Positions 1-64,000 of a stretch of DNA of 64,000 nt are shown one piece after another (position 1 is the first letter of the stretch; every line of letters begins with the position of its first letter). The notes under the pieces are model-generated. The model saw only the letters and a list, made by a program, of their open reading frames with translations, was not told the origin of the DNA and searched no databases. The stretch covers positions 1 through 64,000 of the forward strand of contig JANQSN010000003.1 in assembly GCA_028284045.1 (NCBI GenBank), written 5' to 3'. The stretch is from Alphaproteobacteria bacterium. GTDB taxonomy: Bacteria; Pseudomonadota; Alphaproteobacteria; DSM-16000; Inquilinaceae. The position numbers were made by a program, and so were the translations under genes.

Positions 1-557
1 TCGACGGCGACGGCGACAAGGACGTTCTCTACCACAAGGGCGGGACGCAGTACGCCGCCTATCTGGACGGTTTCACGCAGCTCACCACCGGCTATGTCAG
101 CGGGCAGACGACGGACCCGATCGAGGCGCTGCCGGCGCCGCCCAGCAATGCCGGCACGGACACGATAGAGGCGTCGGTCGACTACACGCTGCCCGAAGGC
201 GTGGAGACGTTGACGCTGACCGGCGGTGCTCTGTCGGGCACCGGCAACACGCTGGCCAACACGCTGACCGGCAACGAGTTCGACAATGTGCTGACCGGTG
301 GCGCGGGCGACGACCTCTTCGTGTTCAAGAACGGCAGTGGCGCCGACACCATCACCGATTTCTCAGCGGGTGCCGGCAGCGATGACCGGATCGATCTTCA
401 GGACTTCGCCTTCGCCGACCTGGACGCGGTCATGGCTGCCGCCGACGACGCCGGCGGCACCGCAGCGGACACCTTGATTCAGCTCGATCTCGACGACGCG
501 GTCACCCTGATTGGCGTTCGGATCGCCGACCTGCACGTCGACGACTTCCTGCTCTGA
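1..557 (+). CDS. RTX calcium-binding protein, C-terminal fragment (5' end outside window)
   Basis: The frame is open from the window edge (first full codon at base 3) to a stop at 555-557, so this is the last ~184 residues of a longer protein. It starts with an Asp/Gly-rich DGDGDKDVLY stretch and later shows RTX-type beta-roll sequence (TLTGNEFDNVLTGGAGDDLF) followed by a DxITDFxxGxGSDDRIDL segment. Such sequence is usual at the C-terminus of serralysin/hemolysin-type proteins exported by type I secretion (established for the family). The extreme C-terminus ends in hydrophobic residues (DDFLL), as many uncleaved type I signals do. It converges on the giant RTX gene with only 32 bases between the stops. 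The function of the missing N-terminal part cannot be told. Confidence 0.85.
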   Translation, partial: DGDGDKDVLYHKGGTQYAAYLDGFTQLTTGYVSGQTTDPIEALPAPPSNAGTDTIEASVDYTLPEGVETLTLTGGALSGTGNTLANTLTGNEFDNVLTGGAGDDLFVFKNGSGADTITDFSAGAGSDDRIDLQDFAFADLDAVMAAADDAGGTAADTLIQLDLDDAVTLIGVRIADLHVDDFLL

Positions 558-589
558 CCGCTCGCGCAAGCAGTTCGAGGCGCCGCACT

Positions 590-3500
590 TCAGACGAACA
601 GCAGCAGGCCGTCGCCGTCCGACACGCCGGTCTGCAGTTGGCTTTCGAAGTCCAGCGGGTCGATGCCGCCCAGGTCGATGGCGAGGTCGAACTGCGTGGT
701 GCCGTCGGTGACGGAGAGCACGTCGCCGTCGACGGTCGAGGTCACGCTGACATCGACGGCGCCGAAGGGATCCAGCGTCTCGAAGACCAGGCTGTCGCCC
801 GCCGCGAAATCGGCGAGGGTGCCGTCGAAGCCGGCGTCGCTGCCCAGGATCAGGCGGGCATCGCCGGCGCCGAAATCGAAGGTCCCGGCATCGGCGCCGC
901 CGTTCAGCCGCACCTCGGCGTCGCCGATCTCGAACACGAAGCTGTCGAAGGTCGAGACCCGCGCCTCGAAGTCCGCCGTGCCGTCCAGCACCTCGACCCG
1001 GCCGGAGGTGAAGAAGGCGGCATCCGAGCCCACTACCAGCGCGCCGCCGTTGATCACCAGAACCGTACTGAACGCGTCGTTGGTGAAGGAGCCGAAGCCG
1101 GATGCGGTGCCGAACTCGACCGCTCCACCATCGGCGACCACCAGCGCGTTGTTGAACAGGCTGCCTTCGCCGGTGAACAGCAGCGTGCCCGTCTCCGCGC
1201 CGACGACGCCGTCGTTGAAGATGTCCGTGTTGACGATCTCCAGCGTCTCGGCGCTGCCGCGGGCGATGATGCTGCTGGGCGCCCGCACCGAGATCTCGGA
1301 CAGGAAGATGTCGGGCGCGATGAAGGTCTCTTCGCCGGTGTCGGGATCGAACAGGATGAGATCTTCGGCCTCGATCTCCTGCTCGCCGATGATCCCGGAG
1401 CCGGAGATCGACTGGTTCTCCAGCAGCAGGGCGAAGCCCTCAGACGTCACGACGGGGTCGCTGTTGGGATCGATGTCGTCGGGATCCAAGTCGCTCAGCG
1501 CGATGCCGTCGACGAAGGTCTCGCGCTGGCTGGTGGAGATCAGCGGCGTAAAGCCGTCGCCGTCCGGACCGCTGTCCAACTGGATCGTGCCGCCGCCGTC
1601 GAAGCGGACGAAGCCGTCGATGTCGAGCTGGCCCGGATCGACGGGAAAGGCCCCGGTCGATCCGTCGGAGACGAAGATCCCGCCCGTCGATGTGATGTCC
1701 CCGATGATGCGCACAAACCCGTCGATCGAGACCGTCGCCTCCAGGGTGAGACCGTTGAAGCCCTCCAGCGCCGGGAAGCCGGATCCGGTGGGGGTGCCGA
1801 TCTTGATGAGCCCGCTGCTCGACCCGTCGAACTCGGTGCGCAGCGGGCCGCCACGGATGGTTGCGTCGAACAGATCGATCACACCGCCCGCCTCGGCGAC
1901 GATCTCGCCCCCGGTGTTGTCGATGCCGGCGGCCGCGCGGAAGGCGATGAAGCTGCCGAAGAACTGATCGGAGTCGAACCGGACGATGCCGCCGGCCTCG
2001 GCCCTCACCATCCCCTGATTGACGATCGACCCGGAGTCGATGATCAGCGCGTCGCCGGTGCGGGCCAGCAGGGTGCCCGCCTCGCGGTTCACCAGGATGG
2101 CGCCGGCGCCGACCTCGCCGGTTCCGGTGATGGTGTTGTCGACGTTCTCGATGACCTGATCGAGATCGAAGATGGTGACCGTCCCAAAGTCCACGCCACC
2201 GATCTGGCTCACCGAGAACGACCCGTCCAAGGCGTCGAGTTCGACGATGCCGCCGCCGAGGAACTGGAAGAGCGGCGCTTCGAGGCTGAAATTGGCTGCC
2301 GGCCCGTCCTGGCCGGCGGCGACGAGGATCCTGCCGGCATTGTCGATCGACGCGGCCGTGACGGTCACGCGTCCGCCGGCCCCGGTGCCCAGGGTGCCGG
2401 TATTGGTGATCGGGCCGGACAGGTTCAGCGTACCGCTGACCGTTACCGGGTTGCCGAAACTGTTGAGGATCGTCGTGTTCGACGTCAGCAGGCTGCCGCC
2501 GTTGCTGACGGTGCCGGTCAGATCGACGATGCCGTCGGCAACCTCGATCGATCCGGTGTTGACCAGCAATCCGGTTTCCAGCGTGCTGCCCGGCTCCGCC
2601 GTGTCGACGCGCAGGGTACCGGCCCCCGAAACGCTGAGGCTCGCGACGCTGCCCGCCGGCGCGCTGATCGTCGCGACGGACCCGGCGGTCACGGGGACGA
2701 CCACGTCGTCATCCGGCGTCGGCACCTCGCCATTGGCCCAGTTGACGGGATCGTTCCAGGTGCCGTCGGTGGGCGAGATCCAGGTCGGGCCCTCGATCAG
2801 CTGGATGGTGAAGCTGGAGGTCACGTTCTGGGCACCGAGCGGCGTGCCCGATCGATCGGTCACCTGGTCGGCGTCGACGACGAGCTGGAAGCTGCCGGCG
2901 GCCAGCGCATCGGCCGGGAAGGTGAGCTGAACCTCCGACCCGCTGTCGCGCACCGAAATCGATGTCGGCGCGATCGGACCGTCGGGCCCGATCAACACGA
3001 AGGTGTCGGCGTTCACGGTGTCGCTCTCGACCGACTTGGAGAACTCGACCGTCACGCTGCGGGTCGAGCCCGGCAGCAGCAGGGCGCCATCGTCGGGCGT
3101 GATGGCGAGGATCTCGAAGGGGGTGACGTCCTCGACAAGCTGGATGGTCACGGGGTCGGTCAGCGTCGTGTTGCCGCCGGTGTCGGTGGCGCGGAACTGC
3201 AGCGACACCTGGTCCGTGCCGAACGCCTCGATCGTCGGCAGCGTGACGGTCAGGTCCCAAGGGAAGGCGATCGAGGACAGGATCAGGCTGCCGTTCAGCA
3301 ACACGTCGACGCTGCGGACCTGGACGTCGTCGGCGGTCGCCACGTCGAAGCGCACCGTCTCGCCCTGGATGACCTGCAGGCCGTCGGCGACCGGGTCGAC
3401 ATCCTCCGGCAGACCGGCAATGGAGATTTCCGGCGCCACGCCCAAGGTGTCGATGCCCAGGAAGCGGATGATCTGAAGGCCCTCGCTACCGGTCGCCACG

Positions 3501-6500
3501 AAGGCCTCGCCGGCGGCGATCGCCACGTCTTGCGCCGTCCCGTCGAAGCGGAACTCGGAGATCGACGTTACGGGGTCGGTCGGATCGTCGGACTGAAAGA
3601 CGTTCAGACGGCTTCCTTCGGTGGTCGAGGTCGCAAACCGCGTTTGCGCCGTCACGCCGAAGCCGGAACCGTTCACGGCCACCGCGTTGCCGCCGAAGTC
3701 GCTGGCCGTGTTGGACGTATTGATCTCCGAGATCACGGCCGGGGCGTTGGGATCGCTGACGTCCACCGTGATGGTGCCGCCGCGGAAGCCGGCGCCGACC
3801 GGGATCTGCGACCCGATCCATAGCGTGTCGCCGAGAACGGCAATCTGGTTGCCGTCCGGCGCGTGGAAGCTGGTCGTCAGGTCGAGGACGCCGAGGTTGA
3901 CCAGCGTTCCGTCCGCCAGTTCCAGAACATGCAGCGTCCCGTTGTCGCCGAGCACGTAGACCCTGTCGCCGGACACGGCGAGCGCCTCGATCTGCTGATC
4001 GGGACCGACCCCGAGACCGATCGACGTCAGCTCCGTCCCCGTGGCGGCGTCGACCAGCAGCAGGCGCCCGTTCAGGCCGACCAACAGCCGGTCGCCGACC
4101 GCCGACACCTGGGTCGTGGTCAGGTCCTCGTAGACCGCATCAATCACCGGGCGGATCGGGTCGCTGACGTCGACCACGGCCAGCCCGCCGTCGCCCAGCG
4201 CGACGGCCACCAGATCGAGCTCTTCCACCACGGCGACATCTTCGGCGTAGCCCGGCAGCGCGACCTGGCCGAGCAGGACCGGCTGCGTGCTCTGCGAGAC
4301 ATCGACGATGGCAAGCCCGACCGACCCGGTGGCCACATAGGCGGTCAGCCCGGCACCGTTGAGGGCCGTGCCGCCGATCGCCACGGCCTCCGCCTCGCCG
4401 TCGAGGTCGAGAATGCCGGTGACGCCGTTCAGGTTGATCGAGCCGGGGGCGGCGCCGAGCCCGCTGATCAGGGCCTGGCGGTCGGTGATCGCTGTACCGG
4501 GCAGCAGGCTGTTGGACTGCTCGAAATCAGCGCCGACGATCCGCGCCTGCTCTTCGGTCAGCCCGCCCGGGCCGACCGGGCTGTCCGTATCGGCGCGCAG
4601 GATCGGTTCGACCCTCGGCAACAGTTCGAAGTTGGTCCGGCTGTCCACCGCGAAGGGACGCGGGGCCGTGAACACCGTGCCGCCGGTCACGCCGCTCCAC
4701 GGATCGTAGATCTCGATGCTGTACTGGGCTCCGGGTTGCGCCGTGGGTTGCAGCGGCGTGCCGCCGGACTCGAAGGTGAAACGCTGCTCCTCACCGGTCT
4801 CCAGGTTCGTCAGCAGCGCATACAGCACCGGCCCGTAAGCGAACGCGTACTCGCCCTCGACCTGCGATTCCTGCGTCTGCAGCTCGCTCAAGGAGATGGT
4901 GTCCGGCAGATCGCCAAAGGCTTCGTCGTAAGCCCCGGTCAGATCGATCAGAATTCCGTAGATCTCTGTGATGATCGTGTCGAAGTTGCCGATGTCGTTG
5001 GCGCGCAGACTCGCGTCGATGTAGCGCTCCATCGCCTCGAAGAACGCACTGTCCGTCGGCGAGCCGTCTTCGGCGCCGAACGTCTGCGCCGCCTCCTCGA
5101 TGGTGGGCGCCCTCGGCCCGTCGCCGATCTCCTCGATTGTCTCGACGAAATCCCTCAGGTCGCGGCCGGCGTCGGCGACGTCTCGGGCGGCTTCCTGCAG
5201 GTCTTCCAGGCGTTGGACCTGCTCTTGAAGCCGTTGCACTGCCTCGTCCGCGTCATCGCGAAGCCGTTCAAACGGCTGGGACTCCGGTGTGTTCGGTGCG
5301 ATCTTGCCGGGAATCCCGTTGGTCGAGGTGTTCTCCGCATCGGCCAAGACCTTGTTTGCGATGCGGGTTACCGGCTCGATCGGGTTTTGGCCGGACGTCA
5401 CCGCACCGATCGTGTCCGCGGTGGCGATGGAGGCGTCGAGCAGCTTCGAGGTCTTCTCGAAGCTCTCCAGGCCCGGGACGTTCTGCACGACGGCGCTGAA
5501 GCTGTGAACGGTGGTTCGCGCCACGTCGCCGGCCAGCTGAAGGCCCATGATGCCCCAGAAGCCGGCATCGACCTGGCCGCCCAGCGGTCCGGGATCGTCG
5601 GCGTAGTAGGCGTTGGCCATGATCTCCAGCGTATTGCCGATGCGGTTGGAGTCATCGCGCAAGGCAAGCGCGTTCCCGACGGGGCCGAGGGCCTTGTCTG
5701 CGCGGGAGTCCGGCAGGAGTTGCAGCCCGTCTTGGGCGATCGACTTCAAGCCCAGGAGGCTGTTGGCGGCGTCGGCAACATCACCGACGGTGACGTCGTT
5801 GTTGTTGGTTCCCACATTCTCCGGATGCGTGGTGCCGGGCGGGCATTCCAGCCGCGGGTCGATGAGGATGCGGCTGATGCGCACCGGCCCATTCCAGCCG
5901 GGCTGCAGGATGCCGGAGCCCGGATCGGTTTCGATGAAGCTGCCGTCCTCGCTGACCGTGCCGAGGCCGTTGATCACCAACAGGCCGGTCTGGTGGTCGT
6001 AGCTGAAGAACTCGGTCTGTTCGCCGGGCGCCAGGCCGAACACGTTGGGGATCGTCAGCACGGCTTCTTCCAGGAAGACGCCGCCGTCGGGGCCCTGGAT
6101 GGTCAGGAAGATCGGCGGGGTCGGCACGCCGTCCGGCAGCATGTCGACCACCATCTGCGACGGCACGATGGCGAGGCCGATCTCGGGATTGGCGATCGGA
6201 TCGCCATTGGCGTCGACCATGCTGCCCGGCTGCACGGTCAAGGTGATCAGGTCGAGCTGCTCGGGCGTCAGGTCGGTGCCCGCCCCGGTGATCGGGCGCA
6301 CGACGAGGGGCTCGTCGTCCGGCACCGGGACCAACGCCGCCTCCTGCACCCGCGGCAGGAAGACCGCCTGGTCGTCCTGGCGCTCAAGCTGCGCTTCGAG
6401 CGGCCCCATGCCGCCCATCACGGTGTTCTCTTGGCCGGGGCGGATCTCGACGTCGAGCACCATCTCCGGCCAGAAGATCCCGTCCGGCGCGTTGGTTGCC

Positions 6501-9500
6501 GTGCGTCCGTCGACGACCAGCTTGATCTTGCCGGCCGGCAGATCGGTCAGCTCGAAATAGCCGTCGGCGTCGGTGAAGACCGGCTGGTCCGGCCGACCCA
6601 GGACGTAGATCTTGGCGTTCTCGATCGGGCTCAGATAGGTGTGGTTGTCGTAGTCGGTGATGCCGGCGGGGCCGACGACGAAGTCGTCCGGCGTCATCGG
6701 GAAGAGGTCGGCGCCCGGGTCGACGATGCGGCCGACCAGCGTGGTGTTCGGCAGGCCTTCCAGCGAGACGGTGGTGAAGCGGTTGACGAGCTGGCCGCCC
6801 GGCTCGCCGTCCCGGTCGGCGTCCAAGACGGCCCCGTCGGCGGAGCGGATCAGGTCGCCGTCGACGATCAGCTCGATGGCGGTGCCGCCGGGCAGCGGTT
6901 CCTGGAAGAACATCCAGGCGCCCGTCCCGTCGGCCAGCGGCACGATCCGGGCCGGCACCTTCTCGCCCGTCGCCGTGACGGCGAAGAAGCTGTCTTCGTT
7001 CAGCGTCGACAGATCGACTTCGCGGCTGAACGCAACGAACGGCCGGATCGTCGCGCCGATTTCGCCATCGCGGTCGTTCGGGTCGAGATTGAGCAGCTTG
7101 AAGGGCGGCCGCTCGTCGACGCTGGCATCGATGATCTCGGTCGTCTCGTTGCCGGCACTGTCGGCCGCCCGGATCCTGATCGTGTGATCGCCAATGTCGA
7201 GGGCACCGATCTCCAACTCGACATCGAAGCTGGCGGTCTCAGGATCGAAGCCGATGGGGCGAACCGGCCCATCGCCGATCTGAACGCTGAGCGCGGTCAG
7301 CGAGATATCCGTCGGCAGGTCGATTTGCCCGGTCAGGCGCGCGCCGTCGACCAGAGCGCTGTTCGTGTCGCTGACGCTGCCGTCCGCCAGGGCGATCAGC
7401 GGCGGGTCGGTGGCGAGCACGAAGCTGCTCTCCAAGGATGCCGTGTTGCCGGCGGCATCCTGCGCCAGGAAGGCGATCGTGTAGTCGCCCGGCAGGGCGA
7501 TGTTCGGCGTGAAGGTGAAGGCGCCGGTGTCGTCCGGCGTGATCGTGACGTAGGTGTCGCTGTTGACGACGGCCACCAGATCGACCGTGCCGCTGAGATT
7601 GTCGCCGACGATGCCCTCGAAGGTCGGGACGACGTTGGTGGCGGATCCGACTGCCTCGGTCAGCACGATGGTCGGTGCGACCTCGTCGGCGAGGGGATCG
7701 AACGACTGCAGGATCCACTCGGCCACGTCTTCGCCAAGCGCCAGCCCGGTGATGTTGGAGAAATCGAAATGGATGCCGCCGAAGATCCGGCTCTCGCCGC
7801 CTTCGTTGGCCGCATCCCAGAAGCTCTCGAAACTGCGGACCAGCGCGCCCGCGGTCGTTTCCGCCGTTGCCGAGAACGCGTAGTCCTCGCCGAAATAGTG
7901 GGTGAGAATGGTCGCCGCCGCGCCGGAGTAGGTCGAGTGGCCGGAGACGTATTCGGGGTGCGCCGGGGTGGTCAGTAGGGACGCCCAGCCAGCCTCAATC
8001 GGGATGTCCTGACCGTCGACGGCGCCGCCTTCGTTCAGGGCGGTGACGGGCCGCCAGAAGTCGTAGGCGTACTTGGTGTCCCAAGCCGCGATGCCGGCGT
8101 CGGCAAGGGCGAGGTTGAGCCGCAGCATCAGCTCGGCCGACTGGCTGAGCGACAGCCCTTCGTCCTGGCTGATCTCGACGGCAATCTGGTTCCACTGGCC
8201 GGGTGGGGTGACCGTGCCCGTGCCGGCCGCCCAGAAGCGCGCGATCTCGCTCTGATCCGCGGTGCGCTCGGTGCTGTCGGCCCGGCCCAGTGCCGCGACG
8301 CGCTCAAGGTCGCTGGCATAGGCGTCGCCGGCGATGCTGTCGGCGAACAGGCTGGGCGGTGCATCGGGGCGGAACTGGTCGCCGGACGACAACAGGAACG
8401 TGTCGAGGTCCGCCCAATGCGGATTGAGGGCGTTGAAATAGGCCGGGCCGGTCGGACGCCAGGCGCCCGTCGCCTCGTTGCCGATGTAGATCTCGTCGTC
8501 GTCGAACCCGTCGTCGGCGCGATAGTCGACGACCCGCGCGGCGATCGTCGTGCCGAGCTGGGCGGCGGCTGGGTCGTCCGTCCCGGCCAGGGCCGTCGCC
8601 AGCGCTGCGTCGAGGAAAGGCTTCTGGCCGGAGAAGAGCTGCGTCAGGACGCCGTGCGCCGCGTAGGCGACGGCGGCGGCGACATCGACCGGCCCGTCCG
8701 TCTCGAACGTGAACAGGAAGCCCTCGTCGCTTTCGACGGCGGCGATCACGTTCTCGACGGCGATGCTGTGCATGGCGAGGGCGCGCGACCCGTAGTCCGG
8801 CGTCGTACCGCTGTTGGCGATCGCCTCCAACGCCGTCTCGACCCAATACAGCACGGCGTTCGGCGGTGCCTCGGGATCGGCGGCCTCCCGGGTGAAGGAG
8901 ATCTCGGGGCTCTGGCTCGACAGGCCGGTGTCGGGATCGCGGGCGATCACTTGATAGGCGTTCTCGCCGAGATCGAAGGACACGTTGGCGAACTGGAAGT
9001 CGCCGCCCGTGTCGGCCAGCGTTTGGGCGATGACCCCACCCGCGTCGTCCACCAGCTCGACGATCGCGCCCGCAGACGTTTCTCCGGTCAGGCTGACGCG
9101 GGCCGCCCCGGTGGTGCCGGGCGCCGACTCGTCCGCCGCCGAGAGCGACAAGGTCGGCACGTCGGGCGGCACGTCCTGGTCGACGCCGTTGATGGTGATG
9201 GTGGCGACGGCTGAGGCGCTGCCGCCGTTGCCGTCGTCCACGGTGTAGATGAAGCTGTCCGTCGCGGTCTGGCCGGCCGCCAGGTCGTCGAAGGCGCCGT
9301 TCGGGTCGTAGGAGAAGGTGCCGTCGCCGTTGTCGGTGACGCTGCCGAGGGTGCCGGTGGTGTCGAGGCCGAAGGTCAGCGTGTCGCCGGTGTCCGGATC
9401 GCTGGCGTCGGCCGTGACCGTGATGGCGGGGCCGTCTTCATCCGTCGCGCCCGTCACGGCGGCGGCGACCGGCGCGTCGTTGGTGCCGGTGATGGTGAGG

Positions 9501-10855
9501 GTGACGTCTTGCGTTGCGGTGGCGCCCTGGTCGTCGGCGACGGTGGCGGTGAAGGTTTCGGTGACGACGGCGCCGGCGGCGAGCGCCTGGGTGTCGGTGT
9601 CGGCGTTGTCGAGGGTGTAGGTCCACACGCCGCCCGCGGTGATGGCGAAACTGCCATAGATGCCGGTCGCATTGCCGGACCAGGTCGCGGTCGCCCCGGC
9701 ATCGACATCCGTGGCGGTGAGGGTGCCGCTGGCGGTCGGCACACCGGGCTCGACCACGGTGCCGCTGCTGTCGGCGCCGGCCTCGGTCACCGCGCCGGCT
9801 GCTGCGGCGGCATCGCTGGTGACCACCGGCGCGTCGTTTGTGCCGGTGACGGTGACCGCCACGTCGGTGGTGACCGTCGAACCGGCATTGTCGGTCAGGG
9901 TGATCGTGTAGGTCTCGGTGATCGTTTCGCCGGCCCCGAGGAACTGGACGGCGGCGTTGTCGACCTCGAAGCGCCAGGCGACCTCGCGGCCGTCGACGTC
10001 GGCCGACAGGCTGCCCAACTGGACGCCGAACGAGCTGGACGCGAACGCGGCGGTGGCTGTGTGGACGTCGTCGGGGTCGGCGTCGGTGAAGGCGAAGACG
10101 CCCTCATCGCTCAGCGTGCCGGCGACGGCATCCGCATCCTCCGTCGCGGCGCCGGCGAAGTCGCCGTCCGTCACGACGATCTCCGCGTTCCCGGATCCGC
10201 CCACGACGTCGATGGTCACGGTCGCCGTGTCGCTTCCGCCCCTTCCGTCGTCGACCACGTAGTCGAAGGTCGCCGCACCGCTGAATCCCGCGTCCGGGGT
10301 GAAGACCATGACGCCGCTACCGTCCCGGTTAACAGAACCGTTCGTCGCGTTGCCGACGCTCAGGATCGATAGCCGATCGCCATCGAATTCGATGTCATTG
10401 GCGAGAAGGGTCTGCTCGTCGATCTGCAGCGGGCTGCCTTGATCGGTCGAGAGGACGTCGTCGATGGCGAGAACAGCGTTGTTCTGTCCATTCAGAAATA
10501 ACGTGTAATCCTGAAACTCCAATGCCTCGATGTCGGAGAGCGTGTCTCTTCCGTCGTCACCGTCTTCCGCGTTGTTGTCGGTAACGGTGAACCACCGAAA
10601 AAAGAAAAAACACCGCTGGACGATGCTGTAGTCGAGAATGGAGCCGGAATAGCGGGCGATATCGAAACCTCTGCCGCCGATCAGCGTGTCGTCGCCTTCC
10701 TGTCCCGCCAGCGTGTCGTTGCCGCGACCGCCCAACAGGAGATCGGCGCCGCCGCCGCCGAGCAATTCGTCATCGCCGCGACCGCCGATCAGGAGATCGT
10801 TTCCGGAGCCGCCGACCAGAACGTCGTCTCTGCGCGATCCGAACAGAATGCCCAT
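590..10855 (-). CDS. Giant RTX protein with vanadium-haloperoxidase-like domain, LVIVD propeller and beta-helix region (3421 aa)
   Basis: The start at 10855 is supported by a GGAGAAGG ribosome site. Domains by eye: RTX nonapeptides at residues ~12-65 (unusually at the N-terminus); cadherin/VCBS-type repeats ~130-650; a vanadium-dependent haloperoxidase/PAP2-like domain ~664-1053; Ig-like and carboxypeptidase-regulatory-like domains ~1060-1480; a predicted coiled coil ~1862-1902; an LVIVD-type beta-propeller ~2160-2458; Ig-like domains; and a long parallel beta-helix-like region ~2700-3421. The haloperoxidase motifs are complete: K928-x6-R935-P, S971-G972-H973 and S1022-R1023-x5-H1029. These residues coordinate vanadate and supply the acid-base His in the family. 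There is no Sec signal, and with its RTX repeats it is inferred to be exported by type I secretion; no ABC exporter lies in the window. Halide oxidation is inference, because acid phosphatases share the same fold and residues. Confidence 0.88.
10598..10610 (-). repeat. T6-C-T6 homopolymer tract inside the giant RTX gene
   Basis: On the coding strand two runs of six T are separated by one C, encoding the Phe run at residues ~83-86, just after the RTX repeats. The flanking protein (YSIVQ ... FTVTDNN) looks like an ordinary RTX linker, so the Phe-rich insert is out of character. Gain or loss of one T would shift the frame of a 10-kb gene near its start. The frame is intact here. Confidence 0.6.
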
Positions 10856-11296
10856 CTTGCCTTCTCCCCGTTTGGCGATCCGAACGCGTGGCTACCCCGT
10901 CCGCCGAAGACCGCTTGTCCTGGATCGGTGGGTGAGGTATCGATCGTGGATTGACTCGAATAGGCGCCGCGTTGCGGCTATCGAGACCATGTCATCCTGC
11001 AGAAATCGGGCACAAGCCGACCCAAGCCGGCAGCAATCGCGCCAACGCCTGCAATTGTTTTTCTGTTTCTTTTGATGTTTGGTGGTTGACTAGGTCACCA
11101 TAGAACGCCAGGCATATTCATCCCTTTCATTCTTGTTAACCATACGATGTCGAAATTTAGTTTATCTTTAAGTTATTATTTTAGACTCGGCAATTGTCGA
11201 AACCTGCAACCATTCCAACTTCGCTCTGCGACATTCTGGCGCAATCGACGGTGCGTGGCCTGGCCGCGCAGAAGGACCGCCGCCGCCGGGACCGGT
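10856..11296. other. Intergenic region upstream of the giant RTX gene
   Basis: This 441-base region has no convincing gene. The part at ~11050-11200 is AT-rich and lies upstream of the RTX gene on the minus strand, so it probably carries that gene's promoter. I found no confident lux-box palindrome or terminator, only an imperfect dyad around 11090-11104 (CTATGGTGACCTAG on the minus strand). Confidence 0.4.
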
Positions 11297-12031
11297 TCAA
11301 CAAAGGCCCTGGCGGATCGCCAGCGACACCGCCTCCGTCCTTGTTTCGCAGGCGAGCTTTCGGCGGGCCTGCGCCACGTGGTGCAGCACCGTCCGCTCCT
11401 GGATGCCGAGGGTCTTCGCCAACTGATTGTGTGTCAGGCCATCCGCGAGATGGCAGAGGACCTGGTGTTCGCGGGCCGAAAGGCCGAGATGGTCGATCGG
11501 ACGGATGCGGTGTGCGCCGAGATCGTGGTGCAGGCGCAGAAGCCGCCAATGGGCGTGAACGGCCATCGCCTGCAGCGCGAGACTGCGGTCGAGCGGTGCG
11601 GCCGGACGCCGTCCCCACATCATGACCAGGCCGCAATAGCTGCCGGGTCCGTGCACCGGGACCAACAGTCCATCGCCGTCGTCGGCGTCCGTCAGGCCGG
11701 TCTCCACCAGCCAATCGCCGACGGCCCGCACGGCCTCGGCGCCGACATCCCAGAGATGCGGCGCGGCCACGACATCCGCCCACAAGAACGGCTCGAAGGC
11801 GCGCCGCGCGAAGGCGAAATGCTGCGCGATACCGGCAGAGGCATCGAGGGATGCCGCCGCCGACCGCTCGTGCGCGCGGCGAACGCGGAAGAACCGCGGC
11901 GTTCGCGGCCAGCCTGCGACCACGCCCACGCCGACGGCCTGGAAGCCGTGCTCGGCAGACAGGACCGCCAACGCCGCGAGGATTTCCTCCGGGTCGTCGG
12001 TGTCGTCGATCGTGCTGAGCATGGAGGACAT
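11297..12031 (-). CDS. LuxR-family transcriptional regulator (possible solo quorum-sensing-type)
   Basis: This 244-residue protein has the size of a LuxR/TraR-type regulator. The C-terminal ~65 residues form a clear LuxR-type helix-turn-helix (LSAREHQVLCHLADGLTHNQ, then the recognition helix with RTVLHHV). The N-terminal ~165 residues match the size of an autoinducer-binding domain, but I do not see the full set of acyl-homoserine-lactone contact residues, so the ligand is open. No luxI-type synthase is in the window. It is transcribed towards the giant RTX gene 441 bases away, which makes that gene a possible target (inference from position only). The start at 12031 could also be the in-frame ATG three codons later; neither has a strong ribosome site. 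Confidence 0.85.
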   Translation of the reverse strand: MSSMLSTIDDTDDPEEILAALAVLSAEHGFQAVGVGVVAGWPRTPRFFRVRRAHERSAAASLDASAGIAQHFAFARRAFEPFLWADVVAAPHLWDVGAEAVRAVGDWLVETGLTDADDGDGLLVPVHGPGSYCGLVMMWGRRPAAPLDRSLALQAMAVHAHWRLLRLHHDLGAHRIRPIDHLGLSAREHQVLCHLADGLTHNQLAKTLGIQERTVLHHVAQARRKLACETRTEAVSLAIRQGLC

Positions 12032-12752
12032 GTGCGGGCAAGCGGCCGGGGCCGTTCGGGCGCAAGGGGAAGGGTTCGGAGGACGGCCGGTTCATCGGCG
12101 GACCTCCGTGCGACAGGAGTGGTGTTGGGATGACACGCTCGGCGAGCGTCGCATTGGGCGAGCCCAATGCCTATCTGGGTGGATCGGTTCCCGTGCCTGA
12201 CGCCGTATGGCCAAGCATTAGCCGTCTCCCGCCAAGTCTCGGACGACGTCAGCGCCCGGTGCCCAGGACGAGCACGCCAGGAAATCGATCGAGAAGGATC
12301 GATTTACCAAGAGAATTGAGCCCTTTCTCTGCGAGACAAGCGCAAGCGCTCAGAAAGCGCGATGCTCTACTCTGCAAAGATCCATATCATTTTCGCATAA
12401 ACACATGAGTAGTCAACAAATAAAAGAATTTTCCATTCAGCCAGAAATTTGCCGAACTCGACCATATCCGTGTTGCCGATATGGACTGGCTTGCCCTTGA
12501 TTTTGAAGGAGAATTCGGGATACTATGACATCCGCTACTCGAAATACATCTCCTTGGCGGTCGCCGGACGAAGCGATTTCAAGTTTTCAAGAGTGCAGAT
12601 TTTTTTTCGGCGTGTTTGCCATTCGCTGTATGCTGCCGCCCAGGTAGGGGCGATCCACTTTTTGTCCCCATCTTCAACAAGCCTCGCATTGCCGGCTCCG
12701 CAGACCGGCGGGCCGTCTTGGCTGGGTCCTCATCTCCGACCGGCATGTCCGG
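12032..12752. other. 721-base intergenic region between LuxR and TetR regulators
   Basis: The two regulators are divergent, so both promoters should lie here. The centre (~12350-12620) is conspicuously AT-rich against the GC-rich surroundings. An open frame running into the TetR gene has no coding character and no ribosome site. I see no recognisable RNA gene or clear operator. Confidence 0.4.
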
Positions 12753-13415
12753 ATGAACGATCCGGAGGACGGCACAACGCGAGGCATCCGGGAGGGACGT
12801 CGGGTGGCGAAGAAGATCGCGGAAATCCGCCGACCGGAGATCGTGTGGGCGCTCTACAGAGCCGCCGAGACGCAGCGCATCAGCCTGCCCAGCTACGATC
12901 AGGTCGCCCGCGAAGGCAGCATGTCCCGCCAGCTTATTCGGCACTATTTTGCGAACATGGATGAAATGGCGATCGCGTTATGCGATGCCCTGGCGGATTA
13001 TTATAGAGATTGTTTGATGAAGGGGATTATCGCGGCCGATGACAGCCGCCGGCTTAGCATATTTCTTGATTTTTACTTTAACTTTATGTCCGAGAGAGGA
13101 TTGCCGAAGCCCGCCGACGATGTCGTCTATGATGCGTTGTTCGCCCTTGCCGCGACCAATCTGCAGGTGCGCGATAATCTCCGCGGGCAGTACGAGCTGT
13201 TGCAGATGACCCTGGCGCACGAGGTGCAGATCAGCTTTCCCGAGCTGCATCAAGCCGGCTGTCGGGAGCTTGGCTACCTGATCGTCATCGTGATGTACGG
13301 TCACTGGAAGATGGTCGCCTCCCTCGGCTTCAGCACGGAGTACAACCGCGTCTCCCGCGCCGCGCTCGACCGCCTCATCGAGTCCTACACGACCCGTTAC
13401 GTCCCGCCGGACTGA
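12753..13415 (+). CDS. TetR/AcrR-family transcriptional regulator
   Basis: The protein is 220 residues from the ATG at 12753. An in-frame GTG at 12804 is preceded by a strong GGGAGGG ribosome site, so the real product may be 203 residues starting VAKKIAE. The N-terminal helix-turn-helix is visible as SLPSYDQVAREGSMSRQLIR followed by the HYF motif typical of TetR proteins. The alpha-helical C-terminal half would be the ligand-binding and dimerisation domain; its ligand is not predictable. It converges on the small secreted-protein gene with 19 bases between the ends. Confidence 0.85.
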   Translation: MNDPEDGTTRGIREGRRVAKKIAEIRRPEIVWALYRAAETQRISLPSYDQVAREGSMSRQLIRHYFANMDEMAIALCDALADYYRDCLMKGIIAADDSRRLSIFLDFYFNFMSERGLPKPADDVVYDALFALAATNLQVRDNLRGQYELLQMTLAHEVQISFPELHQAGCRELGYLIVIVMYGHWKMVASLGFSTEYNRVSRAALDRLIESYTTRYVPPD

Positions 13416-13434
13416 CCCGAACCGTCCGAGCGTC

Positions 13435-14175
13435 CTAGAAGTCGCCGGTGTTGAGCCGGAAGATGTCCGGGGACTCGACGTCAGCCACGTAGGACAGGCG
13501 CAGGACCAGCCGGTCGGTGGTGTCGATCTGCGGGAAGGGGCCGCTGGCATCCGCATCCCCCCCGACCGCGACACCGGCGAGCGACAGGCTGACGTGGTGG
13601 CCGTCGGCATCCGCGCCGGAGAACAGCAGCAGCATGTCCCGCCCCAGCCGGACATTGCTGATCACCGAACCGTCCACATGGATTTGGCCGAGGAAGAAGT
13701 CCCGCAGACTGCTGGCCGCGGCCGTCACCTGCGCTGGATCGAAACCGGGGTCGGCGGGCGCTCCCCAGATCACGTTCACCTGGATCAGCGCGTCGCTCTC
13801 GAAGCCCAGGATGTAGAGGATCTGCGCCGTGCCCGTGCCGGGCAGCAGGTCGGGCACGGTGATGCTGAGCGACGTCGTGCGCTCCAGCGGATGGATGGCG
13901 CGGGCGATCTGGTCCGGCGGCGTGCCGAAATCCTGGGCGATCGCGGCGCGGATATCGGTCTCGACCATGCCGAACCGGGCGGACCGGAAGCCTTCGATGT
14001 CCGCCGGTTCGGCCGCCACCGGCGCGGCACCGGCATCGGTGACGGTCTCGGGCCGTTCGACGGTGCCGAGCGCGCCGGGGTCAGATGCGCCGTCGCCTTG
14101 CGGCCGACCCGTGCTTGCCATTGTCGCGACCAGCATCCCGGCTGCAATCCCGACGACCAGCGATCTCAAGCCCAT
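13435..14175 (-). CDS. Secreted protein of unknown function, last gene of the two-partner-secretion operon
   Basis: I chose the ATG at 14175 (246 aa) because an AGGAAGG site lies ~10 bases upstream and the product then begins with a normal signal peptide (MGLRSLVVGIAAGMLVATMA). An ATG seven codons earlier has no ribosome site. The mature part has no family I can name; it contains a region FRSARFGMVETDIRAAIAQD followed by beta-rich sequence with few charged clusters. It starts 45 bases after the TpsA stop on the same strand, so co-transcription with tpsB-tpsA is likely. A periplasmic or surface accessory role is only an inference from the context. Confidence 0.65.
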   Translation of the reverse strand: MGLRSLVVGIAAGMLVATMASTGRPQGDGASDPGALGTVERPETVTDAGAAPVAAEPADIEGFRSARFGMVETDIRAAIAQDFGTPPDQIARAIHPLERTTSLSITVPDLLPGTGTAQILYILGFESDALIQVNVIWGAPADPGFDPAQVTAAASSLRDFFLGQIHVDGSVISNVRLGRDMLLLFSGADADGHHVSLSLAGVAVGGDADASGPFPQIDTTDRLVLRLSYVADVESPDIFRLNTGDF

Positions 14176-14220
14176 GCACGGGCGCCCTTCCTGCATCGTC
14201 CGGCCGGACTTGCGTCCCGG

Positions 14221-17200
14221 TCACTGGCAGGCCTCTGCGGCGTTCCAGAAGTCGCCGAAGAAGGTCGAGACGCAGGTATCCTCCGACGGGTCGGCGGGCG
14301 TGTCGGTCGTCTCCGGGCCGCCGGCGCCCGGCTCCAGCGCGCCGAGGTCGGTGACGTCTTCCGGCGGGCCGGCCGGCGGGCTCGCCGGTCCCAGGGGGAA
14401 CGGCCGGTCGAACAGATCGGCCACGGTCGGGGTGTTGAACTCGCTGACCCGGAAGGCCGCGTCGCCTGGCGTCAACGAGTCGATGCCCAGCGTCGGATCG
14501 AATTCCTCGTCGCCGAACGTGATCAGCAGGATCGAGGGGTCCTCGAACGCCGTCGTGGATGTCGTGGGCGTCGTCGGGAGGAAGTCCTCGATCCGCCCGC
14601 AAGGGCCGTCGCCGGCGACGAACAGGCAGTCCTCATCCGTCCGCTGCGACACCGCGGTGTCGAAACGCTCGCCGATCACCAGCGCGCCCGCGCCGGGACC
14701 CTCCAGCAGCGTGCCGTCGCCGTCGCCGATGTTCATGGTGGTATCGTCGCTGAGCACCGCCAGAACGCCGTCGACGAAGCCGTAGACATTGGTGGTCTCG
14801 CCATCCAGGCGGAAGGTGCCGTCGCCGGACAGGTCCAGCGCGAGCTGTGAGCCCGTGGCGGTGTAGACGATCGGCGCCAGATCGCTGCCGGCATTCGCGG
14901 CCGTCAGGATCAGCGCGGCCGACCGGACCGAACCGTCGACGCCGGTGGTCAGATCGCCGGCCAGCACCAGCACGACCTGCCCGTTGCCGGCATCGACCAG
15001 ACCGATCAGTTCCAGGCCGTCGATGTCGGACAGCGTCAGGTCGCCGTTCCCGGTCGACAGATCGCCGAGGAAATCGATGTCGGTCGCGCCGTCGAGCGAC
15101 AGGTCGATCGACCCGCCGCCGGTGTCGCCGGCCAGGATGTCGGCGATCAGACTTGCGCTCTGCGTCACCGCCGCGACGTTCACGAACCTCAGCGTGTCGC
15201 CGACCGTCAGGCCGTTGCCGTTCGACCCGATATTGACCGTCGCGGCGTTGCCGCCGGCCAGTGCCAGACTGCCGGTCACAGCGCCCAGCACGTCGACGGC
15301 CGGCACCCCGGGCAGGGTGGTGAGGTCGAAGAACCCGTCGGTGTTCAGGGCGAGGTCCAGGTCGGATCCCGGTGCCGTCGCCTGATAGGCGATCGGTGCG
15401 GCCGCCGCACCAGCATTGTCGGCCGTGACGACGAGGGCGGCGGACCGGACGGCCTCGGGAACGCCGGAGTCCGTCTCGTCCGTCAGGTCCTCATCGACCG
15501 TCAGCGTGGTCGTGCCCAGGCCGTTGTCGACGAGGCCGGCCAGTTCCAGGCTGCCCAGCGTCGTCAGCGAGAAATTGCCGTTGCCGGTGTCGAAATCGCC
15601 CAGACTCCGCACGGTGTTGGCGAGGGTCGTCAGGACGACGGTGCCGTCGTTGATGGTGCTGCCCGCCAGCATGCGGGTGGTGAGGGCGTCGTCCTGGGTG
15701 ACCCGCAGGACATTGTCGATGGTCAGCACATTCTGGACCAGCAGCCCGTCGGTGCCCGCGCCGCCGTCGCCGATATTGACCGCGACCGACCCGTCGCCCG
15801 CGATCTCTTCGAACGCCGGCAGCGGGTCCGTGAACGCATAGGGCGCGTTCGCGATCGCCCCGCCCAGAACCACCTCCAGCAGGTCGCGGACGGTCGGCAC
15901 GTCGTCGAAGAACACCGGCAGGTCGTCGAGAAAGTGCACCGTCGACGTCTCGCCGCCGGTCAACGTCAGCGATGGGCCGAGGCCCTCGCCGATGTCGACG
16001 GTGCCGAACACGTTGAACGTCCGGTCGCCGAAGGTCGTGGGCGTTACCGCCCCCGGGTCGAAGCCCGGACCCGTTTGCAGATACGGTACACCGTTGACCG
16101 TCACCGGGTTGGTGTTGACGACCAGCAGGTTGAGGTAGCTGTCCTGGCTCAGCCTCACCAGTTCCACGATCGGATCATCGAACGTGCCGGCCGGCAGCCG
16201 GTCGCGGATCGGTCCGTCGGTGACGTTGGGCAGGGCCAGGACGTTGACCCCCGCATCCGCGCTGCCCGCGCCGCTGGCGCGCAGGTTGAACCGCGGGGCC
16301 AGCACGCCGTCGGGCAGGAACGGGGAGAGCGGTCCATCCTCGCGCTCGTTGGTCAAGACGCCGCCGAGCAGGAAGAGATCGACGAGGATGCTGCTGTAGA
16401 CGACGCCGGTAAGCTCGACGTCGCCTTGGGTGTCGATATCGATCGCGCCATCGACGGAGACCAGCGTGCCCAGCGCGTCGATGTCGTTGGCGAGTTCGGG
16501 CAGGGTGATGTCGCCCAGAACGAACCCTTCGAGTTCGCCGAGCTTCACCCTCTCGCCGGCGGCCTGACCCACCGAGGTGAAGTCATTGACCGTCAGGGTG
16601 CCGTCGACGGTCAGGGCCGCATCGACGTTGCTGTCGTCGCCGTCGTCGAAGACAAGGCCCACGCTGCCATTGCCGGGTTCAAGGATGGCATTGTTGACGA
16701 TGATGGGCAGTTCGCCGCCGGTGAGCGTCAGGTTCGGCGTGCCGGTGTTGCTCGCAACCGTTCCCGCGACGTTGAAGTTACGCACGCCGATATCGAAATC
16801 GATCCTCTCAAGAAAGGCAATAAGGTCCGGATTGTTCCTCTTGAACGCCGCCAACCCATCAGGATCGTTCGGAAAAGCGTTGTTGAGAAGATCATCGAGA
16901 CTCGTCGGTAAACCGGCGTCGTTGGTCACCAGGAACTCGAAGAACCCGTCGCCGGACAGGCCGAGCGTCACCAGCGGATCGAACAGTTGCGACAAGTCCA
17001 GCGTGCGCGTTTCAAGATCGGCCACCGCGTACTGCGAATCCGGCAGTGCATGGATCCGGATCGGCGCGCCAGGCGCACCGGCGCTGGCGGCGTTGACGTT
17101 GACGAACGGGGCCAACAGATAGCCGCCCCCGTTGGGGTTCGGGACCGTCAGTCCATCGATCACCACCGTCCCATCCGCGTCGGTCAACGCGCTGCCCAGG

Positions 17201-20200
17201 GTCAGGGTGAGTGTTCCCGGCGCTATGACGCGTCCGTCCAACTCCAGGTCGTCGACATCGGTCAGTGTGATACTGCCCAGCGAACTCACGGCCTCCAGCA
17301 GACGGTCGACGTCGTTCAGACCATGGGACAGGTCGATATCCGCAAGAGACGCCAAGGACAGTGCCGTGGCCGTGATCGGGTCGTCCTGCGTGATCCCGGC
17401 ATCGCCACTGATGGTCAGCGTGCCGTCGACCGTCAGACCGACGGTGCCGCCGCCGCCGTCCCCGATATTGATCACGACCAGGCTGTCAGACCTCAGAACG
17501 AGGCTGGGATCCGCGCTGTCACTGGTTACTTGCCCGTACACATTGACGGTGTGCGGCGTGGTCGCCGTGCCATCGGCGACGGCGATGTTGATTTCGCTGA
17601 CCCGTCCATTGATCGGCGGTGCGGCCAAGTCCAGCTCCAGGGTCGCGCCATCCACCGTCGCGGCGAATTCCAATAGGTCGACTATGGACTCCGCAACGAT
17701 GGACAGGTTGGCAGCGGCGATCCTGGGGATGAAATTCTGTACGCCGATGAAGTTGGAGCCTTCGAGGTCCAGGTTGACGGTCGTGAAGCCCGAGAGGCCC
17801 GAGCTTTCGACCAGAAAGGCCAGGTCCCGGCGATTCCTAAGCTCGAACAGCGCCGGTTCCGTACCGCTGCTCGCGAGCCCCTCGATCACGTCCAGAGACA
17901 CGATCTGGTTGTCTTGCGTGAACAGATTGATGTCGCCGTAGGACGACCCGGTCAGGGTGCCCGCAGACAGCACGGCGTTCTGCGTCATGCCGGCGATCTC
18001 GGTCACCGTGAACGTCGTGCCGACCGTCAACCCGTTGCCGCTTGCGTCACCGACGACGATGGCGACCTGATCGTCGCCCAGCAGGTCCAGTTCGCCCTTG
18101 GTCGAGCCGAAGACGGTGACGCTCGGTGCGGCACTGCCGCTCAGGTCGAAGAACCCGCCGCCCCCCAGGGCGAGATCCAGGTCCGACGCGGTCGCGTTGT
18201 AGATGATCCGGGCGTCGGCGGTGCCGGCATCGACGGCCGTCGTACCGAGGGTGCCGGTGGTGATCCCCAAACCCGTCGTCTGCAGGATGTTGCCGGCAAA
18301 CGACTCCAGCACCACCCGTCCGGCCGTTCCCGTGGTGATGCCCGCGATCGTGATGTTGCCGGGCGTGAAGTCGCTGTCGTCCGTCCGGTCGACGGACAGC
18401 AACACCGCGCCGTCGTCTGAGGTGGTGACGACCGTGTCGGCGGCCATGACGATGTCGCCGGCGCCGTCCTGGCGGTCCGCACGCGTGGCGCGAGAGTCGT
18501 TGGCGGTGGCGATGAAGTCCCCGCCGGCCAGCGTGATACCCGCATTGATCACGATATCGCGGCCGGCCTGTAGCGCCAGGCTGCCGGTGCCCGTGCTGGT
18601 GATCGCATCGGTCACCGTGATGTCGGTGTTGGCCTGCAGCAGGACATCGTTGTCGAGGTTGAGCGCTGCGGCGATTGTCCCCGGATCGATGGAGAGAAGG
18701 CCTGTCGTGCCGAAGACCGCATCGGCAATGTCGCCAAACCCGGCCGCGGTGATCTCAATGAATGTGGGGTCGAGCAGGACCATGCCGCCCAGGCCCGCAT
18801 CCACCGTGCCCGTCAGCCCGACCGATCCGAGGGAGGAGACTTCGATCAGCCCGTTTTCCGGCCCGGCCGACAGGGTGCCGGCCGATCCGGTCGCATTCGT
18901 CGACCACAGGACGACCGTTCCACCGATGCCGGTCGCATCGGTCGCGACGGCCGACACCGTCGACGCCGCATCGACGAAGGTCGCCGCCGCATGCGCCAGC
19001 GTGCCCTCGCCGCGGAACCCACCGCCGATCAGCACCTCGCCGCCCTGGTCCGCGCCCGACGCACTGACGGCGGCGCCGGTCAGCGACGTCGTGGCCGCCG
19101 TCATCGTCACATGGCCGCCCGCCGCCGCCACGCTGTCGGCCGTCACGGTGCCGGAGACCAGCAGCGCGTTGCCCGCCCAGAGGTCGACGAGGCCGCCGTC
19201 GCCGGTCCCGCCGTCGGCGGCGATCTCGGCGCCGGCCGCGACCGTCACGCTCTCCGTCGCCGGGGCGTCGGCCAGCTCGGCCAGCGTCCGCTCCAGCGAG
19301 ATCAGCAACCCGTCACCCGGGTCGGAGGACACGCCGAGCGCCCGATCGGCTGCGGCGGCGGTCTCGTCGGCCCCGACCAGCACCGCGCCGCCGCCCGCCG
19401 GGCCGGAGGCGCTGACCATCGCCGTCGGCGCGACCTCCACGGCCGGTGCGGCGATCTGGACCGTGCCGCCGGACTGATCGGCGCCCGCGCCGTCGGCCGT
19501 CACCGTGCCGGAGACGGTGGTCGGGCCGGTGTCGGACACCAGGGCCACCTGACCGCCCTCAGAGGCGATGGCGTTGGCCTGGACGATGCCGTCGAGGTTG
19601 ATGGCGTTGACCACCACGCTTTCAAGCTGCGCGGCGGACAGGACCACCGTGCCGCCGTCGGCGAACACGGCGCCGGGATTGGCCACCAATGCCGCCACCG
19701 GCTGGCCGTCCGGCCCCACCGGCACCTGCGTGGTCGGCGAGGTGACGGCCACGTTGATCAGCCCGTCGCCGTAGAAGTCGTAGGTCGACGTCTCGCCGGC
19801 CGCCAGCACCACCGTGCCCTCGCGGGCGACGACGGTGCCGTTGTTCGACACCGCCGGCGCCACCAGGGCGGCAAGCCCGCCGTCGTTCACCGTGATCGAG
19901 CCGTCATTGAACACCGTCGCATCCGGCACGCCGGGGGCGTCGAAGGTCATGTCGCCGGCCATGAACCCGTTGGGGTCGACGCCGTGGGTCGTGGCGATGA
20001 TCGAGTTGACCTCGATCTCGGCGGTTCCGCCGATATGAACGCCGTGGGGGTTCTGCAGCACGACATTGCCGTTGGCCGACAGGATGCCGTCGATGTTGGA
20101 GATGTCACCCGACAGGTCGCGGTTCAGCGTCCAGGAGTCGGCGCCGGGCTGTCTGAAGTCCACCCGATTGCCGTGGGCAATGTCGAAATTGGCCCAGTCG

Positions 20201-20448
20201 ATGACCGCCCGGTGGGAGCTCTGGTCGATGGTGACGTTATTCGAACCGGTGCTGATGCTGGCCGATCCGTTGACCACAGTGCCGCCGGAGGGCAGGCCCT
20301 GGGCCCCCGCCGCAGGGGCCACGCCCGCCACGGCGGTCAGCGCGGTCGCGCACCACAGCGCGCGGCGAAGGTAGCGCAGGACCGGCTGTGCCGATGACCG
20401 GGTCGGCCTGGGGGCGGCGGAAGGGTGTCTCTCGGGCACGGGCATCAT
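14221..20448 (-). CDS. TpsA-type filamentous haemagglutinin-like exoprotein (2075 aa)
   Basis: The N-terminus is an extended signal peptide with cleavage predicted after residue ~49 (AGA/Q). It is followed by the haemagglutination/TPS secretion domain (~50-290), which contains NPHGV at 133-137, the counterpart of the NPNG motif. The rest is repetitive beta-helix sequence with filamentous adhesin character. The C-terminus is a Pro/Glu/Asp-rich linker and a final Cys pair, C2059 and C2074, the last one residue from the end. A second pair, C1941/C1950, precedes it. In HMW1-type adhesins a terminal disulfide loop keeps the protein tethered to its TpsB pore, so surface anchoring is plausible here (inference). 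It follows tpsB by 229 bases on the same strand. Confidence 0.9.
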   Translation of the reverse strand: MMPVPERHPSAAPRPTRSSAQPVLRYLRRALWCATALTAVAGVAPAAGAQGLPSGGTVVNGSASISTGSNNVTIDQSSHRAVIDWANFDIAHGNRVDFRQPGADSWTLNRDLSGDISNIDGILSANGNVVLQNPHGVHIGGTAEIEVNSIIATTHGVDPNGFMAGDMTFDAPGVPDATVFNDGSITVNDGGLAALVAPAVSNNGTVVAREGTVVLAAGETSTYDFYGDGLINVAVTSPTTQVPVGPDGQPVAALVANPGAVFADGGTVVLSAAQLESVVVNAINLDGIVQANAIASEGGQVALVSDTGPTTVSGTVTADGAGADQSGGTVQIAAPAVEVAPTAMVSASGPAGGGAVLVGADETAAAADRALGVSSDPGDGLLISLERTLAELADAPATESVTVAAGAEIAADGGTGDGGLVDLWAGNALLVSGTVTADSVAAAGGHVTMTAATTSLTGAAVSASGADQGGEVLIGGGFRGEGTLAHAAATFVDAASTVSAVATDATGIGGTVVLWSTNATGSAGTLSAGPENGLIEVSSLGSVGLTGTVDAGLGGMVLLDPTFIEITAAGFGDIADAVFGTTGLLSIDPGTIAAALNLDNDVLLQANTDITVTDAITSTGTGSLALQAGRDIVINAGITLAGGDFIATANDSRATRADRQDGAGDIVMAADTVVTTSDDGAVLLSVDRTDDSDFTPGNITIAGITTGTAGRVVLESFAGNILQTTGLGITTGTLGTTAVDAGTADARIIYNATASDLDLALGGGGFFDLSGSAAPSVTVFGSTKGELDLLGDDQVAIVVGDASGNGLTVGTTFTVTEIAGMTQNAVLSAGTLTGSSYGDINLFTQDNQIVSLDVIEGLASSGTEPALFELRNRRDLAFLVESSGLSGFTTVNLDLEGSNFIGVQNFIPRIAAANLSIVAESIVDLLEFAATVDGATLELDLAAPPINGRVSEINIAVADGTATTPHTVNVYGQVTSDSADPSLVLRSDSLVVINIGDGGGGTVGLTVDGTLTISGDAGITQDDPITATALSLASLADIDLSHGLNDVDRLLEAVSSLGSITLTDVDDLELDGRVIAPGTLTLTLGSALTDADGTVVIDGLTVPNPNGGGYLLAPFVNVNAASAGAPGAPIRIHALPDSQYAVADLETRTLDLSQLFDPLVTLGLSGDGFFEFLVTNDAGLPTSLDDLLNNAFPNDPDGLAAFKRNNPDLIAFLERIDFDIGVRNFNVAGTVASNTGTPNLTLTGGELPIIVNNAILEPGNGSVGLVFDDGDDSNVDAALTVDGTLTVNDFTSVGQAAGERVKLGELEGFVLGDITLPELANDIDALGTLVSVDGAIDIDTQGDVELTGVVYSSILVDLFLLGGVLTNEREDGPLSPFLPDGVLAPRFNLRASGAGSADAGVNVLALPNVTDGPIRDRLPAGTFDDPIVELVRLSQDSYLNLLVVNTNPVTVNGVPYLQTGPGFDPGAVTPTTFGDRTFNVFGTVDIGEGLGPSLTLTGGETSTVHFLDDLPVFFDDVPTVRDLLEVVLGGAIANAPYAFTDPLPAFEEIAGDGSVAVNIGDGGAGTDGLLVQNVLTIDNVLRVTQDDALTTRMLAGSTINDGTVVLTTLANTVRSLGDFDTGNGNFSLTTLGSLELAGLVDNGLGTTTLTVDEDLTDETDSGVPEAVRSAALVVTADNAGAAAAPIAYQATAPGSDLDLALNTDGFFDLTTLPGVPAVDVLGAVTGSLALAGGNAATVNIGSNGNGLTVGDTLRFVNVAAVTQSASLIADILAGDTGGGSIDLSLDGATDIDFLGDLSTGNGDLTLSDIDGLELIGLVDAGNGQVVLVLAGDLTTGVDGSVRSAALILTAANAGSDLAPIVYTATGSQLALDLSGDGTFRLDGETTNVYGFVDGVLAVLSDDTTMNIGDGDGTLLEGPGAGALVIGERFDTAVSQRTDEDCLFVAGDGPCGRIEDFLPTTPTTSTTAFEDPSILLITFGDEEFDPTLGIDSLTPGDAAFRVSEFNTPTVADLFDRPFPLGPASPPAGPPEDVTDLGALEPGAGGPETTDTPADPSEDTCVSTFFGDFWNAAEACQ

Positions 20449-20677
20449 CTCTGCTCTGGTGGCGTGGGTTGATCAATGTAAATAAATAACGGGCATTTAT
20501 CATATAAACTATCACACCATAACCAATAGATCTACGGCTTTTACCTAAAATGATTCTCAAAAACCGTGATGTACCAATAACGGTTAAGGGTAATTGGTGT
20601 ATTATTCTTCTTTATAGTGCGCGCAATCACGGTCGGCACGGCAGCCCAGCAGGGCAGGGGCGCGGTCCGCAGTCATG
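20449..20677 (-). promoter_or_regulatory. AT-rich spacer between tpsB and tpsA with an inverted repeat
   Basis: This 229-base spacer is strongly AT-rich at 20470-20630. It contains ACCAAT (20573-20578) and its complement ATTGGT (20593-20598), separated by 14 bases. It could carry a separate tpsA promoter or control the TpsB:TpsA ratio. No T-run terminator is evident. Confidence 0.35.
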
Positions 20678-22453
20678 TCAAAACCGGGTGGTCAGCGAGA
20701 ACAGGAACCGGGTGTCCAGGTTCTCGTCGCTGCTCGATGCCGAGACCTCGGCAAGTTGCCGGGCGCCTTCGAGGTTGAGGGATACGCGCTCGGCGATGTT
20801 CAAGCGGATGCCGCCGCCGACCGAATGGAGGAACTCGCTGTCCTCGTCGGACTCCAAGTTGAAGACCTTGCCGTAGTCGTGGAAGACATAGACCTGATAG
20901 TCGTCGACAACGGCCCAATCCACGGTGTCGCTGTAGCGAAGTTCGAAAGAGGTGGCGAACCCGTTATCGCCGGTGACCTCCGACGGGTCGTAGCCGCGAC
21001 CGAACGAGGCGCCGCCGAGCCCGATCTTCTCGCTCGACAGCAGCGCTTCGGTCGCCACCTGGGCCGTCACGGAGACGAAGGCGGAGACGTTGTCGAACAG
21101 CCGCTGGTCCCGCTGGAAATCGACATCGAACGAGGTGAAGACGCCGTCGGCCGTCAGATCGGTCAGCAGCGTGTCGCCTTCTTCGGAAGCGTTGATGATC
21201 GGCAGGCCCTGGTTGATGCGAAAGCGCAGCAGGCTGACCGCCGGCATCTCGGTGCCGAACAGCCGGTCGATGAAGTCATAGGTCGTATCGACCCGGAGGA
21301 CCCGCAGGCGGTCTTCGGACGTGATCGTCTCCAGCACCTCGATCTCGCTGTCGAAGTAGTCCAACGTTGCTCCGGCGGTCCAGGTCGCTTCGCGCGTCCG
21401 GATGATCGGGTGCTCGAACCGGACGGTGGCGCGAAGGGACTCGCTCTGCACCTCGATCGGCTCCAGCACGAAACCCGGCTTGCTGTAGGAGCCGGAGACG
21501 GTCAGGGCCACGGTCGAGCCGTCGTTGCCGACCGGCAGGATCACCGACGCCTGACCGAATTGCAGTTCCGACGGTTCCGTCGCGGTGGCGTAGAGGAAGC
21601 TGATCTCCTCAAAGAAGCCGAGCAGCGAATTGAACGTGACGCCGGCGGTCGCGCGGATCGGACCGACGAACCGGGACGACCGGTTCGACAGGTTCACGAA
21701 CGCGGAGACCGGGTCGTACGCCAGAACGATCGACAGCATCGACGCGCCCGGCGTCGTCGGCGATGCCTGCAGCACGGCGCGCGCATCCGTACCCGCCAGC
21801 CCGCCGATGATCAGCACATAGCGTTCCAGTGTGTCGGCCGTCAGCGGGCGTTCCCGGGTGATCTGGTCGGCGATTGCCTGCACCCGTTCCGGGGATCCGC
21901 CGATATCGCCTTCGATCATCACGGAGTCGATGAACCCTTCGATGATCTGGATCTGGACCACGCCCCCTTCGATGTTCTGGGGCGGCACCACCGCGAGCGA
22001 CAGGAGATAGCCTGCCTGGCGGTACAGCAGCGTCGCTTCACGGGCGATGTCGAACACCTGCGCCAGGGCGATTTCCTGGCCGATCAACGCGGCATAGAAC
22101 GGCCGGAAGTCTTCCGTGTCGAACACCGTCGCGCCCTGAAAGACCACGTCCTGCAGGATGAACCGCACCGCCTCCGACCCCGGCGGGGCGGTCTGCGGTT
22201 CGAATTCGATGGCCGGTGGCGGGTCGACTTCGGTCTGCGGCGTCGGCTCCGCCTCGAACTGACGCTCGATCTGCCCGGGCGTGATCTGTGGCGGCACGTC
22301 CTGCGCCATGGCGCCGAGAGACGGCAGCAGCAGCCCAAGGGCGACGCCGCCGGCCACGGCCAACCGCGCGGTCCAGCGCCCGGCGCGGTCGCCGATCTTG
22401 CGTGCACAACCCGTGGGGCTGCCGGTGACGGCCCCAACTACCCGATCGGTCAT
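20678..22453 (-). CDS. TpsB-type outer-membrane transporter (ShlB/FhaC/HecB family)
   Basis: The protein is 591 residues with a signal peptide (cleavage near residue 51, AMA/Q), a Pro/Glu-rich linker, POTRA-type domains around 95-250 (FILQDVVFQGATVFD, then GGVVQIQIIEGFID) and a C-terminal 16-strand-type barrel. The barrel region has the conserved loop-6 motif as GGASFGRGY (~480-490), a later VFHDYGKVF strand and the terminal Phe needed for BAM recognition. Family members export one TpsA partner across the outer membrane without ATP. The gene immediately upstream of tpsA on the same strand makes the 2075-residue exoprotein its client. There is no strong ribosome site at the chosen ATG. Confidence 0.92.
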   Translation of the reverse strand: MTDRVVGAVTGSPTGCARKIGDRAGRWTARLAVAGGVALGLLLPSLGAMAQDVPPQITPGQIERQFEAEPTPQTEVDPPPAIEFEPQTAPPGSEAVRFILQDVVFQGATVFDTEDFRPFYAALIGQEIALAQVFDIAREATLLYRQAGYLLSLAVVPPQNIEGGVVQIQIIEGFIDSVMIEGDIGGSPERVQAIADQITRERPLTADTLERYVLIIGGLAGTDARAVLQASPTTPGASMLSIVLAYDPVSAFVNLSNRSSRFVGPIRATAGVTFNSLLGFFEEISFLYATATEPSELQFGQASVILPVGNDGSTVALTVSGSYSKPGFVLEPIEVQSESLRATVRFEHPIIRTREATWTAGATLDYFDSEIEVLETITSEDRLRVLRVDTTYDFIDRLFGTEMPAVSLLRFRINQGLPIINASEEGDTLLTDLTADGVFTSFDVDFQRDQRLFDNVSAFVSVTAQVATEALLSSEKIGLGGASFGRGYDPSEVTGDNGFATSFELRYSDTVDWAVVDDYQVYVFHDYGKVFNLESDEDSEFLHSVGGGIRLNIAERVSLNLEGARQLAEVSASSSDENLDTRFLFSLTTRF

Positions 22454-22756
22454 GATTGCAGATCCCGGGGGTCAACGGCCTGGCCCGATCCCTTGCAGTC
22501 GACCGTCGCGCGCCAGAGCCACGATCACGAAATTGTGAGCGGCGGGTGATCACTGTCAACGGAATTTACTAAGAAAAAATCTCTGAATATTAGAGAAATT
22601 ATTCGAATCATCGAAATGATTATCTCGTATATGAAGAAAAATACTCGACCTATTAAAGGAGTCGATCGATCACGGATGCCTGAGAAGCGTGGCGCGGCCA
22701 CGACAATGCGTTAGAAAGAAGCCGTATCGAGGCCTCGCCTTGGAGAGCCGCCTGGA
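22454..22756. promoter_or_regulatory. Divergent AT-rich promoter region with two short dyads
   Basis: The region separates tpsB (minus) from the peptidoglycan-binding protein gene (plus). Two dyads stand out: TCTCT-N7-AGAGA at 22580-22596, and AATCAT-CGAA-ATGATT at 22606-22621. Their position ~130-170 bases upstream of tpsB makes them candidate regulator sites; the regulator is unknown. Confidence 0.4.
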
Positions 22757-23875
22757 ATGAACGCGCGCTTGTCAGGCGTCCTTGTCTCAGTTGCGCTGTT
22801 TGCCCTTGGGCTGGCGCTGGGCGCCGCCGCCCGGGCGGACAGCGAGGTCGGGGCTGGCGACGACAGCGTGGCCGCAGCGGTCGAGGCCCTGCGGGCCGGC
22901 CGAACGCTTGAGGCTGCCGAGCGCCTGTTGGCGCGACTGCCGGGCGACCGCGACGCCGCGATCCTGTTGGGGCGTATCGTTCTCTCGGCCGATCTGGCGG
23001 GATCGTACCGCGTCCCGGCACGCCGGGCGTTGGAGAGCGCCGTTGCCCGGTCGGACGATGATCGCCTGGCCGCCTTCTATCTGGCCGAGCTGCTGACGTC
23101 CGGCGACGCGGCGGACCGTGACGCGGAAACGGCCAGCGATCTCTATCGGCGCGCTGCCGATCTCGGTCTGACGGAAGCCCTTGGCCGGCTGCTGCAACCG
23201 GCCCTGCTCGACGCCCTGAACGGTTCCGAGCGTGCGGAGATTCTGGACCGGGCGCTGCAACGATCGGCGCGGGCGGAGGGCGGCCTGACACTTCCCGACC
23301 CCACGCTTGCCGGCTTCGCCGCCGATGAGGCGCCGACCGGGCGTTGGCAGGTGGTGGCCTTCGCCGCGCATGCCGGGCACCGTTTCTGGCGCGCCGGCCC
23401 GCGTGATCAGGCGGCAGCGTTCAACCGGACGATCCGGTTCGACGATGGCTCAACCGCCATCGGCGACCACCTATGCCGCCGCGCCACCTTCGTCGGCGGT
23501 CTGCCGGCAACGGACGACCTGGTGGCCGGCACCGTCGGGCTGTCCGCCCCGATCTCCCTCGGGGACATTGGTCCGAATGCCCGAGTGTTGCACCTGGTGT
23601 GCGCCGGCCGTGCCATTGTGCCGATCGTTCTGACCGGCGCCGACGAGATATTGCTGCCGGTCGACGGCGGCATCCTGGTCCTCTGGCCCCGGCCGGACGG
23701 TCGGATCGCAGACGTGCAGCGGCTGCTGACGGCCGAAGGCTATCCGGCCGGGCGGGCCGACGGCTACTACGGCCCGGTGACGCGCCAGGCGGTCATGGAG
23801 CGAGAGCGCGACTTGGGGCAGCCCAGCGTCGGCAACGCGCGCGGCGTCCTGCCCCATGCTGCCGATCCGGGTTAG
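22757..23875 (+). CDS. Secreted protein with tetratrico/Sel1-like region and C-terminal peptidoglycan-binding domain
   Basis: This 372-residue protein has a signal peptide (residues 1-27, ending AAARA). Ala/Leu-rich helical sequence resembling Sel1-like repeats spans ~30-160 (AAFYLAELLTSGDAADRDAE). A central beta-rich region (~190-310) has two Cys. A PG-binding-1-type motif lies near 325-355 (DVQRLLTAEGYPAGRADGYY). A periplasmic, cell-wall-associated role is expected. It is divergent from the two-partner-secretion operon, so it might help that exoprotein across the cell wall or may be unrelated. Confidence 0.7.
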   Translation: MNARLSGVLVSVALFALGLALGAAARADSEVGAGDDSVAAAVEALRAGRTLEAAERLLARLPGDRDAAILLGRIVLSADLAGSYRVPARRALESAVARSDDDRLAAFYLAELLTSGDAADRDAETASDLYRRAADLGLTEALGRLLQPALLDALNGSERAEILDRALQRSARAEGGLTLPDPTLAGFAADEAPTGRWQVVAFAAHAGHRFWRAGPRDQAAAFNRTIRFDDGSTAIGDHLCRRATFVGGLPATDDLVAGTVGLSAPISLGDIGPNARVLHLVCAGRAIVPIVLTGADEILLPVDGGILVLWPRPDGRIADVQRLLTAEGYPAGRADGYYGPVTRQAVMERERDLGQPSVGNARGVLPHAADPG

Positions 23876-23882
23876 CAGCCTC

Positions 23883-24821
23883 TTAGCCGACGCTCCCGTG
23901 CTCATTGTTCCGACGCTCGATATCCGACAGGGCGGCCGACATCCTCAGCTCGAATTCCTGAGCCAAGCACGAGGCTGTCCGCGCCTTCGGGGTCATCAGG
24001 TCGACATCGAAACTGAGCCGCGGTGTCAGCGGAAGGAAGACGATCGCGCCAGGGTCGCGGTAGATCCGCTGCCAGGACTCGATCGCAATCGGATCGACCA
24101 GGGCACAGGCATGGCCCTCCAGCACATAGTTCAGGAGGTGCAGGCAGACTTGCCCCTGGAAGCGCGGCGCGAAGACCAATCCGGCGCGTTCGAACGCCGC
24201 GCGGACGGCCAACGACGTCGCGTGTTCGCGAAACAGCGTTGCCAGCGGCTCGCCGGCCAGATCCTCCACTCGAACCACCCGCTGACCGGCCAGGGGGTGA
24301 GAGGCCGGGACGGCGCAGACCAGCCGGAACCGGAAGGTGCGCACGTTGGTCGTGCTCTCCAGGGTCTGATCCGGGACATGGTCGGCCAGACCGATGTCGC
24401 CCTGCTGTGACTCGATCAGCCGTCGCACGGAGTCCGAGGACCGGGACAGCAGCGTAACGTTGACGTCCGCCCGGCCGCCGAGATGGTCTGAGATCAGGCC
24501 CGGCACGAAGGTGATCGCCGGGCCGGGCATCGAGACGACGTGAAGCTCGCCGGTCTCGGCATCACGCATCCGCCGCATCGTCGTTTCGACGTCGTCAAGC
24601 TCGCGGAGTATGCGGCTGACCTGACGATACAGGTATTCCGATTCAGGCACCGGATGGACGCGCCCGTTCTTGCGCTCGAAGAGCGGCATGCCCAGCTCGC
24701 TCTCCAGCTTGGCGAGCAGGTGACTGACCGCCGGTTGCGTCCGGCCGAGATTGCGCGCGGCCTCGGAGACGGAACCGGTCATGACGACTTCACAGAACGT
24801 GGTGAGCTGTCGGATATCCAT
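23883..24821 (-). CDS. LysR-family transcriptional regulator
   Basis: The 312-residue length is typical. The N-terminal winged helix-turn-helix is clear (FCEVVMTGSVSEAARNLGRT then QPAVSHLLAKLE), followed by a periplasmic-binding-like effector domain with a VVSMPGPAITFVPGLI start. It lies downstream of the lyase gene on the same strand, at the edge of the tricarboxylate locus. Control of that lyase is possible but unproven. A dyad just upstream of its start suggests autoregulation. Confidence 0.9.
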   Translation of the reverse strand: MDIRQLTTFCEVVMTGSVSEAARNLGRTQPAVSHLLAKLESELGMPLFERKNGRVHPVPESEYLYRQVSRILRELDDVETTMRRMRDAETGELHVVSMPGPAITFVPGLISDHLGGRADVNVTLLSRSSDSVRRLIESQQGDIGLADHVPDQTLESTTNVRTFRFRLVCAVPASHPLAGQRVVRVEDLAGEPLATLFREHATSLAVRAAFERAGLVFAPRFQGQVCLHLLNYVLEGHACALVDPIAIESWQRIYRDPGAIVFLPLTPRLSFDVDLMTPKARTASCLAQEFELRMSAALSDIERRNNEHGSVG

Positions 24822-25188
24822 ACCGTTGGATCCCGCTGGGTCATAAGCGCCATTTATGATTTCAGCGTCATGTCCGATCTGGAGTCATGACGTGAGGTCC
24901 GATCGGCGCGGGCCGACTGCATCGATTGCCTGGTGATCATCGCGGTCTCCTCACAGTGGCGCGCTCTTGTTCGCCGATCGAGGTCGGGACGACGCGTCAA
25001 TGAAGAGCGTTATGCTATTACACTTTTGAGTGCGATGGCATTCTCAATCTATAACATTTCCATGCCGATATAACCTGCATTTGGGCAGATAGGGGCTTGG
25101 CGGCCGGTCAGCCCGGCCTCGCGCACAGAGCGCCGATCACGGTGCACCGGTGACCTGAGCCCCGATCGATCCCACGGGCCGTCGCGGA
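24822..25188. promoter_or_regulatory. Intergenic region with LysR-box-like dyads
   Basis: TCATAA (24841-24846) and TTATGA (24854-24859) form a dyad with the ATAA-N7-TTAT core typical of LysR boxes, 20 bases upstream of the LysR start. A second dyad, GTCATG/CATGAC, lies at 24867-24891. The rest, towards the lyase stop at 25189, holds nothing I can identify. Confidence 0.5.
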
Positions 25189-26088
25189 TCACGGGTCGGG
25201 TGGCTGTCTCCGCGGGGCGGCGGCGTAGTGCTGCTCCAGGCGGTCATAGTGGTCCTTCTCCACCGCCCTCTGGCGGACGGCGAAGCTGGCGACGGGGCCG
25301 GTCTCGTCCATGCGGCCGTCGGCCTTCAGGCGGGTCAGCGCGTTCTGAAGCCCCCACAGTGCGCCCTGCAGGGCCACATTGGCGTAGAGCACGAGCGCGA
25401 AGCCCATGGCGTCCAGGTCGGCGAGGTCGACGACCGGCGTTCGGCCGCCGACCACTAGGTTGACGAGCTGCGGCATGCCGGCCAGGCGGCGCGGGATCTC
25501 GCGGATTTCCGCCAGGCTCTCCGGCGCCTCGACGAAGGTGATGTCCGCGCCGTCCTCGATGAAGGCCTGCGCGCGCTCGATCGCCGCGTCGAGGCCTTGG
25601 GTGGCGCGGGCGTCGGTGCGCGCCAGGATCATCAGATTGCCGTCCTGGCGGGCGTCCACCGCCGCCTTGATCCGGCTGCGCGCCTCGGCGAGGTCGACCA
25701 CGTCTTTGCCGGCGAAGTGTCCGCAGCGCTTCGGCGACACCTGGTCTTCCAGTTGGATCGCGCTGGCCCCGGCGCGCTCCAGCGTGCGCACGGTGTGGCG
25801 GACGTTCAGCGCGTTGCCGAACCCCGTATCGGCATCCACCACCATCGGCAGGTCGGTGACGTTGCGGATGGCGGCGGTGTGCTGGGCGATCTCGCTGAGC
25901 GACAGGAAGCCGAGATCCGGCATGCCGAGATAGGCGTTGGTCAGCCCGGCGCCGGAGAGATAGAGCGCCTCGAACCCCTGATCGGTGATGACGCGCGCGG
26001 CCAGCGCGTCGGCAGCGCCGGGCAGCAGCAGGGCGCCGCCGCGCGCCAGCCGCTGGCGAAACCGGCGATTGATCTCGTGTGTCAGCAT
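25189..26088 (-). CDS. Isocitrate lyase/PEP mutase superfamily protein (2-methylisocitrate-lyase-like carboligase/lyase)
   Basis: I prefer the ATG at 26088 (299 aa) with TTGAGGG upstream over the TTG five codons earlier. Superfamily marks are the Mg-binding VVDADTGFG and the catalytic loop SPKRCGHFAGK with Cys122. The KRCGH sequence occurs in lyases such as PrpB and dimethylmalate lyase, and is absent from the oxaloacetate-decarboxylase branch. So C-C cleavage of a substituted malate or (methyl)isocitrate is the likelier chemistry; the substrate is not known. It follows the kinase/binding-protein fusion by 36 bases on the same strand and faces a tricarboxylate transporter operon across the divergent promoter, which fits use of an imported tri- or dicarboxylate. 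Confidence 0.82.
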   Translation of the reverse strand: MLTHEINRRFRQRLARGGALLLPGAADALAARVITDQGFEALYLSGAGLTNAYLGMPDLGFLSLSEIAQHTAAIRNVTDLPMVVDADTGFGNALNVRHTVRTLERAGASAIQLEDQVSPKRCGHFAGKDVVDLAEARSRIKAAVDARQDGNLMILARTDARATQGLDAAIERAQAFIEDGADITFVEAPESLAEIREIPRRLAGMPQLVNLVVGGRTPVVDLADLDAMGFALVLYANVALQGALWGLQNALTRLKADGRMDETGPVASFAVRQRAVEKDHYDRLEQHYAAAPRRQPPDP

Positions 26089-26124
26089 CGGGAGAGCCCT
26101 CAAGGAACGCGGACCGGATTGCGA

Positions 26125-28587
26125 TCACCGCTCCGGCTGGATCGACGCTTCCCAGCCGGACAGGAACCGCCGGCGCTTCAGGTCGTCGAGATAGGTCAAC
26201 AGGCCGGGGCCGAGGCGGATCGGCAGGAAGCTGCCCTCATAGGCGCGCAGCCGCCTGAGCGGCATCGTGTTGACGTCCGGCATCGGCAGGATCGGCAGGA
26301 GCTGGGATCGGGTGGCGATCAGGCGCTGGCCTTCCTGCGACAGCAGGAAACGGACGAACCGTTCCCCGTCCTCCGGATTGGCCGCCCCGCGCGGCACGAA
26401 GGCGGTGCGGGTCATCACCAGATTGTAGTCGTCCAAGAGATGCACACCGATCCGCGGATCGTCCTCTGCCGCCGCCAGGGCGTAGGAGCCGATGACGTTG
26501 AAGGCGAGCAAGAGGTCGCCCGCCGCGGCGGCGGCGGCCATGTCGGCGGTGCAGCAGAAGGTCTGCACCCCGGCCCGGCCCAGCACCTCCATCATGCGCT
26601 GGGCCTCCATGCCCTGCACCAGGTCCTGGGTGGCGTAGAGATAGCCGATGCCCGAGCGGCGCAGGTCGTAGGTGCCGATGCGCCCCATCAGCCGGGCTTC
26701 GTTCTCGCGGATGAAGCGCGGCAGATCCTGATGCAGGCGCGGCAGGATGTCCGCCGCCAGCGCCGGGCGATTGTAGAGGATCGCCGCGGGCTCGAAGGTG
26801 AAGCCGTAGAGCTCCGACCGCCACATCGCCCAATCGGGCAGCGCGGCCGCCTCGACCGACTGCAGGGGCCGCGCCAGGCCGCGGTTCACCAGGTCGACCT
26901 GCAGGTCCATCGCCGAGCTGATCACGACATCCGGCGTGTCGTCCGGTGCGGCCGACAGCATGTGGCTGTGCAGATCGACGGTCTGGAACTCCTGGTAGGT
27001 GAGGTCGATGGCCGGATGGCGCGTCTCGAATTCGTCCAGCAGCGGCGCCACCGCCGGCGTGTCGGTCGAGCTGAAGACCTGCAGGCTTCGGGTCTGCGCC
27101 CCGGCCGGCCCGGTCCAGGCCAGGCAGGCCGCCAGCAGGCCGACCAGCACCGCCGATCGCGCGCCGCGCGCGCCCGACCCTGGTGGCCGGGCCATCGGGA
27201 AGGACAAGACGGCGCGCAGCCCGCCCTTCTTGGAGGTCTCCAACCGGAGGCCGGCGCCATGCCCCTCCGCCACCGCGCGGACGATGGCCAGCCCCAGGCC
27301 GGAGCCCGCGCTGTCGCGGGCGAGCGAGGTGAACCGCTCCGTCGCCCGCGCGCGCTGGTCTTCGGGAATGCCGGGACCGGCATCGGCGACGGAGAGGGCG
27401 ATCCGCTGCGGCGGCTCGGCGCGCAGGTCGATGTCGATCGTGTTGTCGGGCGGGCCGTGGCGCAGCGCATTCTCGATCAGATTGCGCAGCGCCTCGCGGA
27501 TCGACAGCGCGTCGCCGGCCACGACATCGGTGTCGTCGGGGAACTCGTCGACGTCGAAGGTCACGGTGACGCCGCGCATCCGGCTGTCGCGCAGCATCTC
27601 CGCAAGCTGGTCGCGCACCAGCGGCTTCAGCGCCACCGGCGGCAGGCTGGCCTGGTCGGTCCGGTGAATGACCATGGCGTGGGCGAGAAGCTGGTTGGTC
27701 AGCCGCACCGTGCGCTGGGCCTGGCGATCCGCCTTGATCATGCGGTCGCGCATCTCGCCGGGATCGGCGGCGTCGGCGGCGAGGGAGAGCTGGCCCTGCA
27801 GGGCGGACAGCGAGGTGCGGGTCTGATGCGCGACATCCGCGATGAAGGTCTCGGTCAAGGTGCGGTTGGACGACAGCCGTTCGATGAAGCCGTTGATCGC
27901 CTCGAACAGGCTTTGGATCTCCCGCGGGGGCGTGGCCTTCAGATGCGACCGGTCGCTGGGCTCGCGGGTCCTGAGATCGGCTTCGATCTGGCGCAACGGC
28001 GCCAGCGCCCGGCGGATCGCCAGCCAGACGAAGCCCAGCCCGATCAGCGATATCGCGGCGAGGCCGGCCATGCCGTTCAAGAACAGCGAGATCTGCCGCG
28101 CGCGCCGCGCCTGGGTGGTCTGGCCGATCTGAACCGCCACCCATTCCCGCCCACCCGGAACGGTCAGCGTCCGACCCTTCACGACGAAGCGGAAGCTGCC
28201 GCCGCGATAGGGTGCGTTGAAGAAGATGGAGGCGGCCGCCGGTGCGGCGTCCTCCGGCATCGGCAGGTCGGCAGCACCGGTGATCTCACCCGATCGCGGG
28301 GAGAACACCCGGTAGACGACGCGGTCGTCCGGCGCCAGCGCCAGGATATCCATGGCGGAGAAGGGCAGGTCCACGGTCGGGCCGTCGGTGCCGGGCGTCA
28401 CCCGCTCCAGGATCGACAGGGCGGCACCGGCCAGCAGCAGGTCGTAGGTCTGGTTGGCCGCGGCGCGCGCGTAGTTCCAGAACAAAACGGCGATGATCAG
28501 CAGAAGCGCGATGAACCCCAACGCGATCAACGACAACAGCCGCCGCTGGATGGAGTAGATCCGGGGATCAGTTTTCGTCGGTGACAT
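26125..28587 (-). CDS. Sensor histidine kinase fused to a periplasmic solute-binding protein (TctE-like kinase + ABC-type SBP)
   Basis: One uninterrupted frame of 820 residues. N-terminal half: TM1 (~18-38), a ~130-residue periplasmic domain, TM2 (~172-192), an H-box with His254 (FIADVAHQTRTSLSALQG), an N-box (REALRNLIENALRHG) and G-boxes (VADAGPGIP, GSGLGLAIV). After the kinase comes Met465, a basic stretch and a hydrophobic segment ending GPAGAQ, which reads exactly like a signal peptide. It is followed by a ~320-residue iron/solute-binding-protein-like domain (LQVFSSTDTPAVAPLLDEFE). Topology therefore allows the kinase in the cytoplasm and the C-terminal binding domain in the periplasm. 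The start overlaps the response-regulator stop. Met465 has no clear ribosome site, so a separate binding protein is less likely than a fusion, though cleavage at the internal signal is possible. Confidence 0.85.
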   Translation of the reverse strand: MSPTKTDPRIYSIQRRLLSLIALGFIALLLIIAVLFWNYARAAANQTYDLLLAGAALSILERVTPGTDGPTVDLPFSAMDILALAPDDRVVYRVFSPRSGEITGAADLPMPEDAAPAAASIFFNAPYRGGSFRFVVKGRTLTVPGGREWVAVQIGQTTQARRARQISLFLNGMAGLAAISLIGLGFVWLAIRRALAPLRQIEADLRTREPSDRSHLKATPPREIQSLFEAINGFIERLSSNRTLTETFIADVAHQTRTSLSALQGQLSLAADAADPGEMRDRMIKADRQAQRTVRLTNQLLAHAMVIHRTDQASLPPVALKPLVRDQLAEMLRDSRMRGVTVTFDVDEFPDDTDVVAGDALSIREALRNLIENALRHGPPDNTIDIDLRAEPPQRIALSVADAGPGIPEDQRARATERFTSLARDSAGSGLGLAIVRAVAEGHGAGLRLETSKKGGLRAVLSFPMARPPGSGARGARSAVLVGLLAACLAWTGPAGAQTRSLQVFSSTDTPAVAPLLDEFETRHPAIDLTYQEFQTVDLHSHMLSAAPDDTPDVVISSAMDLQVDLVNRGLARPLQSVEAAALPDWAMWRSELYGFTFEPAAILYNRPALAADILPRLHQDLPRFIRENEARLMGRIGTYDLRRSGIGYLYATQDLVQGMEAQRMMEVLGRAGVQTFCCTADMAAAAAAGDLLLAFNVIGSYALAAAEDDPRIGVHLLDDYNLVMTRTAFVPRGAANPEDGERFVRFLLSQEGQRLIATRSQLLPILPMPDVNTMPLRRLRAYEGSFLPIRLGPGLLTYLDDLKRRRFLSGWEASIQPER

Positions 28588-29242
28588 AGGCCATGTACCC
28601 AAGGCCCCGCGCCGTCTTGATCGTCAAAGGGGTGCCGTCGATCTTCTTGCGCAGACGGGTCACCAGTTGTTCCACGGCGTTGAGGCTGGGCGACTCGTCG
28701 AAGGTATAGAGCTTGTCGGCCACCTCCTCCTTGGTCAGCATTCGGCCCAGATTGTCGATCAGGATCTCCAGCAGTTGAATCTCCCGCGCCCGGAGTTGGG
28801 CATCCTCGCCGTCGATGGTCGCGCGCTTGGCGCCGCGGTCGAAGACGAAGCCGCCGGCGGAGAAGATGTTGCTGGCGGCGCCGGAGCGGCGGCGCGCCAG
28901 TACCCGGCAGCGCGCCGTCAGCTCGCGGAAGTCGAAGGGCTTGACCATGTAGTCGTCGGCGCCGGCATCCAACCCGATCACCCGATCGTCGATCTGCGAG
29001 CGCGCGGTCAGGATCAAGACCGGCGTGGTGTCGCCGCGCGCGCGCAGAGACCGCAGTACCTCATAGCCGCTGCGGCCGGGCAGATTAACGTCCAGCAGCA
29101 CGATGTCGAAGCAGGCATGGCGCAGCAGCTCGTTGGCGATGTTGCCGTCGATCTCGCGGTCCACGGAATGCCCTTCGGCACGCAGGCGATCGAGGATCGT
29201 CTCGGCGAGGTCATCGTTATCTTCGACCAAGAGCATGCGCAT
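28568..29242 (-). CDS. tctD: OmpR-family response regulator, TctD-like
   Basis: The 224-residue protein has a receiver domain (acidic pocket VEDNDD, phospho-acceptor Asp51 in LLDVNLPG, Lys101 in MVKPF) and a C-terminal winged-helix DNA-binding domain (ending in KTARGLGYMAYV). Its stop overlaps the start of the kinase/binding-protein gene, so the two form a two-component pair. TctD-type regulators switch on tricarboxylate transporter genes, and tctC-tctB-tctA lies divergently 213 bases away, the expected target. The symbol is by family and context. Confidence 0.9.
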   Translation of the reverse strand: MRMLLVEDNDDLAETILDRLRAEGHSVDREIDGNIANELLRHACFDIVLLDVNLPGRSGYEVLRSLRARGDTTPVLILTARSQIDDRVIGLDAGADDYMVKPFDFRELTARCRVLARRRSGAASNIFSAGGFVFDRGAKRATIDGEDAQLRAREIQLLEILIDNLGRMLTKEEVADKLYTFDESPSLNAVEQLVTRLRKKIDGTPLTIKTARGLGYMAYVTDEN

Positions 29243-29455
29243 GATGTGAGCATTACCGCTCCGGCCCGGCCTTCGGAAGGGTCTGCCCGCCGCGGTGCCG
29301 GCCGTGTCAGCGTCCGGTCAGGTGCAGATCAGCTTGCCGACAGACGCGGCTCAGGCCACTGTCAGAAACCGGCGATAGAGTGGGGCTAGGTTTCTAGCAG
29401 CCCGCACGGGTCCTGCTCGGCGCCCAAAACATGTCTCAACGGGGGGAAGCTCAAG
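29243..29455. promoter_or_regulatory. Divergent promoter region between tctD-like regulator and tctC
   Basis: 213 bases with no gene. Both operons must start here. No convincing operator repeat was found by eye. Confidence 0.4.
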
Positions 29456-30427
29456 ATGAAGTTCGTGCGCCTTTGCGCCGCCGGCGCGGTCGCCGTCGGG
29501 GTCTCGATGTCGTCGTCGGCCATGGCCCAGGTCGACAATCCCGAATGCGTCGCCCCGGCCAATCCCGGGGGCGGGTTCGACCTGACCTGCCGGATCGCCC
29601 AGACCGGCCTGGAAGGCCATCTCGACGATGCGGTCCAGGTGACCTTCATGCCGGGCGGCATCGGCGCGGTGGCCTTCAACCTGTTCAACACCACCCGGAC
29701 CGACGATCCGACGGCCATCGTCGCCTTCTCCACCGGCTCGCTGCTCAACATCGTGACCGGCAAGTACGGCGAGTTCAGCGAAGAAGACGTCCGCTTCGTC
29801 GCCACCGCGGGTGCCGATTTCGGCGCCGTCGTCGTGCGCGAGGACAGCGACTACGAGAGCCTCGATCAGGTCATGGCCGACCTGGAGGCGAACCCGCAGG
29901 ACGTGGTGATCGGTGCCGGCGGCTCGGTCGGCTCGCAGGACTGGATGAAGGCGGCGCTGTTGATCCGTGATGTCGGCGGCGCGCCGATGGACATGCGCTA
30001 TGTCGCCTTCGACGGCGGCGGTGACGCCATCGCGGCGCTGCTGGGCGGCTCCATCGAGCTGTACATGGGCGATGTCGGCGAGATGTCGGCGCATCTGGAG
30101 GCCGGCACCATGCGCATCCTGGCGGTGATGTCGCCGGAGCGTCTGCCGGAACCCTTCGCTGAGTTCCCGACGGCGCGTGAGCTGGGCTACGACGTCGACT
30201 GGACGATCCTGCGCGGCTTCTACATGGGCGGCGATGTCTCCGACGATGCGTACGACGCCTGGGTCGCGGCGTTCGATGCCGCGTACGAGACGGAAGAGTT
30301 CGCCGCGCTGCAGGCCGAACGCGGCCTCTTGTCGCTGAACCTCTCCGGTGCGGAGCTGGAGGCGACGATCGCGTCGAATATGGAGACGCTGCGCACGATC
30401 GCCGAAGAAGCCGGCCTCGTCGAGTAA
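29456..30427 (+). CDS. tctC: Tripartite tricarboxylate transporter substrate-binding protein TctC
   Basis: The 323-residue precursor has a signal peptide (cleaved near residue 25, AMA/Q) and a GGGGGAAG ribosome site. The TctC/Bug fold is recognised from ANPGGGFDLTCRIAQTGL near the N-terminus and VTFMPGGIGAVAFNLF, which line the carboxylate-binding cleft in this family, plus the VIGAGGSVGSQD region. It captures a carboxylate in the periplasm and delivers it to TctA/TctB. First gene of the operon, followed by a hairpin and tctB. Confidence 0.92.
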   Translation: MKFVRLCAAGAVAVGVSMSSSAMAQVDNPECVAPANPGGGFDLTCRIAQTGLEGHLDDAVQVTFMPGGIGAVAFNLFNTTRTDDPTAIVAFSTGSLLNIVTGKYGEFSEEDVRFVATAGADFGAVVVREDSDYESLDQVMADLEANPQDVVIGAGGSVGSQDWMKAALLIRDVGGAPMDMRYVAFDGGGDAIAALLGGSIELYMGDVGEMSAHLEAGTMRILAVMSPERLPEPFAEFPTARELGYDVDWTILRGFYMGGDVSDDAYDAWVAAFDAAYETEEFAALQAERGLLSLNLSGAELEATIASNMETLRTIAEEAGLVE

Positions 30428-30472
30428 AGCGCGGCCGGGAAGACCCACCGGCTCCCCGCCCGCGAGACACCT

Positions 30473-30507
30473 TCGGGACGCTTGGCGATCGATCCCAAGC
30501 GTCCCGA
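30473..30507 (+). promoter_or_regulatory. 13-bp perfect inverted repeat between tctC and tctB
   Basis: Arms 30473-30485 and 30495-30507 are fully complementary (TCGGGACGCTTGG and its complement) with a 9-base loop. No T-run follows, so a full terminator is unlikely. In transport operons such stem-loops stabilise the upstream binding-protein message or attenuate the permease genes; that role is inferred. Confidence 0.6.
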
Positions 30508-30645
30508 TTGCGCTGGCCATAGGTTCGACGCCCCGGAACCGCTGTCGCGTGTGCTTGGGGATCGTGCCTTGCAGGCCACCTCGCTGAGGCGACGGGGCCG
30601 GTTCTTCCCATTGGTTTGGCCCCCAATCAAGGGGAGGTGCCATCC

Positions 30646-31209
30646 ATGGCAGACCGGATCTTCGCCGGCGTCCTGTTGATCGTGACGTTGGCCTATGGGG
30701 CCATCGCCTTCACCGCGATCAGCGCGCCGTTCCAATACGATCCCCTCGGTCCCGAAAGCTGGCCCCGCATCCTGGCGGTGGTCGCTTTCCTGTGCGGGCT
30801 CGGCATTCTGTTCCGACCCGATGTTCAGGGGCTGGGGGTCGCCAAGCCCACCTGGGTGCGGCTCGTGGCGATGCTGGTGCTGCTGCTGGCCTATGCGGAG
30901 CTGTATGAGCCGCTGGGCTTCATCGCCTCCACCTTCCTGTTCGCCGCCGTGGTCAGCGTGATGCTGGGCGCGCGCGTCCATCACGCGGCGTTCTTCGGCG
31001 TCGCGGCGGGCGGTCTGGGCTACCTGCTCTGCGTGGTGCTGCTGGAACTCAACCTTCCGGAGCCCGCGATCCTGGAGATGGACTGGGCACAATCCGACAG
31101 CGTCGACGATGACGCTGCGCCGGACGCGCCCGCGGATACGACACCCGCGGATACGACGCCCGCGGATACGACGACGGAAACCACCACGGACGAAGGGGGG
31201 ACCGACTGA
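30646..31209 (+). CDS. tctB: Tripartite tricarboxylate transporter small membrane subunit TctB
   Basis: I chose the ATG at 30646 (187 aa) because of the GGGGAGGTG ribosome site; an earlier in-frame ATG at 30616 lies before it. Four hydrophobic segments cover residues ~5-25, 40-55, 75-92 and 95-135, as usual for TctB. The C-terminus carries an unusual acidic/Thr-rich tail made by a tandem PADTT repeat. The TGATG overlap with tctA indicates translational coupling. Confidence 0.9.
   Translation: MADRIFAGVLLIVTLAYGAIAFTAISAPFQYDPLGPESWPRILAVVAFLCGLGILFRPDVQGLGVAKPTWVRLVAMLVLLLAYAELYEPLGFIASTFLFAAVVSVMLGARVHHAAFFGVAAGGLGYLLCVVLLELNLPEPAILEMDWAQSDSVDDDAAPDAPADTTPADTTPADTTTETTTDEGGTD
31129..31173 (+). 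repeat. Three tandem 15-bp repeats in the tctB 3' end
   Basis: Three copies of CCCGCGGATACGAC(A/G) run head to tail at 31129-31143, 31144-31158 and 31159-31173, encoding a PADTT-type tail. Copy number could vary without breaking the frame because the unit is five codons. Confidence 0.75.
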
Positions 31210-32735
31210 TGGAAACGGTGCTGTCCGGTCTCGCCACCGGCTTCGGGGTCGCCCTCCACCCGCTCAACCTGTCGCTCGTGATGATCGGCTGCTTCGCCGG
31301 CACGCTGATCGGCGCGTTGCCCGGCCTCGGGCCGATCAACGGCGTGGCCATCCTGCTGCCGATCGCCTATGGCCTCGGCTTACCGCCGGAAAGCGCGCTG
31401 ATCCTGCTGGCCGGCATCTACTACGGGGCGGAGTATGGGGGGCGCATCTCCTCCATCCTGCTGAACGTGCCGGGCGACGCCAGCGCGGTCATGACCACGC
31501 TGGACGGTCACCCGATGGCGTTGAAGGGCCAGGCGGGACGCGCCTTGTCGCTGTCGGCCGTGGCCAGCTTCTTCGGCGGCACCCTGGCGGTCATCCTGAT
31601 CACCATGTTCGGTCCGCTCTTGGCGGCGTTCGCCGTCACCTTCTCGCCGGCGGATTATGTGGCGCTGATGGTCTTCGCCTTCGCGTCGCTCGCCTCGCTG
31701 GTCGGCAAGAGCATGGTGAAGACCCTGCTGGGCGCCCTGATCGGTCTGATGCTGGCGACCATCGGCATCGACGCCAATACCGGCGTGCCCCGCTACACCT
31801 TCGGGCTGCCGGACATCCTGGCCGGCATCGACTTCCTGATCGTCGTGGTCGGCCTGTTCGGCATGGCGGAGCTGTTGCACCTGGTGGAGCAGCAGGTCGC
31901 CGGCAAGCTGAAGAGCCTGCCGGTCGACAAGACCTTCGTGCGCATGAAGGACCTGGCGCTGGCCAAGTGGACGATCCTGCGCAGCTCGCTGATCGGTTTC
32001 TTCATCGGCGTGCTGCCGGGCACCGGCGCGTCGGTCGCCTCGGCCGTCGCCTATGGCACGGAGAAGCGGGCGGCCGGGGTGGACGGCGAGAAGTTCGGCA
32101 CCGGCGACGTGCGCGGCCTGGCCGCGCCGGAGTCGGCGAACAACGCCTCGGCCGGCGGCGCCATGGTGCCGATGCTGACGCTGGGCATCCCGGGTTCCGG
32201 CACCACGGCGATCCTCTTGGGCGCGTTGCTGATGTTCAACGTCCAGCCGGGTCCGCTGATGTTCGAGCAGCGGCCGGAGATCGTCTGGGGCCTGATCGCC
32301 TCGATGTATCTCGGCAATGTCGCGCTGCTGTTGATCAACCTGCCGCTGGTCGGGCTGTTCGCCCGGGTGCTGACCATCCCGCAGCGCTACCTGACCCCGC
32401 TGATCGCCATCCTGGCCTTCATCGGCATCTACTCCATCGTCGGCAACCCGTTCGACCTGTACCTGATCACGCTGCTCGGCGTGTTCGGCTGGATCCTGCG
32501 CAAGCTGGACTTCGCGCTGGCGCCGGTGATCCTCGGCTTCGTGCTCGGCAGCCTGTTCGAGGACAACCTGCGGCGCGCCCTGTCGATCTCCGGCGGGGAC
32601 TGGTCGATCCTGGTCGGCGACTGGAAGAGCGTGTCGCTCTACATCCTCGCCCTGGTGGTGGTCGCGGTGCCGATCTGGATGGCGCGCCGTGCCCGCAAGG
32701 CCGCCCAGGCCGCGGCCGGTAGCGAGAGGATGTAG
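31209..32735 (+). CDS. tctA: Tripartite tricarboxylate transporter large membrane subunit TctA
   Basis: The 508-residue, very hydrophobic protein of about 11-12 membrane segments has the full family length. Conserved TctA sequences are GALPGLGPINGVAILLP near the N-terminus and the second inverted-repeat motif VLPGTGASVASAVAYGTEKR, followed by GLAAPESANNASAGGAMVP. It forms the ion-coupled carboxylate channel with TctB. It is followed after four bases by the ATP-citrate-lyase-like genes, so transport and first metabolism of the substrate are probably co-expressed. Confidence 0.93.
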   Translation: METVLSGLATGFGVALHPLNLSLVMIGCFAGTLIGALPGLGPINGVAILLPIAYGLGLPPESALILLAGIYYGAEYGGRISSILLNVPGDASAVMTTLDGHPMALKGQAGRALSLSAVASFFGGTLAVILITMFGPLLAAFAVTFSPADYVALMVFAFASLASLVGKSMVKTLLGALIGLMLATIGIDANTGVPRYTFGLPDILAGIDFLIVVVGLFGMAELLHLVEQQVAGKLKSLPVDKTFVRMKDLALAKWTILRSSLIGFFIGVLPGTGASVASAVAYGTEKRAAGVDGEKFGTGDVRGLAAPESANNASAGGAMVPMLTLGIPGSGTTAILLGALLMFNVQPGPLMFEQRPEIVWGLIASMYLGNVALLLINLPLVGLFARVLTIPQRYLTPLIAILAFIGIYSIVGNPFDLYLITLLGVFGWILRKLDFALAPVILGFVLGSLFEDNLRRALSISGGDWSILVGDWKSVSLYILALVVVAVPIWMARRARKAAQAAAGSERM

Positions 32736-32739
32736 GCCC

Positions 32740-34020
32740 ATGCAACTGACCGGAATGCTGCACGGGGCGAAGCTGCTCAGCCATGTCGAGTTCCCGGTCT
32801 CGGAGGTCTTAGGCCCCGCCGCCAGCGAAGGCGAGATCCGCGACCTGATCGACCGGCACGGGCTGATCTTCATCAAGCCCCAGTTCAAGGGCGGGGTCGG
32901 CAAGAAGGGCCAGGCCGGCCTGATCGGCAAGGCCCGCGACCTGAAGACGGCGCTGGCGGAGAAGGAGCGGCTGTACTTCGCCGAACACCGCCACGGCAAC
33001 GTGGTGGCCAAGGCCAACGGCGTCTCCTTCGAAGGCGCGGTGCCGGCGGAGCACGAGGTCTATTTCTCGATCACCGACGACACGCATTTCCGCGCGCCGA
33101 CCATGACGCTGACCCACCGCGGCGGCGTGGAGATCGAGGAGCTGTCCAAGTCCGAGATCGCCACCGTGCCCTTCGAGGCGCTGACCGGCCTGAAGGCCTT
33201 CGTCGTCGCCAATGCGCTGAGCGACATCGGCGCGCCGAAGGAGATCATCTCGCCCCTGGTGCAGCATCTGCCCAAGCTGTGGGAGCTGGTGCACCATTAC
33301 GGCATCACCACCTTGGAGCTGAACCCGATCCGCATGCGGCCCGGCCGGGGCGGGCGGCTGACGCCGGTCGCCTGCGACTTCAAATGCGGCTTCGACCGGG
33401 ACGACCCGCGGGTCGGCCGTCTGGGCCTGTCCAACCACCTGTTCGCCGCCGACATCTCGGAGTTCGAGCAGGAGGTCAACCAGCTCCGCACCTATCAGGG
33501 CCAGTCGGACGTCTTCGTCATCAACGACAAGGGCACGATCCTGGCGCCGACCTTCGGCGGCGGCGCCAACAGCCTGGTGACGGAGGTACTGGGGGATGCC
33601 GCCATCATCTCCTCCGACTTCGGGGGCAACCCGCCCTACGACAAGATGAAGCAGGTGATGGCCATCTGCTATCGCCACTTCCTGGCGCAGAGCAACGTCC
33701 TGTTCATCATCGGCGGCAAGGCCAACAACACCGATATCCACGAGACGTTCCGCGCGATGGCCGACGCCTTGCGCGACTACTTCTCCGCCCATGGGCCGAC
33801 GCCGCTCTATGTCGTGGTCGGCCGCGGCGGGCCGAACCTGGTGCGCGGCTTCGGCGCGCTGGCGGAGGCGTGCGACAGCCTCGGGGTGCCGTACCGCTTC
33901 TTCGGCTTCGACAGCGCCATCTCCGAGATCGTCAACTACGCCCAGCGCGTCGATGCCTGGATGAAGGCCGGCGGCCGCGAGCAGATCGCCGCCGCGCTGG
34001 GGATCAAACCCGCCGCTTGA
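32740..34020 (+). CDS. ATP-citrate lyase-like small subunit (citryl-CoA synthetase beta + citrate-binding domain)
   Basis: The start at 32740 (426 aa) follows tctA by four bases; an upstream in-frame ATG lies inside tctA. The N-terminal half is an ATP-grasp domain (LIFIKPQFKGGVGKKGQAGL). The C-terminal half resembles the citrate-binding domain of ATP-citrate lyase: TFGGGANSLVTEVLGD, IIGGKANNTDIHETF and VGRGGPNLVRGF align by eye with the corresponding stretches of the human enzyme. The Asn, Thr and Arg that I recall as citrate contacts are present. Length is close to the small subunit of two-chain bacterial enzymes. It pairs with the next gene, 13 bases on. Citrate or a close tricarboxylate is the likely acyl substrate. 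Confidence 0.8.
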   Translation: MQLTGMLHGAKLLSHVEFPVSEVLGPAASEGEIRDLIDRHGLIFIKPQFKGGVGKKGQAGLIGKARDLKTALAEKERLYFAEHRHGNVVAKANGVSFEGAVPAEHEVYFSITDDTHFRAPTMTLTHRGGVEIEELSKSEIATVPFEALTGLKAFVVANALSDIGAPKEIISPLVQHLPKLWELVHHYGITTLELNPIRMRPGRGGRLTPVACDFKCGFDRDDPRVGRLGLSNHLFAADISEFEQEVNQLRTYQGQSDVFVINDKGTILAPTFGGGANSLVTEVLGDAAIISSDFGGNPPYDKMKQVMAICYRHFLAQSNVLFIIGGKANNTDIHETFRAMADALRDYFSAHGPTPLYVVVGRGGPNLVRGFGALAEACDSLGVPYRFFGFDSAISEIVNYAQRVDAWMKAGGREQIAAALGIKPAA

Positions 34021-34033
34021 GGAAAGGCGCCCC

Positions 34034-36757
34034 ATGTACCGCCAAGGCATCGAGGGTCTTCCGTATTATCTGGGCGTCCGGTCGCTGGCCGACATCGCCA
34101 CGCGCGACGACCGGGTCGTGGTGCTGAACATCCTGGGCGGCGAGTCGTCCCACGTCACGCCGATCAGCCACGCCTTCTCCGGCGGCAATATCGTGTTCGG
34201 CACCTCGCCGGGGCGCGGCGGCCAGGTGCTGGAGACGCCGGGCGGCGACATCCCCGTCTACAACAATGTGCGCGAGGGGCTGGACGCCGGTCACAGCTTC
34301 AATGCCGGCGTCGTCTACCTGCCGCCCACGGCGGTGCGCGACGGGGTGGCGGAGCTGGTCCGGGTCAATCCGGGACTGAAGAAGATCGTCATCATCACCG
34401 AGAAGGTGGCGGTGCACGATGCGCGGGAGATCCGCGCGCTCGGCCAGGCCAACGGTGTCGACATCTTCGGCGGCAACTGCCTGGGCGTGGCGGATAGCTG
34501 GAACCGGGTGCGCATCGGTGGGGCGCTGGGCGGCGACCATCCGGAGGAGTCGCTGCAGCAGGGCTCCGTCGCGATCTTCTCCAATTCCGGCGGCTTCACC
34601 ACCACCATCGCCCAGTACCTGGCGACCGGCGGCTGGGGGACGACGACGCTGATCTCCTCGGGCAAGGACGTCTACATCCACTACGCCGCGCGCGACTTCG
34701 CCTATGGCCTGGCGAACGACCCGCGCTCCAAGGCGGCGGTCTTGTATGTCGAGCCCGGCGGTTACTACGAGCAGGAGCTGGCCTTCGACAAGCCGGTGGT
34801 CGCCTGCGTGGTCGGGCGGTGGAAGACCAAGCTGACCCGCGCGGTCGGGCATGCCGGGGCGCTAGCCGGCTCCGGCGACCGGGCGGAGGACAAGGAACGC
34901 TGGTTCATGGAGGCGTTCGGGACGGAAGGCCTGTTCACCCCCGAAGCCGCCGATCCGTCGCGCCTGGTTTCGCCCAAGGGCGCGGTGGTCACCAACATCT
35001 CCCACATCCCGGCGGCGCTGACCGCGGTGATGGCGCTGCACGGGGCGGCGCCGGACTTTGCGCCGCGCGGATCGCTCGCCCTGAAGCCGTGGATGGCCAA
35101 CGACCAGCGCCTCGACCTGCCGGCGGAGCTGGCCTTGGCGCCGGTTCAGGCGATGGCGCCCTATGACCAGCAGATTGGGGCGCTGGGACGCCAGATCGGC
35201 GCCCAGGTCGCGCGCCAGAACATGAAGGACCGCTCCGGCGCGTCCTTGATGGACTCGCGCACCCAGGTGACCTCGGTCCACGGCATCACCGTCTTGGACC
35301 TGGCGCGGGTGCCGTTGGAGGCGAATTTCGCGCTGCCGCTGGTGCACGAGATCGGCTCGGAGAACGACCGCGCCATGCTCGACATCGCCGTCGCCGCGGA
35401 GGTCAATCTGGTGGGCGATGCGACTCTGGTCGCGGCGGAGGCGGCGCGCGAGGCCGGCAACACGCCCAATACGGTGATGGCGGCGGCGGCGTCGATCGTC
35501 GGCAGCAACCGGGTGGGCCGCGCGCTCGCCTGCGCGCGGGCGCTGATCGACCTGTTCGCCTTCTCCGGCCTGACCGATCCGCGGGACGAGGACTTCGACG
35601 TCGCGGCCATCGCCGTCGACGAGGCGACCCGCGCGCTGTTCGCCGCGCGGCCGGACGAGGCGGACGACCCGCGGCCCGAAGCGATGACCCAGGCGGTGCG
35701 CGACCGCAACTGCCGCTCCGCCTTCGTGCGCTTCCTGGAGAGGTTGGACCAGCGGCCGTCGCGCGACGCGCTCTTGGCGGCGATCGCCATGACGATCGCG
35801 TGGGAGCCGCTGATGCGCAAGAAGATCAGCCGGCTGACGGCGGAGACGCTGCCCTGGTATCTGCGGCTCTACGGCGTGATGGTCGGGGCGTCGATCCCGG
35901 CGCACAACCACCAGCCGGGCTCGCTGTGCGGGATCCCGCGCGCGGAGCGGTTCGGCACCTGGACCATGGCCGATCTCTGCTATCTGGCGATCACCGGCAA
36001 GAAGCCGACCGCCGCGCAGGCGCGGCCGCTGCAGATGCTGATCGGTCTCTTGATCTCCAACGGACCCGGCGCGATCTCTGCGCAAGGGGCGAAGGGCGCG
36101 GTCTCCGCCGACGGGCCGCAGACGCCGGGCCGCGTGCAGATCAACAAGGCGATGGTCGGCTTCCTGACCCATACCGGCTACAGCCACGGCGGCAACGGCT
36201 ATGAGGGCATGGCCTTCCTGTTGGACGAGTTCAAGGACACCGACCTGCGCGATCCGACCGATGCCGATCACGGCCTCGACCTGAAGGCTCGCGCCCATGT
36301 CTTCGCGGAACGCTACGCCGTCGCCAAGACGCAGGCGAAGGAGATGGGGCGCGAGGTGCGCGCATTGCCGGGCGTGCACCATCCGGTGTTCCGCGGCGAC
36401 GCGGTCAACTACGACCCGCGCGAGCGGTTCATCGCCCAGGCCCTGGCCGAGGATGGTGCCTACAACATCTTCCACGCGTATTATCTGGAGCTGGTGCAGG
36501 CGCTCTACGATGTCGGCGCCTCGCCGTACGTGTTCTGCGTGAACGTCGATGCGGTGATCGCCGCCTTGCTGCTCGGCCTATTGTGGACCGACTACAAGAC
36601 CGGCGCGCTGAGCGAGCGCGACCTGGAAAGTGCGGCCTTCACCGTCTTCCTCTACGGTCGCATGGTCGGCGCGGCGGCGGAGATCGACGACCACCTGAAC
36701 CGCGGCCGCAACATGGACACCCGCACCCCCGCCGACCGCTGCGGCTACGTGGTGTAG
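34034..36757 (+). CDS. ATP-citrate lyase-like large subunit (CCS-alpha + citrate-synthase-homology domain), divergent (907 aa)
   Basis: A GAGGAAAGG site precedes the ATG. Residues ~1-330 are a CoA-binding/CoA-ligase alpha domain with the phospho-His motif GHAGALAGSG (His273). The C-terminal ~240 residues align by eye with the citrate synthase homology domain of ATP-citrate lyase. They retain GVHHPVF (His783), VNVDAVIAALLL (Asp839) and YGRMVG (Arg876), but the first catalytic His (in DHGPAVSGAH of human ACLY) is Asn676 here (ISNGPGAISAQ). About 300 extra residues, also helical and citrate-synthase-like, separate the two parts, so the protein is much longer than usual large subunits of ~600. 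The synthetase half looks functional; the lyase half is altered. The product may not be acetyl-CoA plus oxaloacetate. Last gene of the tct operon. Confidence 0.78.
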   Translation: MYRQGIEGLPYYLGVRSLADIATRDDRVVVLNILGGESSHVTPISHAFSGGNIVFGTSPGRGGQVLETPGGDIPVYNNVREGLDAGHSFNAGVVYLPPTAVRDGVAELVRVNPGLKKIVIITEKVAVHDAREIRALGQANGVDIFGGNCLGVADSWNRVRIGGALGGDHPEESLQQGSVAIFSNSGGFTTTIAQYLATGGWGTTTLISSGKDVYIHYAARDFAYGLANDPRSKAAVLYVEPGGYYEQELAFDKPVVACVVGRWKTKLTRAVGHAGALAGSGDRAEDKERWFMEAFGTEGLFTPEAADPSRLVSPKGAVVTNISHIPAALTAVMALHGAAPDFAPRGSLALKPWMANDQRLDLPAELALAPVQAMAPYDQQIGALGRQIGAQVARQNMKDRSGASLMDSRTQVTSVHGITVLDLARVPLEANFALPLVHEIGSENDRAMLDIAVAAEVNLVGDATLVAAEAAREAGNTPNTVMAAAASIVGSNRVGRALACARALIDLFAFSGLTDPRDEDFDVAAIAVDEATRALFAARPDEADDPRPEAMTQAVRDRNCRSAFVRFLERLDQRPSRDALLAAIAMTIAWEPLMRKKISRLTAETLPWYLRLYGVMVGASIPAHNHQPGSLCGIPRAERFGTWTMADLCYLAITGKKPTAAQARPLQMLIGLLISNGPGAISAQGAKGAVSADGPQTPGRVQINKAMVGFLTHTGYSHGGNGYEGMAFLLDEFKDTDLRDPTDADHGLDLKARAHVFAERYAVAKTQAKEMGREVRALPGVHHPVFRGDAVNYDPRERFIAQALAEDGAYNIFHAYYLELVQALYDVGASPYVFCVNVDAVIAALLLGLLWTDYKTGALSERDLESAAFTVFLYGRMVGAAAEIDDHLNRGRNMDTRTPADRCGYVV

Positions 36758-36789
36758 CGCACCGTAGGCCGAATCCGACAGTAGGGAGC

Positions 36790-36960
36790 CCCTCCCCCTC
36801 GATGGGGGAGGGTTCGGGAGGGGGTGATGGCGCCGCGGTTGCCGTCTCTCGCCGGACCCTCGGCGCCATTCAAGAGCCCAATCGAGTACGCGCTTCTTCA
36901 GCCGTCTCCTTGGACGACAAGCATCACCCCCACCCAACCCTCCCCCATCAAGGGGGAGGG
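36790..36960. repeat. GC-rich nested inverted-repeat element (copy A)
   Basis: Hairpin 1 has arms CCCTCCCCC at 36790-36798 and GGGGGAGGG at 36804-36812 with loop TCGAT. Hairpin 2 has the same arms at 36938-36946 and 36952-36960 with loop ATCAA. The flanking GGGTGATG/CATCACCC sequences also mirror each other, so the whole element is one imperfect inverted repeat of about 40-bp ends. It sits between the convergent acl-like and dctM genes. The same structure recurs at 43833-43919. Confidence 0.8.
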
Positions 36961-37011
36961 CTTTAACGCGTTGGGGCGGAACACATTTGTGAGCCCCTTC
37001 GGGACTCGGCC

Positions 37012-38274
37012 CTACAGGAACACATGCGTGATCGTCGGGGCGTAGGTGACCAGGGCGAGCACGGTCAGGCTGACCAGGTAGAAGGGCGCCAGTTCCAGCA
37101 CCACGCGGCCGATCGAGGTCTGGGCGATGGTGGAGGAGATGAACAAGGTCGTGCCCACCGGCGGCGTGTAGAGGCCGATCGACAGGTTGACCACCATCAT
37201 CACGCCGAGCTGGATCGGGTCGAGGCCGATCGACCCGGCAACGCCGATGAACAGCGGCCCCAACAGCAGGATCGCGGCGGGCAGGTCGAGGAAGGTGCCG
37301 ACCACCAGCATGATCACGTTCATCGACAACAGGATCATCCAGTCCGCCGTGAACGTGCCGATCAGCCAGTCCGACAGGGCCTGCGGCACCCGCTCCAGCG
37401 TCAGGATCCACTGCACCAGGCTGGAGGCCATGATCACCAGCATCACCGCCCCGGTCATGATGCCGGTCTGGATCAGGCATTTCAGGATGTGGCGCCAGGT
37501 CAGGTCGCGATAGACCACCTTGGCGACGAACAGCGCATAGGCCACCGCCATGACGCTGACCTCGGTCGGCGTGGCGATGCCCAGCCGCAACGTCATCACC
37601 ACGAAGATCGGCATGATCAGGGCCGGCAGCGCGAAGCCGAGATTGCGCAAGAAGGCGGCCGCCCCGCCCGCCGGCGGGGTCAGCGGGAAGCCGCGCAGCG
37701 TGCCGGAGACCCAGCACACGCTGAGCAGCCCGACCGCCAGCATCAGGCCCGGCACGATGCCGGCGATGAACAGGTCGAGGATCGAGGCGTTGGAGACCAG
37801 GCCGAACAGGATCAGCGGGATCGACGGTGGAATCAGCACCGAGATGGTGGCCGAGGAGGCGTTGACCGCTGCGGCAAAACCGGCCGGATAGCCTTCCCGC
37901 TTGGTCATCGGGATCAGCGCGTTGCCGAGCGCGGAGGCATCCGCCACCGCCGATCCCGACACGCCGCCGAACATCACCGAGCCGACGACGCTGACCTGGC
38001 CCAGCCCGCCGCGCAGCCGCCCCACCAACAGCTTGGCGAACTGGATCAGATAGTCGCCGAAGCGCCCCGACATCATCAGATTGCCGGCGAGGATGAAGAA
38101 CGGGATCGCCAGCATCGGGAAGGACTGGGTGGGCGTGTAGAGGCGCTGCACCGACACGGCCAAGGGTCGGTCGGCGATCAGCAACGCCCCGCCCGCGGCG
38201 ATCAGCAGCGCATGCGCCACCGGCACCGCCAGGAACAGCAGGATGGGAAACAGCCAGGCGAGGGTCAGCGCCAT
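37012..38274 (-). CDS. dctM: TRAP transporter large permease (DctM)
   Basis: The 420-residue protein has about 12 hydrophobic segments and typical DctM motifs: GRLRGGLGQVSVVGSVMFGG, GSAVADASALG, LIPPSIPLILFG and LSIGLYTPPVGTTLF. It is the ion-coupled translocation subunit of a TRAP transporter. It is the last gene of a minus-strand operon with dctQ, dctP, split transketolase and an SDR dehydrogenase. A 27-bp hairpin lies between dctQ and this gene. Confidence 0.93.
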   Translation of the reverse strand: MALTLAWLFPILLFLAVPVAHALLIAAGGALLIADRPLAVSVQRLYTPTQSFPMLAIPFFILAGNLMMSGRFGDYLIQFAKLLVGRLRGGLGQVSVVGSVMFGGVSGSAVADASALGNALIPMTKREGYPAGFAAAVNASSATISVLIPPSIPLILFGLVSNASILDLFIAGIVPGLMLAVGLLSVCWVSGTLRGFPLTPPAGGAAAFLRNLGFALPALIMPIFVVMTLRLGIATPTEVSVMAVAYALFVAKVVYRDLTWRHILKCLIQTGIMTGAVMLVIMASSLVQWILTLERVPQALSDWLIGTFTADWMILLSMNVIMLVVGTFLDLPAAILLLGPLFIGVAGSIGLDPIQLGVMMVVNLSIGLYTPPVGTTLFISSTIAQTSIGRVVLELAPFYLVSLTVLALVTYAPTITHVFL

Positions 38275-38320
38275 CGACCGCTCCTTATTGCGGCGCTTTG
38301 CGCCGCGGTTGGCTCGGAGC

Positions 38321-38390
38321 CCGCCCGCTCCCCCACCCGGCCCCCCATTCGAGGATACTGCCGTGGGGGGCCGGGTGGGGGAGCGGGCGG
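38321..38390 (-). repeat. 27-bp perfect inverted repeat between dctQ and dctM
   Basis: Arms 38321-38347 and 38364-38390 are perfectly complementary, with a 16-base loop, and are rich in C on one side and G on the other. It lies inside the operon, 22 bases after the dctQ stop and 46 bases before the dctM start. It has no T-run. It could attenuate dctM or be a mobile palindromic repeat; its sequence is related in composition but not identical to the elements at 36790 and 43833. Confidence 0.8.
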
Positions 38391-38412
38391 TTCAGCATCG
38401 AGCGAAAGAGCC

Positions 38413-39003
38413 CTAGCCCGCCACCCCCGCATTCAGCGAGGGGTGAGACGAGAAGGCCAGGCGATAAGCCGTGGTCAGCGCGGTCAGCCCGATCATGACG
38501 AAGCCGTAGACCAGGCTGGCATAGCCGACCGACTGGGCGATCCCGGTCTCCGCCAGATGGCTGGAATGCGCGGCGCGGATGATCGGCAGGGCCGCATCGA
38601 CCACGAACACCGCGGTGACCGCGATCAGCAGGTTGACGGCGATCAGCAGCCATCGGCGCACCGCCGTCGGCAGCAGCGTCAACAGCGCCACGACCGCGAT
38701 ATGCCGGCCGGCCTGGGCCGCCATCACCGCCCCCGCAACGACGATCCAGGGGAACAGGATCGAGGGGATCTCATACGCCCAGATGATGCCCTCGGCGAAG
38801 GCATAGCGCAGCAGCACATTGATGAAGATCGCGAAGAACAGGAAGGTCAGCGCCGACACGACGATCGCCGCCGACGTCCAGTAGACGATCCTGTCGATCG
38901 CCGCGACGACGGAGGGGATGGGGCCGCCCGGCCCCATCCCGCTCTGCCCCATCACACCCGGGGCATTGCCGGCCGGACCCGTCGGGTCCGGCAGGTCGGT
39001 CAC
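38413..39003 (-). CDS. dctQ: TRAP transporter small permease (DctQ)
   Basis: The 196-residue protein begins with GTG overlapping the dctP stop (GTGA). After a Gly/Pro-rich cytoplasmic N-terminus of ~35 residues it has four membrane segments and the DctQ pattern NVLLRYAFAEGIIWAYEIPS with a following FPWIVVAGA. It partners DctM. The long Gly/Pro/Met N-terminal extension is somewhat unusual. Confidence 0.9.
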   Translation of the reverse strand: MTDLPDPTGPAGNAPGVMGQSGMGPGGPIPSVVAAIDRIVYWTSAAIVVSALTFLFFAIFINVLLRYAFAEGIIWAYEIPSILFPWIVVAGAVMAAQAGRHIAVVALLTLLPTAVRRWLLIAVNLLIAVTAVFVVDAALPIIRAAHSSHLAETGIAQSVGYASLVYGFVMIGLTALTTAYRLAFSSHPSLNAGVAG

Positions 39004-39986
39004 TGGGCCGCCTCGTCCGCCGCTGCGCGCAGGCGGGTGACGAAGTCGCCCAGCTCGGCCTGCCAGTCGTCATAGACGCTGGCGGTCGCGGCCTTGAACG
39101 CCTCGGTGTCGACCTCGGCGAACTCCGCGCCTTCCGACTCCAGCGTGGCGACCAGGGATACCGAGTCGATCAGGCTGCGGCCACGCTGATACCAGCCGGC
39201 CTCGTCGACCGCGCGCTGGATCACCGCCCGCTCCTCGTCGGCCAGGCCTTCCCACCAGTCGCGGCCGGCGATGATCGGCGTGCCCTCATACTTGTGGGCC
39301 GACAGCGAGATGAACGGCGTGATCTCGTGCAGACGCGCGGAGTAGATGTTGGTCAGCGGGTTTTCCTGACCTTCGAAGGTGCCGTTGCGCAGCGCCGTCG
39401 GCAGCTCGCTCCACGCGAGCGGCGCGGGGTTAGCGCCCAGCGCCTCGAACGCGTCCAGGGTGGCGCGGTCCGGCGGGGTGCGGATCTTCATGCCTTCGAT
39501 GTCGGCCGGCGTGCTCATATGCGCCTCGACATGGGTGATGTGGCGGATGCCGTTGTCCCACCAGCCGAGGATGACCATGCCGTGCTCGCCGGCCAGCGTG
39601 TTCAGCTCTTCGCCGATCGGGCCGTCGAGGACCTCCCACGCCGCGGGCAGCTCGGCGAACAGGAAGGGCAGGCCGAGCGCGCCGACCTCCGGGATCACCT
39701 GGGAGAACGCGCCCTGCGAGTTCGCGGTGATGTTGATGACGCCGGCCTGGACGGAGGTGATCATCTCCGCATCATCGCCCAGCGTCGCGCTGGGGGCCAC
39801 GTTCACGCTCCAGGCGCCGCCGGAATACTGGTCGATCAGAGCAGCGAACATCTCCGCGGCGTCATAGCGCGGATTGCCCGGGTTGGCGCCGTGGGCGAAG
39901 ACGATCTCGTCGGCCGCGGCGGGGGCGGCCAAGCCGGCCGCCAGAGCGAACGCACCGATCCAGGCGGTCTTGCCGATAGGGGTCAT
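39000..39986 (-). CDS. dctP: TRAP transporter substrate-binding protein (DctP)
   Basis: The 328-residue precursor has a GGGAGGAG ribosome site and a signal peptide (cleaved near residue 25, AAA/D). DctP-family features are the start EIVFAHGANPGNPRYDAAE, the carboxylate-binding region KIRTPPDRATLDAFEALGAN with the conserved Arg, and GTFEGQENPLTNIYSARLHE. The conserved Arg points to a carboxylated ligand, as in most DctP proteins. Next to split transketolase and an SDR, the ligand may be a sugar acid or another polyhydroxy acid; this is inference. Confidence 0.92.
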   Translation of the reverse strand: MTPIGKTAWIGAFALAAGLAAPAAADEIVFAHGANPGNPRYDAAEMFAALIDQYSGGAWSVNVAPSATLGDDAEMITSVQAGVINITANSQGAFSQVIPEVGALGLPFLFAELPAAWEVLDGPIGEELNTLAGEHGMVILGWWDNGIRHITHVEAHMSTPADIEGMKIRTPPDRATLDAFEALGANPAPLAWSELPTALRNGTFEGQENPLTNIYSARLHEITPFISLSAHKYEGTPIIAGRDWWEGLADEERAVIQRAVDEAGWYQRGRSLIDSVSLVATLESEGAEFAEVDTEAFKAATASVYDDWQAELGDFVTRLRAAADEAAQ

Positions 39987-40096
39987 GGACTCCTCCCGTT
40001 TTCTCAGTCGTTGACGGTCGGGCGGCTCACACTCTTAGGCGCTTTCCTCAGGCGACGGCGCGCGCCCGGCCGGCCGCCGCCCGAGGGGATGGGTGG

Positions 40097-41110
40097 TCAG
40101 CGCCCAAGCTCCTGTCGGACCGTCGCGGCGACGCCTTCGCCGTCCAGCCCGTAATGACGGTAGAGATGCGTCGGCGGCCCGAGGATCGAGTACGCGTCGG
40201 GCATGCCGATGCGCACCAGGCGGGCGCCCGCGCCTTCGTCGGCCAGCACCTCCGCCACCGCTGCGCCGAAGCCGCCGGTGACGTTGTGCTCTTCGGCGGA
40301 GAACAGGACCTTCTGGGTGCTGGCCGCGCCCAGGATCGCCTCGCGGTCGATCGGCCGGATGGAATACATGTCGACGACCCGCAGGCCGATGCCGTCGGCC
40401 TTCAGCCGGTCATGGGCGTCGAGTGCGGCGCTGACCAGGTTGCCGATGGCGAAGACGGTGGCGTCGTCGCCGTCGCGCAGCGTGTGGGACCCGCCGATGC
40501 GCCAGTCCGGCGGCGTGTCGTAGACCGGGGCCTCGCGGCCGCGGCCGACCCGGAAATAGACCGGGCCGTCATGGTCCATCATCGCCGGCAGGGCCGCACG
40601 GATGGCGTTGCCGTCGCACGGCGCCATCAGCGTTAGACCGGCCATGGTGCGCAGCACGCCGATGTCTTCGTTGCAGTGGTGCGAGGTGCCGTAGAACCCC
40701 ATGGCGATGCCGGAATGGGTGCCGACCATGCGCACCGGCAGATGCGTGTAGCAGATGTCGTTGCGGATGTTCTCGCAGGCCATCAGGGCCAGGAAGAACG
40801 AGTAGTTGGAGATGACCGGGGTGAAGCCGGCGGTGGCCAGCCCGGCCGCCGCACCGACCATGTTCCGCTCGGCGATGCCGAAGTTGAAGTAGCGCTCCGG
40901 ATAGCGCTCGCCGAAGTCGTGCACCTGGGTCGGGCGGCCGAGATCGGCGGTGCAGACGACGATGTCGTCGCGCCCGGCTTCGGCCAGCTCGATCAGCGTC
41001 TTGCCGGTGGTGAGCTGACGTGACAGCGCCAACGACCCGACCATGTCCCAGGACTTCTCGTCGAAGCCCTCGCGCACGGTCGTCTCGGGGGGGAAGTCGG
41101 TTGTCGTCAT
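40097..41110 (-). CDS. Transketolase C-terminal subunit (pyrimidine-binding/C-terminal half)
   Basis: The 337-residue protein covers the pyrimidine-binding and C-terminal domains of transketolase. It has the pyrimidine-binding Glu context FNFGIAERNMVGAAAGLA, the THSGIAMGFYGTSHH loop and RVVDMYSIRPID. It begins one base after the stop of the N-terminal subunit, so the pair forms a split enzyme. Split transketolases of this kind act in specialised ketose and sugar-acid pathways as well as in pentose metabolism, so the donor substrate is unknown. Confidence 0.88.
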   Translation of the reverse strand: MTTTDFPPETTVREGFDEKSWDMVGSLALSRQLTTGKTLIELAEAGRDDIVVCTADLGRPTQVHDFGERYPERYFNFGIAERNMVGAAAGLATAGFTPVISNYSFFLALMACENIRNDICYTHLPVRMVGTHSGIAMGFYGTSHHCNEDIGVLRTMAGLTLMAPCDGNAIRAALPAMMDHDGPVYFRVGRGREAPVYDTPPDWRIGGSHTLRDGDDATVFAIGNLVSAALDAHDRLKADGIGLRVVDMYSIRPIDREAILGAASTQKVLFSAEEHNVTGGFGAAVAEVLADEGAGARLVRIGMPDAYSILGPPTHLYRHYGLDGEGVAATVRQELGR

Positions 41111-41111
41111 G

Positions 41112-41969
41112 TCACGTCAGCTCCCGCTCCAACTCGGCATAGGCGCGGTCGCGGTCGGCCGGACCGAGGAAGCCCAGATGCCACTGCCAGGTTCCTTCCA
41201 TGAAGCTGACGCCCTTGCCGGCCACGGTGTCGGCCAGCACGACGGTGGGCTGGTCGGTCGGGGCGTTCAGCGCAGTGTTCAGCGCGTCGAACACCTGGTC
41301 CAGGTCGTGCCCGTCGGCGAGGTCCAGCACGCGCCAACCGAAGGCGCGCCATTTCTCGTCGAGCGGCGCGGTGTCCATGATTTTCTGCGTCTCGCCGTCG
41401 GAGCCGACCTTGTTGATGTCGACGATCCCGATCAGGTTCGACAGCTTCCAGTGCCCGGCGCTGATCGCCGCCTCCCAGACCTGGCCTTCGGTCTGCTCGC
41501 CGTCGCCCATCATGCACACGACGCGCGCAGGCGAGCCGCGCAGGCGCAAACCTGCTGCCATGCCGACGGAGACGGAGAGATTGTGGCCGATGGAGCCGGA
41601 GGAGAAGTCCGCCCCCCGGACCTTGCGCATGTCCGGATGGTCGCCCAGCGCGCTGCCCAGGCGGGTGTAGCCGTCCAGGTCTTCCTTGGGGAAGAAGCCG
41701 AGATCGGCCAGCACCGGGTAGAGCCCGATGGCCGCGTGGCCCTTGCCCATGGTGAACCGGTCGCGATCGGCCCAGCCGGGATCTTCCGGGTTCACGTGCA
41801 GAAGCTGGTAGTAGAGGACCGACAGCAGCTCCGCGATGGAGAAGGCGGAGCCGTAATGGCCCGACCCGCAGATATCGGTCAGCCGCACGACCTCCTTGCG
41901 GATCATGCGGGCCTTTTCCTTCAACTCGTCCCGCGAGACGTTGCGGACCGACCGGCTGGTATGCGCCAT
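41112..41969 (-). CDS. Transketolase N-terminal subunit (thiamine-diphosphate-binding half)
   Basis: The 285-residue protein has the ThDP/Mg motif GDGEQTEGQVWEAA followed by NKVGSDG, the transketolase N-terminal signature (DICGSGHYGSAFSIAELLSV), and GKGHAAIGLYPVLADLGFF. Length equals the PP domain only; the missing half is the next gene. It lies 40 bases downstream of the SDR gene in the same operon as a TRAP transporter. Confidence 0.9.
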   Translation of the reverse strand: MAHTSRSVRNVSRDELKEKARMIRKEVVRLTDICGSGHYGSAFSIAELLSVLYYQLLHVNPEDPGWADRDRFTMGKGHAAIGLYPVLADLGFFPKEDLDGYTRLGSALGDHPDMRKVRGADFSSGSIGHNLSVSVGMAAGLRLRGSPARVVCMMGDGEQTEGQVWEAAISAGHWKLSNLIGIVDINKVGSDGETQKIMDTAPLDEKWRAFGWRVLDLADGHDLDQVFDALNTALNAPTDQPTVVLADTVAGKGVSFMEGTWQWHLGFLGPADRDRAYAELERELT

Positions 41970-42009
41970 CCGGGATCTCCCTCCTCTTAAGCTCCGTGCC
42001 TTCTCAAGA

Positions 42010-42759
42010 TCAGTGGATGTGCGAGCCGCCGTTCACGTCGATCGTCGCACCGGTGACGTAGGCCGCGAGGTCGGAGGCCAGGAAGACGCACACGCCGGCG
42101 ACGTCGCTCGCCTCGCCCAGGCGGCCCATCGGCACGCCTTCCAGGATCTTCACCTTCATCGCGTCGGTCAGCTTGCCGCCGGTGATGTCCGTCTGGATCA
42201 TGCCGGGCGCGACGGAATTCACGCGGATGCCGTCGGGCGCCAGCTCGCGCGCCATGGCGCGGGCGAGGCCCAGCACGCCCGCCTTGGCGGCGCTGTAGTG
42301 CGGGCCGCCGAAGATGCCGCCGCCGCGCTCCGCGGAGACGGACGACATGCAGATGATCGAGCCCGTACCCCGCGCGCGCATCGCCGGGATCACCGCCTGG
42401 GACATTTGCAGCGTGCCGCGCAGGCTGACATTCAGCACCGCGTCGTAGTCGGCGGGTGCGATGTCCATGACCTTCAGCGGCTGGGTGATGCCGGCATTGT
42501 TGAACAGCGCGTCGATGCGCCCATAGCGCTCCAGGACGCGGGCCGCCGCCGCCTCGCACGGGGCGCGGTCGGTGACGTCGCAGGCCAGGCCCAGATGGTC
42601 GGGGCCGATATCCGCGGCCGCCGCTTCCGCCGCCGCGCCGTCGAGGTCCAGGACCACGACACGGGCGCCGTGATCGGCCATCGCGCGGGCCGTCGCCTTG
42701 CCGAGACCGCGCGCCGAGGCGGCCCCGGTGATGATGCACACCTTCCCGTCCAGCAACAC
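42010..42759 (-). CDS. Short-chain dehydrogenase/reductase (classical SDR)
   Basis: The 249-residue protein starts with GTG. The Rossmann motif TGAASARGLGKA, NNAG (87-90), the catalytic Tyr155-x3-Lys159 (PHYSAAKAG) with the preceding Ser, and the C-terminal VTGATIDVNGGSH are all present. LDLD after beta-2 suggests an NAD preference. As first gene of the operon with split transketolase and TRAP transporter, it probably oxidises a hydroxyl of the imported compound to the keto form that the transketolase needs. Confidence 0.9.
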   Translation of the reverse strand: MLLDGKVCIITGAASARGLGKATARAMADHGARVVVLDLDGAAAEAAAADIGPDHLGLACDVTDRAPCEAAAARVLERYGRIDALFNNAGITQPLKVMDIAPADYDAVLNVSLRGTLQMSQAVIPAMRARGTGSIICMSSVSAERGGGIFGGPHYSAAKAGVLGLARAMARELAPDGIRVNSVAPGMIQTDITGGKLTDAMKVKILEGVPMGRLGEASDVAGVCVFLASDLAAYVTGATIDVNGGSHIH

Positions 42760-42937
42760 TGGGTGCGTCCTTCCCCTTGGCAGATGGGCCTGGGGCGGTT
42801 GATCCGGTCCCGGCCTCTTGGACGCTCCCTTGCCTTGGGCAAGCAGGGCGCCTGAATAGATCCTCCGCCGCTCTTAGGGCGTTGACAAACGAGTAAAATT
42901 GGCATTTCAGATGAAGTGAATTCACTCGTCGGTGGCG
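42760..42937. promoter_or_regulatory. Divergent promoter region with a 12-bp palindrome (candidate LysR operator)
   Basis: The perfect palindrome AGTGAATTCACT lies at 42915-42926, 11 bases before the LysR start. CGAGT at 42890-42894 and ACTCG at 42924-42928 form a wider dyad around it. TTGACA occurs at 42882-42887. The region separates the SDR/transketolase/TRAP operon from its likely regulator. Confidence 0.5.
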
Positions 42938-43819
42938 ATGAACAAACTACCTTCACTTCGCGCATTGCGGGCGTTCGAAGCCTCGGTACGCTGCGGCGGC
43001 TTCGCGTTGGCCGCCGCCCAGCTTCGCCTGACGCCGTCGGCGGTCAGCCACCAGATCAAGCTGTTGGAGGAGGAGCTGGGGGTCCCGCTCTTCCACCGGC
43101 GCCACCGCAAGGTGGAGCCGACCGCCGCCGGCCGGCGCTACTATGTGGAGGTGGAGGCGGCGTTCGAGCGGATCGCGCGGGCGACCTCGCAGATCGGCTC
43201 CACCACGCGGGAGCTGGTGGCCGTGCATTCGGCGCCGAGCTTCGCGACCTTGTGGCTGATGCCGCGCCTGAAGCAGTTCTATGCCGCCCATCCGGAGATC
43301 GATGTGCGGGTCAGCGCGACCGCGAACCTGATCGACCTGACCGACAGCGCCTTCGACGTCGCCATCCAGTACGGCACCCGGCCGGGCCCACCCCTGCAGG
43401 CCTTCACGCTGATGGGGGAGCGGGTGACGCCGATGGTCAGCCCCGGGCTGCTCGACGGCCCCGTACCTTTGGAACGACCGGAGGACCTGGCCCAGCACCT
43501 GCTGATCCATTCGGAGAACTGCCTGGTGCAATGGCCGGATTGGCTGCGTGAGCATCATCCGGTGCCCCTGGACCTCAGCCGCGGGCCGCATTTCGACCGG
43601 TCCTACATGTCGATCGCAGTGGCGGTGGAGGGGCTGGGCGTGTGTCTGGAGAGCACGTTGCTCGCCCAGCGCGACCTAGCGGTCGGCCGGCTGGTGGCGC
43701 CGTTCGCCGACCGCGCGGTGTCGGTCGCCGGTCACCATGTCGTGGTCCACCGCGCCAAGGCGGACCAGCAGAAGATCCGCACCTTCATCGACTGGATCAC
43801 CCGCGAGACAGCGACGTGA
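42938..43819 (+). CDS. LysR-family transcriptional regulator (GcvA-like)
   Basis: I take ATG 42938 (293 aa) over GTG 42932. The N-terminus (LPSLRALRAFEASVRCGGFA, then AAAQLRLTPSAVSHQIK) is the GcvA-type helix-turn-helix, and the effector domain has the usual AVHSAPSFATLWLMPRL start. It is divergent from the SDR-transketolase-TRAP operon, the classic LysR arrangement, and so is the probable regulator of it. Confidence 0.92.
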   Translation: MNKLPSLRALRAFEASVRCGGFALAAAQLRLTPSAVSHQIKLLEEELGVPLFHRRHRKVEPTAAGRRYYVEVEAAFERIARATSQIGSTTRELVAVHSAPSFATLWLMPRLKQFYAAHPEIDVRVSATANLIDLTDSAFDVAIQYGTRPGPPLQAFTLMGERVTPMVSPGLLDGPVPLERPEDLAQHLLIHSENCLVQWPDWLREHHPVPLDLSRGPHFDRSYMSIAVAVEGLGVCLESTLLAQRDLAVGRLVAPFADRAVSVAGHHVVVHRAKADQQKIRTFIDWITRETAT

Positions 43820-43823
43820 CCGC

Positions 43824-43855
43824 AAAAAAAAGCCCTCCCCCTCGATGGGGGAGGG
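43824..43855 (-). terminator. Probable intrinsic terminator downstream of katG
   Basis: Read on the minus strand, the hairpin CCCTCCCCC-loop-GGGGGAGGG (43855-43833) is followed by C and then a run of eight T (43831-43824). That is the layout of a rho-independent terminator for the katG transcript. It doubles as part of repeat copy B. Confidence 0.7.
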
Positions 43856-43919
43856 TTGGGAGGGGATGACGTGTGTCGCCATCACCCCCACCCCGGCCCT
43901 CCCCCATCGAGGGGGAGGG
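43833..43919. repeat. GC-rich nested inverted-repeat element (copy B)
   Basis: Two hairpins with the same 9-bp arms as copy A: 43833-43855 (loop TCGAT) and 43897-43919 (loop ATCGA). They face each other across a shorter spacer. The sequence GGGTTGGGAGGGGATGAC between the hairpins mirrors CATCACCCCCACCCC. It lies between the convergent LysR and katG genes. Confidence 0.8.
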
Positions 43920-43937
43920 AGTCCTGACGGCCCGCGA

Positions 43938-46175
<2,238 letters not shown>

Positions 46176-46189
46176 TCAGTCCGACGACT

Positions 46190-46206
46190 TTAGAATGGTT
46201 CTAGTT
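46190..46206. promoter_or_regulatory. Irr-box-like (iron control element) dyad upstream of katG
   Basis: TTTAGAA-TGG-TTCTAGT matches the alphaproteobacterial ICE consensus TTTAGAA-N3-TTCTAAA at 12 of 14 defined positions. It lies 63-79 bases upstream of the katG start, in promoter position. Irr is a haem- and peroxide-sensitive Fur-family regulator. A PerR- or Fur-type regulator could bind a similar dyad. Confidence 0.6.
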
Positions 46207-46307
46207 TGAGCGCCAGCACAATGACGGGGACGGCGGGCGGTGCGTAGATCTGGATCGCCGCGATCCGCCGCGGCAGGCTGGTCTTCTGTGAATCGACAGG
46301 GCAGCAG

Positions 46308-47120
46308 ATGGATACCGGTCCTACCCCCGATCGTTTTGCGCTGAGCCGATGGCGGCTGTTGGCCGGCGCGGTGGCGCCATCGCGGATCGGCGAGATCGCG
46401 CGGATCTACGACGCCGCGACGCAGCCTCTGCGGCGCGCCGGCAGCCCGCCCGACGCCGGCGGGCTGATCGCGGTGGCGGAGCGCGACGATCCGGCCCAAC
46501 TCTGCCGGACGGAGTTTCTGTGCGGCGGCGTGCCGGCCATCGCCGCCTTCGTCGACGCCTGCATCACGCCGCTGGTCGAGGCCGCGGTCGGTGAGCCGGT
46601 CGCGCTGTTCAAGGACAAGTGCAACGAGAAGAACCCCGGCGGCGGCGCCTTCCCGCCGCATCAGGACATGGCGGCCTACAAGCACTTCCCGCCGCGCAAC
46701 TTCTTCACGGCGATGGTGCCGCTCGATCCCGCCACGCCGGAGAACGGATGCCTGGCGGTCGCCGACAATCTCAGCGATTGGGCGGAGCGCATGCCCGGGG
46801 CGGTCGCCGAGTGGATCGGCGAGAACCCGCTGCTGCACTATCATCAGGGCGGCCCCGACAATGGCGCGATCGAGGCCGCGGCGGCGGCCGGGCTGGTCTT
46901 CGCGCCGGTGGCGATGCGCCCCGGCGACGTCCTGGTCTTCGATGCCTTCGTGCCGCACCGATCCGAGGTGAATCGCAGCGATGCCCGGCGGCGCGCCCTG
47001 TTCCTGACCTATAACGCGGCCCGGGAGGGCCGGCACTACGACCGCTACTACGCGCTGAAGCGCTCGGACGCCGGCAACCCGATCTTCCACGTCGCCACAC
47101 CGACGACGGCCGACCGGTAG
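46308..47120 (+). CDS. Phytanoyl-CoA dioxygenase (PhyH) family protein
   Basis: The 270-residue protein has the Fe(II)/2-oxoglutarate motif His118-x-Asp120 (FPPHQDMAAYKHF), the distal His217 (FDAFVPHRSE) and Arg residues just after it for 2-oxoglutarate. MVPLDPATPENGCL is a common stretch in this family. It hydroxylates a small molecule; some relatives act on phosphonates, but the substrate cannot be read from sequence. It converges with the GFA gene (10 bases apart) and is divergent from katG. Confidence 0.85.
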   Translation: MDTGPTPDRFALSRWRLLAGAVAPSRIGEIARIYDAATQPLRRAGSPPDAGGLIAVAERDDPAQLCRTEFLCGGVPAIAAFVDACITPLVEAAVGEPVALFKDKCNEKNPGGGAFPPHQDMAAYKHFPPRNFFTAMVPLDPATPENGCLAVADNLSDWAERMPGAVAEWIGENPLLHYHQGGPDNGAIEAAAAAGLVFAPVAMRPGDVLVFDAFVPHRSEVNRSDARRRALFLTYNAAREGRHYDRYYALKRSDAGNPIFHVATPTTADR

Positions 47121-47130
47121 GCCCGAATCC

Positions 47131-47574
47131 TCAAGCGGTGTCGGGGCCGCGCGAGATGGGGTCGGCGCCGGTCGACGAGCCGGCATAGCGCGGCAGGTGG
47201 TCGGTCGTCTCGAACCAGGGCAGCCGCTCCTCGACGAACACGTGAATCTGTGGCGCGATGGCGTCCGGCCGATCGAGGGTGCCGATCAACAAGTGTATCT
47301 CGCCGGGGTGCCGCTGCGCCGACCGGTAGAAGACCGGCGTGCCGCAAGCGGCGCAGAACCCGCGTTCGACGTCCGGCGACGACCGGTAGATCGCCGGTTC
47401 GGCGCCGGTGAAGCGGGCTTGGGCATTCGGATAGCCGACGAAGACTGCCACCGGTCCCGCAACGTGACGCCGGCAGGTCGCGCAGTGGCAATAGGCGGCC
47501 CACAGGCGACGCCCTTCGGCGACATAGCGGACCTGGCCGCACAGGCAGCCGCCGGTTGCGGTTTGCTCACTCAT
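47131..47574 (-). CDS. GFA-family (glutathione-dependent formaldehyde-activating-like) zinc protein
   Basis: The 147-residue protein starts at the ATG at 47574, supported by GGGAGAGA upstream. The zinc ligands of the GFA fold are visible: CLC near residue 10, CHCATC around 33 and the FCAAC pair near 75. Most family members have no demonstrated substrate, so the family name should not be taken as function. The frame stays open far upstream, but that part is out of frame with the hydrolase gene and not real. It follows the hydrolase by 38 bases on the same strand. Confidence 0.85.
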   Translation of the reverse strand: MSEQTATGGCLCGQVRYVAEGRRLWAAYCHCATCRRHVAGPVAVFVGYPNAQARFTGAEPAIYRSSPDVERGFCAACGTPVFYRSAQRHPGEIHLLIGTLDRPDAIAPQIHVFVEERLPWFETTDHLPRYAGSSTGADPISRGPDTA

Positions 47575-47612
47575 GGACAGGTTCTCTCCCATCGGTCGTG
47601 CGCGGGCGTGCC

Positions 47613-49142
47613 TCACCCCGCCAGCATCGGGAAGGTGACGCCGAGCGCCCAGGCGAAGGCCGCGCCATTGGCGATGCCGGCGACCGTCGGATGGCCGGTG
47701 GCGCGGTAGAGCCAGTGGCTGAATGTCCCGTAGAGGGCGAAGAACACCACCAGGACCGGCGCCACGATCAGCAGGAAGAACAGGTCCTCCAGGTCGAGCG
47801 CCACGGCGATGCCCAGCGACACCAGAAAGCACAGCTTGGTCAGCGCATAACCCCACCAGGGCGCCCCCGCGCGGCGCACCAGCCATTCGTCGGCCAGCGT
47901 GTAGGCGGTGGCGCCGAGGCCCAGCGCCACCAGCACCGGTACGCGGCCCGGATGCGGCAGGAAGGAGGTGACGAACGCATCCAGCGGCAGCGCGATGGCG
48001 AAGACGCCGAACAGCGTCGCCGCCAGCGTGCTGAGGATCAGGCGGCCGTCCGGCCAGCCGATCGCAGGCCGGGCGACGACCCAGAGGCCCAGCGCGGTCA
48101 GCCCCCCATAGACCGCGAGATGCACGGCCAGATAGTCGGCGACCAGGACCGGCAGGAAGGTGGTCGGCAGCGGCCACAGAAGGACCGGTGTCGCCAGCGC
48201 CGGCAGACCCGCCAAGGCCAGCAGACGGCGCCGGGCGAGCGGCGGTGTCATGGCGCGGTCGACCCCCGGCAATAGGCTCGACAAGGGCCAGGCCAAAGCC
48301 ACGATCCCGGCGAACAGGACGCCGATCCATGGTCCCCGGCGGTCCGGGTCGACCGCCGGGGGCCTCGCGCGGTCGAAGACGGCGTCCAGCCAGCCGACCG
48401 CCTCCGTCAGGCTTTCGCGGCTGTAGAGCACGCCGACATGCTCCACCCGGTCGGCCAGCACGGCGCGGCGCGCAGACCCGTCGGCCGGGTCGCCATAGGT
48501 CACGCCCTCTGCGGCCGGGCCGCCGGTCGCCAGCGCCACCGCGGCCAGCGCCTCGCGGGCCAGGAATCGCTCCCACGCCCCGACGATGATCAGGAGGTTG
48601 CGGGGCTCGGTCGCCGTCACGGCTTCTGAGTACATCGACACCGCGACCGTGGCGGCGACCGCCGGGTCGGCCGCCGCGGCACGCACCACGATGTCGGAGG
48701 CCATGGAGTGGCCGAGCAGCGCCACGCGGCCGTCGCCGCCGGCCCGGTCGCGGGCGAAGGCGACGACCCTTTGCGTCTCGGCCACCAGCGCCCGGGTCGC
48801 GCCCTCGACCGCCGTCACGTCGCCGGTCAGCGGGTTGGGATTGCGGCCATGGCCCAGGAAATCGAAGCCGACCGCGACGTAGCCGGCGCGCGCCAGCGTC
48901 ACCGCGAAGGGGGCCATCAGCGGGCGCGAGCCGGCGAAGCCATGGGCGATCACCACGGCCGGCCCGGGCGCCCCGCCGGCCAGCCGATGCACCGTCACCG
49001 GCGTGCCGTCCAGGGCCGTCTGCGTGACGACGAGGCCGTCATCGGCGGCGGTCAGCCGGACCAGCGACACCACGATCGCCGCCAGCGCCAGCACGGCCAC
49101 GGCCGTCTTGCGCCAGGCGGCGCCGCGTCGATCGGCGGTCAT
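47613..49142 (-). CDS. Alpha/beta hydrolase with C-terminal multi-pass membrane domain
   Basis: The start at 49142 gives 509 residues, 17 bases after the Lrp gene. An N-terminal membrane segment (~13-30) leads into an alpha/beta-hydrolase domain (~35-255) with the oxyanion region VVIAHGFAGSRP and the nucleophile elbow GHSMAS (Ser146). After residue ~280 about seven to eight hydrophobic segments follow (for example PWIGVLFAGIVALAWPL and LEDLFFLLIVAPVLVVFFAL). The hydrolase would face the periplasm or cytoplasm depending on the first segment. Serine hydrolase chemistry is likely; the substrate, perhaps a membrane lipid, is unknown. It is co-directional with the Lrp regulator and GFA gene. Confidence 0.8.
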   Translation of the reverse strand: MTADRRGAAWRKTAVAVLALAAIVVSLVRLTAADDGLVVTQTALDGTPVTVHRLAGGAPGPAVVIAHGFAGSRPLMAPFAVTLARAGYVAVGFDFLGHGRNPNPLTGDVTAVEGATRALVAETQRVVAFARDRAGGDGRVALLGHSMASDIVVRAAAADPAVAATVAVSMYSEAVTATEPRNLLIIVGAWERFLAREALAAVALATGGPAAEGVTYGDPADGSARRAVLADRVEHVGVLYSRESLTEAVGWLDAVFDRARPPAVDPDRRGPWIGVLFAGIVALAWPLSSLLPGVDRAMTPPLARRRLLALAGLPALATPVLLWPLPTTFLPVLVADYLAVHLAVYGGLTALGLWVVARPAIGWPDGRLILSTLAATLFGVFAIALPLDAFVTSFLPHPGRVPVLVALGLGATAYTLADEWLVRRAGAPWWGYALTKLCFLVSLGIAVALDLEDLFFLLIVAPVLVVFFALYGTFSHWLYRATGHPTVAGIANGAAFAWALGVTFPMLAG

Positions 49143-49159
49143 GCGCACTTGCCCTGTCG

Positions 49160-49636
49160 TCACCCGGAGGCGGCCGGCGGGTCCGGCACCGCCAGTTCCG
49201 TCGTCTCCTTCAGCGTCTCCATGGACAGGCTGGAGGTGACGTTGAACAGGTCGATGCGCTGGATCAGCCGCTTGTAGAAGTCGTCGAACGCGCGGGTGTT
49301 GGCGACCCGCACCTTCAACAGATAGTCGACATCGCCGGTCAGGCGATGGGCCTCGACGATCTCCGGCATCTCGGTGACTGCGGCGGTGAAGCGGTCGAGC
49401 CAGCCGGCGCTGTGCTGGGCGGTGCGCACGGCGACGAACACGGTTTCCGCCAGCCCCAGCCGCTCCGCATCCAACAGCGCCACCTGGCGGCGGATATAGC
49501 CTTCGCGCTGGAGGCGCTGGACGCGGTTCCACACCGCCGTCTTCGACAGGCCGAGGCGCTTGCCCAGCCGCTCATAGGAAAGCGCGGCGTCGGCCTGCAG
49601 ATGGCGCAGCAGCGCCCGGTCGCTGTCGTCGAGCAT
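49160..49636 (-). CDS. Lrp/AsnC-family transcriptional regulator
   Basis: The 158-residue protein of typical length has an N-terminal helix-turn-helix (LDDSDRALLRHLQADAALSY then LGLSKTAVWNRVQRLQREGY) and a C-terminal RAM/ligand domain (VEAHRLTGDVDYLLKVRV). It is divergent from cysG across 156 bases, an arrangement that suggests control of the sulfur-assimilation genes in response to an amino acid such as cysteine. It may also control the hydrolase downstream. Two short dyads, ATCATGAT (49690-49697) and GCCAG-N8-CTGGC (49715-49732), lie in the divergent region. Confidence 0.92.
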   Translation of the reverse strand: MLDDSDRALLRHLQADAALSYERLGKRLGLSKTAVWNRVQRLQREGYIRRQVALLDAERLGLAETVFVAVRTAQHSAGWLDRFTAAVTEMPEIVEAHRLTGDVDYLLKVRVANTRAFDDFYKRLIQRIDLFNVTSSLSMETLKETTELAVPDPPAASG

Positions 49637-49792
49637 GAGCGGTGTTCGCCCTCTTTCGCAGATTTCCGGACTTCGTCCAGCGTCCGGGCATCATGATAAA
49701 ACATCGTTCGCAAGGCCAGGGTTCTCTCTGGCATTTCGCGGGAAGACGTTCACATCTGTTGCGGCGCACCCATTTGCCGGAGCACGCAGCCG

Positions 49793-51226
49793 ATGCGGCA
49801 TTTCCCGATCTTCCTCGACCTCGCGGGCCATCGCATCGCGCTGGCCGGCGGCGGCGAGACGGCCGTGTCCAAGCTGCGCCTGCTCTTGAAGACCGAGGCG
49901 ACGATCGACGTCTTCGCCCCCGACGCGGTCGACGATATCCGCCGCTGGCATGCGGCCGGCCGGCTGACCTGGCATGTCCGGGCCTTCGCGCCGGGTGATG
50001 CGGCGACCGCGCGCCTGGTCTATGCCGCCACCGCCGATGCGGCGGAGGATGCCCGCATCCGCGCCATCGCGGCGGCGGAAGGCGCGCTGGTCAATGTGGT
50101 CGACGACCTCAGCTCCGACTTCATCACCCCGGCGATCGTCGACCGCGATCCGGTCACCGTGGCGATCGGCACGGAGGGCACGGCCCCGGTGCTGGCCCGC
50201 CAGATCAAGGCGGAGACGGAGGATCGCCTGTCGCCGGATCTGGGGCGGCTGGCCCGCCTCGCCGCCGGCCGCCGCGGCGAGGTCGAGGCGCTGCCGCCCG
50301 GCCGGGCGCGCCGGGACTTCTGGTCCGGCTTCTTCGCGCATTGGGGGCCGCCGGCCCTGGCCGCGGGCGGCGAGGATGCCGTCGCGGCGGCCTTCGATGC
50401 CCACTTAGCTACCGCGCTGAGCGACGCGCTTGCGCCCGCGGAGGGCAAGGTGGTGCTGGTCGGCGCCGGCCCCGGCGACCCGGAACTGTTGACCTTGAAG
50501 GCGCGGCGCTGCCTGCACGAGGCGGATGTCGTGATCCACGACCGGCTGGTCGGCGCCGGCATCCTGGAGCTGGCGCGCCGCGAGGCCACGGTCATCGAGG
50601 TCGGCAAGACGCCGGGCGGCCCGGCCTGGCGCCAGGACGACATCAACGCGCTGATGATCGCGCATGCCCGGGGCGGTGCCGTCGTGGCGCGGCTGAAGGC
50701 CGGCGACCCGCTTGTGTTCGGCCGCGCGGACGAGGAGATCGAGGCGCTGGGCGATGCCGGCATTGCCGTGGAGATCATCCCCGGCGTCACCAGCGCCGCC
50801 GCGGCGGCCGCCAGCAACGGCCGGTCCCTGACGCGGCGCGGGCGCAACCAGGCGATCACCTTGATGACCGCCCACGATGCCGACGGTTTCGCCGAGCACG
50901 ACTGGCGCACGCTGGCCAAGCCCGGCGCCGTCGCCGCGGTCTATATGGGCGTACGCGCCGCCCGCTTCCTGCAGGGCCGGCTGCTGCTGCACGGGGCGGA
51001 AGCCGCGCGCCCCGTCACCATCGTGGAGAACGCCAGCCGGGCGGAAGAACGGCGCGTCGCCGCCACGCTCGGCAGCCTGCCGGAGGCGATCGACGCAGCG
51101 GGCATCAAGGGGCCGGCCATCCTGTTCGTCGGCCTGGCGCCGGGTGCTGCGGCGGAGGCCGTGCCGGTCCTCGACATCGCGCCCCGCACCGCCGCCCCCC
51201 GTATCGCCGTCGGAGAGGCGTCATGA
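49793..51226 (+). CDS. cysG: Siroheme synthase CysG (dehydrogenase/ferrochelatase + uroporphyrinogen-III methyltransferase)
   Basis: The 477-residue fused enzyme has an N-terminal precorrin-2 dehydrogenase/ferrochelatase domain (LAGGGETAVSKLRLLLK, residues ~1-210) and a C-terminal SAM-dependent methyltransferase domain (VLVGAGPGDPELLTLKA, GDPLVFGRADEEIEAL, EIIPGVTSA). It makes the sirohaem needed by the sulfite reductase two genes on. Its stop overlaps the next start, so translation is coupled. Confidence 0.95.
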   Translation: MRHFPIFLDLAGHRIALAGGGETAVSKLRLLLKTEATIDVFAPDAVDDIRRWHAAGRLTWHVRAFAPGDAATARLVYAATADAAEDARIRAIAAAEGALVNVVDDLSSDFITPAIVDRDPVTVAIGTEGTAPVLARQIKAETEDRLSPDLGRLARLAAGRRGEVEALPPGRARRDFWSGFFAHWGPPALAAGGEDAVAAAFDAHLATALSDALAPAEGKVVLVGAGPGDPELLTLKARRCLHEADVVIHDRLVGAGILELARREATVIEVGKTPGGPAWRQDDINALMIAHARGGAVVARLKAGDPLVFGRADEEIEALGDAGIAVEIIPGVTSAAAAAASNGRSLTRRGRNQAITLMTAHDADGFAEHDWRTLAKPGAVAAVYMGVRAARFLQGRLLLHGAEAARPVTIVENASRAEERRVAATLGSLPEAIDAAGIKGPAILFVGLAPGAAAEAVPVLDIAPRTAAPRIAVGEAS

Positions 51227-51543
51227 GCCGCAAGGACCTGCCCCAGGTGGTCACCGCCAACGACCTGTTGTCCGGCGTCGTCGTCTTCTGGACCGGGCAG
51301 GGGTGGTCGGAAGCCCTGGCCGACGCCCTGATGCTCGACGATCCGCAGACGCAGAAGGAAGCGCTGGCCGTCGCGGAAGGCGATGCCGGCCGGGTCGTCG
51401 GCCCCTATCTCGCCGCCGTCGATGCCGCCGGGCTGGTGCGCTTTCGCGAGCGCATCCGCATCACCGGCCCGACCGTCGACTATGCCGGCCGCCCCGATGA
51501 GGCAGGCGGCCCCGGCGCCGCCGCCGGATCCTCTGGAGCCTGA
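51223..51543 (+). CDS. DUF2849 family protein
   Basis: The 106-residue protein starts at an ATG overlapping the cysG stop (ATGA). It begins KDLPQVVTANDLLSGVVVFW, typical of the DUF2849 family, which is nearly always found between cysG and the sulfite reductase in alphaproteobacteria. The last 20 residues are a low-complexity Gly/Ala tail. The biochemical role is unknown; the placement implies a part in sirohaem or sulfite reductase biogenesis. Confidence 0.88.
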   Translation: MSRKDLPQVVTANDLLSGVVVFWTGQGWSEALADALMLDDPQTQKEALAVAEGDAGRVVGPYLAAVDAAGLVRFRERIRITGPTVDYAGRPDEAGGPGAAAGSSGA

Positions 51544-51546
51544 GCG

Positions 51547-53202
51547 ATGTACCGTTACGACGATTTCGACGCGCAGTTCGTGCGCGAGCGGACCGACCAG
51601 TTCCGCACCCAGGTGGAGCGCCGGCTGTCGGGCGAGCTGACGGAGGACGAGTTCAAGCCGCTGCGGCTGATGAACGGCCTCTACCTGCAGCTTCACGCCT
51701 ATATGCTGCGCGTCGCCATCCCCTACGGCACCCTGTCGTCGACCCAGATGCGCCGGCTGGCGGAGATCGCCGACCGTTGGGACCGCGGCTACGGCCACTT
51801 CACCACCCGCCAGAACATCCAGTTCAACTGGCCGAAGCTGAAGGACGTGCCGGACATCCTGGACGCCCTGGCGGAGGTCGAGATGCACGCCATCCAGACC
51901 TCCGGCAACTGCATCCGCAACGTCACCTCCGACCCCTTCGCCGGCGTCGCGGCCGATGAGATCGAGGACCCGCGGGCGACGGCGGAGCTGATGCGCCAGT
52001 GGTCGACGCTGCATCCCGAGTTCAGCTTCCTGCCGCGCAAGTTCAAGATCGCCATCACCGGCTCGCCCAACGACCGGGCGGCGACCAAGGTGCACGACAT
52101 CGGGCTGCGCATGGTGCGCAACGAGGCGGGCGAGCCCGGCTACGAGGTCGCCGTCGGCGGCGGCCAGGGGCGCACGCCGATGATCGCCGCGGTGATCCGC
52201 GACTTCGTGCCGAAGGCCGACCTGCTCGCCTATCTCGAAGCGATCATGCGCGTCTACAACCTCTACGGACGGCGCGACAACAAGTACAAGGCCCGCATCA
52301 AGATCCTGGTGCACGAGCTGGGGGTCGAGGCGTTCACCCGCGAGGTAGAGGCCGAATTCGCCGCCCAGGAGGCGCCGGTGACCGCCGATCCCGAGCTGGT
52401 GACGGCGATCGAGGCGGCCTTCGCCCCGCCGACCTACGCGGTACTGGCCGACGACCCGCCGGCGCTGGCCCAGGCCAAGGCGGCGAACCCGGCCTTCAAG
52501 CGCTGGGTCGACACCAACCTGATGCGCCACAAGCAGCCGGGCTATGCCGGCATCACCGTCAGCCTGAAGCCGATCGGCGGCATCCCGGGCGACGCGACCT
52601 CCGACCAGATGCGCGCGCTGGCCGACGCCGCCGACTGGTTCGGCTATGGCGAGCTCAGGGTGACGCATGAGCAGAACATCGTGCTGCCGGACGTCCGCCA
52701 GGACCGGCTGGTGGCGCTGTGGCGCCATCTCAGCCAGCACGGTCTGGATACCGCCAATGCCGGGCTGGTGACCGACATCATCGCCTGCCCGGGGCTGGAC
52801 TATTGCGCGCTGGCGACGGCGCGGTCCATCCCGGTCGCCCAGGCGATCTCCAACCGCTTCGCCGACGACGACCGCCAGCAGGCGATCGGTCCGCTGGCCA
52901 TCAAGATCTCCGGCTGCATCAACGCCTGCGGCCACCACCATGTCGGCCATATCGGCGTGCTGGGGTTGGAGAAGAACGGCGAGGAATACTACCAGCTCAC
53001 GCTGGGCGGCGCCCCCGACGGCGCGGCGGCGGTCGGCAAGCGCGCCGGTCCCGGCCTCGCCGCCGAAGAGGTGCCCGACGCGATCGAGCGCCTGGTCGAC
53101 CACTATCTCGACCGGCGCGAAGACGACGAGACCTTCCTGCAGACCTATCAGCGTCTCGGCCACGACACGTTCAAGGAGGTGATCTATGCCCCTGGTGACT
53201 GA
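51547..53202 (+). CDS. cysI: Sulfite/nitrite reductase haemoprotein (assimilatory sulfite reductase)
   Basis: The 551-residue protein has both ferredoxin-like half domains and the two sirohaem/Fe4S4 cysteine motifs: Cys414-x5-Cys420 (ACPGLDYCALA) and Cys457-x3-Cys461 (SGCINACGHHH). The motif RWDRGYGHFTTRQNIQFNW is the substrate-side arginine region. Neighbours (cysG, DUF934, APS reductase) favour sulfite rather than nitrite as substrate. Electrons probably come from ferredoxin or an unlinked flavoprotein, because no cysJ is present. Confidence 0.92.
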   Translation: MYRYDDFDAQFVRERTDQFRTQVERRLSGELTEDEFKPLRLMNGLYLQLHAYMLRVAIPYGTLSSTQMRRLAEIADRWDRGYGHFTTRQNIQFNWPKLKDVPDILDALAEVEMHAIQTSGNCIRNVTSDPFAGVAADEIEDPRATAELMRQWSTLHPEFSFLPRKFKIAITGSPNDRAATKVHDIGLRMVRNEAGEPGYEVAVGGGQGRTPMIAAVIRDFVPKADLLAYLEAIMRVYNLYGRRDNKYKARIKILVHELGVEAFTREVEAEFAAQEAPVTADPELVTAIEAAFAPPTYAVLADDPPALAQAKAANPAFKRWVDTNLMRHKQPGYAGITVSLKPIGGIPGDATSDQMRALADAADWFGYGELRVTHEQNIVLPDVRQDRLVALWRHLSQHGLDTANAGLVTDIIACPGLDYCALATARSIPVAQAISNRFADDDRQQAIGPLAIKISGCINACGHHHVGHIGVLGLEKNGEEYYQLTLGGAPDGAAAVGKRAGPGLAAEEVPDAIERLVDHYLDRREDDETFLQTYQRLGHDTFKEVIYAPGD

Positions 53203-53677
53203 CGAGGGCTTCGCCCCGGACCGCTGGCACCGCGCCGGGGAGGACGAGTCGCTGGACGGCTGCGCCCGGGTGCTGGTGCCGCTGGACCGGTTCGACGAGG
53301 CGTTGGCGGAAGCGGTCGAGCCGATCGGCGTGGAGATCGGCCCGGACGCCGATCTCGACCGCCTGGTGCCGCATCTGTCGCTGCTGGCGCTGATCGCCGT
53401 GCGGTTCGCCAGCTTCGCCGACGGCCGCGGCTTCTCGCTGGCGCGGCGGCTGCGCCGGCTGGGCTTCACCGGGCGGCTCCGGGCGACCGGGCCGGTGATC
53501 GCCGACCAGTGGCCCTTCTTGCGCGCCTGCGGCGTCGACGAGGCGGAGATCCCCGACGCCTTGGCCCATCGCCAGCCGGAGGCGTCATGGCGGGCGGCCA
53601 GCGCGTCGATGTCCGGGTCCTATCAGCGGCGGTTGGGCGAAGCCCGCACGGCCGCGCCGGCGCGTCGGCGCGCCTGA
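53186..53677 (+). CDS. DUF934 family protein
   Basis: The 163-residue protein begins inside the last codons of cysI. A near-perfect ribosome site (AAGGAGGTGATC) lies just upstream of the ATG. The family core is visible in the FASFADGRGFSLARRLRRLG and GPVIADQWPFLRACG stretches. DUF934 proteins accompany sulfite reductase in proteobacteria; an accessory or electron-transfer-related role has been proposed but is not evident from sequence. Confidence 0.9.
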   Translation: MPLVTDEGFAPDRWHRAGEDESLDGCARVLVPLDRFDEALAEAVEPIGVEIGPDADLDRLVPHLSLLALIAVRFASFADGRGFSLARRLRRLGFTGRLRATGPVIADQWPFLRACGVDEAEIPDALAHRQPEASWRAASASMSGSYQRRLGEARTAAPARRRA

Positions 53678-53681
53678 GGCG

Positions 53682-54449
53682 ATGACCGCGGCGGAGACGG
53701 TACCGACACCGTCCCGTCCGGCGCCCATCGCGGCGCCGGCGGACGGACTGGTGGCGTTGACCCACCGTTTCGGCGACCTGGCGCCCGAGGCGCTTCTCCG
53801 CCGCGTGCTGGTCGAGCGACCGCTCGGGGCGGTGGCGCTGGTCTCCTCCTTCGGGGCCGACAGCGGCGTGCTCTTGCACATGGTCGCCGCCATCGATCCG
53901 ACAACCCCGGTGATCTTCGTCGACAGCGGCAAGCTGTTCGCGGAGACGCTGGCCTATCGCGATCGGCTCGCCGACCACTTGGGCCTCCGCGATGTGCGTA
54001 CGGTCTCCGCGCGTCCGGCGGCGGTCGCCAATGTCGACCCGACGGGCGAGCGGCACGCCTACGACCCCGACGGCTGCTGCCATGTTCGCAAGGTGGTGCC
54101 GATGGAGGCGGCCCTGGCGCCGTTCGATGCCTGGATCACCGGCCGCCGGCGCCATCAGGGGGCCGACCGCGCCCAGCTCGACCGATTCGAGCATGACGAG
54201 GCCGGCCGGGTGAAGATCAACCCGCTGGCCGACTGGGCACCGGCGGCCGTGGCGGACTATCTCAGGCACCATCGCCTGCCGCCGCACCCGCTGTTCACCC
54301 AGGGCTACCGCTCCATCGGCTGCGCACCCTGCACCACGCCGGTCGCGGCGGGGGAGGATCCGCGGGCCGGCCGTTGGCGGGGCCAGGACAAGACCGAATG
54401 CGGGATTCACCTGGTGGGCGGCCGCCTGGTGCCGGTGCGGCCCGCCTGA
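53682..54449 (+). CDS. cysH: Adenylyl-sulfate (APS) reductase, iron-sulfur type
   Basis: The 255-residue protein has the PAPS/APS reductase fold with the SSFGADSGVLL pyrophosphate loop. The four cluster cysteines of the APS-specific class are present (Cys132, Cys133, Cys214, Cys217), as is the C-terminal catalytic Cys240 in ECGIH. It therefore reduces APS rather than PAPS, with thioredoxin as donor (family knowledge). Last gene of the sulfur-assimilation operon. Confidence 0.93.
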   Translation: MTAAETVPTPSRPAPIAAPADGLVALTHRFGDLAPEALLRRVLVERPLGAVALVSSFGADSGVLLHMVAAIDPTTPVIFVDSGKLFAETLAYRDRLADHLGLRDVRTVSARPAAVANVDPTGERHAYDPDGCCHVRKVVPMEAALAPFDAWITGRRRHQGADRAQLDRFEHDEAGRVKINPLADWAPAAVADYLRHHRLPPHPLFTQGYRSIGCAPCTTPVAAGEDPRAGRWRGQDKTECGIHLVGGRLVPVRPA

Positions 54450-54638
54450 CGGCGGCCCCCAGACCGGCCGTGTTTATCAACCCAATGGCAATTCGACGCA
54501 GAGACGCTCGCCTATTAGGCAATATTTAAGTCAGTTGCATCACGCTTTCGGCGTATGGTTGATTATCTAACCGCCTGATCGTTGATCCGGCCGAACGGGC
54601 CGGGCTGCCGGGCGACTGGAACCTTCGCCGGAACGCCG
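54450..54638. other. Intergenic region before the sensory cassette
   Basis: 189 bases. An imperfect hairpin with a short T-run (~54449-54477) could terminate the sulfur operon. The AT-richer part ~54520-54580 is a candidate promoter for the binding-protein gene. Nothing else is recognisable. Confidence 0.35.
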
Positions 54639-55649
54639 ATGCCCGCCTTCAGCCGTTCGACCGTCCTGTTGAGCCTGCTTGGCCTTGCCGCCGTGGCCGG
54701 GCTGGTTGTTGTCGCCGTTGCCGTCTGGCAGCCGGTGGACGAGGCGGATCGGGAACCGGTCGCCGCGCTCAGCATCGGCATCACCACGGCGGAATCCAGC
54801 CTGCTGGTGCGGGTGGCCGATGCCGAAGGGTTCTTCGCCGACGCGGGCTTGGACGTCACGGTCGTGCCTTACGATCTCGGCCGGCACGCGACGGAGGCGA
54901 TGTTCGACGGGACGCTCGACCTCGCCACCACCAGCCAGTTCGCCGCTGCGGGTTTCGGGGCCGACCAGGAGAACCTGCGCATCCTGGCGTCGATCGACGA
55001 GGCCGTGACCACCTTCATCGTCGCCCGGCGCGATGCGGGAATCGCATCGGCCCGGGATCTGGTCGGCCGCCCGGTCGGCGTCCCCCTTGGGACGTCGGTG
55101 GAGTTCTTTCTGGTGCATTTCCTGCTCGCCAACGGCCTGTCGCCCGACGCGGTCGAGTGGGTCGACCTTGGACCCGCCGCGTTGAAGGAGGCGCTGTACG
55201 CCGGCACGGTCGACGCCGCGACGACCTGGCAGCCGCATTTCTCGCAAGTGATGGAGCGCTTGGGCGACAACGCGTTCGTCGTCAGCCGCGGCCACCAGCT
55301 TCCCTACTACATGTTGCTGGTCACCACCCAGGAATGGCTGGCCGACAACGGCGAGGCTGCCGAGCGCCTGATGCGCGCGCTGATCGATGCGGAGACCTTC
55401 CTCACCGAAGACCAGAGCCGCGCCCGCGACTTCGTCAGCGAACGGCTCGGCCACGACCCCGATATCATCGATGCCGATGCCGGCCGGTTCCGCCTGGAGC
55501 TGGGGCAGGGCATGTTGACGACGATGGAGGACCAGGCATCCTGGATGGCCGAGAGCGGACGGATAGAGGCGGTGCCGAACTATCTGCCGCTGATCGATGA
55601 CGCCCCGATGACAGCCGCAAGACCGGAGTCGGTCACGCTGTTCCGCTGA
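54639..55649 (+). CDS. NMT1/NitT-TauT-type periplasmic binding protein (probable sensor partner)
   Basis: I chose the ATG at 54639 (336 aa); an upstream TTG frame has no support. The N-terminus is a membrane segment (residues ~8-30, LLGLAAVAGLVVVAVAV) without a clear cleavage site, so the protein may stay membrane-anchored. The fold is that of NMT1/SsuA-type binding proteins: IGITTAESSLLVRVADAEGF, a TSQFAAAGF hinge, GVPLGTSVEFFLVHFLLANG and TWQPHFSQVM. No ABC permease or ATPase is nearby. The next gene encodes a histidine kinase, so signalling rather than uptake is the likely job. Confidence 0.82.
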   Translation: MPAFSRSTVLLSLLGLAAVAGLVVVAVAVWQPVDEADREPVAALSIGITTAESSLLVRVADAEGFFADAGLDVTVVPYDLGRHATEAMFDGTLDLATTSQFAAAGFGADQENLRILASIDEAVTTFIVARRDAGIASARDLVGRPVGVPLGTSVEFFLVHFLLANGLSPDAVEWVDLGPAALKEALYAGTVDAATTWQPHFSQVMERLGDNAFVVSRGHQLPYYMLLVTTQEWLADNGEAAERLMRALIDAETFLTEDQSRARDFVSERLGHDPDIIDADAGRFRLELGQGMLTTMEDQASWMAESGRIEAVPNYLPLIDDAPMTAARPESVTLFR

Positions 55650-55770
55650 GCAGCGGCATCTGCCAAGAAGTCCCGTCCAGGAGCCGATTGCAACCATGGC
55701 CACGCAGCGCCGAGCGGACCGCCCCCAGGCTCCCCGATCCGGTTTCGGCGCTGGCAGGCGGAGACGCTGA

Positions 55771-57186
55771 ATGCGCATCCGTACGCTGATGGCTATCGGT
55801 ACCGTGGTCCTGGTCGCCATTACTGCGGCCTCAGGCTTCGCGCTGGCTTGGACCTACAACGACATGGTGCGGGCGCGCGACGTCAAGCAGTCGGCGACGG
55901 CGATCGTCGAGGCCATCTTTCAGCATCAGTCCTTGGCCAGCGAATACCTGCTGCTGGGCACCCAACGGCCGCGCCAGCAATGGGAGGCCCGCCACCGCAG
56001 CCTGCTGGACCTGGTCGACGAGCTGCCGGCCGAGATTCGGCGCGGCGGCACGGCGACGGCGCTCTTGCGCCAGGACATCGAACGGCTGGGCATCGTCTTC
56101 GCCCAGCTATTCGGCGTCACCCAAAGGCAAACCGGCCCCTCCGCAGAGATCGAGAACCAGTGGCGCGACCGCCTGGCCTCGGATTTCCGCCGCATCTCGC
56201 AAGACACCGTGGCCACCGCCGCGCGCCTGGCGGACGATACCCGACAGGTCGAGCGTGACGCGGAACAGCGCGCGATCCTGCTCTTGGTGGCCACCGTGAC
56301 GATCACCATGGCGCTGGTCCTGGTCTTGTGGGGCCTCATCGCCGCGCGGGTGCTGACACGCCTGAAGCTGATGCAGACGGCAATCAAGTCCCTGGAGACG
56401 GGCGACCTCAGCTACCGGATCCAGCTCGACAGCCGGGACGAGATCGGCGAGGTCGCCGATGCCTTCGACAGCATGGCCGGCGAGCTGGAACGGTCCCAGA
56501 AGGACCTGGAACAGTTCGCCTATGTCGCGTCGCACGACCTGCAGGAGCCCCTGCGCATGGTCGCCAGCTATACCGAGCTGCTGGCGCGACGCTACAAGGG
56601 CCAGCTCGACGAGAAGGCCGACAAATACATCGGCTACGCCGTCGACGGCTCGAAGCGGATGCAAGCGCTGATCAACGACCTGCTGGCCTTCTCGCGCGTC
56701 GGCACCCGCGGGCGGCCGTTCGAGCCCACCGACTGCGATGCCGTGGTCGACGAAGCACTGCGCAATCTCAGCGCCTCGGTGGAGGAGAGCGGGGCGCGCA
56801 TCACCCATGCCGGCTTGCCCGTGGTGCGGGCCGATCGGCTGCAGCTCGTCCAGGTCTTCCAGAACCTGATCGCCAACGCCATCCGCTACCGGCGCGACGA
56901 GCCGCCGCGTGTGGAGATCTCCGCGCGGCTGAGCGGCGTGGTCTGGACCTTCTCCGTCAAAGACAACGGGATCGGTATCGATCCCGCCTTCGCAGAGCGC
57001 ATCTTCATCATCTTCCAACGGCTGCACGAACGCGCCGAGACCGACGGCAACGGCATCGGCCTCGCCATCGTCAAGAAGGTGATCGAGCGTCACGGCGGCC
57101 GCATCTGGGTGCAGTCGCAACCCCAACAAGGCAGCACGTTCCAGTTCACGCTGCCGACGACCGAAGCAACAGGATGGCGCCAATGA
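55771..57186 (+). CDS. Membrane sensor histidine kinase with HAMP domain
   Basis: The 471-residue protein has a GGCGGAGA ribosome site. TM1 is ~5-27, an all-helical periplasmic domain ~28-168, TM2 ~169-192, HAMP ~190-245, a phospho-acceptor His255 ([13 protein letters not shown]) and the HATPase ([38 protein letters not shown]). The DLQEPLR H-box is of the type that pairs with small single-domain receivers. The periplasmic domain may read the binding protein encoded 121 bases upstream. The stop overlaps the next start (ATGA). Confidence 0.92.
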
Positions 57187-57623
57187 ACCCGCAACCCATC
57201 GAGATCCTGCTGGTGGAGGACAACCCGGCCGACGCCGATCTGACGAAAGAGTATTTCCAGGAAGGCCGCATTCTCAACAACCTGCACGTCGTCCCAGACG
57301 GGGTGGAGGCGCTGAACTACCTGCGCCGCGTTGGCCCGTATGCGAACGAGCCAAGGCCGGACCTGGTGCTCCTGGACCTCAACCTGCCGCGCAAGGATGG
57401 GCGGGAGGTGCTGGCGGAGATGAAGGCCGATCCGAAGCTCAAGCACATCCCGGTGGTCGTGCTCTCCGCCTCCCAGGCGGAGGCGGATATCGTGCGCAGC
57501 TACGATCTGCACGCCAACGCCTATGTGGTGAAGCCGGTCGACCTCACGCAGTTCAGCCAGATCGTCGCCTCGATCGAGGGCTTCTGGCTGTCCATCGTCA
57601 AGCTGCCGCGGCCGCATGACTGA
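57183..57623 (+). CDS. Single-domain response regulator (Rcp1-like)
   Basis: The 146-residue receiver-only protein has [10 protein letters not shown], phospho-acceptor Asp65 ([13 protein letters not shown]) and Lys117 (VVKPVD). It starts inside the kinase stop and overlaps the hybrid kinase start by eight bases, so all three are translationally coupled. With no output domain it probably passes phosphate to, or acts on, another protein, for example the downstream hybrid kinase. Confidence 0.93.
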
Positions 57624-59568
57624 CGGCACCCGCAGCCTGCTGGTCGTCGAGGACAACCCCGGCGACGTCGACCTGATCCGCGCCTATCTGGAGGAAGCCG
57701 ACGCCGACTACGCCGTCAGCGATGCCTCACGGCTGGAGGATGCGCTGGCGCGGTTCCACAATGGCGGCCTGCCCGACGCGGTGCTGCTGGATCTCGGCCT
57801 GCCCGACTGCCAGGGCATCGATACGCTCAGGCGCCTCTTGTCGGTCGCCGGCGACGTGCCGGTGATCGTGCTGACCGGCAACGACGACCGCGCGCTGGCG
57901 GTCCGCGCCCTGCAGGAAGGGGCGCGGGACTTCCTGGTGAAGGGCGGCCTCGACACCGACAGCCTGACGCGGGCAGTCAACGCGGCGATCGACCGGGTCG
58001 ACAACGAGCGGTTGCGCCGGCGCATCCGGGCGAAGTTGAGCGCCAGCGAGGAACGGTTCCGCACCGCCTTCGACACCGCCCCGCACGGCATGGCGCTGAT
58101 CGCCCCGGACGGGCTGTTCCTCAAGGCCAACCCGTCGTTCTGCGGTCTGTTGGGCTATGGCGAGGACGAACTGTTTGAGATGGACGTGCAGGCGGTCACC
58201 CATCCCGACGACCGGGACATTGACCTCGCCGAGCGCGCTCGGTTGCTGTCCGGCGAGATCGCATCGTTCCAGATGGAGAAGCGGTACGTCCGCAAGGACG
58301 GTGCGACCGTCACGGGGCAGCTCTCGGTCTCCCTGGTCCGCACCGCCGACGGCAGTCCCTTGCACTTCGTCTCCCAGGTCTTCGACCTGACCGAGCGCCG
58401 CGAGCTGGAACAACGGCTCCGCCAAGCCCAACGGATGGAGGCGGTCGGCCAGCTCACTGGCGGCATCGCGCATGACTTCAACAATCTGCTGGGCGTTATC
58501 GTCGGCAACCTGGAACTGTTGGAACGCCCCGTGTCCGCCGATCCGCGGGCGCAGAAGCGCGTCAAGGCGGCGCTGTTCGCCGCGGAGCGCGGGGCGGAAC
58601 TGACCCGCCAGCTTCTCGCCTTCTCGCGGCGTCAGGCGCTGGAGGCGGAGGTCGTCAACGTCAATGCGCTGATCGACGAGATGGCCGGGATGTTGCGCCG
58701 CACGCTGGGCGAGGCGGTGGTGCTGGCCGTTCAGCACAATGCCGCCCTCTGGCCGACGCGGATCGATCCGGTCCAGTTCGAGGCGGCGATCTTGAACCTG
58801 ACCCTGAATGCCCGGGACGCCATGCCGTCGGGTGGCCACCTGACCATCGAGACCGACAACATCAAACTCGACGGGAACTACGCCGCCTCGGAACAAGAGC
58901 TGGAGCCTGGCGACTATGTGCTGGTGGCGGTCTCCGACAACGGGACCGGCATTCCACCCGACACGCTCGCCCGGGTGTTCGAGCCGTTCTTCACCACCAA
59001 GGAGACCGGCAAGGGCTCCGGCCTCGGCCTGTCCATGGTGTTCGGCTACGTCAAGCAGTCGGGCGGCCATGTGAAGATCTACAGCGAGCCGGGGCACGGC
59101 ACGACGGTGAAGCTGTACATGCCGCGGGTCGACGGAGAAGCGGATGGGGTGAAACCGGCCGGTATGGCGGACGCCCCACCGGCGCAACAGGGCTCCGGCG
59201 CGACGATCCTGTTGGTGGAGGACAAGGACGACCTGCGCGAGATCGCCGTGGAGATGCTGGAGGATCTCGGCTACCGCCTGTTGTCGGCGGCCGACGGCCC
59301 GTCGGCCCTGGCGCTGATCGAAGAGCATGCGTCGATCGACCTGCTGCTGACCGACATCGTGATGCCCGGCGGCATGACCGGCCCACAGCTCGCCCGGGCG
59401 GCCACGGCGGTCCGGCCCGATCTGCGCGTCCTGTTCATGTCCGGCTACGCGGAGAGTGCCGTGTTGCGCGAAGGTCAGGTGGCGTTCGACACCGACCTGA
59501 TCGGCAAGCCTTTCCGCCGCGCGGAGCTGGCCCGCCGGGTTCGCGCGGCGCTGGGTGAGGATGATTGA
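57616..59568 (+). CDS. Hybrid sensor kinase: REC-PAS-HisKA-HATPase-REC
   Basis: The 650-residue cytoplasmic protein has no membrane segment. An N-terminal receiver (Asp59 in [11 protein letters not shown]) is followed by a PAS domain (~140-262), a HisKA box with His286 ([14 protein letters not shown]), an HATPase ([27 protein letters not shown]) and a C-terminal receiver (Asp580 in [10 protein letters not shown]). Signals can thus enter by phosphate at the first receiver and leave by the last. No DNA-binding output lies in the cassette. Confidence 0.93.
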
Positions 59569-59640
59569 TGTTCATTCGGGGCTGCCGGGGCCGGTGCTGC
59601 TTCTGACAGGTTGCCGAAAAGCACCAGATCTGGCCTTGAA

Positions 59641-59711
59641 CGTCATTCCCGCGCAGGCGGGGACCTCTTTGTTTCAATCGGTTGGAGGTTCCCGCTTGCG
59701 CGGGAACGACG
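59641..59711. repeat. Dispersed intergenic palindrome of the GTCATTCCCGC type
   Basis: Arms at 59641-59667 (CGTCATTCCCGCGCAGGCGG...) and 59684-59711 are complementary with a few mismatches around a central 16-base loop. This resembles a common REP-like family of proteobacteria. It sits between the hybrid kinase and the convergent RpiR gene and can act as a terminator. Confidence 0.7.
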
Positions 59712-59762
59712 TTGGGAGGGTGCGTTTGTCCGCAACCTGCCAAGGCGGCAAAGCCCATCCGT

Positions 59763-60638
59763 TCAGGTGAACTTGCGGAACAGGCGGGTGGCGTCGAACA
59801 TCTCTTCCAAGCGCTCCACCCGCGCCCGGCTGGTGTCCCACACGCGCTCCTGCAAGGCGGCGATCAGAGTCTCCACCAGCGACAGAAGCGCCGCGGCGGA
59901 ATCCCAGGCCGACGGTGCTTCCACCGCACAATGGAAGGTCAGCGTCGACCGCTTGGCGATCGGCGAGCCCCATTGGTCGGTAAACAGCACGATGTCGGCG
60001 CCGGCCGCCGCCGCCATGTCGGCCAGCCTGAGCAGCATGGTCTCGTAGCGGCGGATATCGAACAGCACGACGACGTCGCGCGCGGCCAGGTCGATCAGGT
60101 GATGCGGCCAGGCCGCCGGTGCCGTGCCCAGCTCCGTCACGCCTGAGCGGATCATCTGCAGATGGTTGACCAGATAGTCGGCCAGCGAGCGGGTGATCCG
60201 GCCGCCGGCGACGAAGATCCGGCGCTCGCGGTCGGCGAGCAAGCCGACGGCCCGGTCGAACTCCGCGGGGTCGACCTGCGCCAGGGTGCGCCGCAGATTG
60301 GCGGTCACCGCGTCGGCGAAGCGGTTGAGCATATGGGCGTCCGGGACCTCCGCCGCCCAGCGCTCATGCTTGCGGATCGGGTTGGCAAGCGTGGCGGAAA
60401 CCTCGCGGCGCAGCGTCTCCTGAAACGTCACGAAGCTGTCGAAGCCGACCTTGCGGACCATCCGCACGACCGTCGGCGTCGACACCTCCGCCGCCTGGGC
60501 GACCGCCGTGATCGAGGCGAGGCCAAGGGCAGGGTAGTCGTCCAACAGCACGGCCGCCAACTGCCGCTCCGCCCGGGTCAGGGCATCGAGCCGGGCCTGG
60601 ATGGTCTCCGCGACCGTGCCCACGGTCTCCTCGGTCAT
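59763..60638 (-). CDS. MurR/RpiR-family transcriptional regulator
   Basis: I chose the ATG at 60638 (291 aa) for its GGGGAG ribosome site; an ATG 11 codons upstream (60671) is possible. The N-terminal helix-turn-helix is clear (LTRAERQLAAVLLDDYPALG, then VAQAAEVSTPTVVRMVRKVG). A SIS sugar-isomerase-type effector domain follows (RRIFVAGGRITRSLADYLV). RpiR proteins usually sense phosphorylated sugars or related acids. It is divergent from the FGase/TRAP operon and probably regulates it. Confidence 0.9.
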   Translation of the reverse strand: MTEETVGTVAETIQARLDALTRAERQLAAVLLDDYPALGLASITAVAQAAEVSTPTVVRMVRKVGFDSFVTFQETLRREVSATLANPIRKHERWAAEVPDAHMLNRFADAVTANLRRTLAQVDPAEFDRAVGLLADRERRIFVAGGRITRSLADYLVNHLQMIRSGVTELGTAPAAWPHHLIDLAARDVVVLFDIRRYETMLLRLADMAAAAGADIVLFTDQWGSPIAKRSTLTFHCAVEAPSAWDSAAALLSLVETLIAALQERVWDTSRARVERLEEMFDATRLFRKFT

Positions 60639-60772
60639 GGCCTTGCTCCCCGGTCGCCGCACCGACGTCATCGTAACGACCTTATCGCCGTGACTCTTGT
60701 AACGATTTGTTCGCGATCGTGCGGCTTGAAAGGATATTGACAGATCTCCGGGCGACGGCAACTCTGCCGGCC
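60639..60772. promoter_or_regulatory. Divergent promoter region between RpiR and FGase genes
   Basis: 134 bases. TTGAAAGGATATTGACAG at ~60726-60743 is a plausible promoter stretch for the plus-strand operon. No confident palindrome was found. Confidence 0.35.
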
Positions 60773-61570
60773 ATGACGGCCCTGGATACGATCGACACCG
60801 TGCTGCTCGGCGCCTCGGACGGCCCGGCGGTGGAGATCGTCAACCCCGCGGCGGCGGGCCGCTTCGTGATCGCCTGCGAGCATGCCGCGCGGCGCATTCC
60901 GGCCGCCTTGGGCGCCTTGGGGCTGGAGGCCGCGGCGCTGACCAGCCACATCGCCTGGGATCCGGGCGCGCTGGCGCTGTCCACCCGCCTCGCCGGCCTG
61001 TTGGCGGCGCCGGTGGTGGCCGCGCGCTTCTCGCGCCTGGTCTGCGATGTCAACCGCCCGCCCGACGCGCCGGACGCCATGCCGGCGGTCAGCGAGATCC
61101 ATCAGGTGCCGGGCAACCGCATCCTGTCCGCCGCCGACCGGCAGGCGCGGGCCGGCGCGCTCTACCAGCCGTTCCACGCCGCACTGGCCGATCTGCTCGA
61201 CGCTCGGGCGCGGGCCGGCGCGGTGCCGGCGCTGGTGACCGTGCACAGCTTCACACCGGTGTGGTTCGGCCGGCCGCGGGCGGTGGAGATCGGCGTGCTG
61301 CACGACGCGGATGCCCGGCTGGCCGACGGGCTGCTGGCGCATCTGGCGACGCCGGCGGCGGCGGACGGGCTGACGCTGGCCCGCAACCAGCCCTACGGCC
61401 CCGCCGACGGGGTGACCCATACGCTCAAGCGCCACGCGCTGGCGCGCGGGCTACCCAATGTCATGCTGGAGCTGCGCAGCGATCGCATCGCCGATGGCGA
61501 CGGCGTGGCGCGCGTCGCCGACCTGCTGGCGCCGGCGCTGGTCGCCGCGCTGGACGGGCTGGAGGGCTGA
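60773..61570 (+). CDS. N-formylglutamate amidohydrolase family protein
   Basis: I take the ATG at 60773 (265 aa), since an upstream ATG frame adds unlikely sequence. The FGase fold signature VIACEHAARRIPAALG is present, with metal-site residues in SRLVCDVNRPPDAPDA, a VTVHSFTPVWFG stretch and a C-terminal MLELRSDRIADG. Family members remove formyl groups in histidine degradation, but no hut genes are near. As first gene of a TRAP operon under an RpiR regulator, it may instead deformylate or hydrolyse the imported compound. Confidence 0.85.
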   Translation: MTALDTIDTVLLGASDGPAVEIVNPAAAGRFVIACEHAARRIPAALGALGLEAAALTSHIAWDPGALALSTRLAGLLAAPVVAARFSRLVCDVNRPPDAPDAMPAVSEIHQVPGNRILSAADRQARAGALYQPFHAALADLLDARARAGAVPALVTVHSFTPVWFGRPRAVEIGVLHDADARLADGLLAHLATPAAADGLTLARNQPYGPADGVTHTLKRHALARGLPNVMLELRSDRIADGDGVARVADLLAPALVAALDGLEG

Positions 61571-61579
61571 CGCACCGTG

Positions 61580-62107
61580 ATGCGGGCGATGACGACCTAT
61601 GTCCGCCTCGTCGACGCCCTGAACCGGCGGGTCGGCCGGTTCGTCATGTATCTCCTGTTCGTCATGATGGCGATCCTGTTGTGGTCGTCGATCTCCAAGA
61701 CCTTCTTCCTGCCGTCCCTGTGGACGCTGGAGATGGCGCAGTTCACGCTGGTCGCCTACTACATCCTCGGTGGCCCGTACTCGATCCAGCTCGGTTCGAA
61801 CGTGCGGATGGACCTGTTCTATTCGGGGCGGTCGGTGAAGACCAAGGCGTGGATCGACGCCTTCACCATCTTCTTCCTGATCTTCTATCTCGGCGTCCTG
61901 CTGCATGGCGGGATCTCCAGCACCACCTATTCCCTGGAGTATGGCGAGCGCAGCCCGACCGCCTGGCGGCCGGTGATGTGGCCGATCAAGATCCTGATGT
62001 GCGTCGGCATCGTCTTGATGCTGCTGCAGGCGGTGGCCGAGCTGATCAAGGACATTCAGCGCATCCGCACCCCCGATACGGCGATCGAGATCGAGGGGCC
62101 GCGCTGA
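61580..62107 (+). CDS. dctQ: TRAP transporter small permease (DctQ), second system
   Basis: The start is ATG 61580, directly after an in-frame GTG. The 175-residue protein has four membrane segments and WTLEMAQFTLVAYYILGGPY plus NVRMDLFYSGRS, as usual for DctQ. The TGATG overlap with dctM shows translational coupling. It lies ten bases after the FGase gene. Confidence 0.9.
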   Translation: MRAMTTYVRLVDALNRRVGRFVMYLLFVMMAILLWSSISKTFFLPSLWTLEMAQFTLVAYYILGGPYSIQLGSNVRMDLFYSGRSVKTKAWIDAFTIFFLIFYLGVLLHGGISSTTYSLEYGERSPTAWRPVMWPIKILMCVGIVLMLLQAVAELIKDIQRIRTPDTAIEIEGPR

Positions 62108-63429
62108 TGTCCTACGAGATGATCGCGCTGACCATGTTCGCGTCGATGATGCTGATGCTGATCACCGGCCAGCGCGTCTTCGCCGCGATCGGCTTCGTCG
62201 GCGTCGTCTCCGCGCTGCTGCTGTGGGGCACCGGCGGGTCGGAGATCGGCTTCTCCGCCGCGATGAAGCTGATGCAGTGGTACCCGCTGCTGACGCTGCC
62301 GATGTTCATCTTCATGGGCTATGTGCTGTCGGAGAGCCGGATCGCCGACGACCTCTACCGCATGTTCCATGTCTGGATGGGGCCGGTGCGCGGCGGGCTG
62401 GCGATCGGGACCATCGCCTTGATGGTGCTGATCTCCGCGATGAACGGCCTGTCGGTCGCCGGCATGGCGATCGGCGCCACCATCGCCCTGCCGGAGCTGC
62501 TGCGCCGCGGCTACGACAAGCGGATGGTGACCGGCGTCATCCAGGCAGGGTCGTCGCTCGGCATCCTGGTGCCGCCGTCGGTGGTGCTGGTGCTCTATGC
62601 GATGATCGCCCGCCAGCCGGTGGGCCAGCTCTGGCTGGCGGGGGTGTTTCCGGGGCTGATGATGGCGGCCCTGTTCATCCTCTATATCGCCATCCGCTGC
62701 CATCTGCAGCCCGCGCTGGGACCGGTGCTGCCGCGCGCCGAACGCCAGGTGTCGGCGGCGGAGAAGCGCCGGCTGTTGCGCGCCGGGCTGCTGCCGCTGG
62801 TGATCTTCGCGGCGATGATCGTGCCCTTCGTCAATGGCTGGACCAGTCTGGTGGAAAGCTCCGCCATCGGTGCGCTGACCGCGCTCTCCGCGGCGGTGCT
62901 GAAGGGCCGGATGACCGCCCAGGTGTTCGAGAACTCGGTGCGCCAGACGCTCGCCATCTCGTGCATGTTCTTGTGGATCATCCTGGCCGCGCTGGGCTTC
63001 GGCGCCGTCTTCGACGGGCTGGGCGCGGTGCGCGCCATCGAGGGCTTCTTCCTCGACCGGCTGGGGCTGGGGCCCTGGGAGATCCTGATCCTGATGCAGA
63101 TCTCCTATCTGATCATGGGCACCTTTCTCGACGACACGGCGATGCTGGTGATCGTCGCGCCGCTCTATGTGCCGCTGGTCGGTGCGCTCGGCTTCGATCT
63201 GATCTGGTACGGCATCCTCTACACCATCACCTGCCAGATCGCCTACATGACCCCGCCCTTCGGCTACAACCTGTTCCTGATGCGGGCGATGGCGCCGCCG
63301 GAGGTCACGCTGAAGGACATCTATACCTCCGTCGCGCCCTTCGTCGGCGTGATGGTGATCGGGCTTGCCCTGGTGACGGCCTTTCCGGAGATCGCGCTGT
63401 GGCTGCCCGCCTATGTCTACGGCCACTGA
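62107..63429 (+). CDS. dctM: TRAP transporter large permease (DctM), second system
   Basis: The 440-residue protein has about 12 membrane segments and DctM motifs GLSVAGMAIGATIALPELLRR, QAGSSLGILVPPSVVLVLYA, DDTAMLVIVAPLYVPLV and YMTPPFGYNLFLMRAM. The last resembles the mannitol/chloroaromatic-type branch of the family. The frame is open far upstream, but the true start is set by the overlap with dctQ. Confidence 0.93.
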   Translation: MSYEMIALTMFASMMLMLITGQRVFAAIGFVGVVSALLLWGTGGSEIGFSAAMKLMQWYPLLTLPMFIFMGYVLSESRIADDLYRMFHVWMGPVRGGLAIGTIALMVLISAMNGLSVAGMAIGATIALPELLRRGYDKRMVTGVIQAGSSLGILVPPSVVLVLYAMIARQPVGQLWLAGVFPGLMMAALFILYIAIRCHLQPALGPVLPRAERQVSAAEKRRLLRAGLLPLVIFAAMIVPFVNGWTSLVESSAIGALTALSAAVLKGRMTAQVFENSVRQTLAISCMFLWIILAALGFGAVFDGLGAVRAIEGFFLDRLGLGPWEILILMQISYLIMGTFLDDTAMLVIVAPLYVPLVGALGFDLIWYGILYTITCQIAYMTPPFGYNLFLMRAMAPPEVTLKDIYTSVAPFVGVMVIGLALVTAFPEIALWLPAYVYGH

Positions 63430-63508
63430 CCGGCAACGGGCCACCGGCGGTGCCGCTAGACCCCACGGTCCGACCGCGGTCGGACCCGAACGATAAGGAG
63501 GCACTACG

Positions 63509-64000
63509 ATGACGACGAGACGATCCTTCCTCGCCACGACGGCCGGCGTTGCGGGTGCGGCGGGCGCGAGCACCCTGGCCGCCCCGGCCGTGCACGCCCA
63601 GTCGACCATCCGCTGGCGGATGCAGACCTATGCCGGCGCGGCACTGGCCGAACATGTCATCAAGCCGGCGATCGACAGCTTCAACCGCGTCGCCGGCGAC
63701 GAGATGCAGATCGAGCTGTTCTATGCCGACCAGCTCGTGCCGACGGGCGAGCTGTTCCGCGCCATGCAGCGCGGCACCATCGACGCCGTGCAGTCCGATG
63801 ACGACAGCATGGCCTCGCCCACCGAGGTGACGGTGTTCGGCGGCTACTTCCCCTTCGCCTGCCGCTATTCGCTGGACGTGCCGGTGCTGTTCCACCAATG
63901 GGGCCTGGCGGAGATCTGGGAGCGGGAATACGACGCGGTCGGCGTGAAATGGCTGTCGGCCGGCGCCTGGGACCCTTGCCACTTCGCCACCAAGGACCCG
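63509..64000 (+). CDS. dctP: TRAP transporter substrate-binding protein (DctP), Tat-exported, 3' end outside window
   Basis: The first 164 residues are present; the gene runs off the window. An AAGGAGG site lies 7 bases before the ATG. The N-terminus is a twin-arginine signal (MTTRRSFLATTAGVAGAAG, cleavage near HAQ), so the protein should be exported folded by Tat rather than Sec. The mature part starts IRWRMQTYAGAALAEHVIKP with FYADQLVPTGELFRAMQRG, as in DctP proteins. The ligand is unknown. Third transporter gene of the FGase operon. Confidence 0.9.
   Translation, partial: MTTRRSFLATTAGVAGAAGASTLAAPAVHAQSTIRWRMQTYAGAALAEHVIKPAIDSFNRVAGDEMQIELFYADQLVPTGELFRAMQRGTIDAVQSDDDSMASPTEVTVFGGYFPFACRYSLDVPVLFHQWGLAEIWEREYDAVGVKWLSAGAWDPCHFATKDP

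Follow-up and report, generated by a model that had tools for sequence, protein, structure and literature searches.

As cited in PMC3522073, PMC6783814 and PMC6315080, Hugler & Sievert proposed in 2011 a family of ATP citrate lyases (ACLs) termed type II. These enzymes consist of two subunits and are represented by Magnetococcus marinus MC-1, for which Mmc1_3638/3639 are the postulated genes (PMC6783814), by the symbionts of Riftia, Tevnia and Lamellibrachia and by Thioflavicoccus mobilis. In the open-access literature we found no work on a type II enzyme in purified form and no paper tying a tct operon to an ACL. Type I ACLs (human ACLY, Chlorobium AclAB, Methanothrix) contain phospho-histidine, ATP-grasp/citrate-binding, CoA-ligase and lyase parts. 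Whether their citrate synthase homology module cleaves citryl-CoA or serves allostery only is debated (PMC10115795); because this paper argues that the module of human ACLY is allosteric, the exact cleavage site is debatable even for type I. In ACLY, His900 lies together with Arg1065 near the CoA sulfur, through a water molecule (PMC10115795), and the active-site residues of citrate synthase are His274, His320 and Asp375 (PMC8455617). In Hydrogenobacter thermophilus, the synthetase (6hxq) and the citryl-CoA lyase (CCL; 6hxp) are separate proteins, and these, along with ACL, are the nearest solved relatives of the gene pair described here.

The pair lies in a window of 64,000 nucleotides, by which we mean the whole stretch of DNA that was analysed, from an alphaproteobacterium of the Inquilinaceae (Table 1). 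The original prediction had tied it to tricarboxylate uptake and this was borne out, since the gene order on the plus strand is tctC-tctB-tctA-aclB-aclA, with the acl pair at the end of the operon. The predicted large-subunit frame is real; its start lies 13 bp past the end of the small-subunit gene and is preceded by a ribosome-binding-like GAGGAAAG. For the small subunit, the better start is the ATG that gives a protein of 426 residues, and tctA ends 4 bp before it. The best NCBIfam match of the divergent response regulator is TctD (PRK15479, E 3e-55), under the cut-off of that model. The sensor kinase frame beyond it holds 2CSK_N, HATPase_c and HisKA domains followed by SBP_bac_8/11; its extracellular solute-binding part starts at about residue 480 with a signal-peptide-like sequence. 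Because a separate solute-binding gene lies near tctE in some other loci, this frame is either a fusion or the result of a lost stop codon. Next to the operon, at 25189-26103 on the minus strand, is a gene for a PrpB-like protein of the methylisocitrate lyase family with the lyase-type KRCGH motif.

Table 1. Coordinates in the window of the acl pair, its modules and key codons, and the tct genes.
Feature	Position	Strand	Basis
TctE-like sensor kinase + solute-binding protein, in-frame fusion	26125..28602	-	Pfam domains
TctD-like response regulator, divergent from tctC	28568..29242	-	PRK15479 match below cut-off
TctC periplasmic receptor	29456..30427	+	PF03401 E 3e-14
TctB	30616..31209	+	PF07331 E 2e-14
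TctA permease	31209..32735	+	PF01970 E 5e-156
AclB-like small subunit, type II, 426 aa	32740..34020	+	PF16114, PF08442, 6hxq_B
AclA-like large subunit, type II, 907 aa	34034..36757	+	ORF, domain and family matches
Phospho-acceptor His273 codon (GHAGA)	34850..34852	+	His in 99/99
Module 1, degenerate citryl-CoA-lyase-like, residues ~395-600	35216..35833	+	hhalign, VIA-align
Module 2, active-site-bearing citryl-CoA-lyase-like, residues 601-907	35834..36754	+	profile-profile
Asn676 codon, ACLY His900 / citrate synthase His238 position	36059..36061	+	Asn in 98/98
His718 codon, citrate synthase His274 position (Phe935 in human ACLY)	36185..36187	+	98/98
His783 codon, citrate synthase His320 / ACLY His975 position	36380..36382	+	98/98
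Asp839 codon, citrate synthase Asp375 / ACLY Asp1026 position	36548..36550	+	98/98

By homology, the window pair belongs to the type II ATP citrate lyase family, which is little studied but already named. The suggestion of an undescribed route made in the original prediction was thus not upheld, as the family had its name and published primers fit it. These primers, acl2F1 and acl2R1 (PMC3522073), translate to VAKEEWF and NGFEAIA, and the family motifs EDKERWF (residues 285-291) and NGYEGMA (721-727) stand at the corresponding sites, with a constant spacing of about 1.3 kb. The closer loci mostly show 3-6 mismatches to acl2F1 and 1-5 to acl2R1. Since acl2F1 has 7 mismatches in the window itself, no better than in shuffled sequence, the match of the window rests on spacing and on the translated motif. 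Family membership, like the domain order, the residue identities and the operon, was derived from sequence and model.

A genome scan yielded 47 loci with identities of 71-79%, almost all of them alpha- or betaproteobacterial, plus one metagenome-assembled genome labelled Anaerolineae; plasmid records added members at 61-78%, and when 397 genomes of the phylum were searched with a profile, further ones emerged at 49-57%. In genomes of other classes the family occurs at 49-58% identity. Among sampled Alphaproteobacteria the frequency was 3 in 385 genomes. One member, 54.5% identical, lies at 4.57 Mb of a single 4,719,581-bp contig, which we take to be the chromosome of M. marinus MC-1; that position would be plausible for Mmc1_3638/3639. 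The same genome also carries an ordinary citrate synthase, and because this enzyme can run in reverse, citrate cleavage in Magnetococcus extracts is not surely due to the type II gene. A second homologue (L099, 58% identity) is located among genes for a monomeric isocitrate dehydrogenase and for HdrA-like, Fe-S and KorB-like proteins, an arrangement like that reported for the type II clusters of the symbionts and Thioflavicoccus (PMC6315080, PMC11636981). These homologues, in the presumed MC-1 genome and in a reverse TCA (rTCA) cluster, are 54-58% identical to the window protein and share its length class, its Asn676 and the fit to the primer motifs. In a family tree built by a quick method and rooted for drawing only, the more distant members, L099 among them, separated from the group of the window and from a Paraburkholderia/Microvirga plasmid group, and these two from each other.

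Unlike the type II enzymes of the rTCA cycle, the window pair is found in an apparent heterotroph, where it closes a tctCBA operon. The only match to POR_N in the genome of the window is a frame of 1229 codons, taken for an indolepyruvate oxidoreductase, and no rTCA-type 2-oxoglutarate:ferredoxin oxidoreductase was found in that genome; the reverse TCA cycle is therefore not suggested for it. The genome has one ordinary citrate synthase (PF00285), no second one of the PrpC type, and one PrpD-family protein, located away from the operon. The methylcitrate cycle is a weak candidate for the setting of the pair and was set aside, because the PrpB-like neighbour and the distant PrpD-family protein are there but the PrpC-type synthase is not.

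Across 67 loci, the small subunit adjoined the large subunit in 65, and 34 had TctA, TctC or TctE in the vicinity (TctA in 23), so that about half had no recognised tct gene within the stretch examined; the ten more distant loci (L094-L103) had neither TctA nor TctC. The copies of Paraburkholderia and Caballeronia adjoin an MFS transporter and DctA. On the conjugative plasmid pUSP3 of Aminobacter sp. MSH1 the gene pair sits beside dehydrogenase/SDR genes, and a CBASS-type phospholipase and nucleotidyltransferase lie downstream. We assign a probability of about 0.78 to the reading that the pair is a type II ATP citrate lyase ending a citrate (tricarboxylate) uptake operon, which would convert imported citrate to acetyl-CoA and oxaloacetate.

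The small subunit combines an ATP-grasp domain with an ATP-citrate-lyase citrate-binding domain (PF16114, E 3e-15, and PF08442, both over cut-off), and its best solved relative is the large subunit of citryl-CoA synthetase, 6hxq_B (E 1.4e-25), with whose NNT the NNT of its citrate site agrees. The motifs of the citrate site, FGGGAN, GGKxNNTDI and RGGPN, do not vary among 66 small subunits, with no difference between rTCA-type and tct-type members. This argues against cleavage of a different tricarboxylate, whether 2-methylcitrate (yielding propionyl-CoA plus oxaloacetate) or some acid derived from aconitate or tricarballylate. Such a substrate is suggested by several genes: the PrpB-like neighbour of the window operon, a PrpF/4-oxalomesaconate tautomerase family gene that scores over its curated cut-off near relatives, and TcuA/TcuB (tricarballylate) beside the pair in Gemmobacter fulvus; the lack of a PrpC-type enzyme besides the one citrate synthase points the same way. 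Aconitate and tricarballylate, however, reach citrate by ordinary steps, so such neighbours fit citrate too, and we consider a different substrate unlikely.

The domain order of the window pair is that of the type I enzymes. The N-terminal CoA-binding/ligase domain of the large subunit (residues 25-300) matches the small subunit of citryl-CoA synthetase, 6hxq_A (E 3.8e-38), and this ligase part was all that a single-sequence phmmer search against the PDB recovered. The phospho-acceptor His273, noted before as intact, aligns in its GHAGA motif with 6hxq_A. Kinship of the C-terminus with the lyase/citrate synthase homology module of ACL, which had also been proposed, was confirmed: residues 637-901 match NF004869 weakly (E 7e-11), and module 2 aligns with a profile of genomic CCLs (hhalign profile-profile, E 5e-11) and with 6hxp. 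A Pfam scan of the large subunit detected no PF00285 domain, and its relationship to citrate synthase is visible only through profile and fold. The AlphaFold2 model had a mean pLDDT of 69.5; it was good at about 430-670 and fell below 50 in the active-site loops at 677-701 and 783-791. Residues ~397-894 of this model aligned with citrate synthase 1a59 (VIA-align Z 24.0, rmsd 3.8, 342 residues). The window protein also shares the His/His/Asp triad with citrate synthase, from which it differs in being fused to a CoA ligase and in having Asn676 for His238.

When hhalign was used to align the C-terminus directly with ordinary citrate synthase, the result fell into the wrong frame past the N-terminal motif, and the use of CCL as a bridge solved the alignment. 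Asn676 then stands, with no gap after GELPT/GKKPT, at the histidine of the CCL 'DHG' motif ('GELPT...VIDHG' in 6hxp, 'GKKPT...LISNG' in the window protein), as originally predicted, and the match was repeated with the profile of genomic lyases. Orthologues with a histidine here were looked for: all 98 relatives covering the residue, from several proteobacterial classes, have Asn, which rules out chance or a sequencing error. The further claim that this histidine corresponds to citrate synthase His274 had to be corrected. Residue numbers of the solved chains place the DHE histidine of pig citrate synthase (1cts) at 238 and its GPLHG histidine at 274; human ACLY has its DHG histidine at 900, and Phe935 occupies the His274 position. 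In the window protein the His274 position is held by His718, in a GYSHGGNG motif, so that the first triad histidine, reported lost, has a counterpart, and another histidine does stand at the active-site position.

His783 falls on GxGH, Asp839 on NVD and Arg876 on the later Arg of the CCL alignment, in agreement with the original assignment of these three as kept. As aligned through CCL, no member of the citrate synthase triad His274/His320/Asp375 is missing, the counterparts being His718/His783/Asp839. Of the four ACLY lyase residues (His900, His975, Asp1026 and Arg1065), three are kept, as His783, Asp839 and Arg876, and one is not: in the alignment Asn676 replaces the ACLY-type His900, the first triad histidine of the citrate synthase type being retained. 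The window pair has the NNT, HGG, GxGH and NVD motifs in common with the H. thermophilus proteins, from which it differs in the fusion of synthetase and lyase, in an extra degenerate lyase module and in the exchange of the DHG histidine for Asn.

The histidine at the position of Asn676 is conserved in ACLY and most CCLs, and its replacement could mean that the lyase module is dead or structural and that the pair stops at the acyl-CoA, as a citryl-CoA (tricarboxylyl-CoA) synthetase whose product is hydrolysed or used otherwise; a YciA-like acyl-CoA thioesterase gene directly downstream of the large-subunit gene in several loci would fit. We regard this as quite unlikely, since the ~97-98 sequences covering His718, His783, Asp839 and Arg876 show no variation at these residues, unlike the pattern of a dead site, and the rTCA autotrophs with a type II enzyme require one that cleaves (PMC6783814, PMC6315080). 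The original prediction of a tricarboxylate-CoA synthetase that cleaves its product differently or not at all is thus retained in part: the pair resembles an ATP-dependent synthetase of this kind, but the second half of the claim is not supported, the triad being intact.

Among stand-alone lyases, one citryl-CoA lyase that scores over the curated cut-off (L126, genome G385) has Ala for the DHG histidine (MIDAGIAPPS); loss of this histidine has therefore occurred at least twice among the lyases. Four CCL-like proteins (L131, L132, L134 and L135) keep the EHG histidine, have Asn or another residue for the Asp of NVD, and lack the HGG histidine.

The extra length noted earlier was confirmed, the large subunit having 907 residues against 617 in Chlorobium limicola AclA (6hxj_B), some 290 more. 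A citrate-synthase-like helical segment had been proposed for the middle of the protein, and residues ~395-615 (module 1) indeed matched CCL profiles (hhalign E 6e-8) and module 2 (E 5e-8), values that come from single comparisons with shallow profiles. When module 1 was modelled alone (mean pLDDT 73.5), its best VIA-align match was 6hxp (Z 11.4, rmsd 5.3, 162 aligned), followed by the human and Chlorobium lyase modules (Z ~10.5), and no citrate synthase scored above 7.5; a Z of 11 is not decisive alone for a helical domain, and here the profile and fold evidence agree. Foldseek with this model gave no match below E 0.001. None of the conserved lyase histidines is present in module 1, and no other part of the large subunit is as weakly conserved (its identity to L094 and L099 is 40-46%, compared with 70% in the ligase part). 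In sequence and model, it looks like a degenerate copy of the lyase module.

Substrate, reaction, the roles of single residues and the role of module 1 are what we infer in the following scheme for the type II lyase reading. TctABC would import citrate; the ATP-grasp subunit and His273 would form phospho-histidine and citryl-phosphate, then (3S)-citryl-CoA, and module 2 would split citryl-CoA into acetyl-CoA and oxaloacetate. His783 and Asp839 would act as in citrate synthase and ACL, with His718 filling the place of citrate synthase His274, and Asn676 probably hydrogen-bonds the citryl/oxaloacetate end in place of the substrate-binding histidine of the His238/His900 type. Degenerate module 1 is probably an internal pseudo-dimer partner within each subunit. 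A role mainly in synthesis, from acetyl-CoA and oxaloacetate to citrate and ATP, is very improbable, for although ACL chemistry is reversible and citryl-CoA is formed from the products (PMC10115795), the operon carries an importer and not an exporter, and an ordinary citrate synthase is present in the genome.

More tentatively, the lyase site may have been rebuilt family-wide, with His900 exchanged for Asn, His718 taking over and module 1 completing an intramolecular active-site dimer, and heterotrophs may use the enzyme to break down imported citrate, aconitate or tricarballylate at the expense of ATP, not for CO2 fixation; we see this as possible, though with less than even confidence. Three features seem undescribed in the open-access literature: the Asn found throughout the family, the lyase module in tandem and the location in a citrate-uptake operon. 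A large family with Asn for His900, a histidine at the His274 position and a second lyase module offers a natural experiment on the role of the ACL module. Many members belong to operons for tricarboxylate uptake in Alpha- and Betaproteobacteria; our results therefore also suggest that a reverse TCA cycle should not be concluded from the presence of type II ACL genes alone.

Downstream of the operon, at 37012-41969 on the minus strand, genes of a DctPQM-type TRAP transporter adjoin two half-transketolase frames, for the N- and C-terminal halves. This block is flanked by near-identical paired palindromic elements (CCCTCCCCCTCGATGGGGGAGGG with an inverted partner) at 36785-36964 and 43829-43924, which are REP/BIME-like.
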